This document shows, in pieces, positions 1 to 64,000 of a DNA stretch of 64,000 nucleotides. Where the stretch lies: positions 434,001-498,000 of the forward strand of contig NZ_CANMQT010000003.1 of the NCBI RefSeq assembly GCF_947500065.1, in the 5' to 3' direction. The number at the start of each line of letters is the position of its first letter. The first letter of the stretch is position 1. Position numbers and translations under genes: made by a program. The notes under the pieces were generated by a model. That model searched no databases and was not told where the DNA came from. It saw only the letters and a program-made list of their open reading frames with translations. Source of the DNA: an uncultured Aquimarina sp. (GTDB lineage Bacteria; Bacteroidota; Bacteroidia; Flavobacteriales; Flavobacteriaceae).

Positions 1-506
1 CCCATACCAACATAAGCATTTTTTCTAACATTAATTAAAGCGCCTATGTTAACACCAGAAGACATAAAAACTCCATCTTCTAAGGTTACGTGATGTGCTA
101 TGGTACTATCCATGTTAATCATAATATAATTACCAATAGTTGTATGTGGCATCACGATATTACCTGCTAACATATATACAGCTTCACCAATTGTTACATC
201 TGGTGCAATAGACACCGTATGATGTAAAAAACCAGGAATACCGTATCCTTCTTTTTTTAAAGTGGATAAATACTCCACTCTTACTGCATTCACTCCTATA
301 GGACAATAGACATCTTGAATTTTATTTTTAAATTCATCCAAAAACAAATCCTTATACTTACCGATAACGGGTATATTAATCACTTCTTTACCTACCAACT
401 CCGGATTATCATCGATAAAACCAATGATATTTACACCTGCCTCTTTAAGATAGGAAGCATACACCTGTCCTTGGGTTCCTGCACCAATTATTACAGCATT
501 TTTCAC
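1..506 (-). CDS. NeuD/PglD-like sugar O/N-acetyltransferase (partial, C-terminus beyond window)
   Basis: I translated this from the reverse strand; about 168 residues are visible and the gene runs off the left edge, so the C-terminus is missing. The N-terminus (KNAVIIGAGTQGQVYASYL) is the Rossmann-like UDP-sugar-binding half of the NeuD/PglD family, followed by FIDDNPELVGKE. From about residue 105 there is a hexapeptide left-handed beta-helix (VTIGEAVYML, TTIGNYIMINM, VTLEDGVFMS). The best start is a GTG at 506; the nearby ATG is out of frame. Family members acetylate amino or hydroxyl groups of nucleotide sugars, such as UDP-4-amino sugars in bacillosamine synthesis. It follows a PglC-like transferase gene by 42 bp, the usual PglC-PglD order, and is probably the next gene of that operon. 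The exact acceptor cannot be told. Confidence 0.8.
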   Translation of the reverse strand, partial: MKNAVIIGAGTQGQVYASYLKEAGVNIIGFIDDNPELVGKEVINIPVIGKYKDLFLDEFKNKIQDVYCPIGVNAVRVEYLSTLKKEGYGIPGFLHHTVSIAPDVTIGEAVYMLAGNIVMPHTTIGNYIMINMDSTIAHHVTLEDGVFMSSGVNIGALINVRKNAYVGM

Positions 507-548
507 TTTAATATAATATAGTTTTTAGTGGTTTCTTATTCTATTTGG

Positions 549-1154
549 TTAATTATTACCTGTAAAAGTAGGCATATTTACATTTTCACCGCTATTAATA
601 TCTTCTTTAAACAAAACTTTCTTAGCCGTCATAAGAATAATTTTAAAGTCAAGTTTGAAACTCCTGTTTTCTGTATACCAAACGTCTAATTTAAATTTAT
701 CATCCCAAGAAATAGTATTTCGTCCATTTACTTGGGCCCAACCTGTAATTCCAGGTCTTACATTATGTCGCTTTTTTTGAAAATCATTATACAATGGTAG
801 ATATTTCACCAAAAGTGGTCTTGGACCTATGAGACTCATATCTCCTTTTATAACATTAAACAGTTGCGGGATTTCATCCAATGAATACTTTCTTATAAAC
901 TTTCCTGTTTTTGTAATTCTCTTTTCAAAAGGCAACAACTCTCCTTTTTCATCTTTTTTGTCGTTCATACTTTTAAACTTGATAATCTTAAAAACTTTTT
1001 CATTTTTACCAGGTCGTGATTGAAAAAAGAACGGTTTACCATTATTGGCAATAGCCAACAACACTATAAGCACCAATATAACTGGTGATAACAAAAGAAC
1101 ACCTATAAAACAAAGTGTAAAATCTATCAAACGTTTTATAAATGAATTGTACAT
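549..1154 (-). CDS. initiating sugar phosphotransferase (PglC/WcaJ-type, bacterial sugar transferase)
   Basis: A 201-residue monotopic phosphoglycosyl transferase. It transfers a sugar-1-phosphate from a UDP-sugar to undecaprenyl phosphate, starting a lipid-linked repeat unit on the inner membrane. The N-terminal hydrophobic re-entrant helix (about residues 12-36) is followed by GKPFFFQSRPGK, then SLDEIPQLFNVIKGDMSLIG with the catalytic Asp-Glu pair, GPRP, and RPGITGWAQVNGRN. The length is that of the small PglC class, without the extra N-terminal membrane domain of WbaP/WcaJ. It starts 5 bp after the carrier-protein gene and is surely co-transcribed. A paralogue at 4068-4673 is identical at well over half its positions, so this locus has two initiating enzymes. 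Confidence 0.93.
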   Translation of the reverse strand: MYNSFIKRLIDFTLCFIGVLLLSPVILVLIVLLAIANNGKPFFFQSRPGKNEKVFKIIKFKSMNDKKDEKGELLPFEKRITKTGKFIRKYSLDEIPQLFNVIKGDMSLIGPRPLLVKYLPLYNDFQKKRHNVRPGITGWAQVNGRNTISWDDKFKLDVWYTENRSFKLDFKIILMTAKKVLFKEDINSGENVNMPTFTGNN

Positions 1155-1159
1155 AAAAT

Positions 1160-1405
1160 CTACGCTTGTAATTCTGATTCTATACTATTAATTAAATCCC
1201 CGACATTATTCATATTCATAAGATCCATTAATTTAAACTTAATACTAAAAGCTTTTTCTACTTCTGTAATAATCATCATATGTGTAATAGATTCCCATCC
1301 ATCTACATCATTTGCTGTAGTCTCATTGGAAAGTTGGAAATTTTCATGTTCTAATACTGAAATGAATGCTGTTCTCACTTTAGATAAAATCTCTTCTCTA
1401 TTCAT
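1160..1405 (-). CDS. acyl/aminoacyl carrier protein
   Basis: An 81-residue, mostly acidic four-helix carrier protein. The phosphopantetheine attachment serine is Ser39 in DGWESITHMM, a variant of the usual DSL motif. The upstream adenylation enzyme (1426-2922) lies 20 bp away and very likely loads this protein. It is not the housekeeping fatty-acid ACP: it sits in a polysaccharide operon between an adenylation enzyme and a phosphoglycosyl transferase and lacks the DSLD motif. The likely role is to carry an activated amino or carboxylic acid used to decorate a sugar. The substrate is unknown. Confidence 0.88.
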   Translation of the reverse strand: MNREEILSKVRTAFISVLEHENFQLSNETTANDVDGWESITHMMIITEVEKAFSIKFKLMDLMNMNNVGDLINSIESELQA

Positions 1406-1425
1406 TAATTGGTTATTTTAGTTGT

Positions 1426-2922
1426 TTAGCTTATATTAAAATGTTTTTTTAACTCTTTCCTATCAATTTTCCCATTAATACTGTGCGGAAATTCTTTTAT
1501 GAATCTCACATGCATCGGAATCATATAACTAGGCATCATCTTTTTCATATGGTCAAATATATATTCAGTATCAAATTCTTCGGATTCAATTGCCAAACCA
1601 AGCTCTGCATTGCCAAGAGAATTTGTAATATCCAGTGCTACCATATTCACCTTTTTATCAGATCTAGATTTTGCGTGAAATTCTATTTCTGCAAGTTCTA
1701 CTCTATATCCTCTAATTTTTACCTGAAAATCTGCTCTCCCTACATATAAGAAGTCTCCTTCTTCGTCTTTTAAGCAAAGATCTCCCGTCTTATAATATCT
1801 TATATTTTTATCATTTTCTTTTCTTGTGAAAAAACTTTGAGCATTTCGTTCTTCATTTTTCCAATATCCTGGTGTTATTTGCGGTCCACCTAAGCATAAT
1901 TCACCAGTTTCACCAATAGCAACTTCTTCATTGTTTTCATTTACCACAAGATACAATGTATCTTTTTGAGGAGTACCAATAGCTATAATGCCATTATGTG
2001 ATTTAGTATCTGTTTCTTTATGATATGGATAAAAACCACTATATACTGTAAACTCAGTAGGTCCGTAATAATTGAATATTTTACAATTCGGAAGGCAATC
2101 ACTCCACTCTTTTGCGATTTCATCATGTAAAGCACCACCTCCAAAACTACAATACCTTACATCAGGAGCGTTTATTTCTCCAAAATAAGGTCGCAGATAA
2201 TTGATGATAGACGGTACCATCGTCAGAACCGTAAGCTTTTCTTCATTAATCAATTTAAAAATGTAGAAATACTTAATAGCTCCTTTAGGAATTGTATACA
2301 TACAAGACCCTGCCAATAAAGGAAATAAATACGTTACCACCGAAAAATCAAAGGTAAGTTCAAACATCTGTAAACATCGATCCGATGGAACAAGATCGAA
2401 TGTTGGTTCTGCATCAATTGCTCCTACTAAAGCCTGCACATTATCAAAAGTAATAGGAACTCCTTTGGGTAAACCAGTAGTACCTGAGGTGAACAAGATA
2501 TAAGCTAATTGATCACCAGAAAATTCTTTAAGAACAAGATTTATCTCTGCATCTACTAATCCTTTAGAAGCAATAACTTTATAGTTATTATAGTCGGTAG
2601 ATTCTGATGAATCTATTACATATTTTGTTTCTGTTAGCTCAAAGACTTTTGCATTTCTTTCAAAAGGAACGTCAGGATTAACAGGAACATATGCCTTTCC
2701 TTCTAACCAAAGTGCAACGATACCTGCATACGTTTGAAGATCATCATTGGTGACAAGACCAATAAGTTTTTCAGAATCTTCTACAGCATTTACTACTGCT
2801 GCTCTTATTTTGGATATCTCTAAAGCAAACTCTTTATATGTATGAAAAGCACCATTAATACACAACACATTGTGATCTGAATGTTTCTCTATTGATTCCT
2901 GTAGTTTTTTTACAAATTCCAT
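1426..2922 (-). CDS. AMP-binding adenylation enzyme, DltA/NRPS A-domain-like
   Basis: A 498-residue stand-alone adenylate-forming enzyme that would activate a carboxylate as acyl-AMP and load it onto the adjacent carrier protein. The family motifs are in order: FTSGTTGLPKGV (P-loop, about residues 144-155), YYGPTEFTVYS (285-295), YKTGDL (377-382), GRADFQVKIRGYRVELAEIE (395-414) and the C-terminal NGKIDRKELKK with the catalytic Lys near 484. The core motif FDFSV (191-195) keeps the Asp that binds the alpha-amino group in amino-acid-activating A-domains, so an amino acid substrate is favoured over a fatty acid. It resembles D-alanine:carrier ligases and free-standing A-domains. The upstream acyltransferase-like gene is 24 bp away. 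Confidence 0.87.
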   Translation of the reverse strand: MEFVKKLQESIEKHSDHNVLCINGAFHTYKEFALEISKIRAAVVNAVEDSEKLIGLVTNDDLQTYAGIVALWLEGKAYVPVNPDVPFERNAKVFELTETKYVIDSSESTDYNNYKVIASKGLVDAEINLVLKEFSGDQLAYILFTSGTTGLPKGVPITFDNVQALVGAIDAEPTFDLVPSDRCLQMFELTFDFSVVTYLFPLLAGSCMYTIPKGAIKYFYIFKLINEEKLTVLTMVPSIINYLRPYFGEINAPDVRYCSFGGGALHDEIAKEWSDCLPNCKIFNYYGPTEFTVYSGFYPYHKETDTKSHNGIIAIGTPQKDTLYLVVNENNEEVAIGETGELCLGGPQITPGYWKNEERNAQSFFTRKENDKNIRYYKTGDLCLKDEEGDFLYVGRADFQVKIRGYRVELAEIEFHAKSRSDKKVNMVALDITNSLGNAELGLAIESEEFDTEYIFDHMKKMMPSYMIPMHVRFIKEFPHSINGKIDRKELKKHFNIS

Positions 2923-2946
2923 ATTGCAGTTAATTATACCTTTGGT

Positions 2947-4044
2947 TTAATAAAAATGTCCATCACGATTTAACATAGCAAAATTCTCAGCATCAATCTC
3001 CGTCTCATTATGTGCTAACCCTTTTTTAGTTACTTTATGGGTGAAAATTGTTCTATATCTTTTGGTTATATTATCGGATAATTCTGTATCATCTGTAAAT
3101 ATGAATGTTGTTTTCTGCTTAATAAAATTTTCTATTAATGCATCTACACACAAATCATAATTCTTATTATCCTCGACCAAAAAATATTTAACATTAAATT
3201 CATTATAATTTATAACATAAGATAAAAAACCAATGATTTTATCTTCTTTTATAATTTTCAGATTATGAAGATAAATATTATTACTAATACCTGTTTGCAG
3301 AGATTTATGAGGATGCTTATCAGGTACAGGAGTTTGTAAATATTGGCTATCATTAATCTGCCAATCAACATATTCTTTTGACTTGTAAATCAAGTCGTTA
3401 TCACAAAGAGGTTTAATAAACTTCCAAGTATCATCATCTAGTTGATTAACATACTCATACGAAAGTGTTTTTACATTGTTCTTTAATTTAGATCTATTTA
3501 AAAACCGTATAATAGCTCCAACAAAACTATCTATTCGATCCAGTATGAACTTGAAAGATTTTAAAAAATTAAACCTTCCTATCAACATAGAAGCATCCAG
3601 ACTAAAAAATATAGTATGCCTTAATCTCGAAGCTATTACTTTAAAAGGTTGTTTCTCGTAAAAAGTATTGACATTTTCCGCATAGGATTTAATCAATATT
3701 TGTTTTCCTGTAAGATTAACAGCTTCATTATAGATATAGGTACCTAACACTGTGTCTTTATATGTTTTATGTACCCACCACGATATCATCCAATATACCT
3801 TTTTTGGTGTACCATCCTTTACGTTTAACAAGTCCGGAAACATAAAAATAAATGAGATCATCTTGTCTCCTTCATACCCAATTACACCACAATAATCATC
3901 ATCAGTGATTCTATTATTAGCAACTAACCATAAAGCTTTACTCTTTGGTAATGGAGCAAGATCATTCTTCCAATAGGTGTTTTTATCAATAGCTTCACTT
4001 AACATTTTTTTTGTTAAGCCTATAACTTGTAAATCTTTACTCAT
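2947..4044 (-). CDS. GNAT-like acyltransferase, unknown substrate
   Basis: A 365-residue soluble protein without signal peptide or clear membrane helices. The N-terminal half looks like a GNAT fold: a strand pair ending in CGVIGYEGDKMISFIFMFPDL, then KKVYWMISWWVHKTYKDTVLGTYIYNEAV in the place of the acyl-CoA-binding strand and helix, and later NVNTFYEKQPFKVI, typical of the last GNAT helix and strand. The C-terminal half may be a second, degenerate GNAT-like domain (KIIKEDKIIGFLSYVINYNE), as in FemX-like proteins. Between an initiating transferase and an adenylation enzyme plus carrier, it may move the carrier-bound acyl or aminoacyl group onto an amino sugar. That is inference from context; the fold call is by eye. 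Confidence 0.6.
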   Translation of the reverse strand: MSKDLQVIGLTKKMLSEAIDKNTYWKNDLAPLPKSKALWLVANNRITDDDYCGVIGYEGDKMISFIFMFPDLLNVKDGTPKKVYWMISWWVHKTYKDTVLGTYIYNEAVNLTGKQILIKSYAENVNTFYEKQPFKVIASRLRHTIFFSLDASMLIGRFNFLKSFKFILDRIDSFVGAIIRFLNRSKLKNNVKTLSYEYVNQLDDDTWKFIKPLCDNDLIYKSKEYVDWQINDSQYLQTPVPDKHPHKSLQTGISNNIYLHNLKIIKEDKIIGFLSYVINYNEFNVKYFLVEDNKNYDLCVDALIENFIKQKTTFIFTDDTELSDNITKRYRTIFTHKVTKKGLAHNETEIDAENFAMLNRDGHFY

Positions 4045-4067
4045 TTTCTTCTGACTAAAATAACTAA

Positions 4068-4673
4068 TTAGTTCGTACCATTAAACCATTCTGATGTTAG
4101 CTCGTTTGACATATTAACATCTTCTTTTTTCAAAACTTTTTTTAATGTAAGACCTAATATTTTTAGATCTAATAAAAAACTACAATTCTCCACATACCAA
4201 ACATCATACTCGAACTTCTTTTTCCAGGTAATCGAATTTCTACCATTTATTTGTGCCCAACCTGTAATTCCTGGTCTTACATTATGTCGTTTTTTCTGCG
4301 TTTCATTATAAACGGGTAAATATTCTATTATTAAAGGTCTTGGACCTATTAAAGACATATCACCTTTCAATACATTTATTAACTGTGGTATTTCGTCTAA
4401 AGAAGTTTTTCTCACAAAGGTTCCCACTATAGTCATTCTATCTATATCAGGTAATAAATTACCTTCATTATCCTTCAGGTCATTCATTGTTTTAAACTTG
4501 ATGATACTAAATATTTTTTCAAACTTACCAGGACGTCTCTGAACAAAAAAGGGTTTTCCGTTATTAGCAAAAGCAAGAAAAACGATCAATATCAAAAAAA
4601 CAGGTGCAATCAGTATCAACAGAACCAAAGCAATGCTAAAATCAAGAACTCTTTTAAAAAAATATTTATACAC
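4068..4673 (-). CDS. initiating sugar phosphotransferase, second paralogue (PglC-type)
   Basis: A 201-residue phosphoglycosyl transferase with the same architecture as the gene at 549-1154: a hydrophobic N-terminal segment (about 10-34), GKPFFVQRRPGK, SLDEIPQLINVLKGDMSLIG with the Asp-Glu catalytic dyad, GPRP and RPGITGWAQINGRN. It would start glycan synthesis on undecaprenyl phosphate. It is the first gene of the block 4673->1 and lies 23 bp before the acyltransferase-like gene. A TATATTTG element about 160 bp upstream may be its promoter. The two copies differ most in the loop after KFK(S/T)MND and at the C-terminus, which may reflect different UDP-sugar preference. Confidence 0.93.
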   Translation of the reverse strand: MYKYFFKRVLDFSIALVLLILIAPVFLILIVFLAFANNGKPFFVQRRPGKFEKIFSIIKFKTMNDLKDNEGNLLPDIDRMTIVGTFVRKTSLDEIPQLINVLKGDMSLIGPRPLIIEYLPVYNETQKKRHNVRPGITGWAQINGRNSITWKKKFEYDVWYVENCSFLLDLKILGLTLKKVLKKEDVNMSNELTSEWFNGTN

Positions 4674-5082
4674 CTTTTTCTAGTTTAAAAATGACAATAC
4701 CCTAAACCTTGGAAAAATTCCAGGTCATACTTTTACACTTAAAAAATGGGGGAAATACAGTAGAACAATGATTTTTATCTGTCGAGGGGAATGCAGTGAT
4801 CATCATATCTATAATTCTACATTTAGAATCGGAGGCAAATATACAATCTATATTTTATTTTTTAAATTTAAATTAACTACTTTTTTAATAAAAATCAGAT
4901 GTATTTCAATATCGTTTTTAGGACTGTTTAAATCAAGGCTTCATTTATTAAATGCTCTTTGTTTACGAGAATTCAATAATGATATATGAAACTATATACA
5001 AATAATTATGATGCAGTTATTTGTCTTCTTTTTTTGTAAAAAGAAAAAGAATCGTTTTAATCTATAACGAAAAAGATATTAA
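4674..5082. other. 409-bp AT-rich intergenic gap
   Basis: No coding region is supported here; the short plus-strand reading frame has no family features. The gap contains a possible minus-strand promoter (4836-4843), a small inverted repeat TGGAA-AAA-TTCCA near 4709-4721, and a weak A/T-only hairpin near 5026-5046 that could help end transcription of the preceding glycosyltransferase gene. Confidence 0.5.
4836..4843 (-). promoter_or_regulatory. candidate Bacteroidota -7 element TATATTTG
   Basis: The reverse strand reads TATATTTG, an exact match to the Bacteroidota consensus TAnnTTTG. Transcription would begin near 4829 and give a leader of about 155 nt before the phosphotransferase gene starting at 4673. 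No good TTG at the -33 position is visible. Confidence 0.35.
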
Positions 5083-6237
5083 CTACAACTGACTATACTC
5101 TTCTAGAATAGCATTCCAAACATATTTTCGTTCGTATTTCTCACAAATCATCTCTCTTGACTTCAAAGATAATTGATGACAATACGCTTTATCAGAAATA
5201 AATTTCTTCATAGCATCATAGAGCGCCTCAGAACTTTTCACCGGAATAATTACACCATTTACTTCTTCAGAAACGATTTCGTTACATCCATTAATATCTG
5301 TAACAATACTAGGCAATCCCATAGAACCGGATTGCATTACTACATTAGGAAAACCTTCTCGGTAACTAGGAAAAGTCAAAGCATTCGATATAGCAAAAAA
5401 CGGACGGACATCATGTTGCCATCCAACAGAAATAATATTCGGATTATTATCTATTTCATTTTCAGTTTCAGGCAATAAAGGATCTAATTCTCGTTCATAA
5501 GTACCTACCAATAGTAGTTTAGTGTTTTTATGTTCATCATTTAATTTCTTAAATGATGTTATAAGTTCATTGACTCCTTTATCCTTTACAAATCTCCCTA
5601 CAAATACAAATACAAAGTCATTCTCATCAATTTTCAGTTCCTCTCTTAACTTTGTATTATCAGCATCTGAATATTGAGATGGATCAAAATGAGAAGTATC
5701 TATTCCATTAGAACTTCCATTAGCAATAACCTTTAGTTTTTTGGCGCTTGTATATTTGTTTTCCAAAATAATATCATTAAGCCCAAAAGAATTTGGATAA
5801 ATCATTGTAGCACAAGCATATGTCAATTTCTCAACAGTATCCAACAACACTCTTTTTGCACCAGTTGCTTCTAATAGAGGCAATCCTGCTATGGTATGTA
5901 ATCGATGTGGAACTCCTGCAATTTTTGCGGCCAACATAGATAAAGTACCTGCTTTAGGAGTGTGACTATGTACAATATCAGGTTTTTCTTTTTTGAAAAC
6001 TTTATATAATTGATATACCGCTTTTAAATCCTGAATCGGTGTTATTTTACGAGTCATTTCTACCGGAATCACATTAATTTCTTCCTGTTTAGCAACTCTT
6101 TCTAAAATATTTTCTTCTCTACTAGATACTCCAATTACATCATAATACTGTGACATAAATTTTAGTTGTCCTTGAAGCAATCCTCCTAGAGATCTAGGAA
6201 CAGTAGTGACACGAATAATCTTTCCCCTATTTTTCAC
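5083..6237 (-). CDS. family 4 glycosyltransferase (GT-B, PglA-like)
   Basis: A 384-residue cytoplasmic or membrane-associated glycosyltransferase of the GT4 family, adding a sugar to a growing lipid-linked oligosaccharide. The N-terminal domain begins with IRVTTVPRSLGGLLQGQLKF and contains KPDIVHSHTPKAG; the C-terminal nucleotide-sugar domain contains VFVGRFVKDKGVNELI and SYREGFPNVVMQSGSMGLP. The usual E-x7-E motif is Glu-x7-Gln here, so the second acidic residue is replaced. The overall pattern resembles enzymes acting right after the initiating PglC-type enzyme, which fits the neighbouring phosphoglycosyl transferase. It has its own promoter candidate just upstream and a 409-bp gap after it, so it may be transcribed alone. 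Confidence 0.9.
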   Translation of the reverse strand: MKNRGKIIRVTTVPRSLGGLLQGQLKFMSQYYDVIGVSSREENILERVAKQEEINVIPVEMTRKITPIQDLKAVYQLYKVFKKEKPDIVHSHTPKAGTLSMLAAKIAGVPHRLHTIAGLPLLEATGAKRVLLDTVEKLTYACATMIYPNSFGLNDIILENKYTSAKKLKVIANGSSNGIDTSHFDPSQYSDADNTKLREELKIDENDFVFVFVGRFVKDKGVNELITSFKKLNDEHKNTKLLLVGTYERELDPLLPETENEIDNNPNIISVGWQHDVRPFFAISNALTFPSYREGFPNVVMQSGSMGLPSIVTDINGCNEIVSEEVNGVIIPVKSSEALYDAMKKFISDKAYCHQLSLKSREMICEKYERKYVWNAILEEYSQL

Positions 6238-6268
6238 TTGTATAAATAAAAATGTCTGTTTTTCATTG

Positions 6269-6276
6269 CAAATATA
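6269..6276 (-). promoter_or_regulatory. candidate Bacteroidota -7 element TATATTTG
   Basis: The reverse strand reads TATATTTG, matching TAnnTTTG, 32 bp before the glycosyltransferase start at 6237. The short leader makes it a plausible promoter. A -33 TTG at the usual 17-19 bp spacing is not evident. Confidence 0.5.
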
Positions 6277-6613
6277 TAGATATAACCACCTTTTAAAGTT
6301 TTTATTCTAATTCTTTTTTAACATATAATTATTCAATATATTGGATGAATCATAGGCTTATGGTAAGATTGAAAGATTAGAACCACAACAAAAAGAAGGA
6401 AAAAACTTACAACAAAAATTAAAAACTCCTATTATTTCAGGGAATAAATACATTACACACATGCATCACTCATATCACCTCTTAGTTTACAACTCATTAT
6501 ATACTTCTCAATTGGGTTTTGGATAAACCTTCATTATATTTTACGGTAAAACCATAATTATTTAAGTGTTTAAATATCAATTATTTATACTTTGTAAATT
6601 TTAACATTTTTTT

Positions 6614-6638
6614 TCGACGTAATACACAATAACGTCGA
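6614..6638 (+). promoter_or_regulatory. perfect inverted repeat TCGACGT-N11-ACGTCGA before the beta-helix gene
   Basis: Two 7-bp arms (6614-6620 and 6632-6638) with an 11-nt spacer lie 62 bp before the start of the beta-helix lipoprotein gene. The GC-containing arms stand out in a very AT-rich gap. It could be an operator for a dimeric regulator or a hairpin in the mRNA leader; there is no following T-run, so it is not an obvious terminator. Confidence 0.45.
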
Positions 6639-6700
6639 TAAACATCCGTTATGCTAGCATCAAAAATAAAATGAAACTAAAAAAATAACCCCCCAACCAA

Positions 6701-8686
6701 ATGAAAAAGTTACCCTATTATCTATTAATCCTAATGACTTTCTGTTACATTTCTTGTAGTACAGAAAGTATTGATGAGATTGTCGCTGAAGAGGATGAAG
6801 AAATTATTGAAGAAGAGGACAATGAAGAAGAAGAGGAAGAAGAAACCGATGTTACTTCGGATACGCCATGTGATTTTGACCTTTCAGGTATTGCTGCCAA
6901 TTCCACAATAACAATAGATTGTTTATTGGATTTAGAAGGGCTTACTATAAATTTGCCCGCCAACGTTAATTTTGATTTTGAAGGCGGAGATATTTTTAAT
7001 GGTACCTTAGTGTTTTCTGGAGGATATATCGATGGAAGACTTCTAAATTCTGATTTAGGTACTGAAGGAGATGTAATGCTTAAGACTCCTACTTTTAAGT
7101 TTACCGCTTCTAGATGGAAAAATATTGTACAAGGACAAACTAACTCAGACATCGCTCTTAAAAATACTGCTGAGTTTGAGAAATTAATGTTCCGTATTAA
7201 AGATATGGGTGGAACGACATTCGAAACAAATGTTTTTGATGCATTCTTTGAAACTACCAAAGTAACTAGTACAACTTCTGATCAAAATTTTTATGCATCT
7301 GTAGAAGCTATTAATGTTCCTTCAAACTTTCACTTAAAAATGTCTGACAATACTAAACTACGCCAGTTTCCTGCTGGATCCAGAATTGCAAACGGAGCTA
7401 TTCTAGCAATTAGAGATGAAGATAATGTTACTGTTTCTGGAGGTCATTTAATTGGTGATAGAAATGATCGTATATATGCAGCTGATGATGTTGGTTTATA
7501 TGGCACTCATCTTCTTCATATACACTCAGGAAGAAACGTTACTATTGATGGTGTTAATTTTCTAGAAGGTTCTAAAGGTGCTCTTGCAATTTATTCTTTA
7601 GGTTTTAGATTTAACCCCGATTATATTCCTACTTACGGTATAAAAGTTATTAATTGTGACTTTAAAAACATTCGTAGAATGGGGATCGCCCTTACTGATG
7701 GTAGCGATATTCTTATTGAAGGAAATACATTTACAAATGTTGGACAACCGATGTCTGGATCTGATGGTGGTGAAGTTGGTTATGCAATCAATATTGAAGC
7801 CTTTAGAACAAGAGATGCTAATGGTGTCCTTATGGAAAATGAAAGAGCTTTTGACATCCTTATTACTAGAAATACGGAGATTAATAGTAGAGTTGGATTT
7901 ACCGCAGCTACTATTGGTCAGGATATTACTATAGATGATAATGATATTGAAACAAGATGTATCATATCATTAGCTTCAGGAACAAAAATCACTAATAATA
8001 GATTCAATGCATCCGCAGCGGCTGCCGAAAGGTTTGCAATTTTTGCAGCAGGTAGTCATAGTGAAACAGTTTTTGACAATGAAATAGCTAATAATGATAT
8101 AACTGGTTATGCTATAGGTATTGCTACTGACACAAATGATATTAATGTACACGATAATACAATTACTAATGGTGAAATCGGGCTACAATTAAAAGATACG
8201 TCGGACTCAATGTTTCATAACAATACAATCAACGTAAATGGTACTGGGATTAGTGCAACTAACACCTTTGCAAATAATACATCTATTAATGACAATGAAG
8301 TAACAGCTGGTGGATTCCATTTATTTCTTACAGGATTTAATAATACAGCAGAGTCTAATGGGTATTCAATCACAGTAGAAAGAAACAAGTTCTTAAATTC
8401 TAAAAAGATTACCATTAATAATGCGAATGGAATTACATTTAGGAATAATGAAGTTACAGGTGGTATTGAATTAGGAACTTCTTCTAATATTGATATTTCT
8501 GCTAATACAAAAATAGATCCTAATGATAGTGATGGTATTCGTCTATTTGGAACTCATTCTAATGTTTCGATTACTAACAACAACATATTAGAACCATCTG
8601 GAGCTGATAGGTATGACTGTATTAATAATAATTCAGACACTCCTAATGCAATTACCTTAAGTGGTAACACTTGTGCTTCGAGATAA
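6701..8686 (+). CDS. right-handed parallel beta-helix lipoprotein
   Basis: A 661-residue exported lipoprotein. The signal peptide ends in the lipobox YISC with Cys19 as lipidation site. A strongly acidic run of Glu and Asp follows (about residues 29-51), probably a surface linker. From about residue 200 there are many short repeats of pectate-lyase type (NVTVSGGHLIGD, NVTIDGVNFLEGS, DILIEGNTFTNVG, DITIDDNDIE, DINVHDNTITNG, NVSITNNNILEP), typical of PbH1 beta-helices in polysaccharide lyases, epimerases and glycosidases. It is the only plus-strand gene in the polysaccharide locus. A role in cutting or modifying the exported polymer at the cell surface is likely but inferred; I cannot assign catalytic residues. 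Confidence 0.85.
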   Translation: MKKLPYYLLILMTFCYISCSTESIDEIVAEEDEEIIEEEDNEEEEEEETDVTSDTPCDFDLSGIAANSTITIDCLLDLEGLTINLPANVNFDFEGGDIFNGTLVFSGGYIDGRLLNSDLGTEGDVMLKTPTFKFTASRWKNIVQGQTNSDIALKNTAEFEKLMFRIKDMGGTTFETNVFDAFFETTKVTSTTSDQNFYASVEAINVPSNFHLKMSDNTKLRQFPAGSRIANGAILAIRDEDNVTVSGGHLIGDRNDRIYAADDVGLYGTHLLHIHSGRNVTIDGVNFLEGSKGALAIYSLGFRFNPDYIPTYGIKVINCDFKNIRRMGIALTDGSDILIEGNTFTNVGQPMSGSDGGEVGYAINIEAFRTRDANGVLMENERAFDILITRNTEINSRVGFTAATIGQDITIDDNDIETRCIISLASGTKITNNRFNASAAAAERFAIFAAGSHSETVFDNEIANNDITGYAIGIATDTNDINVHDNTITNGEIGLQLKDTSDSMFHNNTINVNGTGISATNTFANNTSINDNEVTAGGFHLFLTGFNNTAESNGYSITVERNKFLNSKKITINNANGITFRNNEVTGGIELGTSSNIDISANTKIDPNDSDGIRLFGTHSNVSITNNNILEPSGADRYDCINNNSDTPNAITLSGNTCASR

Positions 8687-8712
8687 GATAAACGTGTAAT
8701 AGGTATCTTATA

Positions 8713-8759
8713 AAATCAAAAAATCCCAAATATAATAGGTATTTGGGATTTTTTGATTT
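8713..8759. terminator. strong bidirectional terminator, 20-bp perfect stem
   Basis: Arms 8713-8732 and 8740-8759 are perfectly complementary around a 7-nt loop (core ATCCCAAATA / TATTTGGGAT), with A-runs on one side and T-runs on the other. It can end transcription from both directions and separates the plus-strand beta-helix gene from the convergent minus-strand operon. It overlaps the last codons and stop of the CapK-like gene. Confidence 0.92.
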
Positions 8760-10161
8760 ACAATTCTATTTTAAAATTTCTTTTGACCGCATCAAACTTA
8801 CCACTAGGACCTAGAGGAATATCTTCCACAACCTTTATGTGATAGTCTATATTTTGACCTAATCTATCTTTAAGATTATGTACCAATTTTTCTTTCATCG
8901 AATCATCAAAATTCTGATCGGCAATTAAATTGACAATAATCTCTTCTGGAGTTTCCTGTATAATTTGGCTTTTTACAATACCTTCTAAACCTTTATAAGC
9001 CGTATCCATCCTACCAACATATCCTTTTTCTTTAGTCCAAAGAATATCATCTTCTCTGCCAGTTAGTTTTTCTATCATAGGCATGGCGCAACCACAATTA
9101 CAGGTTTTTCCTTCCTCAGAAAGTAATACAGTATCTTCTATATTATATCTGATCAAAGGTGTTTTTAAATTTGTAAAACTAGTAACTACCAATTGAGCAA
9201 CTTCTCCTGGCTTTGCTTTATCTCCTTTTACATTAATAAATTCGAAGACCCCAGAATCAGTATTCTGGTGTAAATTACCTTGTGTACATTCTGTAATAAA
9301 AGGACTGCCTTCACTAGAAGCGTATTGATTATATACATGACAATTAAAGGCTTTTTCAATCTCCAGCCTTTGGTAATCATATAAAGTTTCTGCGGTAACC
9401 GCAATGGCTCTAGGAGTAAAACTTAATGTCAAGTTGTTTTGATTAATGAATCTACTTATGATATAAATTGCCGACGGATACCCATCTAATAATAACGGTT
9501 TAAAACGATTCAATTTTTTTACATAATGAAATAAGTTATCATCTGTCAAATGATATGTAGACATTAGTAATTGATTCTCGAAATAATTGTAGACCCAAAA
9601 CGGAGGTTTTTTTGTATTTGGTTTTACCATTAATCTACCAGAAAACCGAACTTGTTTTACTCTTTTCGTTTCCAGACCAATCGCTTTATGAAATCTCCTC
9701 CATAGGGCAAACGATCTATTAATAGATTCGGTATCCAAATAATTAATCGTAGGAGCACCAGATGTTCCACTAGTATATCCAACTCCATCCGTATTTCGAT
9801 TTTTGTTCACCAATAGTTCAGGATTTGTCTTTCTTTCAGATTTTGTTAGAATCGGCATTTTCTGTAATACTTCATAAGGATTTTCTTCAATATCCTTTAA
9901 ATCGATTCCTAGTTCCTTCATTATTTTACTATACCAATCAGAATATTGCAATGCTTCTGATAATAGAAGTACTAATCTACTTTTTTGATATGTATTAATA
10001 ATGTCTCTATCCGCTTTCCATAAATCAATGTATTCTTTTAAAAAAGTATCAAACTCTTTAGTATACCGTTGTTTTGAATTCTGAAAAGCCTTTATATTAA
10101 GTAATATGAATTTAAAAGGGTATGGTAAACTGTTATATATTTTTTCTTGCATTTTCCCCAT
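8758..10161 (-). CDS. CapK-like phenylacetate-CoA ligase family protein
   Basis: A 467-residue adenylate-forming protein of the PaaK/CapK type found in capsule loci. The P-loop-like segment VGYTSGTSGAPTINYLD is near residues 126-142 and YNQYASSEGSPFITEC near 275-290. A Cys cluster (CNCGCAMP) at about 348-355 is typical of this family. The C-terminal GPSGKFDAVKR keeps the catalytic-Lys region. The biochemical role of CapK proteins in polysaccharide synthesis is not established; activation of an acyl substituent is the usual guess. It is the last gene of the long operon, 2 bp after the preceding glycosyltransferase, and its stop lies inside the terminator stem. Confidence 0.88.
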   Translation of the reverse strand: MGKMQEKIYNSLPYPFKFILLNIKAFQNSKQRYTKEFDTFLKEYIDLWKADRDIINTYQKSRLVLLLSEALQYSDWYSKIMKELGIDLKDIEENPYEVLQKMPILTKSERKTNPELLVNKNRNTDGVGYTSGTSGAPTINYLDTESINRSFALWRRFHKAIGLETKRVKQVRFSGRLMVKPNTKKPPFWVYNYFENQLLMSTYHLTDDNLFHYVKKLNRFKPLLLDGYPSAIYIISRFINQNNLTLSFTPRAIAVTAETLYDYQRLEIEKAFNCHVYNQYASSEGSPFITECTQGNLHQNTDSGVFEFINVKGDKAKPGEVAQLVVTSFTNLKTPLIRYNIEDTVLLSEEGKTCNCGCAMPMIEKLTGREDDILWTKEKGYVGRMDTAYKGLEGIVKSQIIQETPEEIIVNLIADQNFDDSMKEKLVHNLKDRLGQNIDYHIKVVEDIPLGPSGKFDAVKRNFKIEL

Positions 10162-10163
10162 AA

Positions 10164-11306
10164 CTACAGTCTTACTTGTTCTTTATAAAATTCCTGAATC
10201 TTTTGGGTATTCGAAACGATATCATAATTCCCTTTCACTATCTTCTTTGTATTATCATTCTTTTTAGTAGCATCTATTTCCAATATCTTCTTAGCCCAAT
10301 ATTCTGCAGGCTTATCTATTGAAAGAAACTCAATATCATCTGTTAAACTTACTTCGTTAGTAATGCTATCAGAGGCAAAAACTTTGATTCCTGCCGCTTG
10401 CGCTTCTATAAGGGTAACCGGAAGTCCTTCATAAAAAGAAGGAAATACAAACACATCAAACATCTGAAACAATTCAGGTACATCCGCCCTTACACCTAAA
10501 AAATGTACACTACTATCAATAGCCAAATTTTGAGCTTCCTTTTCCATTACTTTTTTTAACGGACCATCCCCTATCAATACTAAATCACAATCTGATTTTT
10601 CTTTTAATATTTCAGAAAAAATCTTTAATAAAAAAGAATGGTTTTTTTGACTTGCAAATCTCCCTACATGACCTATAACTAAACGATCTTTTACATTTAA
10701 TTCTTCCTTATACTGTTTAGCAACTGATGCATTGTATGCAAACTTTTCTGTGTCAATTGCATTATTCATTGTTGTAAACAAAGTTTTATCTCCGAATAAC
10801 CACTTCCCTGCTTTATCTCCACAAGAAAATAAATGAGTAGCGTCTTTTTTAACCTTCTTTTTTAATTGAAGCTTGATTAATTTTTTAAACGTTTCTTTTA
10901 CTCTTTCCTTTTGAGAAAAAAGCGAAGTAAAACTAACATCATCTATAGCAATATGAGCATGTGCGATTCTACAAGGAATATTAAATTCTTTAGCAATTTT
11001 TAAAGGAAAACAGCTAAATGTATTCAAATGAGAATGTATGATTGAATATTCATTATGTTCTTTAAAAAAAGATCGTAGCTTATTATAGTAATCTCCAGGG
11101 AAAAGTGGATTAATTGGATCAAATCGATATATCTTACCTCCTAAGCTTTCTATTTCTTCATCAAAAGCGGCTTTCTCTTTTCTATGAACTAAGAAATCAA
11201 ATTGCACCTTGTTTCTATCAATTTTTCTATAATAATTCATTATCATAGATTCCGCTCCTCCTCTATTCAGGATTGTAAAAACCTGTAAAACACGTATAGC
11301 TGCCAT
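10164..11306 (-). CDS. family 4 glycosyltransferase (EpsF-like)
   Basis: A 380-residue GT-B glycosyltransferase. The N-terminal pattern RVLQVFTILNRGGAESMIM and the following FDFLVHRKEKAAF are typical of EpsF-type GT4 enzymes, with YSIIHSHLNTFS in the acceptor domain. The donor domain shows IGHVGRFASQKNHSFLL and FYEGLPVTLIEAQAAG, with the complete E-x7-E motif. Its ATG overlaps the upstream GT2 stop codon by one base (TAATG), so translation is probably coupled. It would add one sugar of the repeat unit; donor and acceptor are unknown. Confidence 0.92.
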   Translation of the reverse strand: MAAIRVLQVFTILNRGGAESMIMNYYRKIDRNKVQFDFLVHRKEKAAFDEEIESLGGKIYRFDPINPLFPGDYYNKLRSFFKEHNEYSIIHSHLNTFSCFPLKIAKEFNIPCRIAHAHIAIDDVSFTSLFSQKERVKETFKKLIKLQLKKKVKKDATHLFSCGDKAGKWLFGDKTLFTTMNNAIDTEKFAYNASVAKQYKEELNVKDRLVIGHVGRFASQKNHSFLLKIFSEILKEKSDCDLVLIGDGPLKKVMEKEAQNLAIDSSVHFLGVRADVPELFQMFDVFVFPSFYEGLPVTLIEAQAAGIKVFASDSITNEVSLTDDIEFLSIDKPAEYWAKKILEIDATKKNDNTKKIVKGNYDIVSNTQKIQEFYKEQVRL

Positions 11307-12196
11307 TAAAATTCTCCTTTTGTTTTATATCGTATGTACAAGTTTAATAGTATGCCAAATGGTATCGCTAAAATGGTAGTCAACTTCTTAGGTGATTCAT
11401 TTATAAAAGATCCATTTTTAGTAAATATTGCACTAGAAACATAATGTATTGCATTTTTAAATTGATCCTTAAAGTTTTTAGCTAGTTTCATTCTACTTTT
11501 TCTAGAAAAAGCAAAACCTTTAGGATGTCTTCTATATTGTTTCAGGATATTCATACTTGATCCATCTTCCATATATTCAACCTCACATAATACCTCGTTA
11601 ATTGGTAGCAGTTTATAATCCTGATCAATTAACTGGTACAAATACCCAAGTGGAACAAAACGTTCTCCTTCAAAAATAGGATACGCTGGATACTTTTTAA
11701 CGACCTCTGTTCTGTACACTAATTTTTTATCTCCTAATACTTTGTGCACATTGTACAAATCATACAATGTAGTTTCCTTTATATGCTCAGGAATCTTTGT
11801 ACCTATTATTTTTCCTTCGGGATCAGCATCTAATCCTACCAATCCAGCATATTCTGGTTTATCTTTTATTTTTTCCCAAGCAACAAGAATTTTTTCGATC
11901 GCCTCTTCTCCAATACAATCATCACTATCAACACATACATTCAGTGTTGTCTCCGTAAGTCTATATGCTGCATTATGACCACCATGCATTCCCAGATTTT
12001 TCTGATAATGATACTGTATATCAATTTTTTCATCTTTAATCCAAGATGCTACTAACGTTTCTGTATCATCAGTAGAACCATCATCTATGATTAACCAAAC
12101 AAAATCTTGATTAGACTGTTTTATTAAACTCTCATAACACTTATGCAAACAGTAAGCCCTGTTATAAGTAGGTGTAAATACGGTTATAGTTTTCAT
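11306..12196 (-). CDS. family 2 glycosyltransferase
   Basis: A 296-residue GT-A inverting glycosyltransferase. It begins with TITVFTPTYNRAYCL, has the nucleotide-binding LIIDDGSTDDTE near residues 36-47, and the metal-binding VCVDSDDCI at about 87-95. The C-terminus is basic and amphipathic, suggesting membrane association. The gene overlaps the next one by one base and follows the polymerase gene by 21 bp. It probably adds one sugar of the repeat unit on the cytoplasmic side. Confidence 0.92.
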   Translation of the reverse strand: MKTITVFTPTYNRAYCLHKCYESLIKQSNQDFVWLIIDDGSTDDTETLVASWIKDEKIDIQYHYQKNLGMHGGHNAAYRLTETTLNVCVDSDDCIGEEAIEKILVAWEKIKDKPEYAGLVGLDADPEGKIIGTKIPEHIKETTLYDLYNVHKVLGDKKLVYRTEVVKKYPAYPIFEGERFVPLGYLYQLIDQDYKLLPINEVLCEVEYMEDGSSMNILKQYRRHPKGFAFSRKSRMKLAKNFKDQFKNAIHYVSSAIFTKNGSFINESPKKLTTILAIPFGILLNLYIRYKTKGEF

Positions 12197-12217
12197 TAAT
12201 TAAGTTGTTGTTAGTGA

Positions 12218-13312
12218 TTATCCCCAATATAAATAATACATCATATATGTAAACGAAAAATAAGCTACCACTACTTTCCCGATCATAAAATGTTGATTTT
12301 TAAAAAAATTCTTTTTTAGGAAAGGATATATAATGATGATCCCCATCATAAACCAAGATAAGTAAGCAAACCTATTAGAATAATTTGCTTTAATTACCAA
12401 AATCCAAAATCCATTACAAATCAGGTACGTATTTAGAAGTTGAAAATAAAATTTATCTTCAAATTTCTTTTTATAAATAAAATACCATCCAGCAAATACC
12501 GCAAAAGCACTATGAAACAAGAAATCCCAGCGAAATCCTGTACTGGCAAACGCACTAGCATCGACCTCTGATGTTAAATATCCTGTAAGTCGATCATCTC
12601 CAAAACCTAAACTAGCGAAAAGCGTAACCCACACACTCCCCATCACCAGAGACAGAGGAATACAAAAAAGCCATCCTTTAAAAAATGTTTTTGGATTGTT
12701 GTAAAAGTTTGTGATGATGTAAGCAAAAATTGGCAGAAACAATGTTTTATGAAAAAAAGTCGCTGCGATAAAAAACAACCCCATTACAACTTTATTTCTA
12801 TGATAACACAATCCCCATAAAAAAAGCGATGTTGCCGCACCGTTTCGCATACCATTCACTCCATAGGTCCAAAATGAAAAAGAAACAATAAACATCAAAA
12901 AGGAGTAATACCAATATTGACCAAATAATGTCTTGGATATCTTATAGAGTGGAAATATGTAAATGAATGCACAAATCGTAAAAAAGGTATGTGCAGAAAC
13001 GATCTGTGCTAAGGTTTTCATAAATACATGCCAACCATAATCATTCACCTCCGGAATCTCTCCTCCTAATCTATACCTATCAAATGTGACTATATAATTA
13101 ACCGTATCACCGAATATCCCACTAATAGGTCGCTGACCGATATGTAGAATTAGGAAAATCAATAAAAAATATCCTGTGAAATTTATAAATATGACATTTT
13201 TTTTCTCACTAATTTCTAAGATTCTTGTGTGCAATAAAGTAAAAACAACCAAGAAAAAGCATAAGTTAATATACAACGGATAGTAAAACTCTAAAGGCAC
13301 AAAAGTATTCAT
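12218..13312 (-). CDS. EpsG-family polysaccharide polymerase (Wzy-like)
   Basis: A 364-residue integral membrane protein with about ten predicted hydrophobic segments. The loop GDTVNYIVTFDRYRLGG and the motif VNGMRNGAATSLFLWGL (R-x-x-x-A-x-S-L in a helix) are characteristic of the EpsG family. EpsG proteins are thought to polymerise lipid-linked repeat units at the periplasmic face, as Wzy does. With the flippase at 19498-21039 this makes a Wzx/Wzy-type pathway. It is the only polymerase candidate in the window. Confidence 0.88.
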   Translation of the reverse strand: MNTFVPLEFYYPLYINLCFFLVVFTLLHTRILEISEKKNVIFINFTGYFLLIFLILHIGQRPISGIFGDTVNYIVTFDRYRLGGEIPEVNDYGWHVFMKTLAQIVSAHTFFTICAFIYIFPLYKISKTLFGQYWYYSFLMFIVSFSFWTYGVNGMRNGAATSLFLWGLCYHRNKVVMGLFFIAATFFHKTLFLPIFAYIITNFYNNPKTFFKGWLFCIPLSLVMGSVWVTLFASLGFGDDRLTGYLTSEVDASAFASTGFRWDFLFHSAFAVFAGWYFIYKKKFEDKFYFQLLNTYLICNGFWILVIKANYSNRFAYLSWFMMGIIIIYPFLKKNFFKNQHFMIGKVVVAYFSFTYMMYYLYWG

Positions 13313-13398
13313 CTTACTTAGCGTTTTTTTACTATTATGTTATTGCTATTCTGCTTCACTTTTTTGATTTATTCTTTCCTTTTGATCTAAAATCGAGA

Positions 13399-13971
13399 TT
13401 ATACCCGTTTTCCATCTTGTTTAATAATGCGAGCAGGATTTCCTACTACTACACAATTATCCGGAACATCTTTAACCACAACAGATCCTGCTCCAATAGA
13501 ACAATTATTACCTATTTTGATATCGCCAATAATAATAGCTCCCGTATAAATCGATACGTTATTTCCTATTGTTGGTCTTTTACCATTCACTTCTCCCACT
13601 GTTACCAAATGATTCACGTATAAATTCTCACCTATTGAATCTGCATTCAGAATTGTACTATATGGATGTCCCGTCAGCACTCCGCCTCCAAGCTTCGTAC
13701 TCATATCAATTCTAAAATACTTTTCTTTTTTACAATATATATTTAACATACTAGATACGATACCTCTGTTTCTAAAATAAAACAAGGTTCTAAAGTCTGG
13801 AGAATTAGCCAAAAAGTTTAAAAGCAAAGATACCTTCCCTCCTTTTGCTCCTTTTGCTGATGCCCATCTTTCTATATCCCTATCAATAACCTCTTTGTTT
13901 TTACTCATTTGATAAACAATCACATGAGGCAACAAAAAAATCTTATAAATATTTAAAATTAATGATCTCAT
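13399..13971 (-). CDS. serine-acetyltransferase-like hexapeptide acetyltransferase
   Basis: A 190-residue left-handed beta-helix acyltransferase of the CysE-like group common in polysaccharide loci. The C-terminal half has hexapeptide repeats (IGENLYVNHLVTVGEV, PTIGNNVSIYTGAIIIG, IKIGNNCSIGAGSVVVKDVP) ending with CVVVGNPARII. The catalytic His would be in VNHLVTVG. The N-terminal part is alpha-helical, as in serine acetyltransferases. It probably O-acetylates a sugar of the polymer. It is 2 bp after the preceding GT4 gene. Confidence 0.9.
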   Translation of the reverse strand: MRSLILNIYKIFLLPHVIVYQMSKNKEVIDRDIERWASAKGAKGGKVSLLLNFLANSPDFRTLFYFRNRGIVSSMLNIYCKKEKYFRIDMSTKLGGGVLTGHPYSTILNADSIGENLYVNHLVTVGEVNGKRPTIGNNVSIYTGAIIIGDIKIGNNCSIGAGSVVVKDVPDNCVVVGNPARIIKQDGKRV

Positions 13972-13973
13972 TC

Positions 13974-15089
13974 CTAATTTATTAAATCAACAAACATTTT
14001 TTGCCAAAGATTCATTACGCTAACAAGTTGATATTTATTTGCATTTTTCCTAGCCTTTTTACCCATTTCCTGAATATTATTTCGATTATTCATTAATTCA
14101 TTAAGTCCATTAACAAATGTATCATTATCATAAGCTGGGACCAGAATACCCATTTCTTCATTTATAATATTTCTTGGACCATAAGGACAATCAAAGGATA
14201 CAATCGGTAAACCACAAGCTTGTGCTTCTAATAAAACCAAAGGAAAACATTCATTATGTGAGGTCATCACAAAAATCGAAGATTGTAACATCTCTTCTTT
14301 AATCTTATTCGTAGATCCCATTAATTTTATGGTATCGCCAATACCTTCGGTATCAATTTTATCCTGAAGCATTCTTACGTAACCAGGTTCTCCACTACCA
14401 AAGATATGAAGTTCCCAGTCTTTTCTAATATTTGCAATCCTTTTCCAAATATCTATTAAGATATCATATCCTTTTACTGCAGCAATTCTTCCGGCTGTTA
14501 TCACCTTGTTACTCGAAAGTTCTGATACTGTATCTGGATAAAAAGTTAATGGATTTGGAATAACAACAGTGTTATTACTTTTATAAAAACTAGCCTCATC
14601 CTTATTCAGAATAACTAGTTTATCATATTTCGATTCTACATAATCCGCAAATTTGAAAAAGAACTTTTTAAAAAGACTTGGGTTTTCACGTTTATCTTTT
14701 TCAATAAATTTTGAATAATGAAACTCTTTAACCTTTGGTATCCGTTTCATAATAAACGGAACAAAATAAGTATCTACACTATGACTACAGACTACAACTA
14801 CATCTGGTTTTATTTCTTTTATTGCAGATTTAGTTCGTGAAATATGTTTAGGTAACTTTTTTAGGTTTTTAGGATGAAAATATGATTTTCGCCTATTATA
14901 ATTAATTCCTAAATCCTTAAAAATTATCTTTTCATCAAAAGTATAACAAGGTATTTCTTCTTTTTGTTCTGTAGTAATGATATGAACTTCGGTATTCTCT
15001 TGCGCTGCAAAATAATTTGCCTTAATAGAAAGCACTCTTTCAATTCCACCGTGTAAGTATACTTGATCAATGATAAAGACTATTTTCAT
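13974..15089 (-). CDS. family 4 glycosyltransferase
   Basis: A 371-residue GT-B glycosyltransferase. It begins KIVFIIDQVYLHGGIERVLS and has VITAGRIAAVKGYDILI and HNECFPLVLLEAQACGLP with the E-x7-E motif, then FDCPYGPRNII, a pattern of GalNAc/Gal-type GT4 enzymes. It overlaps the upstream GT4 gene by 4 bp. The two neighbours share the same N-terminal (GGxERVLSIKA) and C-terminal (DCPYGP) patterns, so they are probably tandem paralogues. Confidence 0.92.
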   Translation of the reverse strand: MKIVFIIDQVYLHGGIERVLSIKANYFAAQENTEVHIITTEQKEEIPCYTFDEKIIFKDLGINYNRRKSYFHPKNLKKLPKHISRTKSAIKEIKPDVVVVCSHSVDTYFVPFIMKRIPKVKEFHYSKFIEKDKRENPSLFKKFFFKFADYVESKYDKLVILNKDEASFYKSNNTVVIPNPLTFYPDTVSELSSNKVITAGRIAAVKGYDILIDIWKRIANIRKDWELHIFGSGEPGYVRMLQDKIDTEGIGDTIKLMGSTNKIKEEMLQSSIFVMTSHNECFPLVLLEAQACGLPIVSFDCPYGPRNIINEEMGILVPAYDNDTFVNGLNELMNNRNNIQEMGKKARKNANKYQLVSVMNLWQKMFVDLIN

Positions 15090-16195
15090 TTTGAAGAAGT
15101 ATTGGTTAAACTCGTAAAAAGGTCATCCCATTCTTTAGCAATAGTTTCTGGCAGGTATTTTTTTACAGCTTCTTTTGCTTTAATTCCCATGGACTTTCTA
15201 TTTTCTTCATTTTCAATTAAAGAAATTATTCCATCAGAAAAGGCATCAATATCCCCATTGGCAACTAAAAGTCCATTCACTTTATCCGTAATTATATCTG
15301 ACGGTCCATAAGGACAATCATACGAAATACAAGGAACACCATACGCCATTGCTTCTGTTAGTACCATACCAAAACCTTCGAACCTAGAAGACATCGTATA
15401 TATAGAAGCTTGTTCGTATTTTTCTGCAATATTTTTTACTGGTGGATAAAAATTCACCGTTTTTGATATACCTAGATTGTCAGCTAATGCAGCTAAACCT
15501 TCTGCTTTGCTAATAGTGCCATAAATATCTAATGTCCAATCTGAATGTTTTTCGATAACTTTTTTCCAGCTTTTTAATAATCTATCATATCCTTTTTGAA
15601 AACTATGTTTCCCGACAGCCAATACTTTTTTATTTTCTAACGTACTCTTTGCTTTTGGATAAAATGATAAAGGGTTAGGAATAACCTTAAGGTTTTTAAA
15701 AGACCATTCTTTAAGATTTCCATTGGTTAACACAACAAAATGATCATAATATCTACCTCCAAAATTCATGAAGCTAAATTTAATAGCTGTACTCATTCTT
15801 TTAGTCAGTGATCGTTTTCCTTTCTTAATTTCAACACTTCTAGAAACATGTCTTTCATAAATCATTGGACATGGCTTTCTTAGCACTAAAGGAACAAAAA
15901 AACCTTTTAAACCATCATCACATACTGCGATAACATCTGGATTTAATTTTTTAATTACGCTGCGTAAACCAGACGCATATTTATACATTCTTGTTAGAGG
16001 ATTTCCTTTTGCACTTACATTATGATAGGATAACTTAGCGCTGAAATCATAGAAAAGCTCATTTGTTTCTTGATTTAAAGTAACTATATGAATATCATAA
16101 TCATAATCTTCGGCTAGGGTACTTGCCTTAATCGAAAGCACTCTTTCTAGTCCCCCTGGACCATCTATACGATTGACAATATATACAAGTTTCAT
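15086..16195 (-). CDS. family 4 glycosyltransferase, tandem paralogue
   Basis: A 369-residue GT-B enzyme starting KLVYIVNRIDGPGGLERVLS. The donor domain has VLAVGKHSFQKGYDRLL and SRFEGFGMVLTEAMAYGVP with E-x7-E, followed by YDCPYGPSDII. The 4-bp overlap with the downstream paralogue implies coupled translation. As with its neighbour the substrate cannot be told; the pair may add two like sugars in sequence. Confidence 0.92.
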   Translation of the reverse strand: MKLVYIVNRIDGPGGLERVLSIKASTLAEDYDYDIHIVTLNQETNELFYDFSAKLSYHNVSAKGNPLTRMYKYASGLRSVIKKLNPDVIAVCDDGLKGFFVPLVLRKPCPMIYERHVSRSVEIKKGKRSLTKRMSTAIKFSFMNFGGRYYDHFVVLTNGNLKEWSFKNLKVIPNPLSFYPKAKSTLENKKVLAVGKHSFQKGYDRLLKSWKKVIEKHSDWTLDIYGTISKAEGLAALADNLGISKTVNFYPPVKNIAEKYEQASIYTMSSRFEGFGMVLTEAMAYGVPCISYDCPYGPSDIITDKVNGLLVANGDIDAFSDGIISLIENEENRKSMGIKAKEAVKKYLPETIAKEWDDLFTSLTNTSSK

Positions 16196-16237
16196 TAAAA
16201 TTTACTTTAGAATAATAGGTAAGCTTCTTTGTTCTGA

Positions 16238-17197
16238 TTATTTTTTAATGACAATATCCAAATAAGGGTAACAGAAACCGCTAGTCAAATTTTTATTGAG
16301 TGATTTTAAAAATTTAATATATCGCAACCCTTTAAAACCAACTTTGAGAAACGCCGATTTTTCAAATTTCATTAAGCTACTTACTACGTTTAATTCTTTT
16401 AGTGGGGCAATAGCCACTTCGAACTCGTGATAACTAGCTCCTCTTCCCCATCTTTGGAATTTCATCATACTTTCATCATCTAATTCTCTATAAGAATCTT
16501 TAAAATTCTTTCTGCTTGAGAACTTAGAATAATAATATCCTAATTCATCAGGAAGCCAATCATAAAAAGGCAATGCTGCTGTATGAGAATCATAATACCA
16601 CAATCTATTTGGAGTTTCAATAACTGCAAGATATCCTCCTTTAGATAACATACCCCAAGCTTGTTTTAACGACTCTAATCGTTCGCTCACAGTCATATGT
16701 TCTAAAACCGCATAATAAATAATAAAATCAAATTTTTTATCTTTAAAATTCTCTTCAATTTCTTCTCCATTTACGTGATGTAATTCTGCTTCATAGCCAG
16801 CAATTCTCATTCTATCCTTTGCTACGGCTAATGCACCAGCATCTACATCTACTCCTACTACTTTCGCTCCTTGTTCACTTAAGGCTAATGTAGAAATCCC
16901 TGTTCCACATCCAATCTCTAGAATACTTGCACCATTTAAATCTTGTACACTATGCAACCAAGGAGCAATTCGATTTCTATTATAATATAATCGTTCAAAA
17001 AGCTGCCCGCTTATAGCCATATTATATTCTTCCTTCGATAATCTACTTTTAGTATTACCCCTATCTATATAATTCTCTTTAAGCGACTTTGTTAATTCTT
17101 CTAATTGCTCTTTTGAAAATGCTGTATGTTTCTGTTGCATTTTTTTTGGAGCTGTAAAGAATTTTTCTTTTAACAGTTTTTTGAATACCCTTTTCAT
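16238..17197 (-). CDS. class I SAM-dependent methyltransferase
   Basis: A 319-residue cytoplasmic methyltransferase. Motif I is ILEIGCGTGISTLALS (about residues 91-106), followed by the acidic end of strand 2 in VVGVDVDAGAL and the post-motif FDFIIYYAVLEHM. The first 60 residues are a basic helical extension. It may methylate a sugar hydroxyl or cap the polymer. It precedes the GT4 pair by 42 bp and follows the pyruvyl transferase by 15 bp. Confidence 0.85.
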   Translation of the reverse strand: MKRVFKKLLKEKFFTAPKKMQQKHTAFSKEQLEELTKSLKENYIDRGNTKSRLSKEEYNMAISGQLFERLYYNRNRIAPWLHSVQDLNGASILEIGCGTGISTLALSEQGAKVVGVDVDAGALAVAKDRMRIAGYEAELHHVNGEEIEENFKDKKFDFIIYYAVLEHMTVSERLESLKQAWGMLSKGGYLAVIETPNRLWYYDSHTAALPFYDWLPDELGYYYSKFSSRKNFKDSYRELDDESMMKFQRWGRGASYHEFEVAIAPLKELNVVSSLMKFEKSAFLKVGFKGLRYIKFLKSLNKNLTSGFCYPYLDIVIKK

Positions 17198-17212
17198 CGT
17201 TTGTGTGGTTGA

Positions 17213-18178
17213 TTAGATTTTACTTGTTACTTTTTCTTTTAATGCATTGGCAAGATCGTGGTGTTTTTCGAGGTTTTTTACAATGGTGTCGTTGGTTATT
17301 TTACCTTCTAATCCAAAATTAGAAGTATATGCTCCTGTCTTACTATCGATATCTATTCTGTTAAACAATTCCAGAATACCGTCAAATCGGCAAGAGTCTA
17401 CAAAACTATCAAATCCATTAACAAAAATTACTGGTGTTCCCATTGCTAAGCAAGGTAATGCACAATGAATTCTTGAAGTAATTACTAGTTTTGCTTTTGC
17501 ATACTTACTTAGAAGATCTTCTGCCATTGCAAATTTCTCTTCATCTGTATATGTATTAGATGGTGGTTCTTGGTTAATAAATGTGGCAGTATCTAATACT
17601 TCTTTACTGATAAACTTTTTAACATGGGTATCTTTTTTTCCTAATTTAAAAGCAGATCCATTAAGAATATTCTTTATCGTAATTTTAGTATTGTAAAATA
17701 CTTTTTCTGCTCTTGGGTAACTATATAAGGGATCTACGATATAAATATCATCTCCTCTTTCAGAATCATCCACCTTATAACTATCTAATGTCAGTGTAAG
17801 ACAGCCTGTAAAATATGCATCAATCCCTTTCGACTTAAGGGTATCAGCAGTAAATTGATCTCTACATCCTATAGGTTCATGCTTCTTTAAATAAGCAATG
17901 CCTTTTTCACTTAACATTGCTGGAGCTGCAGTATTATTCATATGAAAGGATACAAATACAGGATCTATATTCTCTGATGGAACCCAATTATGAATGTTAT
18001 GAGTAAACCATCCATTCATTATTAGTTTAATAGGATCACCTTTATAATCCCCTAATCGCTCCCTATTTAATAGCATATCAACTTTTGGTAAATATTGCTT
18101 AGCCGCTAAACTTTGAATATTATCTCCAACATTGAAGAAATTTTTATTCTCATCGTATGTAAGTAGTCCGTATTTCAT
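17213..18178 (-). CDS. polysaccharide pyruvyl transferase family protein
   Basis: A 321-residue protein of the PS_pyruv_trans family, which adds pyruvate ketals from phosphoenolpyruvate to sugars, making the polymer acidic. The family start YGLLTYDENKNFFNVGDNIQ, the central PIGCRDQFTADTLKSKGID with a TGCLTLTL turn, and the C-terminal VITSRIHCALPCLAMGTPVIF are all visible. The R-x-H in TSRIHCALP is the conserved active-site segment. The gene lies between the QueC-like gene and the methyltransferase in the operon. Confidence 0.88.
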   Translation of the reverse strand: MKYGLLTYDENKNFFNVGDNIQSLAAKQYLPKVDMLLNRERLGDYKGDPIKLIMNGWFTHNIHNWVPSENIDPVFVSFHMNNTAAPAMLSEKGIAYLKKHEPIGCRDQFTADTLKSKGIDAYFTGCLTLTLDSYKVDDSERGDDIYIVDPLYSYPRAEKVFYNTKITIKNILNGSAFKLGKKDTHVKKFISKEVLDTATFINQEPPSNTYTDEEKFAMAEDLLSKYAKAKLVITSRIHCALPCLAMGTPVIFVNGFDSFVDSCRFDGILELFNRIDIDSKTGAYTSNFGLEGKITNDTIVKNLEKHHDLANALKEKVTSKI

Positions 18179-18207
18179 GAATTCTACAATTTACCTAGTT
18201 TTTTATT

Positions 18208-19488
18208 CTATTTGAATTTTCTATATATCGTTTGCAACCAAGGAAACTTATTTCTGATGATAAACTTTAATCTATTAGTTCCCTTATTCGCATTATTAAT
18301 TTTTTCTTCTAACAGTTGATCAACTTTTCCGTTTCTAAAATCATTCATCTGTTTGGTTTCAGCATCTATATCTTCAAAAACAAAAAAAGTATCCACATTT
18401 TTCGCTTTTTCCATAAGCTCCCACCAAAAATATTGTACTCCCTTGCTACCAGAACCTATATGCAATATTTGATAAATCTTGTCATAAACACTTCCATCAA
18501 CTTTGAAACCGTACTCATTTGGGTTTTGGTTATTCAAAATAAGACCAAGTATTGTTCTGAAGCATTTCTCACAATAGCTACAATTGAATTCTGTTCTTTT
18601 TTCAGAATAGCATACTCTTAATCTAAATCTCTTATTTTTCTCAGAAGCGAATTTTGCAATTAAGTCTACCTTATCTTGCCTCTTCAATTCATAACCATCA
18701 TGAAACACTTTGAAACCAGATCCCCAAGTTATTTTCTCATCAATATCTGGTGTAGATCCCCAATCAATATCTATATGATCCGTATAAGAAGATGCAATAT
18801 GTACTGAACCATAATTATTTACATATGATAATGGAGCAATTGATCCTACCAAAGCCAATCCATGTTGTACTTTTCCCCACCATCCAATATCTTTCAATAG
18901 AAGCTCTACTTGATAGGTATAAAAATCCCTAAGGTTCGTTTCTATATATTCTTTATTATTATCATTAAGCAGCTCTTCACTTTCTATAAAACCGGTGAAA
19001 TCGTTCCATTGATCTTTATCCTTTATAGTGATATCCGCACCGTGAAGTGTAATTAGATCAGGTTTTCTATCATAGATCCTAATATAGGTAGCATATGCAT
19101 CTACTCCTCCACTAAAAAGCATGGAAGATTTAGAACCATCAAGAGAGTTTTTTACTAATTTCTTTGCAATCAATTTACCTTCAAAACTATTAGCAGGGTC
19201 TCTTTTAGCAAACTCCAGTTTTATTTTCTCCTGTGCATTGTAAAAATCTTCATCTACTTCATCTACCTCGATATAAAAACCAGCAAACCAAGCCATTGGT
19301 AATACATTAGATAAAAATGGAATTACTGCAATACTTGCTGGAGTAACACTAACATCTATCTGATATTTAGTATAAAAAGATTCGTTTTCTACAAACAGTT
19401 TCTGGATATTAGAACCAACAGAATACTCGTAGTTGATCTTTCGACCTTCTTCTGAATATGTAATTGAATGTAGCTTTACTGTATCCAT
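18208..19488 (-). CDS. QueC-like ATP-pyrophosphatase homologue with Cys cluster, unknown role
   Basis: A 426-residue soluble protein that I do not recognise as a named enzyme. Near residues 122-129 it has MLFSGGVDAY, an SGGxDS-type PP-loop in which the last Ser is Ala. Near 293-309 it has RVCYSEKRTEFNCSYCEKC, a four-Cys arrangement like the zinc site of QueC/PreQ0 synthases and some ATP-dependent ligases. The N-terminal 110 residues look like a separate beta-rich domain. Together these suggest an ATP-dependent amidation or ligation acting on a sugar carboxylate or a substituent, perhaps of the uronic acid made by the dehydrogenase upstream. The function is inference; the motifs are plain. Confidence 0.55.
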   Translation of the reverse strand: MDTVKLHSITYSEEGRKINYEYSVGSNIQKLFVENESFYTKYQIDVSVTPASIAVIPFLSNVLPMAWFAGFYIEVDEVDEDFYNAQEKIKLEFAKRDPANSFEGKLIAKKLVKNSLDGSKSSMLFSGGVDAYATYIRIYDRKPDLITLHGADITIKDKDQWNDFTGFIESEELLNDNNKEYIETNLRDFYTYQVELLLKDIGWWGKVQHGLALVGSIAPLSYVNNYGSVHIASSYTDHIDIDWGSTPDIDEKITWGSGFKVFHDGYELKRQDKVDLIAKFASEKNKRFRLRVCYSEKRTEFNCSYCEKCFRTILGLILNNQNPNEYGFKVDGSVYDKIYQILHIGSGSKGVQYFWWELMEKAKNVDTFFVFEDIDAETKQMNDFRNGKVDQLLEEKINNANKGTNRLKFIIRNKFPWLQTIYRKFK

Positions 19489-19497
19489 TCCTTTAAT

Positions 19498-21039
19498 TTA
19501 TTTTCGTTTCAATAAAGAAACTATAGGTTTTCTAAATAATTCTTTTTCATATTCTAGCATACCAATAGAATACATCGTAAAGACAAAAACAACGGTATAT
19601 GAAATCCCTTTTATTATAAAATTAAACCATCCTTCTCCAGGAATATAATTAATAAAGTAACCTACAGCAATTACTAATAAAACTACGATTAGCGTTTTAT
19701 ATAATAACTCTTTAAAAAAACGAATAATATTTAATCCTATCTTATTATGGTAGTAAAAATTCATAACGTTTTGTACAATGATCCATCCTGCAACCAATCC
19801 TACAATCATTCCGACGGCACTATAATCTATTGCTAAGAAACCACCTAGTATTACTCCTAAAATCATAAAGACAAGATAAAGAATAGCTTTAAAAGACAAT
19901 TTATTTTTAGCCTCCAGTATAGAATTTCCAAATGCTTGTAATAAAGGGAGTGTATATCCAATCATGATAATAAGAGCAATCATATAAATCTGTCTACACT
20001 CTTCTATACCATATCTACCATCTGTAGAAGAATCTCCTCCGCCAACCCAAAGATTGATAAACTGTTCTCCATACAACATAAAAGCTCCAAAAATATACAT
20101 CAATATGATAAAAGACAGTCTTCCTAATTTAATCATCATATCGGTCAATTCCTCACCACTAGCATTATTTACAGACATCTGCGTTGCCCTTGGTAAAAAA
20201 ACACTAGAAATCGCTGTAGAAAATGCTCCATAATAGGTTCCTAATGTAATCCCTAATCCATATATTCCTAAAACTTTAGGTATACTAATAGCTCCTAAAA
20301 CCCAACTACCAGACTTCCATTGAAGCATATTGACAATTGCGAACAGAAAAATCCAGCTCGAGTACTTAAAAATCTGAAGTATAAAGCTTTTAGATAATTT
20401 ATGTAATTTAAATCTTACTTTAAGCTTAACCAATACATAATATGCAGATACTGAAATAGTAAGAATATTGAATATTGTATCAACAATAACCAAAGCAATC
20501 GCTCTTCCTCCAAAAAACAAAACGGCAACAATCGTTAAGGATCTTAAAAGATATCTAATAATCCCTACGGATTCTGGAAATACAAACTTTTCGTATCCTT
20601 TACAAATACCTGTAAATATCATTCCCGGAAGTTGAATAGCTAAATTAAAAATTAAAACTACGAACATTAATTTAGCAATTCTCAGCTCTTCTGTATTGAA
20701 TTTCGTAAAGTACGAATCAATAAAGAAGTAAAATATGGTTCCTGAAATAACCACTAGTGTAGAAACAGCTAAATATAATATTCTAACAGTTCCTAGAAAA
20801 TTTTCCTCTCCTTCTTTATCTTTCTCAGCACGATACTTAGCTACAAAACGAACTACGGTATTTGTTAATCCAAAATCCAGCAAGGCAATAGTACCTATCA
20901 AAGCTCCGATAGCATTAAATATTCCGTACTCATCCTTTCCTAGATAACTAACAATCAGAGGTGTAATAACAATCCCGATAACATTAATCAAGAAGATCTT
21001 TAAATACGTAAGTAAAGCTCCTTTTTTTAATTGGCTCAA
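19498..21039 (-). CDS. Wzx-type oligosaccharide flippase (MOP superfamily)
   Basis: A 513-residue polytopic membrane protein with about 12-14 hydrophobic segments. It starts SQLKKGALLTYLKIFLINVIGIVITPLIVSYLG and has IGALIGTIALLDFGLTNTVVRFVA, a typical second helix of MOP-family flippases. It would move undecaprenyl-linked repeat units across the inner membrane to the EpsG-like polymerase at 12218-13312. It lies 9 bp before the QueC-like gene and 50 bp after the dehydrogenase. Confidence 0.92.
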   Translation of the reverse strand: MSQLKKGALLTYLKIFLINVIGIVITPLIVSYLGKDEYGIFNAIGALIGTIALLDFGLTNTVVRFVAKYRAEKDKEGEENFLGTVRILYLAVSTLVVISGTIFYFFIDSYFTKFNTEELRIAKLMFVVLIFNLAIQLPGMIFTGICKGYEKFVFPESVGIIRYLLRSLTIVAVLFFGGRAIALVIVDTIFNILTISVSAYYVLVKLKVRFKLHKLSKSFILQIFKYSSWIFLFAIVNMLQWKSGSWVLGAISIPKVLGIYGLGITLGTYYGAFSTAISSVFLPRATQMSVNNASGEELTDMMIKLGRLSFIILMYIFGAFMLYGEQFINLWVGGGDSSTDGRYGIEECRQIYMIALIIMIGYTLPLLQAFGNSILEAKNKLSFKAILYLVFMILGVILGGFLAIDYSAVGMIVGLVAGWIIVQNVMNFYYHNKIGLNIIRFFKELLYKTLIVVLLVIAVGYFINYIPGEGWFNFIIKGISYTVVFVFTMYSIGMLEYEKELFRKPIVSLLKRK

Positions 21040-21089
21040 TGTGGTTGGTTTAAAAAGTTGTTAGTCTTATATAGTAAAAATTGTTCCCC

Positions 21090-22370
21090 TTACAATCTTC
21101 CGTGTACTTCTTCTTTTAATATACCTTTTACATCATACAAAACACCCTTAGGCTTAAGCAATGATTTTAAATCAATATCCAAATATTCTTTATGCGCCAC
21201 AGTCAATACAACAGCATCAAACTTTGATCTTGGTAATTCAGTTATAGTTTCCAAGCCATATTCATGTGCTACTTCTGAAGGATTTGCCCAAGGATCATAA
21301 ATATCGATATTTGTACCAAAGCTTTTTAGGTTTTCTATTACATCCACTGCTTTTGTATTTCTTACATCTGGGCAGTTTTCTTTAAAAGTAATCCCCAGCA
21401 CCAACACCTTAGCGCCTTTGATTTTAATATCATGATTTACCATCAATTTAATAACCTCAGAAGCAACATACTGTCCCATGCTATCATTTAATCTTCGTCC
21501 TGCCAGAATAATCTCAGGATGATACCCAAACTCTTGTGCTCTTTGTGCTAAGTAGTATGGATCAACCCCAATACAATGTCCGCCTACCAAACCTGGTTTA
21601 AAAGGTAAAAAATTCCATTTTGTACCTGCAGCTTTCAAGACTTCATTGGTATCAATGTTCATCAAGTTAAAAATCTTAGCTAACTCATTCACAAAAGCTA
21701 TATTAATATCCCTCTGTGAATTTTCTATTACCTTAGCAGCTTCAGCAACTTTAATAGTAGGAGCTAAATAGGTACCCGCTGTAATTACAGAAGCATATAG
21801 TGCATCTACTTTCTTCCCTATCTCTGGTGTGGAACCTGCTGTAACTTTTAGAATTTTTTCTACAGTATGTAATTTATCTCCTGGATTAATACGTTCCGGA
21901 GAATATCCTGCGTAAAAATCTACATTAAATTTCAATCCACTAATTTTTTCCAAGACCGGAATACATTCTTCTTCAGTAACACCTGGATACACGGTAGATT
22001 CATAAATTACGATATCCCCTTTTTTCAAAACTTTACCTACAGTTTCACTAGATTTATATAATGGGGTTAGGTCAGGTCTATTATTTTTATCTACAGGAGT
22101 AGGAACAGTAACTACATAATAGTTACAATCTTTTATATCTTCTAAATTATCAGAACAATATAATCCCTGATCCATTTGAGAATTATTCTTTAATACGGAT
22201 TGTAAAACTTCATCTTCAACTTCTAAGGTAGAATCTGTTCCTGTTCTTAATTCTTCAATTCTATTTTTATTAATGTCAAAACCAATTACAGGAAATTTTG
22301 TTGCAAACAGCCTAGCTAAAGGAAGTCCTACATATCCTAAACCGATGATTCCTATTTTAATATCTTGCAT
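21090..22370 (-). CDS. UDP-N-acetylhexosamine 6-dehydrogenase (TviB/WbpA type)
   Basis: A 426-residue nucleotide-sugar dehydrogenase that oxidises C6 of a UDP-HexNAc to a carboxylate with two NAD+. The Rossmann motif IGIIGLGYVGLPLARLF is at 6-22 and the catalytic Cys is in GLVGGHCIGVDPYYLA near residues 255-270. The start (QDIKIGIIGLGYVGLPLA) and TDSTLEVEDEVL match TviB/VipA and WbpO-type enzymes rather than UDP-glucose dehydrogenase. Next to a WbpP/TviC-like epimerase it should yield UDP-GlcNAcA or UDP-GalNAcA, so the polymer is expected to contain an N-acetylated uronic acid. Confidence 0.93.
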   Translation of the reverse strand: MQDIKIGIIGLGYVGLPLARLFATKFPVIGFDINKNRIEELRTGTDSTLEVEDEVLQSVLKNNSQMDQGLYCSDNLEDIKDCNYYVVTVPTPVDKNNRPDLTPLYKSSETVGKVLKKGDIVIYESTVYPGVTEEECIPVLEKISGLKFNVDFYAGYSPERINPGDKLHTVEKILKVTAGSTPEIGKKVDALYASVITAGTYLAPTIKVAEAAKVIENSQRDINIAFVNELAKIFNLMNIDTNEVLKAAGTKWNFLPFKPGLVGGHCIGVDPYYLAQRAQEFGYHPEIILAGRRLNDSMGQYVASEVIKLMVNHDIKIKGAKVLVLGITFKENCPDVRNTKAVDVIENLKSFGTNIDIYDPWANPSEVAHEYGLETITELPRSKFDAVVLTVAHKEYLDIDLKSLLKPKGVLYDVKGILKEEVHGRL

Positions 22371-22408
22371 CTCTGTGGTTATTTAGTTTATTTATCAGTT
22401 ATCTAAGG

Positions 22409-23407
22409 CTACTTTAAATTATCCCAGTACCATTTTACAGCTTCTTTTAATCCAGATTTCATATCAAACTTTGGATCATATCCAAGAAGTGTTTTAGCTT
22501 TATCTACAGAAGCTAAAGAATGTGGCACATCACCTTTACGCTCTGGACCTTTCTTAACATCTACATTTGCGATTTCTGAATCAAATTCCGAAAGATATTC
22601 CTTTAATAAAGTTACTAATTCATTCAAAGTAGTTCTTTCGCCAAAAGCAGTATTATATACATTGTTTAGAGCCTCTTCATTATCCGAAACTATAGCTCTT
22701 AAATTCATCTGAATTACATTATCGATATATGTAAAATCTCTGGAAAAAGATCCATCACCATTAATCACTGGTGATTCATGCTCCATAAATTGCATAACAA
22801 ACTTAGGAATTACAGCTGCATATGCTCCATTTGGATCTTGTTTACGTCCAAAAACATTAAAATATCGTAGCCCTATAGTATCTAGATCATACGTTCTTTT
22901 AAAATTATCTGCATATAACTCATTTACATACTTTGTAATAGCATATGGAGATAATGGTTTTCCAATCTTGTCTTCCACTTTTGGTAATGCTTTTGAATCT
23001 CCATAGGTAGAAGAACTTGCTGCGTATATAAATCGCTTAACTCCGGCATCTCTGGAAGCTACCAGCATATTAAGAAAGCCTCCAACATTTACATCATTAC
23101 TGGTAATTGGATCATTTATTGATCTCGGCACCGACCCCAAAGCAGCTTGATGTAATATGTAGTCTACACCATTACATGCTTTATGACAATCTTCTATAGC
23201 TCGAATATCACCTTCAATAAATGTGAAATTTGAATTTTTAATAATTGCGGCTAAGTTCTTCTTGTGTCCTGTAGAAAAATTATCTAAACCTACTACCTTA
23301 CTACCTTTTTCAAGTAATGCTTCGCATAGATTTGACCCAATAAAGCCTGCTGCTCCTGTAACCAAAACAGTAGAAGAACTTAATAGTTCTAATTGATTAG
23401 TGTTCAT
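22409..23407 (-). CDS. UDP-N-acetylglucosamine 4-epimerase (WbpP/TviC type, extended SDR)
   Basis: A 332-residue extended short-chain dehydrogenase. The NAD-binding [10 protein letters not shown] lies at about 18-27, the catalytic Ser region is [10 protein letters not shown] near 130-139, and the Y-x-x-x-K motif is [13 protein letters not shown] near 153-165. The pattern [11 protein letters not shown] and the later [21 protein letters not shown] are typical of the WbpP/TviC group that interconverts UDP-GlcNAc and UDP-GalNAc. It is the first gene of the long operon, 38 bp before the dehydrogenase in transcription order; a short palindrome lies 38 bp before its start. Confidence 0.92.
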
Positions 23408-23444
23408 GTATTTTATATTAACCCTTGATTTTTAATCCCTTACA

Positions 23445-23461
23445 CTATGTTTATCACATAG
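23445..23461 (-). promoter_or_regulatory. inverted repeat CTATGT-N5-ACATAG at the head of the polysaccharide operon
   Basis: A perfect 6-bp inverted repeat with a 5-nt spacer 38 bp before the epimerase start. It may be an operator or a small leader hairpin. I do not see an exact TAnnTTTG promoter in the 256-bp gap, so the true promoter of the operon remains unlocated. Confidence 0.35.
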
Positions 23462-23663
23462 ACTGCGCGAAATTAAGATTTAAGAATAGAAAACACAACT
23501 TATATCAAAGGGGATTTTAACCCTTAATAAAACGTCTAATGTTCCGTTGACCCATAAAAAAATCAATTCATCGATTAAAAAAAAGATAAAACAATGTAAA
23601 TCAATAACATAACTTCTTACTCATTTTTATTAACAAAAAACGTTTTCGGAATAAAAACAGGTA

Positions 23664-25670
23664 TTAATACGTACATAAATCAATCAACGCTTTTTCAAAT
23701 CTACTTTTAGCCAAATACTGGGATTCTAAGCTCGGCTCAAAAGGAATTGGAGTTTCTATACTTGCCACCCTTTTTACAGGAGCATCAAGATATTCAAAAC
23801 AATGGTCCATAATCAATGCTGAAACATCCGAAGCTATACCTCCAAACATCGAATCCTCTTGCAAAATAATAGCTTTACCTGTCTTCTTTACAGAAGTTGT
23901 AATTGTTTCTATATCCAGCGGTTGTAAAGTTCTTAGATCAATAACATCTGCTTTAATTCCAGCATGTTTTTCTAATATTTCCAATACCCAATGTATTCCT
24001 GCTCCATAACTGATAATCGTTATTTCGTTTCCTTCTTTTAGTACAGAAGCTTTACCAAAAGGTATAGTATAGTATCCTTCTGGCACTTCTTGCCTAATAC
24101 TACGATATAATGCTTTATGTTCAAAAAACAATACTGGATTAGGATCTTCAATAGATGTCATTAACAATCCTTTTGCATCTGCTGGAAAAGCAGGATATAC
24201 TACCTTTAAACCAGGAGTTTTTGTAAACCAAGCTTCATTAGTTTGACTATGAAAAGGTCCAGCACCAACGCCACCTCCACAAGGCATTCTTACTACTATA
24301 TCCGCAGATTGACTCCAACGATAATGCGATTTAGCCAATAAATTTACAATAGGATTAAATCCTGAAGAAACGAAATCAGCAAACTGCATTTCTACAATTG
24401 CTTTTGTACTATTAACAGATAATCCATATGCAGTAGAAATTACAGCAGACTCACAAATAGGAGTGTTACGAACCCTATCTTTTCCAAATTCTTCGACGAA
24501 ACCATCAGTGATTTTAAAAACACCTCCATAATCAGCAATATCCTGTCCCATAATAACAAGATCAGTATATCTGCGCATTCCTTCTTTTAAACTATCTGAA
24601 ATTGCATCAATAAGTCGAAGTTCTTTTGTAGATCTTCCAGGTAGAATTTCTTTAAATTCAAATGTTTTGTAGACATCTTTCAGTTCTTTTTCTAAAACAA
24701 CTTGAATTTTCTCTTCCTCATTAGCTCTTTGCCAATGCTCTTCTATTTCAGTTTTAATAGCTAATCGTTTCTGAAGATCATCTGCTTCCGAAAGAATCCC
24801 ATTATCTATAAGATATTCCTTATAATTTTCTATTGGATCTTTTAATGCCCATTGTTCCATCAATGCTTCTGGAACATACTTAGTACCACTAGCTTCTTCA
24901 TGACCACGCATTCTAAAAGTTTTGAACTCTAATAAAACAGGTCGTGGATTTTGTCGTATACTTTCTGCTAGTTTATTGACATTATCATAAACCTCCAAAA
25001 TATTATTACCATCAATTATATATGACTCTATACCATATCCAACACCACGATCTGCAAGGTTCTTGCAATTGTATTGTTCACTTGTTGGAGTAGACAATCC
25101 ATATCCATTGTTTTCAATACAAAAAAGTACAGGTAAACTCCAAACTGAAGCTATATTCAACGCTTCATGAAAATCACCTTCACTAGTTCCTCCTTCTCCA
25201 GTGAATACAGCAGTGGCTTTATTATTATTTTTCAAAAGATTACCTAACCCTATTCCACTGGCCACTCCTAGCTGTGGTCCAAGATGTGAAATCATACCTA
25301 TGATATTATACTCTTGTGTACCAAAATGAAACGAACGATCACGGCCGTTAGTAAAGCCATTGGCTTTACCTTGCCATTGACTAAAAAGTCTATACAATGG
25401 AACATCACGAGTAGTAAAAACCCCCAAATTTCTATGCATCGGCAAAACATATTCATTCTTATACAATGCAGCCGTTACTCCTACTGAAATAGCTTCTTGA
25501 CCTATACCACTAAACCATTTAGAAATTTTTCCTTGCCGAAGTAGTATGAGCATTTTTTCCTCAATTAATCTCGGTTTTAACATTTTGACATACAAAGAGA
25601 TTAATAGCTCATCACTATACCCTTTTTTATCAAAATCAAATAACAATTTCTCTTCTGCCATACTGTTCAA
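23664..25670 (-). CDS. 2-oxoacid dehydrogenase E1, fused alpha and beta subunits (branched-chain type)
   Basis: A 668-residue thiamine-diphosphate enzyme. It decarboxylates a branched-chain 2-oxoacid and passes the acyl group to the lipoyl domain of an E2 partner not present here. The alpha half (about 1-330) has the cofactor region GEGGTSEGDFHEALNIASVWSLP with ENNGYGLSTP; the beta half (about 345-668) has LRLIDAISDSLKEGM, EMQFADF and VVRMPCGGGVGAGPFHSQ. In many bacteria the subunits are separate; the fused form is common in Bacteroidota. A second Met three codons in (25661) is an alternative start. It lies downstream of nothing obviously related and is probably monocistronic. Confidence 0.93.
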   Translation of the reverse strand: MNSMAEEKLLFDFDKKGYSDELLISLYVKMLKPRLIEEKMLILLRQGKISKWFSGIGQEAISVGVTAALYKNEYVLPMHRNLGVFTTRDVPLYRLFSQWQGKANGFTNGRDRSFHFGTQEYNIIGMISHLGPQLGVASGIGLGNLLKNNNKATAVFTGEGGTSEGDFHEALNIASVWSLPVLFCIENNGYGLSTPTSEQYNCKNLADRGVGYGIESYIIDGNNILEVYDNVNKLAESIRQNPRPVLLEFKTFRMRGHEEASGTKYVPEALMEQWALKDPIENYKEYLIDNGILSEADDLQKRLAIKTEIEEHWQRANEEEKIQVVLEKELKDVYKTFEFKEILPGRSTKELRLIDAISDSLKEGMRRYTDLVIMGQDIADYGGVFKITDGFVEEFGKDRVRNTPICESAVISTAYGLSVNSTKAIVEMQFADFVSSGFNPIVNLLAKSHYRWSQSADIVVRMPCGGGVGAGPFHSQTNEAWFTKTPGLKVVYPAFPADAKGLLMTSIEDPNPVLFFEHKALYRSIRQEVPEGYYTIPFGKASVLKEGNEITIISYGAGIHWVLEILEKHAGIKADVIDLRTLQPLDIETITTSVKKTGKAIILQEDSMFGGIASDVSALIMDHCFEYLDAPVKRVASIETPIPFEPSLESQYLAKSRFEKALIDLCTY

Positions 25671-25953
25671 AAATCAATAAATCTTAATACTCAATAGTTT
25701 TCCTAAATGGAAAATAGCAAAGTAAAAGTAATTATTTTTATTTCAGAAAAAACAACCAAATAACAATAATATTAAGTAGTTGTTAATTTAACCCTAACAA
25801 TTATATGAATTAACTAAATTTACTAAGCTTTAGTGATAATATGTGAAAAAATAATTATTTTGACACTTATCCACTATATTTAAAAAAAAGATATCATCTA
25901 TGATGTGTATTTAATCAAATACATTTATTTTAGTTAAAGAAAATTAAAGAACC

Positions 25954-26904
25954 ATGAATAATATACCAAGTGTAGATCTTTCTGATTTTTTATCGGATGA
26001 TCCATCACGTAAACAGAAGTTTGTTGATGAAATAGGGAAAGCCTATGAAGAGATAGGTTTTGTTGCATTAAAAAATCATTTTTTAAGTGAAACCTTAGTA
26101 GAACAATTATATAAAGAAATAAAGAATTTTTTTGCATTACCGTTAGAGGATAAACAGAAATATGAAATTGAAGGATTAGGTGGACAAAGAGGATATATCT
26201 CTTTTGGAAAAGAACACGCAAAAGGTAAGAAAGAAGGAGATCTGAAAGAGTTTTGGCATTTTGGACAAGAACCAGATACTGATGCAAATTTAATTGAAGA
26301 ATATCCTCCTAACGTAATTGTAGACGAACTAAAGGATTTTAACCAGACCGGAATGGAAGCATACAGAATGCTTGAAAAAACTGGAATCTATGTATTAAGA
26401 GCTTTAGCTATATATATTGGCTTGGATGAACATTATTTTGATCATTGGGCGAGCAACGGTAATAGTATTTTACGCCCTATCCACTATCCTCCTATTACGT
26501 CAGAACCTAAGGGTGCTGTCCGCGCGGGAGCGCACGGAGATATTAATTTAATTACTTTATTAATGGGAGCTTCTACTGGTGGTTTACAAGTTCAACGAAA
26601 AGATGGAGAATGGATAGACGCTATACCACAAGAAGATGAATTAGTAATTAATGTTGGAGACATGCTAGAACGCCATACCAATAACAAATTACGTTCTACT
26701 ATACATAAGGTAATTAATCCTCCAAAAGAACAATGGGACAACCCTAGATATTCTATTCCATTCTTTATGCACCCAAGAAGTGATATGAAATTAGATTGTC
26801 TGGAAGAATGTATTACAGAAGATAATCCAAAACAGTATGAAGATATTACTGCTGGAGATTTTCTGCATCAGCGATTAGTAGAAATTGGATTGATTAAGAA
26901 GTAA
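25954..26904 (+). CDS. 2-oxoglutarate/Fe(II)-type oxygenase, isopenicillin N synthase family
   Basis: A 316-residue non-haem iron oxygenase. The N-terminal domain (IPSVDLSDFL, then EEIGFVALKNHFLS) is the DIOX_N region. The iron ligands are His and Asp in AGAHGDINLITLLMGAS and the distal His in RSTIHKVINPP, with NPRYSIPFFMHP supplying the Arg-x-Ser that binds the co-substrate. The length and spacing fit the isopenicillin N synthase-like family widespread in marine bacteria; the substrate is unknown. It is the first of four closely spaced plus-strand genes (8 bp before the SUI1 gene), so it may share their transcript. Confidence 0.9.
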   Translation: MNNIPSVDLSDFLSDDPSRKQKFVDEIGKAYEEIGFVALKNHFLSETLVEQLYKEIKNFFALPLEDKQKYEIEGLGGQRGYISFGKEHAKGKKEGDLKEFWHFGQEPDTDANLIEEYPPNVIVDELKDFNQTGMEAYRMLEKTGIYVLRALAIYIGLDEHYFDHWASNGNSILRPIHYPPITSEPKGAVRAGAHGDINLITLLMGASTGGLQVQRKDGEWIDAIPQEDELVINVGDMLERHTNNKLRSTIHKVINPPKEQWDNPRYSIPFFMHPRSDMKLDCLEECITEDNPKQYEDITAGDFLHQRLVEIGLIKK

Positions 26905-26912
26905 TTTTATAG

Positions 26913-27242
26913 ATGGACTTAAAAGATCAACTAAAAAACTTATTTCCTGATCACGAACCTATTGAAGAGGAAAAAGATTTGAAAAAAGATGATAATATTT
27001 GGATGCAAGATGATCCAATTATCTGTAAATACGAAAAAAGAAAAGGGAAACCTATAACTATATTAGAGGGGTATACCGGTGCTGATGAAGATTTTAAGAA
27101 GCTTGCCAAAGAAATAAAAACAAAATTGAGTGTTGGAGGTAGTTTTAAAGATGAACGCATTATTATTCAGGGAGATTATCGGGATAAAATAATGGATATC
27201 CTCAAAACAAAGGGATTCAAAGTAAAACGAGTTGGCGGATAA
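26913..27242 (+). CDS. SUI1/eIF1-family translation factor (YciH-like)
   Basis: A 109-residue protein with the SUI1 domain in its last 80 residues. The conserved core LSVGGSFKDERIIIQGDYRDKIMDIL matches the eIF1/YciH signature (GG-x-x-K-D-x-x-I-x-x-QG). The first 30 residues are acidic. Bacterial homologues bind the ribosome and may monitor initiation, but they are not essential. The stop codon overlaps the start region of the DUF1835 gene by 11 bp. Confidence 0.92.
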   Translation: MDLKDQLKNLFPDHEPIEEEKDLKKDDNIWMQDDPIICKYEKRKGKPITILEGYTGADEDFKKLAKEIKTKLSVGGSFKDERIIIQGDYRDKIMDILKTKGFKVKRVGG

Positions 27243-28212
27243 CATCTGTCAAACAAAATTGAAATACATATACTTGGGGGCTAAAACATTACATATTACC
27301 AATGGCGATAGTTTAACTGATCGTTTAAAAGAACTTAATCTTGTAGATGGAGAATTCTTAGTATGGCGAGAAATGCTTTGCGAAGGACCAACGGATATAA
27401 GAATTGAAACGAATAAAGCTATTGAAAAACGAAAGGCTTTTCTTAATAAATATTACAGAATTCCTTCTGAGGATTATGAGGAAAAATTTGTAACCCAGTT
27501 AGATAAATTAAATACTCTGGAAAAGTATGATGAAATCATACTTTGGTTTGAATATGACCTCTTTTGTCATATTAATATGATTGCTGCCATCAGTTTATTG
27601 CTTCGAAAAGAAATAAAGAACATTCCTATTTATCTAGTGTGTAGCGGTCGAGTTGAAAACGCTAAAAAATGCCTAGGATTATGCGAGTTATCAGATGGCC
27701 AACTAAAAAAGCACTTCGCAAATAAAGTCTTATTAAACATTAATGATCTAGAACTAGCCTCCCACATTTGGACGCTATATTGCGAATCGAACCCAAACAA
27801 GATAGCAGGACAGATCAAAAAACAATCATCTTTTGATTATTTGTCAATATGCTTGAGAGCACATTTACAAAGGTTCCCTAACATGCTTACTGGCCTTAAC
27901 ACACTAGAGCACAATATTCTGGAAATGGTTGACACCTATGAAATCAAAAACATAAAACAATTAATGGGGTACGCCCTTGAATATCAAGGATTTTATGGAT
28001 ATGGAGACATGCAGATGAAGCGGGTTTTAGCTAGGCTTTTTCAATTTTTTGATCAAACTAAAGACCGTCTTTTATTATCCGAAAGAGGGAAACTTGCTTT
28101 ACAACAAAAAAAGAATTTTTATAACACACAAATGTTGGATTGGCATTATGGAGGAGTTAAAAAATATGACTACTTATATAATGATGAAACACATAATTTA
28201 TTAAAATTATAA
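27232..28212 (+). CDS. DUF1835 domain protein, unknown function
   Basis: A 326-residue soluble protein. It has the DUF1835 hallmark TLHITNGDSLTDRLKEL near the N-terminus, then FLVWREMLCEGPTDIR and IILWFEYDLFCHINMI. The C-terminal part resembles the DUF3658-like partner region. The function of the family is unknown. No ATG is available near the family start: the frame opens with TTG at 27232, inside the SUI1 gene, and in-frame TTGs at 27259 and 27274 are equally possible starts. It ends one base before the phosphorylase gene, so translation is probably coupled. Confidence 0.82.
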   Translation: MADNICQTKLKYIYLGAKTLHITNGDSLTDRLKELNLVDGEFLVWREMLCEGPTDIRIETNKAIEKRKAFLNKYYRIPSEDYEEKFVTQLDKLNTLEKYDEIILWFEYDLFCHINMIAAISLLLRKEIKNIPIYLVCSGRVENAKKCLGLCELSDGQLKKHFANKVLLNINDLELASHIWTLYCESNPNKIAGQIKKQSSFDYLSICLRAHLQRFPNMLTGLNTLEHNILEMVDTYEIKNIKQLMGYALEYQGFYGYGDMQMKRVLARLFQFFDQTKDRLLLSERGKLALQQKKNFYNTQMLDWHYGGVKKYDYLYNDETHNLLKL

Positions 28213-28213
28213 T

Positions 28214-29098
28214 ATGCCTATAGCCGAATCTGAGCTTATCCTCAATCAAGATGGTAGTATATATCATTTAAACCTAAAACCGGAACACCTTGCCAACACT
28301 ATAATAACTGTTGGTGATCCAGATCGAGTAAGTAAGGTTACTCAATATTTTGATACTATAGAATACACAATCAGTAAGAGAGAATTTCATACTCAAACTG
28401 GTACATATAGAGGAAAAAGGATTACCGTAATATCTACCGGTATCGGCACAGACAACATAGATATTGTTTTTAATGAATTAGACGCATTAGTCAACATCGA
28501 TTTCCAAACAAGAGAAGTCAAAAAAGAGCATACTTCTCTTAATATTATTCGAATTGGAACCTCAGGAGCTATACAACCAGAAATTTCAATCGATAGCTTC
28601 ATAGTTTCCCAACTTGCAATTGGATTCGACAGTTTGCTACATTTTTATGAAAGTAAAAATATTCAGTTCCCGCAAATTTCAGAACCTTTGATACAACACC
28701 TAGATTGGGACAACGATAAATCAACTCCATACGTAGTGTCTTTTGATAAAAAACTAGGAAGACATATGCAAAGTGACCAAACAAGAAAAGGATTTACAGT
28801 TACCAATGTTGGATTCTATGGCCCTCAAGGACGGGTTTTACGGTTAGCCACATCGGATGCTGAGTTAAATGAAAAACTCGCTTCCTTCAGGTATGCAGAT
28901 AAAAAGATAACAAATTTAGAAATGGAAACCGCTGGTATATATGGAATGGCAAAACTTCTTGGTCATCGTGCTGTATCCATGAATGCAATGATAGCAAATA
29001 GAGCAACAGGACAGTTCAGTAATGACCCAAAAAAAGCTGTTGATAACCTTATCAAGTATACTTTAGATAAAATTGCGAGCTATATGGATTTGATTTAA
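28214..29098 (+). CDS. nucleoside phosphorylase (uridine phosphorylase-like)
   Basis: A 294-residue enzyme of the NP-I family, cleaving nucleosides with phosphate for salvage. The phosphate-binding region is TVGDPDRVSKV near residues 33-43, and VISTGIGTDNIDIVFNEL lies near 70-88. The nucleoside-binding NLEMETAGIYGMAKLLGH contains the Met-Glu pair that contacts ribose. It follows the DUF1835 gene with one intervening base and precedes polyphosphate kinase by 44 bp. The base preference cannot be settled by eye. Confidence 0.9.
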   Translation: MPIAESELILNQDGSIYHLNLKPEHLANTIITVGDPDRVSKVTQYFDTIEYTISKREFHTQTGTYRGKRITVISTGIGTDNIDIVFNELDALVNIDFQTREVKKEHTSLNIIRIGTSGAIQPEISIDSFIVSQLAIGFDSLLHFYESKNIQFPQISEPLIQHLDWDNDKSTPYVVSFDKKLGRHMQSDQTRKGFTVTNVGFYGPQGRVLRLATSDAELNEKLASFRYADKKITNLEMETAGIYGMAKLLGHRAVSMNAMIANRATGQFSNDPKKAVDNLIKYTLDKIASYMDLI

Positions 29099-29142
29099 CC
29101 TTTTGTTAAAATCAAACCATTCTAGATAACTTAACTTTAAAT

Positions 29143-31212
29143 ATGGATTTAAAAAAGTACCCCTATAATGATAGGGACGTAAATTGGTTAAGTTTCAATG
29201 AACGTGTCTTGCAAGAAGCTGAAGACGAATCAAACCCTTTATATGAAAGGTTAAAGTTTTTAGCAATATTCTCTACTAATTTAGATGAATATTTTAGAGT
29301 AAGAGTTTCTCGATTGCGACAAATAAAAAGAATAGATAGAAAACTAAGAAAAAAACTTGCTTTAAAACCCAATAAACAGGTTAAAGAAATACTAAAGCAA
29401 GTAAAAATTCAACAGGGAAAATTTGGTGGTATATTCGTTAAAAGCCTTATTCCAGAACTTGCTAAACATAATATCCATTTAATTGATCAACATCAATATG
29501 ATTTTGATCAACATCAATATGCAACCGAGTATTTTATTTCTAAAATCCTACCCTTAATTAATCCAGAAATTATTGATTTATCGAAAGTAAACTCTACATT
29601 TCTTGAAAACAATAAACTATATTATTTACTAACATTTGAAAAAGAAGATCAATTTGGAATTGTAAATATACCTTCAGATACTTTAGAAAGGTTTGTATGC
29701 TTTCCCTCTGATGGTCAAAATACGCATATTACCTTTCTGGATGATATAGTTCGACTTAATTTAAATCAAATTTTTGATGGTCAAAAAATAAAAGGGTGTT
29801 TTCAAATAAAATTATCAAGAGATGCAGAATTGTATATAGACGATGAGTTTGAAGGTGTTTTGGCAGAAAAAATAAAAGAATCCCTCTCGCAACGTTATGA
29901 TGGGCAACCAACTCGTTTATTATTTGATGCTGCATTACCTAAAGAATATAAAAGTAAGATTCGTAAGTCCTTAGGACTAGGCAAAATCGATATGATGCCG
30001 GGTGGAAAGTATCACAATTTTAGTGATTTCTTTAGTTTTCCGGACCCCACAAATAATCCCTCTTTACATTATCCCAAAGCAACGGAAATAAAACACAAAG
30101 AATTTGAGCAAAACAGCAACTATTTTGAAGTAATTTCTAAAAAAGATCAATTAGTACATTTTCCATATATGTCTTTTAATTATGTTCAAAACTTTATTAA
30201 TCAAGCAGCCGAAGATCCTAAAACTACAGAGATAAAAATATCCTTGTATCGCGTTGCAAAAGAATCTGAGCTTACCTCCTCCTTATTAAAAGCTTTAGAA
30301 AATGGTAAGAAAGTTACCGTATTTGTAGAAGCCAAAGCACGTTTTGATGAAAAGAACAATTTAAAATGGGGGAAGATTTTTGAAGAAAAAGGAGCATCCG
30401 TTTTTTATAGTTACCCAAAAATAAAAGTACATTCTAAAATACTTCTTGTCAAACGAAAGGAAAATAACAAAGAAGTATCCTATGCTTATATCGGTACTGG
30501 TAATTTTAATGCCAAAACATCCAAAATTTATTGTGATCACGGTTTATTTACAGCGAATAAATTAATTACTAAAGAACTATCCGAAGTTTTTGAAGTGTTA
30601 TCCGGCAAAATGATACTACCTAAACCCAAAAATTTATTGGTATCTCCTTTTACAACAAGAATACAATTTGAAAAACTTATTGATAAAGAAATTTATAATT
30701 CAAAAAATGGTAATACTTCAGGTATTACAGCCAAATTAAATAGCCTAGAAGATAAAAAGATAATTAATAAACTATATGATGCTAGTAATGCTGGTGTTAA
30801 AACCAAACTATTAGTAAGAGGTTTTACTTGTTTAATTACTGGTTTAAAGGACATTAGTGAGAACATCCAAATAACTAGTATTCTTGATAGGTATCTAGAA
30901 CACGGAAGAATATATCATTTCAATAATAATGGGGATTCAAAGATATTTATTGGTAGCGCAGATTGGATGACGCGTAATTTAGATAAACGTATTGAAGTTT
31001 TAGTTCCCATTTTAGATAAAGATTGCAAAAAAGAGTTAAAAACAATTTTGGATATACAACTAAATGATAATGTAAAGGCAAGAATCCAAGATGCAAATGA
31101 AACTAATAGCTACAAAAAGAAAATGGACGATAAACCGTCCATACAATCTCAACATAAAATAAGAGAATATCTTAAAAAGATACATGCTCCTATCAATATA
31201 CTAACCAAATAA
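29143..31212 (+). CDS. ppk1: polyphosphate kinase 1
   Basis: A 689-residue PPK1 making polyphosphate from ATP through a phosphohistidine. The N-terminal domain starts YPYNDRDVNWLSFNERVLQEA. The first phospholipase-D-like half carries KVHSKILLVKR with the catalytic His near residue 429, preceded by KVTVFVEAKARFDEKNN, and YIGTGNFNAKTSKIYCDHGL follows. The second half has IYHFNNNGDSKIFIGSADWMTRNLDKR. A perfect 18-bp direct repeat (29483-29500 and 29504-29521) duplicates DQHQYDF in the N-terminal region. Its stop region overlaps the tail of a small minus-strand gene. Confidence 0.95.
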   Translation: MDLKKYPYNDRDVNWLSFNERVLQEAEDESNPLYERLKFLAIFSTNLDEYFRVRVSRLRQIKRIDRKLRKKLALKPNKQVKEILKQVKIQQGKFGGIFVKSLIPELAKHNIHLIDQHQYDFDQHQYATEYFISKILPLINPEIIDLSKVNSTFLENNKLYYLLTFEKEDQFGIVNIPSDTLERFVCFPSDGQNTHITFLDDIVRLNLNQIFDGQKIKGCFQIKLSRDAELYIDDEFEGVLAEKIKESLSQRYDGQPTRLLFDAALPKEYKSKIRKSLGLGKIDMMPGGKYHNFSDFFSFPDPTNNPSLHYPKATEIKHKEFEQNSNYFEVISKKDQLVHFPYMSFNYVQNFINQAAEDPKTTEIKISLYRVAKESELTSSLLKALENGKKVTVFVEAKARFDEKNNLKWGKIFEEKGASVFYSYPKIKVHSKILLVKRKENNKEVSYAYIGTGNFNAKTSKIYCDHGLFTANKLITKELSEVFEVLSGKMILPKPKNLLVSPFTTRIQFEKLIDKEIYNSKNGNTSGITAKLNSLEDKKIINKLYDASNAGVKTKLLVRGFTCLITGLKDISENIQITSILDRYLEHGRIYHFNNNGDSKIFIGSADWMTRNLDKRIEVLVPILDKDCKKELKTILDIQLNDNVKARIQDANETNSYKKKMDDKPSIQSQHKIREYLKKIHAPINILTK

Positions 31213-31347
31213 TATTTTTAAACTTATTAAAAAATTAGTAGCTAACAATAAAGCGATAAATACCACAATTCCGTTTTCCAACGTGTTGTTTTTTAATTTA
31301 GCAACTTTAACTTGAGCACTTTTATTTCTTAAAAAATTCTTTTTCAT
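31201..31347 (-). CDS. 48-residue single-helix membrane protein
   Basis: I translated this small frame from the reverse strand. It starts MKKNFLRNKSAQVKVAKLKN, a basic cytoplasmic segment, followed by the hydrophobic helix GIVVFIALLLATNFLISLKI, and ends LFG. The basic-then-hydrophobic layout, the ATG, and a TATATTTG promoter-like element 34 bp upstream support a real gene. Its last four codons overlap the end of ppk1 on the opposite strand by 12 bp. The function is unknown. Confidence 0.55.
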   Translation of the reverse strand: MKKNFLRNKSAQVKVAKLKNNTLENGIVVFIALLLATNFLISLKILFG

Positions 31348-31380
31348 AGCAAATATTGTTTTATTTGGTTTTAATTACTT

Positions 31381-31388
31381 CAAATATA
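31381..31388 (-). promoter_or_regulatory. candidate Bacteroidota -7 element TATATTTG
   Basis: The reverse strand reads TATATTTG, 34 bp before the start of the 48-residue membrane protein gene at 31347. The -33 region has a TTTG on the same strand but with wider spacing (about 24 bp) than the usual 17-19. Confidence 0.4.
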
Positions 31389-31503
31389 GTCGTAATTATC
31401 AGATTAATATTTCAAAGGTACTGATAATAATTCTTATTTGACGATAAAAAACAAATATAATCGACGAAATACACAATTATCATATATTTTATACCATAAT
31501 AGC

Positions 31504-32355
31504 ATGCATACTATAAAAATAGGAGGCGTTCCCGAACACTTCAATTTACCATGGCACTTAACAATTGAAGAAGGTGCTTATCTTGAAAATAACATACAAC
31601 TAGAATGGAAAGATTTTCCTGGAGGAACTGGAGCTATGTGCGAAGCTCTTAGAAACAAGGATATTGATATAGCCATTATACTTACAGAAGGAATTGTAAA
31701 AGATATCATTGCTGGTAATCCTTCTAAAATTGTACAAACATATATAGAATCTCCATTAATATGGGGCATTCATGTAGGGCATGATTCTAAATATAACACC
31801 TTAAGTGATCTAGAGAATACTTCGGCTGCTATAAGTAGATATGGATCAGGATCTCATTTAATGGCTTATATAAATGCGCAAAAAAATAATTGGGATACGA
31901 CTTCGTTAAAATTTGAAGTAATAAAAAATCTAGATGGTGCTGTAGAAGCTTTGACAAAAGGGAATGCAGATTATTTTATGTGGGAGCATTTTACAACCAA
32001 ACCATTAGTAGATAATAAAACTTTTCGTCGTGTAGCAGACTGTCCCACTCCTTGGCCGTGCTTTGTCATTGCGGTAAGAGAAGAAATTTTAGAAACTAAG
32101 AGCGAGCAAATAAAAAGCATTTTAGAAACTATCAATACTACTACCAGTGATTTTAAACAAATCCCAAGTATAGATAAAACACTCTCCCATCGATACGAAC
32201 AACAATTAGAGGATATTAGAGAATGGTTAAGGATCACGGAATGGAGTCAATCTTTAATTCATAATAAAACATTAAGTGAAGTTCAAGATCAATTATATAA
32301 ATTAGACATAATTGGCAAGGTAGTTGATTCTAAAAATTTAATTTTTGAGATGTAA
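31504..32355 (+). CDS. NMT1/THI5-like substrate-binding domain protein
   Basis: About 283 residues from the ATG at 31504; the frame stays open further upstream to a TTG at 31438, but the family alignment begins at HTIKIGGVPEHFNLPWHLTIEEG, which favours the ATG. Visible features of the NMT1/SsuA-like fold are the first strand (IKIGGVPEHF), WKDFPGGTGAMCEALRNKDIDIAIIL, and AAISRYGSGSHLMAYINA. There is no signal peptide or lipobox, and no permease or ATPase is nearby, so this may be a cytoplasmic ligand-binding or enzyme-like member rather than an ABC transporter subunit. The ligand is unknown. Confidence 0.78.
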   Translation: MHTIKIGGVPEHFNLPWHLTIEEGAYLENNIQLEWKDFPGGTGAMCEALRNKDIDIAIILTEGIVKDIIAGNPSKIVQTYIESPLIWGIHVGHDSKYNTLSDLENTSAAISRYGSGSHLMAYINAQKNNWDTTSLKFEVIKNLDGAVEALTKGNADYFMWEHFTTKPLVDNKTFRRVADCPTPWPCFVIAVREEILETKSEQIKSILETINTTTSDFKQIPSIDKTLSHRYEQQLEDIREWLRITEWSQSLIHNKTLSEVQDQLYKLDIIGKVVDSKNLIFEM

Positions 32356-32409
32356 GCAACCTTTTTCTTGTTTACTCATCTTACTTAATAGGAAAACAAC
32401 TTATATATT

Positions 32410-33000
32410 ATGAAACAGACATTAATAGCGATTATTATTTTATTCTCATTCCAAATTTCTTTAGCACAAGACCAATCCAATCTACCGCCAAGAGATATTA
32501 ATAAAAATGAAATTAGCTTAAGCCCTATCAATATAATTGCTTTTGGAGCTTTAGATATAGGATATGAAAGAATCTTAACAAATAATACTACCCTAGGTTT
32601 TGATGTATTCTATAGATTTAGTGATAATGTCGATAATGATGATGACGTTATTGATAGAGATGGAATTTTTGATAAGGAATTGGCTGTAACAGCTCGTTAT
32701 AAGTATTTCTTTGGCAATAGAATTGCTAGAGGTTTTTACGTAGAAGCATTCGGAATGTTATCTTCTGGCGATCATGACAATTATGTAGTAGTCTATGATG
32801 ATCTAGGAAATTTTGTTAGTTCCGGAGATATCGTAGAAGAATACACCGATTTTGCTTTAGGTTTTGCTGTAGGTGGTAAATTTGTTACCAGAAACGGTTT
32901 CTTTCTTGATATAGGTTTTGGTATTGGACGAAATTTATTTAATGATAAAAGTCCAGAAATTATAGTAAGACCAAATCTATATTTAGGATATAGATTTTAA
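32410..33000 (+). CDS. outer-membrane beta-barrel protein (DUF3575-like)
   Basis: A 196-residue exported protein. The signal peptide MKQTLIAIIILFSFQISLAQ ends at a typical A-Q-D site. The mature part alternates hydrophobic and polar residues in strands (ISLSPINIIAFGALDIGYER, TTLGFDVFYRF, ELAVTARYKYFFGNR, GFYVEAFGMLS, FALGFAVGGKFV) and ends NLYLGYRF with a terminal aromatic residue, as expected for an 8-strand barrel. It is followed by a decayed copy of itself (33158-33736). The role is unknown. Confidence 0.8.
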   Translation: MKQTLIAIIILFSFQISLAQDQSNLPPRDINKNEISLSPINIIAFGALDIGYERILTNNTTLGFDVFYRFSDNVDNDDDVIDRDGIFDKELAVTARYKYFFGNRIARGFYVEAFGMLSSGDHDNYVVVYDDLGNFVSSGDIVEEYTDFALGFAVGGKFVTRNGFFLDIGFGIGRNLFNDKSPEIIVRPNLYLGYRF

Positions 33001-33157
33001 AATTGTCTAACCAAATGATCAATCATACTTTGCTATGATTACCTTCATATACTTACCTCAAACAAAATTACACTAATCCAATTTGAGTAACCAGTATGTT
33101 TACAGGTATAAAATCTATAGATAAATAAGTTTAGGCTATATTTTTTACGACAATAAA

Positions 33158-33736
33158 ATGGTGTTGTAAAAAAAAACTCAATTATAATTCTTGTTTTATT
33201 AATTGTGCAAACTATGGTTTCTCAGGAAAAAACAAGTAATCTACCAAAACGTGAAACTCAAAAAAAAATAATGATCTAAGCATAAACCTACATTATTTTG
33301 CGATTGTCGTAGGCATAAATATAAATTATGATAGGGTACTTAATAAAAATGTAACTATAGGCATAAGTTTTTTTTAAGGCATATGGTAACTAGGATGCTG
33401 TTGATAATTCGGATATTGACATTACAACAAAAACGAATTTCTTAGCCATTCCTAATATTAAATACTATGTTGAAAAAAGATTTGCAAGAAGATTTTATCT
33501 TCAAGGGTTTACAATGATTTCTTCCGGCAAGGTAAATACTTTTAGAAATAATAATCCTGTATCAGAAGATGTTGATTTTACTGACGTGGCTTTAGGGATA
33601 GGTATAGGAAATAAAAAAGGTATTAAAAAATGGTGTTTTTATTGATTTTGGAATAGCGATTGCTTACAATTTGTTTAGTAAAAATAGTCCTGAATTACTC
33701 GTTCACCCAAATTTATCACTAGGATATCGATTCTAA
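33158..33736 (+). pseudogene. decayed paralogue of the upstream beta-barrel gene
   Basis: Reading across frames gives fragments that line up with the protein at 32410-33000: SIIILVLLIVQTMVSQEK (signal peptide), TSNLPKRE, NDLSINLHYFAIVVGININ, YDRVLNKNVTIGISFF, then a stop, KYYVEKRFARRFYLQGFTM, VDFTDVALGIGIG, and the end NLFSKNSPELLVHPNLSLGY, against NLFNDKSPEIIVRPNLYLGY upstream. Disruptions include a stop just after the ATG at 33158, a frameshift in an A-run near 33270, an in-frame TAA near 33376 in a T-run, and another frameshift near 33625. No intact product is possible. It is a tandem duplication that has lost function. Confidence 0.85.
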
Positions 33737-33906
33737 AGGTAGGGTTTCGGATTCTATAAACGTTATATATTAAAGGAAAGCATGACATATTTACAAGTTT
33801 TTAATAAATCTATTTTGTATCATTAATTAAATAAGATAAATCTCTAAGATATCTTTAAATCACATATCTTGTTGATTTCCCGTATAAAAAGATTTAAATA
33901 ATTTTG

Positions 33907-33914
33907 TACATTTG
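33907..33914 (+). promoter_or_regulatory. candidate Bacteroidota -7 element TACATTTG
   Basis: An exact match to TAnnTTTG, 86 bp before the start of the small membrane protein gene at 34001. The gap 33737-34000 otherwise shows only AT-rich sequence. Confidence 0.45.
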
Positions 33915-34000
33915 CCGAGCCTACCCCAATAAACCAATTATGAATATGCACGCAACCTTTTTTAGGTATTTGCATCTAATAGTTAACTAACAAATCAATT

Positions 34001-34174
34001 ATGGTAACGTTTCTGTTAATTCTGGTAGGGCTAATAGCATTTAATTTTATTTTGTTAAAATTTAGTATTCAATCTGTTGATGCTGATAAAAGCAAAGCAA
34101 AAAGAATTAAATCTACAACTACCAAGGATACTATTAATAAGACCAAGACAGCTGAAATTGCAAAAGCTGCGTAG
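34001..34174 (+). CDS. 57-residue membrane protein with basic tail
   Basis: A small frame that I translated directly. It begins MVTFLLILVGLIAFNFILLK, a single transmembrane helix, then a polar, Lys-rich tail (DADKSKAKRIKSTTTKD and NKTKTAEIAKAA). It has an ATG, an upstream promoter-like TACATTTG, and ends 5 bp before the convergent uracil-DNA glycosylase gene, filling the gap exactly. The layout suggests a membrane-anchored cytoplasmic tail. The function is unknown. Confidence 0.6.
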   Translation: MVTFLLILVGLIAFNFILLKFSIQSVDADKSKAKRIKSTTTKDTINKTKTAEIAKAA

Positions 34175-34179
34175 TTAAT

Positions 34180-34845
34180 CTACCATTGAATTGGTGATTG
34201 ATTCGTCTTGATAAGATATTCATTTGTCTTACTAAAATGTTTGTTTCCAAACCAATATCCTCTATTGGCGCTTAAAGGCGATGGGTGTCCACTGTTTAGA
34301 ATACAATGTTTCTTATTATCAATTTTACGTCCTTTTTTCTTGGCAAAACCGCCCCATAATAGAAAGACTACGTCGTTTTTATTTGCAGAAACAGTTTGAA
34401 TAACAGCATCCGTAAACTTTTCCCAACCTTTACCTTGATGCGATCCGGCATTATGAGCCCTTACTGTTAATGTAGCATTAAGAAGTAAAACTCCTTGCCT
34501 AGCCCAACGCTCTAGATTACCAGTAGATGGAAAAGCAATATTTACATCCGACTCGATTTCTTTAAAAATATTAATTAATGAAGGAGGTATTGCAATCTCA
34601 TCATTCACAGAAAAACACAAGCCATGAGCTTGACCAACTCCGTGATAAGGATCCTGGCCTATTATAACAACTTTTACATCATCAAAACTACAATAATCAA
34701 ATGCAGCAAAAATTTCAGCTTTTTCAGGAAAACAGGTTTCAGTCGTATATTCTTCTTTAATAAAGTCAGTTAATTCTTTAAAATATGGTTTTTCAAACTC
34801 ATCAGAAAGTTTTTCTTTCCAGCTATTATCAATATTTACATCCAT
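34180..34845 (-). CDS. ung: uracil-DNA glycosylase, family 1
   Basis: A 221-residue DNA repair enzyme removing uracil from DNA. The water-activating loop VVIIGQDPYHGVGQAHGLCFSV contains the catalytic Asp, and the DNA-intercalation loop is GHPSPLSANRGYWFG with the catalytic His. The length is standard for bacterial Ung. It is divergently arranged with mutS2 (145 bp apart) and convergent with the small membrane protein gene. Confidence 0.97.
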   Translation of the reverse strand: MDVNIDNSWKEKLSDEFEKPYFKELTDFIKEEYTTETCFPEKAEIFAAFDYCSFDDVKVVIIGQDPYHGVGQAHGLCFSVNDEIAIPPSLINIFKEIESDVNIAFPSTGNLERWARQGVLLLNATLTVRAHNAGSHQGKGWEKFTDAVIQTVSANKNDVVFLLWGGFAKKKGRKIDNKKHCILNSGHPSPLSANRGYWFGNKHFSKTNEYLIKTNQSPIQW

Positions 34846-34873
34846 GTTAGTATCAAAAAAATATGCAATTGTT

Positions 34874-34881
34874 TACATTTG
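34874..34881 (+). promoter_or_regulatory. candidate Bacteroidota -7 element TACATTTG
   Basis: An exact TAnnTTTG match in the ung-mutS2 divergent gap, 110 bp before the MutS2 start at 34991. No clear -33 TTG is seen. Confidence 0.4.
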
Positions 34882-34990
34882 CTTCGCTATAAAATTATAA
34901 CAAATACTTTTTTAAAAGTAAACTCATATTGAGTTTTATAATAAAGAAATTAACAGAAAAAGAATATCTCCTATAATTAGGAACAACAGC

Positions 34991-37162
34991 ATGATCCGTA
35001 TTTCCGAAAAAACACTTAAAGATTTAGAATTCAATACAGTACTTGATCATGTAGCTGATTTATGTAATACTGACTACGGAAAAACGAAAGCTTTACAAAT
35101 CGTTCCGTTAAGTACGAAAGAAGACTTACATATTTCATTACAACAAGTATTCGAATATAAATCCTCCTATCTAAACGATTCTAAGATACCAAATCACGGA
35201 TTTGATAGTATTGATAAAGAATTACAATTATTAGGCATTGAAAACACTTTCTTAGAAGCATTTAATCTTAAAAAGATAACTTCTATTAGTATAACGTCTA
35301 ATGGTTTATTAAGCTTTTTCAGAAAGTTCAAAGAATTATATCCTATACTCTACCAGACATCCACTGAAGTTACTTTCACTAAAGAAGTTATCAATCTTAT
35401 TGAAACTGTTGTAGATAAGTTTGGTGAAATTAAAGATAACGCCTCTCCTACTCTTAGTGTCTTAAGAAAAGAAATCAATGAAATACAAGGGAAATTAAAT
35501 GGGAGTTTTGGAAGAGATCTTACCCGATATAACAGTTTAGGATATCTAGATGATATTAAAGAAAGTGTTGTTGACAACCGAAGAGTGCTAGCCGTTAAAG
35601 CTATGTATCGTCGTAAAGTAAAAGGTTCGATAATGGGTAATTCTAAAACAGGAAGTATCGTATACATTGAACCCGAAGCTACATTACAATATAGCAGAAT
35701 GCTTAGTAATCTACAGTATGAAGAGCGCGAAGAAATCGTTAAAATACTTAAAGATCTTACCAATAGAATAAGACCATTTTCGGAATTATTAGAACAATAT
35801 CAAGAATACCTTAGTGATATTGATATTGTAGCTGCAAAGTCGAAATATGCACATAAATTAAACGGAGTATTACCGAAAATAACTGAGGATCGAGAATTAA
35901 CGATAAAAGATGCATATCATCCATTACTTTACTTAAATAATCAAGGAAAAGGAGAAAAGACACACCCTCAAACAATTTCATTAGATAAAAACAATCGAAT
36001 TATTGTTATTTCTGGACCTAATGCGGGTGGAAAAAGTATTACATTAAAAACTGTAGGACTACTTCAGATTATGCTTCAAAGTGGTATGCTCATTCCTGTT
36101 CATGAATATAGCAGAATGTGTTTATTCAATAGCATACTTACAGATATTGGTGATAATCAATCTATAGAGAATCACTTAAGTACTTATAGTTATCGATTAA
36201 AAAACATGAATTACTTTCTCAGGAAATGTAATAATAAAACCTTATTCCTTATTGATGAGTTTGGTACAGGTAGTGACCCAGAACTAGGAGGCGCATTAGC
36301 TGAAGCATTTTTAGAAGTCTTTTATGAGCGTGAGTCTTATGGTATAATCACTACCCATTATGCCAATCTAAAAATGTTGGCTAATGAATTACCAAATATG
36401 ACTAATGCGAATATGCTTTTTGATGCTAAAACCTTGGAACCATTATTTAAATTGTATCTAGGAGAAGCCGGAAGTTCCTTTACTTTTGAAGTGGCTCAAA
36501 AAAATGGTATTCCATATAGCTTAATTAATAAAGCTAAAAAGAAAGTAGAACGAGGAAAAATTCGTTTTGATAAGAGTATTGCAGACCTTCAAAAAGAACG
36601 ATCAAAGCTTCAAAAAACAACATCTTCTCTCAAAACAAAGGAACTAAAAGCCGAAGAAGAAAAAGAACGATTAGACAAGGTCAATCAACGACTACAACTA
36701 AAGTTAGAAAGCTATCAAGAATTATATGATAGTAATCAACGTATGATCTATTTGGGTCAAAAATTAAATGAAATAAGTGAAAAATACTTTCACAATAAAA
36801 AGAAAAGAGAACTTATTGATGAGTTCATGAAGGTTGTACAAGTAGAAAACTCTAAAAGAGAAAAACAAACCGTTAAGCAAAGGAGAGCCAAAAAAGTAAA
36901 AGAAGAAAAAATAGTAAAAGAAGTAGAGAAAAAGGTAGCTGTAATAAGAGAAAAGAAAAAAGAGGAAAAGAAAAAAGAGGAAAAGCTAGAAAAAGCAAAA
37001 CCAAAAGTAATCCTCAAGATAGGTGACAGAGTACGAATGATTGATGGAAAATCAATAGGAACAATAGATACTATCGAAAAAGGAAAGGCTATAGTCAATT
37101 ACGGAATTTTCACCACGAATGTTACAATCGAACAGTTAGAATTCGTAGAACGAAAAAAGTAA
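34991..37162 (+). CDS. mutS2: MutS2-family ATPase lacking the Smr nuclease domain
   Basis: A 723-residue MutS2-type protein. The N-terminal MutS core begins ISEKTLKDLEFNTVLDHVADLC. Walker A is ISGPNAGGKSITLKTVG near residues 340-356 and Walker B LFLIDEFGTGSDPELGGALAEAF near 417-440. A coiled coil spans roughly 515-600, followed by a Lys/Glu-rich stretch (about 630-675). The last about 50 residues are a KOW/SH3-like strand region (IGDRVRMIDGKSIGTIDTIE). The usual C-terminal Smr endonuclease domain of MutS2 (about 780 residues) is absent, so an anti-recombination or ribosome-rescue nuclease activity is doubtful. A strong terminator follows. Confidence 0.9.
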   Translation: MIRISEKTLKDLEFNTVLDHVADLCNTDYGKTKALQIVPLSTKEDLHISLQQVFEYKSSYLNDSKIPNHGFDSIDKELQLLGIENTFLEAFNLKKITSISITSNGLLSFFRKFKELYPILYQTSTEVTFTKEVINLIETVVDKFGEIKDNASPTLSVLRKEINEIQGKLNGSFGRDLTRYNSLGYLDDIKESVVDNRRVLAVKAMYRRKVKGSIMGNSKTGSIVYIEPEATLQYSRMLSNLQYEEREEIVKILKDLTNRIRPFSELLEQYQEYLSDIDIVAAKSKYAHKLNGVLPKITEDRELTIKDAYHPLLYLNNQGKGEKTHPQTISLDKNNRIIVISGPNAGGKSITLKTVGLLQIMLQSGMLIPVHEYSRMCLFNSILTDIGDNQSIENHLSTYSYRLKNMNYFLRKCNNKTLFLIDEFGTGSDPELGGALAEAFLEVFYERESYGIITTHYANLKMLANELPNMTNANMLFDAKTLEPLFKLYLGEAGSSFTFEVAQKNGIPYSLINKAKKKVERGKIRFDKSIADLQKERSKLQKTTSSLKTKELKAEEEKERLDKVNQRLQLKLESYQELYDSNQRMIYLGQKLNEISEKYFHNKKKRELIDEFMKVVQVENSKREKQTVKQRRAKKVKEEKIVKEVEKKVAVIREKKKEEKKKEEKLEKAKPKVILKIGDRVRMIDGKSIGTIDTIEKGKAIVNYGIFTTNVTIEQLEFVERKK

Positions 37163-37203
37163 ATACTTTAGTCTAGCATAACGCTACTCAATAAATAAAC
37201 AAT

Positions 37204-37237
37204 AAGGCCACTAGTTTAATTAACTAGTGGCCTTTTT
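37204..37237. terminator. terminator after mutS2
   Basis: A perfect 13-bp stem AAGGCCACTAGTT / AACTAGTGGCCTT (37204-37216 and 37222-37234) with a 5-nt loop and a following T-run. It should stop mutS2 transcription and, read the other way, the convergent exported-protein gene. Confidence 0.9.
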
Positions 37238-37263
37238 AGTAGGTTAAGCTCAATCGATTATTA

Positions 37264-37623
37264 TTACTTCCCTCCTGCTAGCAATACAAAAGAATTACCA
37301 GACACCGGCGATACGTTATAACTTTTTACCTTTTTTAAGGTCTTTATATATTTTTCTGCTTCTACAAACGCTAGTTCCATAGCGCTAGAAGACTTGTCTT
37401 CAGCAATCTCAATAGTCTTTGAAATAATATCTCCATTAGTGTACTCTACCGTCATTCTCCACTTCTTAATCGAATGAAAATTCCTTGTGACTAAGGTGTT
37501 CTCCATACGCTCTTCCTTGTTTTCTTTTTTCTTTTTTTCCTTCTCATTTACTGGATTCGTAGTTAAAGAAGCGGCATTGCCAAATGTTACGCAAAACATC
37601 GCGATTGCTAATAAGAGTTTCAT
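37264..37623 (-). CDS. small exported protein, unknown
   Basis: A 119-residue protein with signal peptide MKLLLAIAMFCVTFGNAASL, a Lys/Glu-rich linker (about 26-41), and a short domain with KKWRMTVEYTNGDIISKTI and VEAEKYIKTLKKVKSYNV. It shows no lipobox. I do not recognise the family. It is divergent from a small HTH gene and both share a promoter region rich in TTGTAT/ATACAA half-sites, so the HTH protein may control it. Confidence 0.65.
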   Translation of the reverse strand: MKLLLAIAMFCVTFGNAASLTTNPVNEKEKKKKENKEERMENTLVTRNFHSIKKWRMTVEYTNGDIISKTIEIAEDKSSSAMELAFVEAEKYIKTLKKVKSYNVSPVSGNSFVLLAGGK

Positions 37624-37639
37624 TTTTAGTGGTGTTGAT

Positions 37640-37736
37640 TTGTATGATTCGAATATACAATTAATATTTGATTATACAAATATTTTTTTAATAAAAATTT
37701 ATTTGTATATTTAATTCTTGTAATACGGAAATACAA
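37640..37736. promoter_or_regulatory. cluster of TTGTAT/ATACAA half-sites in a divergent promoter
   Basis: The 112-bp divergent gap contains five exact copies of the same 6-mer in either orientation: TTGTAT at 37640-37645 and 37703-37708, and ATACAA at 37655-37660, 37674-37679 and 37731-37736. A perfect 10-bp inverted repeat TATACAAATA / TATTTGTATA (37673-37682 and 37700-37709) and a second pair TTGTAT-N9-ATACAA are included. The last copy touches the HTH start codon. This looks like an operator array, possibly for the HTH protein itself. Confidence 0.5.
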
Positions 37737-37945
37737 TGATTAACAGGAAATTAAAAAGACTACTCAAAAAAAGTAAAGGAGCTAAAACTGTATATGGTAT
37801 TTCTAAAGCATTAGGCATTAGCCCTCAGGCGGGAGATTATGTAGTAAAGAGAAAAAATCTAGCAAAGGATTTTGAACGATTACAGAGAATCGCGGATTAT
37901 ATGGGTGTAGAAATTACTGATATTGTGGATTATAAAAAGAAATAA
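37736..37945 (+). CDS. small helix-turn-helix DNA-binding protein
   Basis: A 69-residue basic protein. The segment KTVYGISKALGISPQAGDYVVKRKNLA (residues about 17-43) reads as a helix-turn-helix of the Cro/XRE type, followed by FERLQRIADYMGVEITDIVDY, which matches the end of XRE-family domains. No other domain is present, so it is a minimal repressor-like protein. The operator-like half-sites just upstream suggest autoregulation and control of the divergent exported-protein gene. It could also be a small relict regulator. Confidence 0.7.
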   Translation: MINRKLKRLLKKSKGAKTVYGISKALGISPQAGDYVVKRKNLAKDFERLQRIADYMGVEITDIVDYKKK

Positions 37946-38041
37946 TAGTCAAAAAAAACTTCCTTCACTACTCCTAGTTTTACTTTAACGACAACAACTA
38001 AAAGTAAAAAGCATTATAATAAAAGGTTTTAATTATTTTTG

Positions 38042-39364
38042 ATGCTCACTAAATCATTTTATATGCAGATTTACTTATACTTGTCTATTTATATAGTTTT
38101 AATTATTGGTTTATCCGTATATATCTCTAGATCTTCTAGTAAAGAGGATTTTTTAATTGGAGGAAGAAATCGTAATAGTTGGACAATTCTATTTTCTAAA
38201 TTTGCAGGTGCAATTGGTGTAAGTACATTGATTACATACACAGGCTATGCTTATAAGTTCGGTTGGGGACTTTTTGCAATGTCTATCGGCTCTGTAATTG
38301 GTTATCTTTTATTTGCTTTTTGGGCAGCTCCAAGAATCAAAAATTTATCATTACAAGGTAATTTTTACACACAAGGTGATTTACCTGCATTCGTTACAGG
38401 AAATAAAACCACCTCCCTAATTACTAATGGAATTACTATTGTTGTTCAGTTTTTTTGGGTACTTCTATCCTTAGCAGGAGGTGCTAAAGTGATCGCCTTT
38501 TTTGATCTATTTTCATACGATATTGCATTGCTTATTACAGCCTCTGTGGTGTTAATTTACGTTTTATTCTCCGGTTTTAAAGCAGTAATCATCACTGATA
38601 TTATTCAAGCTATTATAATCATTGGTTTCTTATGTATTTTAATTTTCGGAATGCTTGACATAAGAGAATTTGATACTATTTTAGAAACTTCAACAGGTAA
38701 AAATGTACAACTTGGTAGTATCATAGGACTGGTTTTATATGGAGGATTATCCGTTTTTGGTTTAGCAGACAGATACCAACTTTGTTATGCCGCAAAAGAT
38801 GTAAAATCATTAAAAAGAGGAATGGGTTTTGCTATAATTCCGGTGTTATTTATTGCTTTTTTGTTATTACTTATTGGTTTATATGTCTATAATCAAAATA
38901 CTAATTTAGATCCCGATACTGTGTTTGTATTTGCTATGCAAAACTTAGTCAGTGAGTCTTGGATCCCTATACTACTGGTTCTTTTCTTTGCTGGTTTAAT
39001 GAGTACAGCGGATACTTCTATTTTTGCGGTATCCTCTCACCTAGTTTATAAATCGAAAGAAGATCAAAAAGTAAGGTCTTTGCGGTATGCAACCGTGATA
39101 ACAGTTATTATAGCTTATGTTACTGCGCTATTCTGGAAAAGTGTTGTTGATATTACTATTGTGGGAGCAGCACTTAGAATGACCCTTTCTATTGCTATGA
39201 TTTATGTTATTAATAAAAAGAAAAATAGCGGACGTTTTATTGCCAGTGCATTAGGAGGAGTCACAGGTTTACTTATAGGTTTGGTTGCTTTTGGACCAAA
39301 ACCAACTATAGCAATCACAGTTCTTTTAGGCTCATTAATTGGGTTAATCTATAGATCCAGATAG
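38042..39364 (+). CDS. sodium/solute symporter (SSS family)
   Basis: A protein of about 440 residues with 11-13 hydrophobic segments. It starts near YLYLSIYIVLIIGLSVYISR, then SSSKEDFLIGGRNRNSWTIL, a typical SSS family start, with GGAKVIAFFDLFSYDIALL and the helix FFAGLMSTADTSIFAVSSHL, which carries the Na+-coordinating Ser/Thr pair. A TTG lies just before the ATG at 38042, and a further in-frame ATG is at 38063; either ATG is possible. The length is shorter than the SSS gene at 42137. The substrate is unknown; the PIG-L deacetylase gene next to it hints at N-acetylated sugars or peptides. Confidence 0.85.
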   Translation: MLTKSFYMQIYLYLSIYIVLIIGLSVYISRSSSKEDFLIGGRNRNSWTILFSKFAGAIGVSTLITYTGYAYKFGWGLFAMSIGSVIGYLLFAFWAAPRIKNLSLQGNFYTQGDLPAFVTGNKTTSLITNGITIVVQFFWVLLSLAGGAKVIAFFDLFSYDIALLITASVVLIYVLFSGFKAVIITDIIQAIIIIGFLCILIFGMLDIREFDTILETSTGKNVQLGSIIGLVLYGGLSVFGLADRYQLCYAAKDVKSLKRGMGFAIIPVLFIAFLLLLIGLYVYNQNTNLDPDTVFVFAMQNLVSESWIPILLVLFFAGLMSTADTSIFAVSSHLVYKSKEDQKVRSLRYATVITVIIAYVTALFWKSVVDITIVGAALRMTLSIAMIYVINKKKNSGRFIASALGGVTGLLIGLVAFGPKPTIAITVLLGSLIGLIYRSR

Positions 39365-39411
39365 TCCTGTTAAAGTATCCTTAAACCTAAATACTGAGAA
39401 TTTTATCTTTT

Positions 39412-39419
39412 TATATTTG
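39412..39419 (+). promoter_or_regulatory. candidate Bacteroidota -7 element TATATTTG
   Basis: Exact TAnnTTTG match 35 bp before the PIG-L deacetylase start at 39454, suggesting a promoter in the 89-bp gap behind the symporter gene. Confidence 0.5.
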
Positions 39420-39453
39420 ACGAATCACTCGAAATTAGTATTAAACCCATATT

Positions 39454-41952
39454 ATGCGAAAATTACTTTTTGTAATAACTTTCAGTATTGTGTTTTTACA
39501 CATAGCTGAAGCACAACAACCTAAGAAACCAAATTCTGTAGAAATTCATGAAGCAATCAAAAAACTGAACTTTTTAGGTTCTGTTTTATATGTTGCAGCA
39601 CATCCAGATGATGAAAACACAAGGTTAATTTCCTATATGTCTAATCAAGTAAAGGCAAGAACTGCATATCTATCTCTTACTCGTGGTGATGGAGGTCAAA
39701 ATTTAGTAGGACCAGAAATAAGAGAATTACTTGGTGTAATAAGAACACAAGAGCTATTAGCTGCTCGTAATACAGATGGTGGGGAACAAATGTTCACTCG
39801 TGCGAATGATTTCGGGTACTCCAAACATCCTGATGAAACTTTAGCAATTTGGGACAAAAAAGAAGTTTTAAGCGACGTAGTTTGGGCAATCAGAAAGTTT
39901 CAACCAGATGTTATTGTAAATCGCTTTAATCATAGAACTCCAGGAAGCACTCATGGTCATCATACATCTTCTGCAATGCTTAGTGTAGAGGCTTTTGATA
40001 TGGTAGCTGATAAAAACATATATCCAGAACAATTACAATATGTAAAAACATGGCAACCCAAAAGGTTGTTCTTTAATACTTCATGGTGGTTTTACGGAAG
40101 TAGAGAAAACTTTGAAAAAGCCGACAAATCTAATCTTCTAAACTTTGATACAGGTGTTTACTATCCAGATTTAGGACTTTCTAATACAGAAATAGCTTCC
40201 CTAAGTCGTAGTCAACATAAATCACAAGGTTTTGGAAGTACAGGAACACGAGGATCACAGACAGAATATATTGAGTTAATCAAAGGAGAGCTACCTAAAG
40301 ACAAAACCAACATTTTTGAAGGAATTGATACTTCATGGAATCGGGTTAAAGGAGGAAAAGCTATTGGTGATATCTTATATCAAGTAGAGAAAAATTTTGA
40401 CTTTAGAAACCCTGCTGCTTCTGTTAACCAGTTAATAAAAGCGTATCAATTAATCCAACAGCTAGAAGATCCTCATTGGAAAACAATAAAAACTGAAGAA
40501 ATAAAAGATATTATTACTGCAACTACGGGGCTCTATTTAGAAGCTGTAGCTACAGAATCTTATACTACTGAGAATAGTGAGGTAACCGTTAAAGTTGAAG
40601 CTATCAATCGAAGTAATGTAGTTATCCGCCTAAAATCAATTGATATTTTGACAGTTGGAATTTCAGAAAACCCGGAAACGATTCTTGAAAATAACAATAG
40701 AAAAAATTATGAACTGAAAGGAAAAATAGTTTCGAATATACAATACACGACCCCATATTGGTTAAATAGTAAGGGAACACTAGGAATGTATAATGTTACG
40801 GATAGAAAACTGATAGGTACACCAGAAACTAAACATCAAACTGAAGCTATATTCTATCTAGAAATAAACGGAGCCATTATTCCTTACCAAAAAGATGTTG
40901 TTTACAAAACTAATGATCCTGTAAAAGGTGAAGTATATAAACCTTTTGAGGTAATACCTGCTATTTCTGCTAGTATAAAGGATAAAGTGATCATTTATGC
41001 AAATGGTCCTGCTAAACAGATTCCTGTTATTATAAAATCGGCAGAACCTAATACAAATGGAACCGTTTCTCTCAAACACCCTGAAGGTTGGAAAGTTTCT
41101 CCAGAAACGATTAATTTCAATTTAACTCAAAAAGGTGAAGAAAAAACAGTTGTTTTTACACTTACCGCTCCTCAAAATCAAAGTGAAGGATACATTTCGC
41201 CTGAAATAAAATTTCAAGAAAAAACATACTCTGATGAGGTAGTAACGATTGACTATGAACATATACCATTTCAGACTGTAGTGTTGCCTTCTGAAACCAA
41301 GGTGGTTCGATTGGATATCAACAAGAAAGGTCAGAATATAGGATATATTGAAGGTGCAGGAGACGTAGTTCCCGAAAGCTTACAACAAATTGGATATCAG
41401 GTAACAACGATTGCCCCAGAATCCATTTCTGAAAAGACATTGCAACCTTTTGATGCTATAGTTGTTGGGATACGAGCTTACAATACAGTAGAAGCATTAA
41501 AATTCAAACAAAAACATCTTTTGGAGTATGTGAAAAATGGAGGAAATCTTATCATTCAATATAACACCAGTCATCGTCTAAAAGTAAAAGAAGATCTAGG
41601 CCCCTATCCATTAAAATTATCCAGAGATCGAGTTACTGATGAAAATGCGACTATAAAGTTGTTAGCCAATGATCATCCTGTATTGAACACTCCTAATAAA
41701 ATCACCAATAAAGATTTTGAAGGCTGGGTTCAAGAACGTGGGTTATATTTCCCTAACGAATGGTCTAAAGAATATATACCAATCATTTCTGCAAATGACA
41801 AAGGTGAATCCGAGAAAAAAGGTGCGCTATTGATCGCTAAATACGGAAAAGGATACTACGTATACACAGGTCTAAGCTTCTTTAGAGAATTCCCTGCAGG
41901 AGTTTCTGGGGCATATCGATTATTTGCAAATATGCTATCTTTAGGAAAATAA
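39454..41952 (+). CDS. exported PIG-L family deacetylase with C-terminal GATase-like domain
   Basis: An 832-residue secreted protein with a signal peptide ending in AEAQQ. The LmbE/PIG-L zinc site is visible: AHPDDE at 49-54 and the HGHH motif at 167-170 in NHRTPGSTHGHHTSS. The middle (about 500-600) is an Ig-like NEW3 domain (VSLKHPEGWKVSPETINF). The C-terminal 200 residues resemble a class-I glutamine-amidotransferase/ThuA-like fold (YIEGAGDVVPESLQQIGYQV, FDAIVVGIRAYN). Family members deacetylate N-acetyl sugars. It lies 89 bp behind one Na+ symporter and before a second, as if release and uptake of a sugar-like compound were linked; that is inference. Confidence 0.88.
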   Translation: MRKLLFVITFSIVFLHIAEAQQPKKPNSVEIHEAIKKLNFLGSVLYVAAHPDDENTRLISYMSNQVKARTAYLSLTRGDGGQNLVGPEIRELLGVIRTQELLAARNTDGGEQMFTRANDFGYSKHPDETLAIWDKKEVLSDVVWAIRKFQPDVIVNRFNHRTPGSTHGHHTSSAMLSVEAFDMVADKNIYPEQLQYVKTWQPKRLFFNTSWWFYGSRENFEKADKSNLLNFDTGVYYPDLGLSNTEIASLSRSQHKSQGFGSTGTRGSQTEYIELIKGELPKDKTNIFEGIDTSWNRVKGGKAIGDILYQVEKNFDFRNPAASVNQLIKAYQLIQQLEDPHWKTIKTEEIKDIITATTGLYLEAVATESYTTENSEVTVKVEAINRSNVVIRLKSIDILTVGISENPETILENNNRKNYELKGKIVSNIQYTTPYWLNSKGTLGMYNVTDRKLIGTPETKHQTEAIFYLEINGAIIPYQKDVVYKTNDPVKGEVYKPFEVIPAISASIKDKVIIYANGPAKQIPVIIKSAEPNTNGTVSLKHPEGWKVSPETINFNLTQKGEEKTVVFTLTAPQNQSEGYISPEIKFQEKTYSDEVVTIDYEHIPFQTVVLPSETKVVRLDINKKGQNIGYIEGAGDVVPESLQQIGYQVTTIAPESISEKTLQPFDAIVVGIRAYNTVEALKFKQKHLLEYVKNGGNLIIQYNTSHRLKVKEDLGPYPLKLSRDRVTDENATIKLLANDHPVLNTPNKITNKDFEGWVQERGLYFPNEWSKEYIPIISANDKGESEKKGALLIAKYGKGYYVYTGLSFFREFPAGVSGAYRLFANMLSLGK

Positions 41953-41962
41953 ACAACTACTT

Positions 41963-42073
41963 ATGAAAGATTCAAGTACCAAAATAGTCTGGAAAAAATT
42001 ATATACAATTATCTTAATTGCTAACATAGTATATTTATTTTTTTTCTATTGGATTACAATTACTTTTTCATAA
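41963..42073 (+). CDS. 36-residue conserved-type membrane peptide before a symporter
   Basis: I translated this frame directly: MKDSSTKIVWKKLYTIILIA, then NIVYLFFFYWITITFS. A short basic N-terminus precedes one hydrophobic helix. It begins 10 bp after the PIG-L gene stop and ends 63 bp before the second symporter gene. Small SSS partner subunits of this layout occur in other bacteria, so a helper for the symporter is plausible but inferred. Confidence 0.6.
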   Translation: MKDSSTKIVWKKLYTIILIANIVYLFFFYWITITFS

Positions 42074-42136
42074 TGTCCTGATATATGTTACTCACATTTC
42101 ATAACAACTTTTATACTTACAACAGATAACTATCAT

Positions 42137-43834
42137 ATGCAACTTATAGATTGGATTGTACTTACCGGAACTTTATTGTTTATTGTATTATACGGTGTTT
42201 GGAAAACCAGAGGTAGTCAAAATGTACAGGATTATATTCGTGGCGGTAATGAAGCCAAATGGTGGACTATTGGTCTTTCTGTAATGGCTACTCAGGCATC
42301 TGCAATTACTTTTCTATCTACTCCAGGACAAGCATTTCATAGTGGAATGGGGTTTGTTCAATTTTATTTTGGGCTACCTATTGCGATGATCATTATATGT
42401 CTGGTGTTTATTCCACTATATCATAAATTAAAAGTATATACTGCGTATGAATATTTAGAAACCAGGTTTGATTTAAAAACACGTACGATTACTGCCTTTT
42501 TCTTTTTAATTCAGAGAGGATTAGGAGCTGGTATCACCATCTTTGCTCCTGCTATTATATTATCTGCTGTATTAGGTTGGGATCTTATCACCTTAAATAT
42601 CATTATAGGAGTATTAGTAATTGTCTATACTGTTTCTGGTGGAACTAAAGCCGTAAGTGTCACTCAGAAACAACAAATGGCTATTATATTCACGGGAATG
42701 TTTATTGCCTTTTTTCTAATCATTGGTTACCTACCAGAAGATGTTACTTTTTCTAAGGCTTTGGATATTGCTGGTGCTAGTGGTAAAATGAAAGTATTGG
42801 ATTTTTCGTTTGATCTTAGCAATAGATATACGGTTTGGACTGGTATTTTAGGAGGAACATTTTTAATGCTTTCTTATTTTGGAACTGACCAAAGTCAGGT
42901 ACAACGATATCTATCCGGTAAATCAGTTAAAGAAAGTCAATTAGGATTATTATTTAATGGATTACTAAAAATACCTATGCAATTTTTCATACTATTGGTA
43001 GGAGTTATGGTATTCGTTTTCTATCAATTTAACGCTGCTCCTCTTAACTTTAATCCTGCGGCAGCTATTGCCATAGAAAATTCTGAATATGCAGATGAGT
43101 ATAAAGAGTTAGAGAATCAGCTTGTTGAAATTCAAAATTCTAAAGAAATTTCTATCCAAAAATTTTTAAAAGAAACAGGGACCGAACAAAAGTTAGAGGC
43201 CAAAAACGTTATAATTGAATTAGAACAAACAGAAAAAAATACTAGAGAAGCTGCTAAAACACTAATTAAAAAAGCAGATTCTGTTGTAGAAACAAATGAT
43301 AAAGATTATGTTTTTATTCATTTTATACTTAACAATCTCCCAAGAGGGCTTATCGGTCTATTACTGGCTGTAATATTATCCGCGGCTATGTCATCTACGG
43401 CTTCTGAGTTAAATGCGCTGGCATCAACAACGGCAATTGATCTGTACAAACGTAATATAGGAGAAGAAAAAAGTGAAAAACATTATGTTACGGCTTCTAA
43501 GTTTTTTACACTTATTTGGGGGTTATTAGCGATTCTGGTCGCCTGCTTTGCGAACCTGTTTGACAATCTAATACAACTGGTTAATATTATAGGTTCTGTA
43601 TTTTATGGAAATGTACTTGGTATATTTTTACTAGCCTTCTTTGTGAAATTTGTGAAAAGTAATGCAGTTTTTACTGCTGCAATTATCACACAAGCAATCA
43701 TTATTTATGTTTGGTGGCAAGACTGGTTACCTTTCCTTTGGCTTAATGCGCTAGGGTGTGGAATCGTAATGTTTCTAGCTATTTTGCTGCAAGTATTCCT
43801 ACCAACCAATAAGACAAAACTTGATACTATATAA
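42137..43834 (+). CDS. sodium/solute symporter (SSS family) with large helical insertion
   Basis: A 565-residue polytopic transporter. It begins LIDWIVLTGTLLFIVLYGVW with GGNEAKWWTIGLSVMATQ, a typical SSS start, followed by ASAITFLSTPGQAFHSGMGF and, later, LLAVILSAAMSSTASELNALA (Na+-site helix). About 70 residues between two membrane helices (roughly 313-385) are a polar Lys/Glu-rich coiled segment (KELENQLVEIQNSKEI, NVIIELEQTEKNTREA), not present in the symporter at 38042. It may be a soluble regulatory loop. The substrate is unknown; the neighbourhood includes the PIG-L deacetylase and a 36-residue membrane peptide. Confidence 0.88.
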   Translation: MQLIDWIVLTGTLLFIVLYGVWKTRGSQNVQDYIRGGNEAKWWTIGLSVMATQASAITFLSTPGQAFHSGMGFVQFYFGLPIAMIIICLVFIPLYHKLKVYTAYEYLETRFDLKTRTITAFFFLIQRGLGAGITIFAPAIILSAVLGWDLITLNIIIGVLVIVYTVSGGTKAVSVTQKQQMAIIFTGMFIAFFLIIGYLPEDVTFSKALDIAGASGKMKVLDFSFDLSNRYTVWTGILGGTFLMLSYFGTDQSQVQRYLSGKSVKESQLGLLFNGLLKIPMQFFILLVGVMVFVFYQFNAAPLNFNPAAAIAIENSEYADEYKELENQLVEIQNSKEISIQKFLKETGTEQKLEAKNVIIELEQTEKNTREAAKTLIKKADSVVETNDKDYVFIHFILNNLPRGLIGLLLAVILSAAMSSTASELNALASTTAIDLYKRNIGEEKSEKHYVTASKFFTLIWGLLAILVACFANLFDNLIQLVNIIGSVFYGNVLGIFLLAFFVKFVKSNAVFTAAIITQAIIIYVWWQDWLPFLWLNALGCGIVMFLAILLQVFLPTNKTKLDTI

Positions 43835-44006
43835 TAACCTAAGTATCATATAACTTTTAGTTGCTTTAATTCCTTTAATGAGTTTTAGAGTAACCTTTTG
43901 ATAAAGTTTGTATTAAGTTGAGTCGAAATATTAGGGATTATGGAAGAAAATTCTCTGACTGACATAGATTTTCCAAAAACGAACTTAAATCCGACGTAAG
44001 AAAATC

Positions 44007-44128
44007 ACGTCAATTCGAGTGATCTGACGAAGGAAGATTGTATCGAGAATAGTCATTTTCTATCCAAAAAAGCTATTCTCGATACAATTTTTCTCCATTT
44101 CATTCTGAAAAACCACTCGAATTGACGT
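44007..44128. repeat. nested long inverted repeat, REP-like palindromic element
   Basis: Two nested perfect inverted repeats. The outer arms ACGTCAATTCGAGTG (44007-44021) and CACTCGAATTGACGT (44114-44128) are 15 bp each. The inner arms ATTGTATCGAGAATAG (44037-44052) and CTATTCTCGATACAAT (44073-44088) are 16 bp each, around a 20-nt loop, and extend further with G-T pairs. The DNA could form one large hairpin of about 120 nt. Sequences with a TCGAGTG / TCGAGAA core are, as I remember, scattered in flavobacterial genomes as non-coding palindromic repeats. Confidence 0.8.
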
Positions 44129-44205
44129 TTTTCAAACATTTTGACTTAGGTGGAACTCACGTTTAGAATAAAAAATGAGGCTGTCTGAAAACTACAATAT
44201 TTACT

Positions 44206-44281
44206 ATTCAGTCATATTGAGCAAAGTTGAAATGTACTGTAAATCAAAGGTGATTGCTTCTCGACTAAGTTTATACTGAAT
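44206..44281. repeat. degraded palindromic repeat unit
   Basis: Outer arms ATTCAGT (44206-44212) and ACTGAAT (44275-44281) enclose CATATTGAGCAAAGTTGAAATG on the left and TTCTCGACTAAGTTTATAC on the right, which are partly complementary (GTTGA/TCGAC and flanks). It looks like a mutated copy of another REP-like family with a TTGAG...TCGA core. Confidence 0.45.
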
Positions 44282-44347
44282 CTTGTCGTTAAATGAAAAC
44301 TTCTTTGTTTAACATAAGGTTTCCTAAATCAAATCATGGTTTATAAC

Positions 44348-44381
44348 AAAAAAAACGGGAAGCTATTTAAATGGCTTCCCG
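44348..44381 (-). terminator. terminator of the M16 peptidase gene
   Basis: Stem CGGGAAGC (44356-44363) / GCTTCCCG (44374-44381), with an internal ATTTAAAT palindrome that can extend the helix, followed on the minus strand by a run of eight T (44348-44355). The same stem sequence occurs again at 47574-47606. Confidence 0.88.
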
Positions 44382-44420
44382 AATCATTTTTAAATATCAA
44401 TATTATATAATATTGACCAA

Positions 44421-47405
44421 TTACAATTTAATATCCTTTTTGTCTTTTTCGTAATTAAATAGGTGGTCGATATCCATTTCTTTAACATCACCTAACTTAG
44501 ATAACGCCTTCATATTAACATCCTTTTTATTACCAATCACCAATACATTATAATTTTCTCCACTAATGTTATCATTAAAAAATGATTTAAGATCAGCAAG
44601 CGTCATATTTTTAATAGTATTATACATCTCCTCACGATTATCATTATCTATCCCTCTTTTCTTAAGACTCTCGTATGTCCAGAAGATATTAGATTTTGTA
44701 ATACGTTGCGCAGCTATCTTTTTAAGGGTAGCTTCTTTTGCTTGATTAAATTGCTCTTCTGCCTCAGGCATGTCTGTCATCAGCTCCATCATCGCATCAA
44801 CAGCTTGTGGCATTTTATTAGCTTGTGTTCCTACATACGCCATTACATAATCTGATTCTCCAGCTTCTCTAGCTTGACTATAGCTAGAAAATGCCGAGTA
44901 TGCTAAAGATTTAGATTCACGTATTTCCTGGAATACAATAGAAGATAATCCACTACCAAAATAAGTGTTAAATAATCTAGAAGCTGCCATTTTCTTAGGA
45001 TCAAACTCTGCTCCTTTTGCTAATAATAACATTTCACTCTGTACCATATCATAATCCACAAAGTACACATTACCACCAGTTTCTTTTTCTACATATGTTG
45101 TTTTCTCCGGATAATCTACTAATTCAGATGCTACGATATGATTTTTATCTAAAGAAGCAATTGCTGCATCTAGATCTTTACCATAATAGAAAATACGTTG
45201 TTTGAAATTACGTAATTCTTTTACTTTATCTACTAAATCCTGTGGATTAACAGCTTGTAATTCTGATGCAGTATAAATATTACGTAAACGAGAATTCTCT
45301 CCATATTTACCATAATTCATAAGACCATTCCAGAAAATATTACCCTTCTGAGTTTTTCCGTCCTTACGTCCTTTCAATATTTTATCTACATATTTATTAT
45401 ACGTCTCTTGATTAGGCACAGCATTGTTCCATAAGTGCTCTAATAATGCTAATCCACCATCTAGGTTTTCTTTTAATCCAGAAATACCTACATACGTCTT
45501 ATCATTAGCAGAATTCACATAATAGCTAATTCCTAATTTATAAAACTCTTGCTTAAGCTGCTCTGGAGTATATTTATCAGTTCCTAAATAATCTAAATAT
45601 CCAGCGGCAAGTGATACCTTACGGTCATGATCTTGTCCCATATCAAAAATGATATTAAGGTTAAACAAATCATTATTTGGATTTTCTATATAAGATACTG
45701 CTAAACCATTACTAGTTTTACTCTCTTTGATTGCAGCTTTATAATCTACATATTGAGGAGTTAACGCTGGAGCTTTTGTTTTATTAAACTCTTGTAAGAA
45801 TGTTGATTCTTTACCTCTGTTTAATTCGATAGGTGTAATACCTGGGTTTTCCACCTTTACAATACTCTTATCTTCTCCTTTTATCTTATGCACTTCTACA
45901 TAATTATTACCATATACATTATTTGCAAATGCTACTACCTGCTCCTTAGTAATCTCTTTCATTTCATCTAGCATCACCAGTCTATTTTTCCAATCTTGGA
46001 AACCGATAAAAGCATCTAAATATGCGTATGCTGTAGAAGAGGCATTTTCATACTGTCTGATTCTAGATAAACGTAAATCATTAATTACAGCATCTAATAA
46101 CCAATCTTCGAATTCTCCTTTTTTGATTTTTTCAATTTGTGCCAGTAGTAACTCTTTAACCTCATCTAAGGTCTGATCCTCTTTAGGAGAACCATATAGT
46201 AAATGGAATCCATAATCATTATCAAAATTAGTAAATGAAGATGCATTCTGTACTAATTGCTTTTGGTTTAGATTTAAATCAATTAATCCAGCTTGAGAAT
46301 TTGCAAGCATATAATCAATCAAAGTAACCATTACTTCTTGATCTGTTCCTTTTCCTTCTGTTCTAAACGCTACATAAATAGATTCTGCTGTAGGTCCGTA
46401 TACTTCTTTTTTAACAGAAGCTGTAAGTGGAGCCATTTCTGGGAATGTAGGATGCGTAACTTCTTTCTTTTCATATCCTCCAAAAGAAGCATTCACCTTC
46501 TTTATTGTAGCATCAAAATCAAGATCACCTACTAATATTACTGCCATGTTATTAGGTACATAATATTTATTAAAATATCCATGGATTGCTTCCATAGAAG
46601 GGTTTTTAAGATGCTCTGATATTCCGATTGTAGATTGAGTTCCGTATGGATGTGTTGGATACAAACCTTCTAAAACAGCAAAATACTGCTTACGTCCATC
46701 ATTATCTTGTCCTCTATTAAATTCTTCATATACAGCTTCTAATTCCGTATGAAATAAACGTAACACTAATTTGCTAAAACGCTCACTTTCTACGGTTAAC
46801 CATTTATCTAACTCATTAGCTGGTATTTTATTTACATATACCGTTTGTTCATTAGATGTAAAAGCATTGGTTCCTTCTGCTCCTAATGAACCCACCATTT
46901 TATCATATTCGTTAGCAATAGAAACTTTAGAAGCTTCTAGAGAAACCTCATCTATCTTCTTATAAATCTCTTTTTTCTTTACAGAATCTGTTTCTGCTTT
47001 GTGAGATTCATATAAATCAGAAATTTGTTTTAAAAAAACGCTTTCTTTTTCAAAATCCTGAGTTCCGATTTTATCGGTTCCTTTAAAGACCATATGCTCT
47101 AAATAATGAGCTAAACCTGTATTATCTGCTGGATCATATGTAGATCCTGCACGCACAGCTATTAGTGTCTGAATTTTTGGTTCTTCTTGATTTTTTCCTA
47201 AGTACACTTTTAGACCGTTATCCAATGTGTACAAACGTAATCCTGTTGGATCATTTGCAACAGTTTCATAAGAAAAACCAGCCGCATCAGTATGCTGTTC
47301 GACTTTTAGTTCTTCATCAGAAGTCGCATCTTGATTAGATGAATCCTTACAATTACTAAGCACTACGGCTATAGCTAATAGTAAGAGAAATTTTAATGAT
47401 TTCAT
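44421..47405 (-). CDS. M16 family zinc peptidase lipoprotein (two-repeat pitrilysin type)
   Basis: A 994-residue lipoprotein with lipobox LSNC (Cys19). The first M16 unit carries the inverted zinc motif H-x-x-E-H as HYLEHMVFKG, His100 to His104, with the distal Glu in ELEAVYEEFNRG. The second half (about 540-990) is an inactive-type M16 repeat with the substrate-binding SRLFNTYFGSGLSSIVFQEI. Such proteins degrade peptides in the periplasm or at the outer membrane. The gene stands alone between two copies of the same terminator hairpin. Its closeness to the Cys-rich peptide operon invites the idea of peptide processing or resistance, which is inference. Confidence 0.93.
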   Translation of the reverse strand: MKSLKFLLLLAIAVVLSNCKDSSNQDATSDEELKVEQHTDAAGFSYETVANDPTGLRLYTLDNGLKVYLGKNQEEPKIQTLIAVRAGSTYDPADNTGLAHYLEHMVFKGTDKIGTQDFEKESVFLKQISDLYESHKAETDSVKKKEIYKKIDEVSLEASKVSIANEYDKMVGSLGAEGTNAFTSNEQTVYVNKIPANELDKWLTVESERFSKLVLRLFHTELEAVYEEFNRGQDNDGRKQYFAVLEGLYPTHPYGTQSTIGISEHLKNPSMEAIHGYFNKYYVPNNMAVILVGDLDFDATIKKVNASFGGYEKKEVTHPTFPEMAPLTASVKKEVYGPTAESIYVAFRTEGKGTDQEVMVTLIDYMLANSQAGLIDLNLNQKQLVQNASSFTNFDNDYGFHLLYGSPKEDQTLDEVKELLLAQIEKIKKGEFEDWLLDAVINDLRLSRIRQYENASSTAYAYLDAFIGFQDWKNRLVMLDEMKEITKEQVVAFANNVYGNNYVEVHKIKGEDKSIVKVENPGITPIELNRGKESTFLQEFNKTKAPALTPQYVDYKAAIKESKTSNGLAVSYIENPNNDLFNLNIIFDMGQDHDRKVSLAAGYLDYLGTDKYTPEQLKQEFYKLGISYYVNSANDKTYVGISGLKENLDGGLALLEHLWNNAVPNQETYNKYVDKILKGRKDGKTQKGNIFWNGLMNYGKYGENSRLRNIYTASELQAVNPQDLVDKVKELRNFKQRIFYYGKDLDAAIASLDKNHIVASELVDYPEKTTYVEKETGGNVYFVDYDMVQSEMLLLAKGAEFDPKKMAASRLFNTYFGSGLSSIVFQEIRESKSLAYSAFSSYSQAREAGESDYVMAYVGTQANKMPQAVDAMMELMTDMPEAEEQFNQAKEATLKKIAAQRITKSNIFWTYESLKKRGIDNDNREEMYNTIKNMTLADLKSFFNDNISGENYNVLVIGNKKDVNMKALSKLGDVKEMDIDHLFNYEKDKKDIKL

Positions 47406-47573
47406 TTAAATAGTTTAAGTTAATGTATGTTTAATGTTCTATTAAACGCAAAATGTTAACGTGTGTTACGTTTTTTGTGATTTTTTTAACACAAACAGTC
47501 CAATAATTGGATTTGATGTACTTAAAAACTCAAATTAACCTCTTAAACTATAGTAGCATGAATCATAATACAA

Positions 47574-47606
47574 AAAACGGGAAGCTATTGATAAGCTTCC
47601 CGTTTT
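47574..47606. terminator. terminator of the peptide operon, same stem as after the M16 gene
   Basis: A perfect 13-bp stem (47574-47586 and 47594-47606, core CGGGAAGCT / AGCTTCCCG) with a 7-nt loop and A/T runs on both sides. It ends the minus-strand peptide operon 24 bp after its last stop codon. The core is identical to the terminator at 44348-44381. Confidence 0.92.
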
Positions 47607-47629
47607 AAACTATTACAATAATTTAATTA

Positions 47630-47827
47630 CTAACAATTAATAATATCATTCCAGCTACAAGCCTGCCATTCATCGAATGATGCATGAGCACACCTTCCAT
47701 GACTATTTAAACAAGTCATAAACCCACAAGTTGGTAAACAAAGATCTTGTTCAAGCTTTCCTCCACTAATAGTTTTTTGCTCTGTTTTACTTAACGTTTT
47801 TCCTAAATTTGAAATGTTTTTTAACAT
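47630..47827 (-). CDS. GG-leader Cys-rich peptide precursor (bacteriocin-like), six Cys
   Basis: A 65-residue precursor. Residues 1-23 are a double-glycine leader (MLKNISNLGKTLSK, then EQKTISGG), the Bacteroidota version of the ComC/bacteriocin leader cut by C39-peptidase ABC transporters. The 42-residue core after GG contains six Cys (DLCLPTCGFMTC, HGRC, ACSWND and a C-terminal NC), which would allow three disulfides or other crosslinks. The leader is nearly identical to that of the peptide at 48545-48745. No C39 transporter or modification enzyme lies in the window, so export genes must be elsewhere. Activity could be antibacterial or signalling. Confidence 0.8.
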   Translation of the reverse strand: MLKNISNLGKTLSKTEQKTISGGKLEQDLCLPTCGFMTCLNSHGRCAHASFDEWQACSWNDIINC

Positions 47828-47851
47828 GATTTATATATTTAAAATTATTAT

Positions 47852-48487
47852 TTACTGACAATAAACTGTACAAGAAGCTCCTGAGAAAAGACCTCCTTCA
47901 TTGAAATTCATATAACCGGTAAGACCTTGAGCTTGACAGTTTAATAGATTCAAAGCATTCGAACACTCAACCTGTGGTGAATCGGTTAACAATTCTACGA
48001 TCATACCAGCTACCGGTAGAATCAAACAAGGCCAACAAAATTTCTGTGCAACATCAACTTGATTATTATTAGTACTTAATTTGATCCCTTTTAACGTATG
48101 CCCTAGACTGGTAATCACATCAAAAGTATATCCTCTACCGGATTTTGTAAGATTAACTATTTCAATAAATTCTCCCGTCTTAACATGTTCAAGTCTTTTT
48201 ATACCTCTATGTTCTGAAAACGTTATTTGATTCATGAATTCTTCTGAAGGAATCATATTATATTGGAATCTTCCTCCTTCATATTTTGCTGCCTCTCCTT
48301 TATCATTAACCAAAAAATGATAATCCTCATATGAAACACTATAATCTGAAGAATTGCGTTTTTCTAGCGATACATTTTCTAATGCTTGTGTTTCAATACT
48401 ATCGTCTTTAGAACAGCTAATAACAAATATTGATAGGCAGAATACTAAGATTGATTTTTGAAGTATATTGAGATTTAATTTTTTCAT
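47852..48487 (-). CDS. Cys-rich lipoprotein between two GG-leader peptides
   Basis: A 211-residue lipoprotein with signal peptide and lipobox VISC (Cys25), followed by SKDD. The middle (about 50-145) is polar and beta-rich (YSVSYEDYHFLVNDKGEAAKY, KTGEFIEIVNL). The last 60 residues have six Cys (KFCWPCLIL, VECSNALNLLNC, ASCTVYC), and this tail resembles a short secreted Cys-rich peptide in composition. I do not recognise the family. In the operon it sits 24 bp before the downstream peptide and 57 bp after the upstream one; it might be an immunity protein, a receptor, or a peptide presented on the cell surface. Confidence 0.7.
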   Translation of the reverse strand: MKKLNLNILQKSILVFCLSIFVISCSKDDSIETQALENVSLEKRNSSDYSVSYEDYHFLVNDKGEAAKYEGGRFQYNMIPSEEFMNQITFSEHRGIKRLEHVKTGEFIEIVNLTKSGRGYTFDVITSLGHTLKGIKLSTNNNQVDVAQKFCWPCLILPVAGMIVELLTDSPQVECSNALNLLNCQAQGLTGYMNFNEGGLFSGASCTVYCQ

Positions 48488-48544
48488 TTTATTAAGTATT
48501 TTTAATTAAGTTTTATTTTATTTTTTTCTGAAATTTAACGTGAA

Positions 48545-48745
48545 TTACTCTTCACAGCAAAATGAATGAATTTGTGAATTACAAGGTGTTAACCCGATTA
48601 CTAGACCACTACCGGGATCAACAACCGTTACATTGTAAAAACACATATGTTCATCTTCTGAAGGAGCATGTAATAACCCTCCTTTAATTGATTTCTGCTC
48701 GTTTTTATTTAGCCTCTTTCCTAAGTTTGAAATGTTTTTTAACAT
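48545..48745 (-). CDS. GG-leader Cys-containing peptide precursor (bacteriocin-like), four Cys
   Basis: A 66-residue precursor and the first gene of the three-gene operon. The leader (MLKNISNLGKRLNK, then EQKSIKGG) ends at residue 23 with the GG cleavage site. The 43-residue core starts LLHAPSEDEHMCFYNVTV and ends HSFCCEE, with four Cys including a vicinal pair. The leader is almost identical to that of the gene at 47630, and the DNA around both starts is also alike, while the cores share nothing obvious: a duplicated leader with diverging cores. Its promoter is probably the repeat-bearing region at 48856-48918. Confidence 0.8.
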   Translation of the reverse strand: MLKNISNLGKRLNKNEQKSIKGGLLHAPSEDEHMCFYNVTVVDPGSGLVIGLTPCNSQIHSFCCEE

Positions 48746-48855
48746 GATTAAAATTTAAAATTATGATGAATACTATGATCATTTAATGACACTCATAGCT
48801 TATGTCTATTCTTCGCGAAAGAATGTTTTATAACCAGAAAAAAGAAAATGAATCC

Positions 48856-48918
48856 CTTTTACTAATTATACTGCCCTGTTACCATAATTAGGATTCTGTT
48901 ACCCAAGAAAATTAGGTT
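48856..48918 (-). promoter_or_regulatory. promoter region of the peptide operon with two TGTTACC boxes, copy A
   Basis: On the plus strand TGTTACC occurs at 48877-48883 and 48897-48903, exactly 20 bp apart; next to it, CTTTTACTAATTAT (48856-48869) is the likely core promoter in the minus direction (ATAATTAGTAAAAG). Nearly the same block occurs at 61667-61730, upstream of the RHS operon, with the same 20-bp period but a different spacer. Two direct boxes two helix turns apart suggest binding of an activator, perhaps of LytTR type. It lies about 110-130 bp before the first peptide gene. Confidence 0.7.
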
Positions 48919-48954
48919 TTATTGTTAAAAAAGTATTAAACTAATAATCAAAGC

Positions 48955-48986
48955 AAAAAGCTCTTACATTTCTGTAAGAGCTTTTT
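48955..48986. terminator. terminator at the end of the RHS operon
   Basis: A perfect 14-bp stem AAAAAGCTCTTACA / TGTAAGAGCTTTTT (48955-48968 and 48973-48986) with a 4-nt loop. It ends the minus-strand RHS/immunity operon and separates it from promoter copy A. A related hairpin lies at the corresponding place of copy B (61777-61808). Confidence 0.9.
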
Positions 48987-49015
48987 ATTATTATTTGTTT
49001 TTATAATCAATGTGC

Positions 49016-49126
49016 TTCGAAGTTATAAACTTCGAGCAGCAGAGTAATTTCTTAAATGTTTTATTTCTTACTCATACCGGTACTAGTTACAAACTAGCAC
49101 CAGCGTGGGAATTTCTTCTAAGAAAT
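49016..49126. repeat. cluster of three hairpins, REP-like element
   Basis: Three small perfect hairpins follow one another in about 110 bp: TCGAAGTT-ATA-AACTTCGA near 49017-49035, CTAGTT-ACA-AACTAG at 49083-49097 with GGT/ACC flanks, and ATTTCTT-CT-AAGAAAT at 49111-49126. Hairpins 1 and 2 have the same layout (stem ending TT, 3-nt loop A-x-A, stem starting AA). The pattern recalls REP sequences moved by REP-associated (RAYT) transposases. The region is non-coding and sits directly after the putative immunity gene. Confidence 0.55.
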
Positions 49127-49127
49127 G

Positions 49128-49799
49128 TCAATTTGTATTTTTCTTACCCATATCTATAATTTCTTTTAAATCTTTTTTGCTAACTTCACTTAAAAATTTT
49201 GAATTACTTATAATTTCCTCAATATCAATAACATTTGAAAAATCTAAAAATTGACTATAATAATTAATCGTATTCAAATACCTGTAAAAATAAAATGGTT
49301 CTGTTTTTTCTTTATTCAAAGTCTTTGAAACTTTTTTAAAGTATTTTAAGTTTAAATCCCCAGCTAAAAAAAGGTTTATATTAGTTTGAAATTTAACCAA
49401 ATTATTTGAAGTTCTTTTACTTAATAATTTGTTTAAATTTAAATAATTAACATTAACTTTTTCTTTATAATAAAACTCATTCATAAAATCTAGAATACTT
49501 AATTTTAACAAATAACTTTTTCGCTTTAACAAATCATCTATTATATAATCATAGAATTTAACAGAGTAATAATCTATGTTAATTGCTAAATCAATTAGTT
49601 CCATTTTATGATCCATTGATATATTTTTTTTCATATTTACATTGATATAGTCAATGTAAATATGAAAATTTCTATCAGATTTAAAACATGAATAATTAGT
49701 GATAAAATAATTTCTAATCATTTCATCTTCAAGCAGCTTTATAATTTGATTAGCTTCTAACTCTTTTCCTTTACTTATTAGTTTTAAAATATCTTTCAT
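49128..49799 (-). CDS. putative immunity protein to the RHS toxin (helical, AT-rich)
   Basis: A 223-residue, all-helical-looking protein without signal peptide or membrane segments; Lys, Asn, Ile, Leu and Tyr dominate. It has no motif I recognise. It starts 7 bp after the stop of the RHS protein with a toxin-like tail, and its base composition is more AT-rich than the genes around it. Both are usual for immunity genes of polymorphic toxins. The helical repeats (KMELIDLAINIDYYSVKFYD, LNLNKLLSKRTSNNLVKF) could form a HEAT/ARM-like solenoid. The immunity role is inferred from position only. Confidence 0.6.
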   Translation of the reverse strand: MKDILKLISKGKELEANQIIKLLEDEMIRNYFITNYSCFKSDRNFHIYIDYINVNMKKNISMDHKMELIDLAINIDYYSVKFYDYIIDDLLKRKSYLLKLSILDFMNEFYYKEKVNVNYLNLNKLLSKRTSNNLVKFQTNINLFLAGDLNLKYFKKVSKTLNKEKTEPFYFYRYLNTINYYSQFLDFSNVIDIEEIISNSKFLSEVSKKDLKEIIDMGKKNTN

Positions 49800-49806
49800 A
49801 ATAAAA

Positions 49807-52800
49807 TTACCTTACATCTCCTCGACCCCTGTTTTTTCCTTTATTTCTTTGTCCTCTTCTCTTTTGTTCCTGTTCTATTCTCTTTTTAAGTTTTTTATCT
49901 CCACTTCTTATCGCTTCCTTCATTAAGGCTGCTAATTCCTCATCTGATAATGGAGACAATTCATCATCCCATTTTCCAGTTTTTCCTTTACCCATTTGAT
50001 GAATATAAGAATCAACCAAAGCAACATCATTAACAGTAAAACTTTGTATTACTGGTGGTGAATAAACTCCAGAAAAAGGCACTGATCTAGCGTCATATCT
50101 TGCAGTTGTTGATATTGGTCCTACAGTGGGCATATATCTTGGAGCTCTGCCATTTGGTAATACATGGTCAAGATACACAAAACCAGCTAAAGGTAATACT
50201 CCTATTCCAAATGCAGCAGCAGGTGCAGCGGCAGCGGTAGCTGCACCTGTTAAAGCAGGTGTTGAAATTGTTGGTAAAGTAACAGCCGAAGTTTCAGCCA
50301 AATTTGCAGTTAATGCAATTAATAATGCGGCTGAATTAGCTTGATTTAATTGGGTCAAATTTGAACTATTTCTATTAAGCGTAACCTCATCTAAACCTTG
50401 AATACCACTTGTATAATAATAAGCATAAGAACGTGCACCCCCATCATCAGGAATAAAGTTAGCTATTGGGTGAGGGTCTGCACAGTCAGTACATCCGCCA
50501 TCAGGGTCGACCTTACTGATTGGATTATTACCCATACCAAGATATGGACTATAGAACTCACCATAAGGATCTGTCGTTAACCACCTACCTATTCTACTAT
50601 CCCAAAGTCTTAATTCAAAAGCGTTTAAACCAGTTTCTGAGTCTTTCTCAGCAAATTCTCCTTGATACCCATATCGATAATCTCCTTCAATATTTTTATT
50701 GGGCATCGGCATCCCAAAAGGATAATAATCTGTTTTGCTAGTTAATGACAACGCATTGTCACCATCTTTCATCACCACAGCTCTTACATTCCCTAAATGA
50801 TCTGCAAGCTGATATACGTATTTACCATCAGAACGAGATCCGTTATCTCTCTTAAAAACACCTATCCTACCAGCACCATACACTGGATGTTCTTCTAGTT
50901 TCATCTGTGCGCGTCCTGGTCTGTAATAAATTGCCATTGGACTACCTGCTATATCTCTTACATAAATAGTCTGTATTAATTCACTGCCTATAAATGATTC
51001 TTTACGCACACGCTGTCCTCGATCATTATAATAAAAAGCAACTTTTTCCTTATTGGCTACCTGTAGATGTACATTATCTATCTCGGCACTCTGATATAAT
51101 TTATTGTATGCATTTAATATTCCAAAACCATTAGGGATCTCTCCATCATTACTAATATCTATGATAACATACACTTTAGCTCCTGTAGCCAGAAAATCAA
51201 AATTAATATGATCTACAATTCGATCGCAATAACTATGGGTATGATCCTGTGGGTTTATTACTATGGTTTCAATAATAGATCCATCTTCTTGCTTTAGTGT
51301 AATTGTGACACCTGCATTCATATCAATTACCTGATCAGATATGATACCATCATTAAAAACAGATCCCAATAATTGCTTTTGAAATAACAATACATCAAAT
51401 TCTAGCTTATGATGCGCATTTGCTACCGTTTTAAAGTCTGTTTTAATCGTATAGGTATTATTGGGTTGTACCCTATTATAAAAGTTAAACTGTAACCTAC
51501 CTTGATATGGGTCGCTGTTATCAAAATCTACGCAATATGGCGGTATATTGACTTCTTCATGAGAAATTGGTTCCCCGTTTATAATTTGTGGTAGTAACCC
51601 TGTAAAAACATCTTCCTGATCAGATTGGTTAGCTATAGAAACATGCCTCAATCCTTCAGATACCGTCCAATTACTATGTCTACCAGCTGTATTAAAATCT
51701 TCAAAAGCAAGTGTATGATACGTATTGGTATCTGTAGTAGTTAATTCACTAATTTTAGTAACCAATCCTGCAGCGTTATAGGCATACAGCACTTTATCTT
51801 GTTTATTGATTACCAATTGCCCTATACTATTATAGATATAATTACCTGACTCCTGATTTTTCAAATCGTTATATCGGTTTACATTGGTATTGTCATTTGT
51901 GTCCTCTACATGGTTTAATTGATTATTAATGCTACCGTAATGATATGTAAAATCATCCATCGCATTTGTACCATTGGCATCGGTAAAACCATTACGTTTT
52001 AATGTTTTTATATTACCATTAGCATCATAAGTTATATTACTAACTTTATAATCTTCGGCATTTTTGGTGTTCTCGTTTCTATAATTCGCATTAGTTAACC
52101 AGTTGTTTTTATTATAACTATATGAATAGGTACTAGGTTGTCCTACTTGGTTCTGCCACTGTACCGCTTGTATATTGCCATTAAACTGGTTTGGGCTAGA
52201 TGCATTTACTTGGGCAATAGGTGTTGGTGTATTTGTCCTTGTATAATCATTTCTATAATACTGAAGTGTCATACCAAAAACATCTGCAATAAAACCATTG
52301 GCACCATCCTGTCCTGGATCATTTTTCGTCTGTAATGAAGGGTGATTTATAGCCTTAAGTTGTCCGTTAAGATTATATACGTAATCTACACCTTGTAAAT
52401 TTTCAGCTAATTCTTTTCTAATTAATTGTCCTGTCTCATTATAAAAATACTTTGCCTGCTCTTCAAAATTTTCATTATCAATAGATGTAGCAACTCGTAT
52501 CAATTGTCCACCTACATTATACTCATAGTTGTGAATAAATCGTTCATCTTTGCTATGTCTTTGATAATCCACTTGTATTACTTGACCTGTAATAGCATCA
52601 TAGGTATAATCTGTTGTTTTCAAACAATCTAAGCCTGGTATATTTTGTATAATCCACTCTACTCTTCCGTATACATCATAACTGTACCAAGTTGTGGTTG
52701 TTTCTGGAGATTTTGTCTGGGTTTTTGATACATTACCTGATAAAAATGTTTGCTTGTATTCTTTTTCGGATAAGCCACATTTATTTAAATAATCAGCTAA

Positions 52801-55119
52801 AGATTTGTCCGGCATATCATACAAGGTAAAATGCTGCTCGAAACAATTTCTATCATCTAATCCATCCTGTACATTCACCAATGTCTGTATATCGATCCCA
52901 ATTGGTACTGGAGGTAATACTGGAGTTTCTGTAATAAAGACTGCGTTAATCGCATTATTATTGTAGTTAAAAGAAGCATCTACTGCTAGAGGTCCAGAAG
53001 AATTGCCTGCACTTGTATAAAAAACTGTTCCATTTTTTTTATAAGTCACTATTCCATCTTGTCTTTCTACCATAAAAGAATCTAATGGACTAAAGGTTCC
53101 AAAGTTTATAATCTGACTGCTTCCATCTCTAATAAAATCTCCATTTTCATAAACCTGAATTGCACTTACACCTCCTACGTTTTTTAAATTAATTCCATAG
53201 GTAATACTTTGATAACCTAAATCTAAAGCAGCATCTATTGGTGATAATCCTACTACTACATCATAATTACCTACTTGAACTTGTCCCATTAGAGGCTTGA
53301 ATGATACATTTCCGTTTTCATCAATGGTCTCTACAGAATGAAATCCTGCATTCCATCCATCTGGAGCCAACACTTTTTTGTAGGTTGCAGATAAACTTTG
53401 TTGACTACTTATCACCTGAATGTATTCCGAAAAAGCTAAGGTAATTGTAGATATTGTTGGAGGATCAGGAGTGAAAGGATCTACAGGAGTTTCTGGTGCT
53501 AAATAAAACTCTATGTCATCAGACTTGTATACACCACTTTCAATGGGTCTTCCTAATCGATCGTAATTAGTATATGAAAATTCATCATTCGCATCTTGCT
53601 TTATATTCTGAGAAAAACGTATTTGACCATCTTTTCTATAAATAAACTTAGCTTCACCTTCATCCGGACTTTTAGTCTCCAATAACTGCCCTAGTGAATT
53701 GTATGAAAATTCACTTTTAAGATTAGAACTTTTAGGCTGTGTAGATTTTGTTAATCGTCCAGCTTTATCATAATAATTCAATGCATAGTCATAATAGTTC
53801 TGGCAATGACTCACACCATATTCTCTGTTTTCTTGATCAAACAAACTAGGATTATCGTTCAAACCATAAGATATATGATAGGTTCCGCTCCATGGTGCTG
53901 GAAACGTATGTATAATACCATATCTTAGCTCTACTCTGTAAAACCCTTGGGCAGTAGTATACACTCCAGGATTAACCTGCATTACGATTTCTTCTGTAAT
54001 TAAATCATATACTCTATAATAAATACCTTCCGGTAGATTATCATATGAGATTTCAATACGTTCAAAACTATCAGCAAACTCCTCTTTTTTATCTTTTATG
54101 CTCTTTCTAGAATTGGCTTTTTTCGATTCATACTCCTGAATTCGCGCACCAATGCAATCATTAATGTCATCACCAGAACTTATAGTGCCATCTACATTAG
54201 AAAAGCAATCAGAAGTACCACTAGAACCTCCTGAGGTTGTTGTAGTCGTAGTTGTAGTCGTACTAATATTTGTATTTAATAATGCTATATTTTGACATCC
54301 TTGAGGCATATGGAAATCTACCCAACCTTGTTCTTTTATTATGATTCTATTGTTAGTTGTGTAGTTATTGACTCCTTCTTCATTTCCACTTCTTGCCGAG
54401 GCCAATACATTGCCATCACTATCCGTAAAAACGACATTTTCAATTCCATGTGCATCTCTACTTATGGTTTTTGTAGTAATGACATCCTCGTAATTAGGAT
54501 TATTAAAAGCACGTGATTTAGAGAGTTCTTGCCCTGCAGGCATGCTAAACGTATAGGTTTGAAGCCAATTACCCTCAATCTTATTACCTCCTAAAACTTT
54601 TTTTACAGTACCAGGATTAAGTTTACTATGAATAGTTCTACTAAACGGATAGCTCGTATTATCCTGATATTGATTTGTCGTATTGTTATTATAATACGCT
54701 CCCAATTTACTAGAAGTACTAACTGTTTTTGGGTTTTCTATAAAACTACCTTGGTCAAAATCCGATGTTTCATAATTTCCAGAATTTTCCTTCAAAAAAT
54801 TAATATCATATGTAAATAACCCCGAACTGTTTAAAGGTGCGGATAGTGTACTAAAAGATGGTCTGCCTTGATAATCATAGAGAACTTCACTACCCCAAAC
54901 TTTTCCAGATGACACATCCCAACTTTGGCTTTGAGTAGGTTTACCATAATCATTAAAAAATCCAACACTTTTATGTAAAGTCTGCCCAGAAATATCATAA
55001 CTAATACTACTAATCCAATTAGTGTTATCTGTGGGACTTGGTGGTGTTTCTTGTGCTAACAAACCTGTTACAGAAAATAAGCAACTACAAAAAAGAACGT
55101 AAATAAATTTAAATTTCAT
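49807..55119 (-). CDS. giant RHS-repeat protein with RHS core and C-terminal toxin-like tail
   Basis: A 1770-residue exported protein. The signal peptide ends in GLLAQ. A DUF6443-like N-terminal region (WISSISYDISGQTLHKSVGF) is followed by a poly-Thr/Ser/Gly linker near 285-300. The YD/RHS repeats include YYDKAGRLTKSTQPKSSN, FSYNSLGQLLETKSPDEG and YDVYGRVEWI, and the RHS core ends with DSRIGRWLTTDPYGEFYSPY and GMGNNPISKVDPDGG near 1540. The last about 228 residues are the variable tail: an Ala-rich hydrophobic stretch, then a Lys/Arg-rich helical end (GKGKTGKWDDELSPLSDEEL, KKLKKRIEQEQKRRGQRN). This resembles small polymorphic-toxin domains of the RHS type, perhaps Ntox34-like, but I cannot assign it. 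No secretion genes are nearby. Confidence 0.88.
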   Translation of the reverse strand: MKFKFIYVLFCSCLFSVTGLLAQETPPSPTDNTNWISSISYDISGQTLHKSVGFFNDYGKPTQSQSWDVSSGKVWGSEVLYDYQGRPSFSTLSAPLNSSGLFTYDINFLKENSGNYETSDFDQGSFIENPKTVSTSSKLGAYYNNNTTNQYQDNTSYPFSRTIHSKLNPGTVKKVLGGNKIEGNWLQTYTFSMPAGQELSKSRAFNNPNYEDVITTKTISRDAHGIENVVFTDSDGNVLASARSGNEEGVNNYTTNNRIIIKEQGWVDFHMPQGCQNIALLNTNISTTTTTTTTTSGGSSGTSDCFSNVDGTISSGDDINDCIGARIQEYESKKANSRKSIKDKKEEFADSFERIEISYDNLPEGIYYRVYDLITEEIVMQVNPGVYTTAQGFYRVELRYGIIHTFPAPWSGTYHISYGLNDNPSLFDQENREYGVSHCQNYYDYALNYYDKAGRLTKSTQPKSSNLKSEFSYNSLGQLLETKSPDEGEAKFIYRKDGQIRFSQNIKQDANDEFSYTNYDRLGRPIESGVYKSDDIEFYLAPETPVDPFTPDPPTISTITLAFSEYIQVISSQQSLSATYKKVLAPDGWNAGFHSVETIDENGNVSFKPLMGQVQVGNYDVVVGLSPIDAALDLGYQSITYGINLKNVGGVSAIQVYENGDFIRDGSSQIINFGTFSPLDSFMVERQDGIVTYKKNGTVFYTSAGNSSGPLAVDASFNYNNNAINAVFITETPVLPPVPIGIDIQTLVNVQDGLDDRNCFEQHFTLYDMPDKSLADYLNKCGLSEKEYKQTFLSGNVSKTQTKSPETTTTWYSYDVYGRVEWIIQNIPGLDCLKTTDYTYDAITGQVIQVDYQRHSKDERFIHNYEYNVGGQLIRVATSIDNENFEEQAKYFYNETGQLIRKELAENLQGVDYVYNLNGQLKAINHPSLQTKNDPGQDGANGFIADVFGMTLQYYRNDYTRTNTPTPIAQVNASSPNQFNGNIQAVQWQNQVGQPSTYSYSYNKNNWLTNANYRNENTKNAEDYKVSNITYDANGNIKTLKRNGFTDANGTNAMDDFTYHYGSINNQLNHVEDTNDNTNVNRYNDLKNQESGNYIYNSIGQLVINKQDKVLYAYNAAGLVTKISELTTTDTNTYHTLAFEDFNTAGRHSNWTVSEGLRHVSIANQSDQEDVFTGLLPQIINGEPISHEEVNIPPYCVDFDNSDPYQGRLQFNFYNRVQPNNTYTIKTDFKTVANAHHKLEFDVLLFQKQLLGSVFNDGIISDQVIDMNAGVTITLKQEDGSIIETIVINPQDHTHSYCDRIVDHINFDFLATGAKVYVIIDISNDGEIPNGFGILNAYNKLYQSAEIDNVHLQVANKEKVAFYYNDRGQRVRKESFIGSELIQTIYVRDIAGSPMAIYYRPGRAQMKLEEHPVYGAGRIGVFKRDNGSRSDGKYVYQLADHLGNVRAVVMKDGDNALSLTSKTDYYPFGMPMPNKNIEGDYRYGYQGEFAEKDSETGLNAFELRLWDSRIGRWLTTDPYGEFYSPYLGMGNNPISKVDPDGGCTDCADPHPIANFIPDDGGARSYAYYYTSGIQGLDEVTLNRNSSNLTQLNQANSAALLIALTANLAETSAVTLPTISTPALTGAATAAAAPAAAFGIGVLPLAGFVYLDHVLPNGRAPRYMPTVGPISTTARYDARSVPFSGVYSPPVIQSFTVNDVALVDSYIHQMGKGKTGKWDDELSPLSDEELAALMKEAIRSGDKKLKKRIEQEQKRRGQRNKGKNRGRGDVR

Positions 55120-55139
55120 CAGTCTATTGTTTTAGTTTG

Positions 55140-58100
55140 TTATTTAGATATAGTTTTCACCTGTTTAACTTTGTTATCGTCGCAACAACTACAGTCATTT
55201 GAAGCGCCGTTTTTATAATTGTATTTATACTGATTGATTAACTTAAATCCTCCATCAGTTTCTGGTAAATCGGCTTCTACTTCTTTAAACAACCTACAGA
55301 GTCTACCTGCATTATCATAAACATATTTTGTTGCCATATTATTAGCATCTAAAACATAGGTTAACTCATCGGTATTTTGATCATATACATAGGTATTAAT
55401 ACTAGCATAGACAGGATGTATCCTGAAATCATCTATATTTATTTGAATTCCTTTATACCTATCAGAAAGTGTTAAATACAAAGTATTCTCAGAGCCATCC
55501 AAAAACTCATAATGATTAAATTGATACCATCTTCCAGCTTGTACGATTTCTCCATTAAACGCTATTGACTTTCCATTAATATTAAGCCTCATCATAGTTG
55601 CCGCTCTAAGAGAATTAGCCCAAACAGAAATCTTATAATTATCCTTAGCGTATTCACCAGATCTCATTCTGGTTTTAAAGCCTTTATCACCTGCTCCGAT
55701 TCTTAAAGAAAACTGTCCTGTATGTGCATCACTTTCATCTCTTAAGTTTGCTCCTTGAATATCTTGATCCAGATATTCGCCATCAATATTGTATTCTGCA
55801 CTAGAAGCATACAGTTCTGTATAACTTGCGTTACCACTAGCAACAACCTTAGTTTGATTTTCAGCCATTTTAGATGAGACATAATTACCATTAATGTCTT
55901 TATTTTCTATCGGAGAAGACCAATGTGTATACCTTGTAGTTTCTGATACATTATTCCATTTTTCATTTGTAGGAGTCCCTGTTGTCCAATCAAAATAGTT
56001 GTTGTTTTTATTAACATTCGTAACGTAACTACCATTAGCCACATTGATATCATCTTTCCAAACAAAAGATTTATGCTTACGCCATACATCATTTAGCTGT
56101 TCTTCATTTCCTTTATAATCTCTATAATTCCATGAGTTATTCCACGTTGTTATATTGGCGTTGAGTGTTTTCCATCCTCCTGATGCCCCTCCGCTATAAG
56201 ACCAAGATGTAATAGACATGGCTTCTTGAGTTAACATATTTTTATTTGATGGGTTATCTACCTTAGAACCCATTTCCGGATATTTGGCATAGGCTGGTAC
56301 TCTTTCACTATATATAGATGAACCATCCGCTTGAGTAGTTTTACTAGTTCTAAAACTACCTAACCAGGGATCAGGGTTTGAATATTCTGTTTCGAATTTG
56401 TTATTTCCACCAATTAACACAGTTTTCTTAAGCATATTATTATATTCTGTCCTTGAAGAAACACTTAATAGTTTTTTACTATTTAAAACAGCTGTACCAT
56501 TTGAATTAGTGGTAAATATGGTTTTCATAGAATTAAAGGACTCTTTAATATGACCTTTATCAGGTTCATTACCCAAATTGGTTCCATTGGTGAATTCATT
56601 AGAAACTTTATACATCAAATGATTCTTACTATTATATACCTCCATTGATTTAAGTTGTCCTAATATTGCTGTATTTACATGTATGTCTACAGTTTTAGCT
56701 TTTCCATTTGTAATGTCTTGTTCATTTACTTTTGCCCAAAATAATTTATCCTCCTGAGGAGACTGTGCCTCATTGGTTTCCATTGTTATTTCAGGATTAA
56801 AAATATTGAACACTGGTTTTAGAACATGATGCTGATATCTATTTTTTGTATAATAGGAACCGTCTTCTGCTGTAGATTTTACGGTTACATACTCGTACAT
56901 AACTCCAGGTGGTGTAAGTTCCGATCTATAAGGCACATATTTAAGTCCTTTAACAGGAGCAAATGAAGTAATTCCTGAAGATCTAGGCTGGTTATTATTA
57001 TTGATTTCATATGGATTTGAGTAATCGTATTGTGTTCTATAGCTTGTATTACCATCTGACACCTTTATTTCTTTTACTCTTAACCCCCCGCCTGTTTCAT
57101 CTTCTGGAACTTTACTAGCTAATAGATTATATATAATTGAATGAGCATTATCATTATTAGCTATATTTTCATCTACCCAAGCTAATTCATAACGATTTTT
57201 GTTTTGTCCTAGTGAATATTCAATATCATTTTTTACTATAGGAGTATTAAAAATATTATTTACACCTTCCCAACCATCTGCACAATTTCTTATTCTAGCC
57301 GTAACTTTTATTCTCATTTCATCGCTAGACAATTCTAGTATCTGAGCTTTCTGCTTTAAAATATCTATTGCTGCTCTTCTATAACCATTACCTGGATAGT
57401 TTCTCATTTTAGAATACCAAACATCTATAAAGAACTTTTCATTAGAATAGAAATAATCTCTAAAGTCAAAATCATTATTACCCAAAAGCGTATTATCTTT
57501 TTCTATTTTAATTTCAATTTCACCATTTTGATCACAGTATAAATTATTAGTATTATAGAATGTAAACTTTAAACCCTCTTTCCAATAGCGACGGGAAAAC
57601 GCTTCAGTCCAATAATCATCCTCTTCATAATCAAATTCCACAGTACTTCCTATTGGAGACGTTATTTCTTTAAGGTTCCATGCCTTAATTTTTGGTATTC
57701 CTGCTTCTTCTCCTTTTAAGAAGCCCCAATTGTCAATGACACTATTTTTGTAATCCACAAATTCAGGAACTGTATTATTACCATGTGCTCCATCTAAAGA
57801 TAAATTCTCCATTGTTTCTAAGTAATACTCAAACTTATAAGGAGGCATTATTTCACTATTGCCTTTCCCATTCATTCTTATCTCATTTAATGTTAGTTTA
57901 CCATAAGGGTGACTTACATTTGTTAAACCAGCAGGAAGCCCTTTTGAAGATGGTGAATTGGGTGCCAAATCATAATTATATGAGAAGTCAATTACATTTA
58001 ATGCGTTTTCTGAAATAAAGGTATTTGACAGATCATTAACATCAAATACAAGTGATTCATTATGAATACGGTAACTATAACTACTTCCATATGCTTCAGC

Positions 58101-60431
58101 AAAATATGGTGATTCCCATTGTGGGGAATGCCAACTATCTCTTGTATAGTTTGACAAACCACTCCCTAGAGATCCAGAACCATTTTTGACTAAATAATTA
58201 GCGTCTTCGGTTTTTAAAACGATTATTTTATCAAGTTTAAGAGAATATTCTCGTGCATAATTTACAGACCTTTCTCTAACATGAATATTTGAAGTATGAT
58301 TCATACCAGAATTTTCCCCAGTAGTACTTAAATACCCTGAAGAAGTAACATTACTATTAAACCAAAAGCCTAAATTTTTTCCAACAGCATCATAACGTAT
58401 ATCTTTAACAAAAATAGCTGTGTGTTCTTTTGACTTTATTTTATCTAGATAATACAATTGTTTTCTACCAAATTGGTAATGCCCTTTATCTTTTGTTTCA
58501 ACTTCGCCTTTTAAATTTGTGTAATAATCCATAACACCATCTTCATATGGTGATCTCCAGACAAATCCATCAGACCATTTACCATATTCAAATTCAATCC
58601 AAAACCCATAATCCTCTTCATCTACTCTGTTATTATTATTAAAATCAATATAGTCTGGACCCGTAACAGCTGTTAATAACCAGTGTGTTGCAAAAGGAGT
58701 ATATTGCCTGTTCTCTTTAACATTGGCAGCATCACTGGTCTCAATTAAATTTCGTTGTATTCTTTCAAAATGATAAACAGGTAATGAATAATGATAGGTT
58801 TTACCATCTGTTGAAGTTATTTTATATGCACCTATTCCATTTGGAGAAAAATGAATATCATTTTCTCTATCTGTATTATTTAAATTTGAGGGGATTATCA
58901 AACCTCTAACATTAGTTGCATAATTACTAGTTATTTGGTTATTAGTAAATGTTTCAATGAAATTTGGAGACTTTGCTCTACCTGATACATTATCATCTGT
59001 ATAAGAATTACTTAAATTTAAGCCACCTTGAGTCACATGATCTGAAAGATTATTTCCTGAGCCTAATATTGTACTTGGCTCCACTAATTCTTTACTAGAA
59101 AAGTGACCATCAAAATAAAAATTTAATGTGTTGACACTATTATGTGATTGTCCAAAATGACGTTGAGAAGCATCAGAAACATTCCCATGATGCCAAAACG
59201 CATGAATATCTTGTCCATTTGCATTTTGTGTCTTCACTCCCTTAGAAAAAATGGATATATTATCTAATATTCTAGGTGTAATTTTACCGCTAATTCCTTG
59301 AGCGCTTACTCCATAATTATCATATCCTGCGAAAGTAAAATTTGGTTTTTCGATTAATTTTGAATAATCTGCCAAAAACGTTTCTTCAGCCTGAGGAATT
59401 TCTGTGGAATACGCATCATAACCAAATTGTCTATTTTGATAATCATTTAAACTTCCTTGTTCATCAGCTATTATATCAATATTAGCAAGATTGTTATAAT
59501 CCCAACCATATAACACCCCCCATTCTCTATTCTCTTGACCCTTTCTTAAATGAATATCAACCTTCTTCTTTGTATACGCAACACCTAAAACACCAACACC
59601 TAACACTGCACTAGCTCCAAATGAATCTGATTGTGTATCAATGCTATAATCTCCTTGAGAAAAGGAATCTGAAGATTGGCCATAACTTCCACCATAACCA
59701 GCGTAACTTCCACCAATAGTATAACCGTTGTCATTAAACGATGCCCCAACACTCCATGCAGCTCCTGTATCCGTTTTTCCTCCTACATTTATGTTGTACG
59801 AAGTGTCACCTGTATGTGTGTTATAACTAGCGCCTAACCCTACGGAAGTACTTTTCGTTATATTCTGAGAATACCCTCCATTAATACCATAACCTGTTTT
59901 AACCTGATCACCTCTTCCTCTGGAATCTCTTACATATGCTTTATCAAAAAATCTATCCCACATTGTTACGGTTAATCCTTTTCCTTCACCCCAACTAAAC
60001 TCAGTCCCAGAAGAAACTATACCATCAAAACCACCATAACTTACTCCAATAGAATGATATTCTTGTTCTGTATGATAAGATGTAAAGTTAATTCCTACAC
60101 CTGATTTCCAATCATCTGGAATACCTTGAACACTTCTGTTAATTGCTCCTGGTGTTAAATACCAACCTAAACCAACCCATGATGCATCAAGGTCAGTAGT
60201 AACTCCTGAATGATAAGAAAGTGAAACAGGATAACCACCAATAGATAATACAGGTATAGAATATGACATATCACCAGATAATAGATTTACTACTCCATTA
60301 ACATCTATGGGTTCAAAACCTCTAGCATCCGGAGATGTTATTCCTTGAGCATATCCAGTTATACTATAAATGAAAAAAATCATTACTATAACTGTCAATA
60401 ATACCTTTTTAAACTTCTGTAATATTCCCAT
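55140..60431 (-). CDS. giant RHS-associated shell protein without toxin tail
   Basis: An exported protein of about 1763 residues. I chose the ATG at 60431, 4 bp after the preceding lipoprotein stop, because it gives a standard signal peptide (MGILQKFKKVLLTVIVMIF ending at YAQG); a longer frame starts at 60464 inside the lipoprotein gene. It opens with SPDARGFEPIDVNGVVNLLSG and SYSIPVLSIGGYPVSLSYHSG, the usual start of Bacteroidota RHS shell proteins. A Gly/Ser/Tyr-rich strand repeat lies at about 200-330. YD-like motifs occur only near the end (TKYVYDNAGRLCRLFKE), and there is no RHS core. The tail ends with a CSCC cluster. It is followed 20 bp later by the RHS protein that has the core and tail, so the two probably form one split cage. 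Confidence 0.85.
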   Translation of the reverse strand: MGILQKFKKVLLTVIVMIFFIYSITGYAQGITSPDARGFEPIDVNGVVNLLSGDMSYSIPVLSIGGYPVSLSYHSGVTTDLDASWVGLGWYLTPGAINRSVQGIPDDWKSGVGINFTSYHTEQEYHSIGVSYGGFDGIVSSGTEFSWGEGKGLTVTMWDRFFDKAYVRDSRGRGDQVKTGYGINGGYSQNITKSTSVGLGASYNTHTGDTSYNINVGGKTDTGAAWSVGASFNDNGYTIGGSYAGYGGSYGQSSDSFSQGDYSIDTQSDSFGASAVLGVGVLGVAYTKKKVDIHLRKGQENREWGVLYGWDYNNLANIDIIADEQGSLNDYQNRQFGYDAYSTEIPQAEETFLADYSKLIEKPNFTFAGYDNYGVSAQGISGKITPRILDNISIFSKGVKTQNANGQDIHAFWHHGNVSDASQRHFGQSHNSVNTLNFYFDGHFSSKELVEPSTILGSGNNLSDHVTQGGLNLSNSYTDDNVSGRAKSPNFIETFTNNQITSNYATNVRGLIIPSNLNNTDRENDIHFSPNGIGAYKITSTDGKTYHYSLPVYHFERIQRNLIETSDAANVKENRQYTPFATHWLLTAVTGPDYIDFNNNNRVDEEDYGFWIEFEYGKWSDGFVWRSPYEDGVMDYYTNLKGEVETKDKGHYQFGRKQLYYLDKIKSKEHTAIFVKDIRYDAVGKNLGFWFNSNVTSSGYLSTTGENSGMNHTSNIHVRERSVNYAREYSLKLDKIIVLKTEDANYLVKNGSGSLGSGLSNYTRDSWHSPQWESPYFAEAYGSSYSYRIHNESLVFDVNDLSNTFISENALNVIDFSYNYDLAPNSPSSKGLPAGLTNVSHPYGKLTLNEIRMNGKGNSEIMPPYKFEYYLETMENLSLDGAHGNNTVPEFVDYKNSVIDNWGFLKGEEAGIPKIKAWNLKEITSPIGSTVEFDYEEDDYWTEAFSRRYWKEGLKFTFYNTNNLYCDQNGEIEIKIEKDNTLLGNNDFDFRDYFYSNEKFFIDVWYSKMRNYPGNGYRRAAIDILKQKAQILELSSDEMRIKVTARIRNCADGWEGVNNIFNTPIVKNDIEYSLGQNKNRYELAWVDENIANNDNAHSIIYNLLASKVPEDETGGGLRVKEIKVSDGNTSYRTQYDYSNPYEINNNNQPRSSGITSFAPVKGLKYVPYRSELTPPGVMYEYVTVKSTAEDGSYYTKNRYQHHVLKPVFNIFNPEITMETNEAQSPQEDKLFWAKVNEQDITNGKAKTVDIHVNTAILGQLKSMEVYNSKNHLMYKVSNEFTNGTNLGNEPDKGHIKESFNSMKTIFTTNSNGTAVLNSKKLLSVSSRTEYNNMLKKTVLIGGNNKFETEYSNPDPWLGSFRTSKTTQADGSSIYSERVPAYAKYPEMGSKVDNPSNKNMLTQEAMSITSWSYSGGASGGWKTLNANITTWNNSWNYRDYKGNEEQLNDVWRKHKSFVWKDDINVANGSYVTNVNKNNNYFDWTTGTPTNEKWNNVSETTRYTHWSSPIENKDINGNYVSSKMAENQTKVVASGNASYTELYASSAEYNIDGEYLDQDIQGANLRDESDAHTGQFSLRIGAGDKGFKTRMRSGEYAKDNYKISVWANSLRAATMMRLNINGKSIAFNGEIVQAGRWYQFNHYEFLDGSENTLYLTLSDRYKGIQINIDDFRIHPVYASINTYVYDQNTDELTYVLDANNMATKYVYDNAGRLCRLFKEVEADLPETDGGFKLINQYKYNYKNGASNDCSCCDDNKVKQVKTISK

Positions 60432-60435
60432 TAAC

Positions 60436-61047
60436 CTAATTTTTAAATGATAATTGTGGTTCATTTTTTATAATGTTAGTGTCAACTTTAAACTTGACTT
60501 CTCCTGTGTACAACCCTAAATCTTCTATCGTAAAACTCAAAGTTTCTTCTTTTAATTTATTATCTTCTTTTGGATAGATAAATAGTATACTTGTACTCCT
60601 ACTCATGCCATACAGCCTTGGGTATACGAAATCTACCAGCGCTATTGTATCTTTACTTTTCGTATATAAATGAACTTTTTCATTCATCCCAAATGCTAGC
60701 TGGTTTACCATAGCTCCAAACTCGTTTCTATCTCCAGCCTTTTCATTAAGTAATTCTTGGTTATTTTTACTCATGCTCAAAATAAAATAGAGGTGTTTAT
60801 TATATTTCTCTCTTAATGTTTTGACTTTAGCATCTGTAATAAGATTTCCTATTTCTTGCTCTACTAAAAGATCTGTTGGTTTATAGATTAACTGAAAATC
60901 ATACCCGTTAACCGTCTTATTTTGAGTAAACCCATTTTCTTCAACCATTATATACTCTAGTAGCTCTTTTTCAGTAGTGAAGGTTCCACTTGTACAACCA
61001 TATAAAAACACTCCCAGAAATAATAGAATTCCTAATTTCATATACAT
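60436..61047 (-). CDS. small lipoprotein at the head of the RHS operon
   Basis: A lipoprotein of about 203 residues with lipobox LYGC, Cys18 from the start chosen here. The frame is open to 61074, but that start overlaps the OmpH-like gene by 14 bp; the ATG at 61047 gives a normal signal peptide and has AAGG a few bases upstream. The mature part has TTEKELLEYIMVEENGFTQN, NGYDFQLIYKPTDLLVEQEI and a C-terminal strand-rich section. I do not recognise the family. It lies between the OmpH-like and RHS genes, so it may help the RHS proteins reach or stay on the outer membrane. Confidence 0.75.
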   Translation of the reverse strand: MYMKLGILLFLGVFLYGCTSGTFTTEKELLEYIMVEENGFTQNKTVNGYDFQLIYKPTDLLVEQEIGNLITDAKVKTLREKYNKHLYFILSMSKNNQELLNEKAGDRNEFGAMVNQLAFGMNEKVHLYTKSKDTIALVDFVYPRLYGMSRSTSILFIYPKEDNKLKEETLSFTIEDLGLYTGEVKFKVDTNIIKNEPQLSFKN

Positions 61048-61060
61048 GATGAGTACCTTT

Positions 61061-61594
61061 TTATTTACCATCAAACTCCGTATTTAAACCCTCCAATACT
61101 TCTGGAGTTAAATCCGCAGCTTCAGAGGCATACATAACATTTCCTGAGCCACTCGCCCCAAAAATGATCTTGTATCCATTTTTCTTTCCGTATTCTTTTA
61201 CATAGTCATTAATATCATTAATCACTGTTTGCGTAGATTTTTTATCCTCTTCCTGGATTTGTTTTTGAATAGCTTGTTGGTAATTATTAATTTGTTGTTG
61301 TTTGTTTCCTAACAATTGCTGTTTAAGCTCTAGTTCTTTTTTAGATAACTGAGAACGTTCTTTTTCATACGTTTTAATTTCGTTTTGCCAGTCGGTCATC
61401 AAACTATCTACATTAGCATTAAGCGTTTTTGCTTTTTCTTCAAAAGTTGCACGCACTATTTTGGTTCTTTTATATCCGTCAAGTAACTTATTGACATCTA
61501 CATACACCTGTTCTGAAGATGATTGAAAGTGAAAAAATGAGAAAATTCCGAAAGCTAATGCTAAAACAGAAATGGGTAATGACAACTTATTCAT
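61061..61594 (-). CDS. OmpH/Skp-like periplasmic coiled-coil chaperone
   Basis: A 177-residue protein. An N-terminal hydrophobic segment (LPISVLALAFGIFSFF) works as signal peptide or anchor, then VYVDVNKLLDGYKRTKIVRA, the typical OmpH start. A long coiled coil follows (about 50-130: EKERSQLSKKELELKQQL, NYQQAIQKQIQEEDK). The C-terminal KEYGKKNGYKIIFGASGSGNVMYASEAADLT is the conserved Skp end that packs as a trimer base. Skp/OmpH proteins keep outer-membrane or exported proteins unfolded. As first gene of the RHS operon it may be a dedicated chaperone for the giant RHS proteins. Confidence 0.88.
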   Translation of the reverse strand: MNKLSLPISVLALAFGIFSFFHFQSSSEQVYVDVNKLLDGYKRTKIVRATFEEKAKTLNANVDSLMTDWQNEIKTYEKERSQLSKKELELKQQLLGNKQQQINNYQQAIQKQIQEEDKKSTQTVINDINDYVKEYGKKNGYKIIFGASGSGNVMYASEAADLTPEVLEGLNTEFDGK

Positions 61595-61666
61595 AGTTTT
61601 ATTTTAAGGTAAATCACACTGTTATATATTGTCTTTATAGAAAGTATTGCTACTGCCAAAAGACAA

Positions 61667-61730
61667 CTTTTACTAATTATGCTGTCTTGTTACCATAACC
61701 CATAATTTGTTACCCAAAAAAATTATATTT
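61667..61730 (-). promoter_or_regulatory. promoter region of the RHS operon with two TGTTACC boxes, copy B
   Basis: On the plus strand TGTTACC occurs at 61688-61694 and 61708-61714, 20 bp apart as in copy A (48856-48918), with CTTTTACTAATTAT at 61667-61680 as the shared core. The spacer between the boxes is different from copy A, so the boxes and core, not the spacer, are conserved. It lies about 75-95 bp before the OmpH-like gene. Shared control of the two operons is the direct implication. Confidence 0.7.
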
Positions 61731-61776
61731 TTTTTAACAATAACCAAATAACTATAAATCAAATATTTACAATTAA

Positions 61777-61808
61777 AAAAAGCCTTTACATTTTTGTAAA
61801 AGCTTTTT
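61777..61808. terminator. terminator of the CHAT protease gene
   Basis: Stem AAAAAGC-C-TTTACA / TGTAAA-A-GCTTTTT (61777-61790 and 61795-61808) with one mismatch and a T-rich loop. It ends the minus-strand CHAT gene and precedes promoter copy B, at nearly the same distance as the terminator beside copy A. Confidence 0.85.
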
Positions 61809-61886
61809 AAATAATTTATTTTATCTGATATATTTATGACACAAAAAGAAAAGAAAAGTGACTAACTTTTACTACCCACATGAAAA

Positions 61887-64000
61887 TTATCTTTTTTTAA
61901 GAAAGAATACTAGAAAACTGATTATCAGCACTAAAAGAAGAGATAAAAGAATTCCATACAAGAGCATGTTTGAAGGAAACAACTCAGTCTCTGAATCACC
62001 AATCAGCACAAATGTTGCCCAATAATGTGGAGATGCGTCTGATAAAGATGCAGATTTTAGATAGTTTATTTTGGCATTATGCAGTGCTTTGGATTTGGTC
62101 TGACCTTCTTCTAAATTATTATAGAAACTCTCCATGATCTGAGCGGTAGATTTATCATTGGCATTCCATAACGATGAGATTACTGTATTCGCACCCGCAT
62201 AGAAAAAACCTCTTGCCAGGCTCATTACTCCTTCACCCTCTGCTATTTCTCCCAAAGATGTATTACAAGCACTTAGCACTACCAATTCTGCTTGATTTCT
62301 TGAAGTATACAGCTCATGATATTCCAAATTAGTATCATGAAAAGCTATCTGAAGGTTATCAGAAAAATTGGCATGTGTAGCCAAATGAATTATTTTGTAA
62401 TCTTCTGTATTAGACAAAAAATTCTGTTTAGAAGCTTCTTTTTCTCTATAATTATCTCCTAATACATGCTTAGTGATACCTTCTATCTCATTACTACTAT
62501 TGCTAATATCTTCAAGATCATCGTGCGTAAAATTTACAGGAGCAAAACTTACTAAATCCTTCGAAGATGCTCGCTTCACAGTAGCATTATGCTCCAAAAA
62601 AGACATAGAATACGCATAACTTACTTCGTTGTCTTCAATGAGGTATCTATTTGTATTTTTATCCACTATTAAGGATTCGAAGGGAATGTATTGTAATGTC
62701 CCATCAGGAATAATCACTAGATGTTTTTGATCCAAAGACATGGTAATTTTGTCCTTTGGAATCAATAAAGTATATAGCTCTGAAGCTATTTCCTGAAATC
62801 TTAATCGGTCTTCTTCAGTCTCAAAAGGCTTGGATAATTGACTTCTATAGTTTCTAATCAGTTTTTTCATCTCACTTAACGCTCCTATTCTAATGATTTC
62901 TGTTTGGGTTTTAGAAGTAAAAACTGCATACAAAACACTATAAGAATCATCATCTTCGTCCTGATTACAAACATAAGATATAATAACACTCTCGTCATCT
63001 AAAGTTTCTTGAACTTTCTTTAAACCAACAATACTTGTAGTTTCTTTTTCTTTGTAATATTCTGGAAACAAAATCTTCAAAGAATCTTCTTGTTCTTGAT
63101 ATTGTTGTTTCAATTCAAATCGTTTATTCTCTAAAAATCTTAAGCTATCTTGGTATTTTTGATTTTCAATACGTTTTTCCAGATCCAAGATCTGTCTTTT
63201 AAGTTCATTTTCCTTATCTAAAACGTCATTAGGTAATTGTACTTTTTCTGTATTCTCAAGAATATCTTCCGTTAAGAGTAGTGCTTTCTTTTTTTCTGAA
63301 AAATAGAATCCTTTTTCTCGATCATTAAGAATTTCACAAACCAACATTCCTTTTAAATATATTTCTGAAGCTTCTTCTCTCCAATATAATCTTGATCCTT
63401 CTTCTGCACTATCTTTTAGAAGAATATTAACCAATTCATCAGCAGACAACAAATTAGCAAGCGCAAGTTCAATATGATTCCTATTATTTTCTTTTTGATA
63501 TAATTCTATAAAAATAGTTGCTTTCTGAATCAATGCAGACAAGACATTGTCCTTATTACTTGAAGTTTCTAAGTCCTTCAAACTGGGTAAAGTAGTAATA
63601 TTCGAATCAATATGAATACTTGCTGTAAAAGTTTTTTGAATATTATCTAATGCCTTTAGATACTTTTTCTTTACCAAGTAATAATTGCTTAAGTTATGAT
63701 AGATATCAGCTTTTTCCTCTTCATCAGTACAATATCTTAAACCCGTATTCAAAAAATAGAGTGCGCTATCTTTTTGAATCTCATTTTTTGATTCAATATA
63801 TAAATTTCCCAAATTGGTATACAGGGTGTTTACTGCAGAAGAATCTTCAACTTCTATTGCTTCTTTTAGATTTTTGTAATAATATTCTTTTGCTTTACTA
63901 AAATTAAATCTTGCATAGGAATTATAATAATGTGCATAGCCATTATTCATACTCATATAATTTCGTAACCCATAGAATGAATTAGATGGAGCTTCTTCAA
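61887..64000 (-). CDS. TPR-CHAT protease with C-terminal membrane anchor (partial, N-terminus beyond window)
   Basis: The reading frame stays open to the right edge (PSNSFYGLRNYMSMNNGYA is upstream of the first visible Met at 63956), so the N-terminus is missing. Counting from that Met, TPR repeats fill about 1-130 (VNTLYTNLGNLYIESKNE, ADIYHNLSNYYLVKKKYLKA), and a coiled coil lies at about 240-300. The CHAT caspase-like domain (about 320-650) has the catalytic His in HLATHANFSDN near 525 and Cys in VVLSACNTSLG near 562. A last helix (MLLYGILLSLLLVLIISFLV, then a short basic end) anchors it in the inner membrane with the protease presumably on the periplasmic side. CHAT proteases act in defence, signalling and toxin activation. 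It is upstream of the RHS operon, same strand, its own terminator between. Confidence 0.9.
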   Translation of the reverse strand, partial: EEAPSNSFYGLRNYMSMNNGYAHYYNSYARFNFSKAKEYYYKNLKEAIEVEDSSAVNTLYTNLGNLYIESKNEIQKDSALYFLNTGLRYCTDEEEKADIYHNLSNYYLVKKKYLKALDNIQKTFTASIHIDSNITTLPSLKDLETSSNKDNVLSALIQKATIFIELYQKENNRNHIELALANLLSADELVNILLKDSAEEGSRLYWREEASEIYLKGMLVCEILNDREKGFYFSEKKKALLLTEDILENTEKVQLPNDVLDKENELKRQILDLEKRIENQKYQDSLRFLENKRFELKQQYQEQEDSLKILFPEYYKEKETTSIVGLKKVQETLDDESVIISYVCNQDEDDDSYSVLYAVFTSKTQTEIIRIGALSEMKKLIRNYRSQLSKPFETEEDRLRFQEIASELYTLLIPKDKITMSLDQKHLVIIPDGTLQYIPFESLIVDKNTNRYLIEDNEVSYAYSMSFLEHNATVKRASSKDLVSFAPVNFTHDDLEDISNSSNEIEGITKHVLGDNYREKEASKQNFLSNTEDYKIIHLATHANFSDNLQIAFHDTNLEYHELYTSRNQAELVVLSACNTSLGEIAEGEGVMSLARGFFYAGANTVISSLWNANDKSTAQIMESFYNNLEEGQTKSKALHNAKINYLKSASLSDASPHYWATFVLIGDSETELFPSNMLLYGILLSLLLVLIISFLVFFLKKR

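What the first reader, a model, noticed from the sequence alone, without database searches (positions are those of the whole stretch)
47574..48745. Three-gene operon: two GG-leader Cys-rich peptides around a Cys-rich lipoprotein
Two precursors have almost identical 23-residue leaders ending in GG but unrelated cores with four and six Cys. Between them a lipoprotein ends in a six-Cys tail of similar composition. Duplicated leader with diverging cores is what arms-race peptides or signalling peptides show. No exporter or maturation enzyme is nearby, so a shared export machine elsewhere must serve them. The lipoprotein could be immunity, receptor or a surface-tethered peptide.
Basis: partly seen in the sequence, partly recalled or inferred. 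Interest (0 to 1): 0.75.

Follow-up and report, generated by a model that had tools for sequence, protein, structure and literature searches.

The report
Secreted cysteine-peptide cassette in Aquimarina
Two small genes for secreted, probably disulfide-bonded peptides and one surface lipoprotein form one cassette of a very large peptide repertoire in a marine bacterium; its contents are swapped whole between species in a locus that also carries toxin genes, which points to weapons rather than housekeeping.

Summary
In detail: pepA (48545-48745), a lipoprotein (47852-48487) and pepB (47630-47827) lie on the minus strand between two terminator hairpins; leaders 18/23 identical, cores unrelated (4 and 6 Cys). 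The wider picture is richer. The genome (an Aquimarina) holds 57 such leaders (E < 0.01), scattered, in 45 core clusters; 52 of 57 cores have an even Cys number. Two C39 ABC exporters lie elsewhere, as does a VKOR-thioredoxin fusion whose C39-like domain lacks the catalytic Cys; some relatives encode that fusion beside the exporter. The cassette lies behind (13 kb from) an ECF-sigma/CHAT-protease gene set. In relatives the same slot holds other GG peptides, other lipoproteins or RHS toxins. The lipoprotein keeps about 40 N-terminal residues (87/90 nt identical to a relative) while its body is replaced, and fits the Bacteroidota surface-export signal. The pepA core is under purifying selection in the one pair available, so variation seems to come by cassette replacement. 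The lipoprotein is probably not pepA's immunity protein. Best reading: disulfide-bonded peptides exported in trans plus a surface-displayed polymorphic lipoprotein, serving antagonism. Activity is untested. New variant of a known kind.

The parts
48545..48745 (-). pepA: GG-leader precursor, 23-aa leader + 43-aa core with 4 Cys
   Evidence: leader profile E 3.7e-10; 88% identical relative in G436
47852..48487 (-). polymorphic surface lipoprotein: signal + LES (C-SKDDS) + linker conserved in the family to about residue 40, swapped body, six-Cys tail
47630..47827 (-). pepB: GG-leader precursor, 23-aa leader + 42-aa core with 6 Cys
   Evidence: leader profile E 4.6e-10
47574..47606 (-). terminator-like hairpin closing the three-gene unit
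48954..48987 (-). terminator-like hairpin between the unit and the gene upstream (reads on both strands)
49128..49799 (-). putative immunity protein of the RHS protein (no Pfam or NCBIfam match at E <= 1)
   Evidence: position directly after the RHS gene; inference
49807..55119 (-). RHS/YD-repeat protein with RHS core domain and a C-terminal tip that differs from that of G436; cargo in the same slot
55140..60464 (-). large secreted-looking protein before the RHS gene, cargo in the same slot (not scanned for domains; counterpart in G436)
   Evidence: label inferred
60436..61074 (-). lipoprotein-like ORF; similar genes beside an OmpH-like gene in G436 and, in a paralogous locus, in G456 (seen by eye)
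61061..61594 (-). OmpH-like protein (PF03938)
61887..63956 (-). TPR-CHAT protein, CHAT domain (PF12770) with His and Cys in place; the ORF continues past the window to 879 aa; upstream of it lie a small lipoprotein gene and a divergent ECF-sigma and TPR pair

Best explanation
The three genes are one cassette of a genome-wide system. Shown by sequence: pepA and pepB carry a GG leader shared with about 55 other genes in this genome; the cores are Cys-rich, mostly with an even Cys number; two C39 ABC exporters and a VKOR-thioredoxin fusion with a C39-like domain that lacks the catalytic Cys are encoded elsewhere. Inferred: the precursors are recognised by their leader, oxidised to disulfide-bonded peptides (the dead C39-like domain docking the leader on the VKOR enzyme), cut after GG and exported in trans. 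The lipoprotein is moved to the cell surface by its LES signal and displays a variable body with a Cys-rich tail. The cassette sits in a variable cargo slot behind an ECF sigma factor, its TPR partner, a small lipoprotein and a TPR-CHAT protease; relatives fill the slot with other GG peptides, other lipoproteins or RHS toxins. The shared slot and the whole-gene replacement argue that the products are antagonistic effectors against neighbouring cells (bacteria or eukaryotic microbes), possibly deployed under ECF/CHAT control.
For: 57 leaders at E < 0.01 in the genome; all 57 cores contain Cys, 52 an even and 5 an odd number (binomial p 3e-11; Cys content was not used to pick the leaders); 45 core clusters. 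Exporters C4:30062 and C2:753875 have C39 + ABC domains and the motif Cys (DCGPTC, VECGAA). In the genus 44 of 48 genomes with C39 have a leader at E < 1e-4, 0 of 4 without C39 do (read; Fisher p 2.6e-4). Fusion with VKOR, thioredoxin and C39 domains (Pfam on the G441 copy); of the 10 C39 matches of 527-545 aa that one search prints (its list is cut), 7 lie within 2 kb of a roughly 735-aa exporter, 3 of them read directly; beside GG peptides in L243, L247 and L250. Cargo slot: 14 of 24 scored sigma-CHAT loci have a same-strand leader within 2.5 kb behind CHAT (0.013 expected each). Lipoprotein gene: 87/90 nt identical to G436, then near-random identity. LES fit. RHS genes in the same slot in the window, G436 and G412.
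Against: No activity, expression or mass spectrometry data. No immunity gene was identified for pepA or pepB. Only 8 of the 57 peptides lie within 3 kb of a CHAT gene, plus the window's pair 13 kb behind one, so the CHAT link covers a minority. In the window the RHS cargo and a terminator lie between CHAT and the cassette, so co-regulation is not shown. 10 of 24 scored loci have no leader; the slot also holds ordinary-looking secreted proteins. The loci are related by descent, so the p-values overstate. The own-genome fusion is not next to an exporter, and the exporter stretches L217, L218, L248 and L249 show no fusion beside them. Two of the relatives' lipoproteins (C-S-T-D-S, C-S-T-D-N) do not fit the LES rule as well. 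LytTR regulators near five peptide loci would also fit signalling.
Confidence: 0.55

Rival explanations
1. The peptides are signals: exported disulfide peptides sensed by the producer or kin, with ECF/TPR or LytTR systems as readers; the lipoprotein is a receptor or co-receptor.
For: LytTR response regulators lie in 5 of the 32 own-genome peptide stretches searched (L187, L191, L192, L200, L213; three of the five helped to train the search). ECF sigma genes flank the CHAT loci. pepA core is conserved between two species.
Against: 45 core clusters in one genome are more than I know of for any signalling set (recalled); no background rate of LytTR genes was measured; cargo slot shared with RHS toxins.
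Confidence: 0.2
2. Ordinary bacteriocin unit: pepA and/or pepB kill, the lipoprotein is the cognate immunity protein.
For: Operon layout peptide-lipoprotein-peptide; lipoproteins do serve as bacteriocin immunity in some systems (recalled). The ISENHE/ISENDE-type peptide and the Gly-zipper lipoprotein travel together in G436 and G459.
Against: G436 has pepA at 88% identity, but its only two matches to the window lipoprotein at E <= 0.01 cover residues 1-44. The RKEDPT peptide has a lipoprotein of this kind beside it in G432 but not in G414, and an LRPNADG peptide has none beside it in G404.
Confidence: 0.1
3. The peptides are toxins aimed at eukaryotes (algae, protists, sponge-associated hosts), which would fit a repertoire without obvious partner genes and the knottin-like spacing of some cores.
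For: By eye I saw no constant partner gene beside the single peptides (immunity genes were not searched for systematically). Cores at C3:93051 and C22:12264 have a CxxDSDCCSGSC stretch like cystine-knot toxins (the resemblance is recalled).
Against: No target data; RHS toxins in the same slot are usually antibacterial (recalled); no structure of a peptide was obtained.
Confidence: 0.25
4. Housekeeping or metal-binding small proteins whose GG stretch is not a cleavage site.
For: pepA core under purifying selection; no convincing Pfam match either way.
Against: Leader retained at 22-25 residues across 45 core clusters, mostly ending GG, GA or GS; leaders found with C39 exporters; presence patchy: 46 of 397 sampled family genomes at E <= 1e-3.
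Confidence: 0.05

Closest known systems
Bacteroidetocins (GG-leader class II-like bacteriocins of Bacteroidetes; PMC6671954, passages read)
   Same: GG leader with a C39 ABC exporter, small core with four Cys, a thiol oxidoreductase proposed to make the disulfides
   Different: Those sit in four-gene clusters (TM protein, peptide, thiol oxidoreductase, exporter) with a 15-aa leader; here leaders are 22-25 aa, exporter and oxidase would act in trans, and one genome has 57 leaders in 45 core clusters
NCBIfam NF047798 leader_Chryseo, 'bacteriocin-like protein'
   Same: Same kind of GG leader, partial match at the leader end (13.3 and 14.0 bits)
   Different: Below its cut-off of 23.5 bits; the own genome has 22 weak hits at E <= 10 and none over the cut-off
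SitA polymorphic lipoprotein toxins of Myxococcus (PMC5562445 passages, PMC8546572 abstract and outline)
   Same: Lipoprotein with conserved N-terminal part and exchanged C-terminal part
   Different: Conserved part here is only the signal, LES and a short linker; tails are Cys-rich or Gly-zipper without a recognised toxin domain; no immunity gene or TraAB shown
Polymorphic RHS toxins
   Same: Same slot, constant carrier with variable tip; RHS genes are in this locus
   Different: The peptide/lipoprotein cargo has no RHS carrier; the constant part is a secretion tag
Prochlorosin-type one-machine, many-cores RiPP sets (recalled)
   Same: One leader type and few enzymes serving dozens of scattered, unrelated cores
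   Different: Disulfides rather than thioethers are inferred; a lanthionine synthetase was not searched for

Membership tests
C39/GG-leader exported peptides | Leader of 15-30 residues ending GG (or GA/GS) with Leu at -12, acidic at -8, hydrophobic at -4 | tested here: met
   pepA and pepB meet all three; the position rules are recalled; Gln instead of Leu/Met at -7 is a departure, and -8 varies in other leaders of the genome
C39/GG-leader exported peptides | C39 ABC exporter encoded in the genome with catalytic Cys | tested here: met
C39/GG-leader exported peptides | Cleavage after GG and secretion | not testable with these tools
   needs mass spectrometry
Bacteroidetocins | Local cluster with exporter, TM protein and thiol oxidoreductase | tested here: not met
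   no C39 hit on contig C3; neighbours listed
Bacteroidetocins | Core sequence similarity | not tested
   no bacteroidetocin sequence was fetched or compared
NF047798 leader_Chryseo | Score over curated cut-off 23.5 bits | tested here: not met
   13.3 and 14.0 bits
Surface lipoproteins of Bacteroidota | LES C-X-K-(D/E)2-X after the lipobox (rule of Capnocytophaga canimorsus; F. johnsoniae consensus is SDDFE) | tested here: met
   C-S-K-D-D-S in the sequence; rule from PMC5080379 passages; localisation itself untested
SitA lipoprotein toxins | Conserved lipoprotein N-terminus with exchanged C-terminus | tested here: met
SitA lipoprotein toxins | Nuclease toxin domain at the C-terminus | tested here: not met
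   no Pfam, NCBIfam or PDB sequence match to a toxin
SitA lipoprotein toxins | Cognate immunity gene; TraAB exchange | not tested
   no immunity candidate identified; TraAB not searched
Class IIa bacteriocins | Pediocin-type core (Pfam Bacteriocin_II) | tested here: not met
   no such match at E <= 1

The most novel reading that the evidence does not exclude
A polymorphic effector platform in which the constant parts are a regulator-protease chassis (ECF sigma, TPR partner, small lipoprotein, TPR-CHAT protease) and short secretion tags (a GG leader, or a lipoprotein signal with LES), while the payload behind the tag is replaced wholesale at DNA level; the payload peptides are folded by a leader-guided disulfide machine, a VKOR-thioredoxin fusion that uses a dead C39 domain as leader receptor. 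My searches of the held library listed no paper that, by title and abstract, describes this combination.
Probability: 0.35. Interest if true: 0.8.

Novelty: new variant of a known kind. Interest (0 to 1): 0.62.

Why it matters
If right, one bacterial genome carries a library of some 57 disulfide-rich secreted peptides behind a single leader type, a repertoire on the scale of a venom, with a candidate enzyme for leader-guided disulfide formation. That would give a source of stable peptide scaffolds, a testable role for CHAT proteases outside defence, and a case where diversity arises by swapping cassettes behind a constant secretion tag.

Tried and rejected
Lipoprotein as pepA immunity: rejected as the leading idea. 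Local leader duplication followed by fast core evolution: rejected; the leader is genome-wide and pepA evolves under purifying selection in the one comparable pair. Lipoprotein tail as a GG core moved onto a lipoprotein: tblastn of three tails against the 251 loci fetched by then gave the lipoproteins themselves and three weak Gly-rich hits (L066, L233, L069); L066 proved to be another lipoprotein, the other two were not followed. Known domains: Pfam and NCBIfam gave only sub-threshold hits for the three proteins, e.g. borfam54_2 at 21.2 bits against a cut-off of 30, read as a lipoprotein-signal effect. PDB sequence search of the lipoprotein and of one relative gave nothing below E 0.3, of the G441 fusion nothing at E <= 0.001. 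Structure of the lipoprotein without its signal, from a single sequence: mean pLDDT 44, beta strands in the middle and a low-confidence tail; too poor to use; no fold search was made and the second structure job was not used. Bacteroidota promoter pattern over the window: 55 matches against 51 by chance. Plasmid records (lipoprotein) and phage records (pepA): no match at E 1e-5. The lipoprotein searches gave many weak hits (E 1e-5 to 1e-2) that mostly cover the signal; they were not used as relatives. ORF labels by regular expression gave false peptide labels (e.g. an OmpH fragment, a sigma-like ORF, a GTPase fragment), which I ignored. In one search one fusion row (L247) was cut by the script's choice of start. 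From the 25 small ORFs I used 24 leaders (one near-copy left out).

Full report
Observation. Gaps are 57 and 24 nt. A strong hairpin with a T-rich tail closes the unit at 47574-47606, and another at 48954-48987 separates it from the gene upstream, so the three genes most likely form a transcription unit of their own. The leaders agree in 18 of 23 residues; the cores (43 aa, 4 Cys; 42 aa, 6 Cys) are unrelated. The lipoprotein has a clear lipobox and six Cys in its last 61 residues.

The leader is a genome-wide feature. The window lies in a 6.57 Mb genome, contig C3, of the same genus as Aquimarina sp. 2201CG14-23 (G436: its contig NZ_JARYGY010000003.1 and G436:C22 have the same length). I collected small ORFs with such leaders from this genome (25 found, 24 used), aligned the leaders and searched the genome with the profile: 60 matches at E <= 1, 57 at E < 0.01, the 24 training rows included. 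I read all 60 and counted the 57: every core has Cys; 52 have an even number, 5 an odd one (p = 3e-11 against equal odds); median core length is 39. At BLAST E 1e-4 they fall into 45 clusters, 39 of them single. In the genus 48 of 52 sampled genomes have a match at E <= 1, from 0 to 65 per genome, and 25 of 52 have 20 or more. In the family 46 of 397 sampled genomes, in 37 of 237 genera, have a match at E <= 1e-3 (it scored at most 21 candidates per genome, so its counts are floors).

Export. The genome encodes two C39 ABC exporters, at C4:30062 (734 aa, with an HlyD partner and two GG peptides of another leader type beside it) and at C2:753875 (746 aa, with an HlyD-type gene before it and a second ABC-like protein after it). 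Across 52 genomes scored both ways, a leader at E < 1e-4 occurs in 44 of 48 genomes with a C39 hit over the cut-off and in 0 of 4 without (read; Fisher p 2.6e-4). Three of the four C39-less genomes are incomplete (55, 81 and 89%), and relatedness is not corrected for.

Disulfide formation. A third C39 match in the genome (C1:571455, 21.2 bits, just below the cut-off of 22) is a 557-aa ORF. Its counterpart in G441 has Pfam matches over cut-off to C39, VKOR and thioredoxin. The own copy has no Cys in its first 140 residues, where true C39 peptidases have the catalytic Cys; the alignment of seven copies (one cut short) shows the WCxxC and NPxCxxC motifs of the VKOR and thioredoxin parts in the rows that reach them. 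Of the ten C39 matches of 527-545 aa printed (the list is cut), seven lie within 2 kb of a roughly 735-aa exporter; three of these were fetched and read (L245, L246, L251). Copies also lie beside GG peptides (L243, L247, L250). Against this: the own-genome copy is on another contig than either exporter, and the exporter stretches L217, L218, L248 and L249 hold no fusion. I infer that the C39-like part docks the leader and the rest oxidises the core. Two full-text searches for VKOR with C39 listed no paper.

The locus. The window's cassette lies at the far end of a run of minus-strand genes that starts with a TPR-CHAT protein (61887-63956 and beyond, 879 aa, His and Cys of the dyad present), with a small lipoprotein gene and a divergent ECF sigma and TPR pair upstream. 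Close sigma orthologues (E < 1e-80) exist in 14 of 66 genus genomes. Behind CHAT I found: GG peptides in G459, G414, G432, G423, G424, G451; RHS genes in G412 and in G436, there with GG peptides further on as in the window; a long ORF with the G412 RHS start in G451; lipoproteins and other proteins without a leader in G397, G425, G398, G431; G455 is cut by its contig end. Taking the 26 best sigma matches by rank (orthologues and paralogues) and setting aside two with under 2.5 kb of sequence behind CHAT, 14 of 24 have a same-strand leader (E <= 0.01 in a small search) within 2.5 kb, where 0.013 per locus is expected from the densest genome. The window's own locus, one of the two set aside, has none in that distance, which would make it 14 of 25. 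Some of these loci are related by descent. In the own genome 8 of the 57 peptides lie within 3 kb of a CHAT gene in the stretches read, two of them convergent with it, and the window's pair lies 13 kb behind one; three of the other leaders had less than 3 kb of sequence on one side.

The lipoprotein is modular. Against G436 its gene is 87 of 90 nt identical from the start codon, 24 of 30 in the next block, 14 of 30 in the next and then 8-15 of 30; the 60 nt upstream match only 24 of 60 without gaps. The orthologous pepA pair is 83% identical (34 differences in 198 nt). A like N-terminus carries a second body in G432 and G436 (tail GCNWRYYLC...) and a third in G436 and G459 (Gly-zipper with Cys). 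In the family sample one homologue reaches over the whole window protein, in G343 (27%, E 1e-18), and one resembles its tail, in G107 (E 0.004), where an in-frame stop separates lipobox and tail. G432 repeats the peptide-lipoprotein-peptide order with all three payloads replaced. After the lipobox Cys comes S-K-D-D-S, which fits C-X-K-(D/E)2-X, shown to send lipoproteins to the surface in Capnocytophaga canimorsus (PMC5080379, passages read); the Gly-zipper lipoproteins (C-S-T-D-S/N) fit less well.

Selection. pepA and its G436 counterpart differ by 8 synonymous and 3 nonsynonymous codons in the leader and by 12 and 5 in the core. This is purifying selection in the one pair available. Diversity therefore seems to come from replacing genes or gene bodies.

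Immunity. The window lipoprotein body has no match at E <= 0.01 in G436, which keeps pepA at 88%. The RKEDPT-type peptide occurs with a lipoprotein of this kind in G432 and without one in G414; an LRPNADG-type peptide has none beside it in G404. So the lipoprotein is unlikely to be the cognate immunity protein of these peptides, though the ISENHE/ISENDE peptide and the Gly-zipper lipoprotein do travel together (G436, G459).

Mechanism, with status. GG leader, Cys-rich and mostly even-numbered cores, exporters, fusion enzyme, swapped lipoprotein and shared cargo slot: shown by sequence. Cleavage, disulfides, export in trans, surface display: inferred from named families (C39, VKOR, LES). Antagonism: inferred from the shared slot with RHS toxins, the repertoire size and cassette turnover. 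CHAT control of this particular cassette: speculative.

Known and new. The nearest described system is the bacteroidetocins (PMC6671954, passages read), which share the GG leader, C39 exporter and thiol oxidoreductase but have them clustered; RiPP mining in Bacteroidales also reports GG leaders with C39 exporters (PMC10352776, passages). The leader type is recognised by NCBI as 'bacteriocin-like' in a related model that these genes match only weakly. SitA toxins show that lipoproteins with a constant N-terminus and exchanged C-terminus can be weapons (PMC5562445 passages, PMC8546572 abstract). A paper on Aquimarina antimicrobials has no occurrence of 'bacteriocin' or 'leader' in its main text (PMC9323603). 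Searches listed no account of this repertoire that I could recognise by title or abstract; the held library lacks most subscription journals. I file it as a new variant of a known kind.

Noticed in passing
window 49807-55119 and L084 73-5115: The RHS protein is closely similar in the two Aquimarina species up to the RHS core and then has different C-terminal tips, each followed by a different small gene, the usual sign of toxin-immunity exchange (seen by eye).
   Followed up: partly
L187 4171-4908, L191 777-1502, L192 4809-5558, L200 1690-2403, L213 5525-6298: LytTR response regulators lie near GG-peptide genes in five of 32 own-genome stretches, as in Gram-positive peptide signalling; no background count was made.
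   Followed up: partly
G000:C3:93051, C22:12264, C1:1145386: Three scattered peptides form one core cluster; two have CIDDSDCCSGSC, the third a variant, a pattern that looks like a cystine knot.
   Followed up: no
G000:C12:65615-66262, C2:382699, C2:383064, C1:1118465, C3:392545: A cluster of seven six-Cys cores shares a CxxGxC...C-x-aromatic second half; some stand in tandem.
   Followed up: no
L218 3386-4473: Two GG peptides with a different leader type stand beside the exporter together with a DUF6734 protein.
   Followed up: no
L183 5173-5620 (L077): In G107 a relative of the window lipoprotein looks like a pseudogene: lipobox start, an in-frame stop, then the Cys-rich tail.
   Followed up: partly
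L066 883-1674: A genome of another genus (G141) has a lipoprotein with a Gly-zipper tail and a weak N-terminal match to the window lipoprotein.
   Followed up: partly
L170 4177-4857: A lipoprotein with a Cys and Gly-zipper tail lies on the sigma side of a sigma/CHAT locus in G447.
   Followed up: partly
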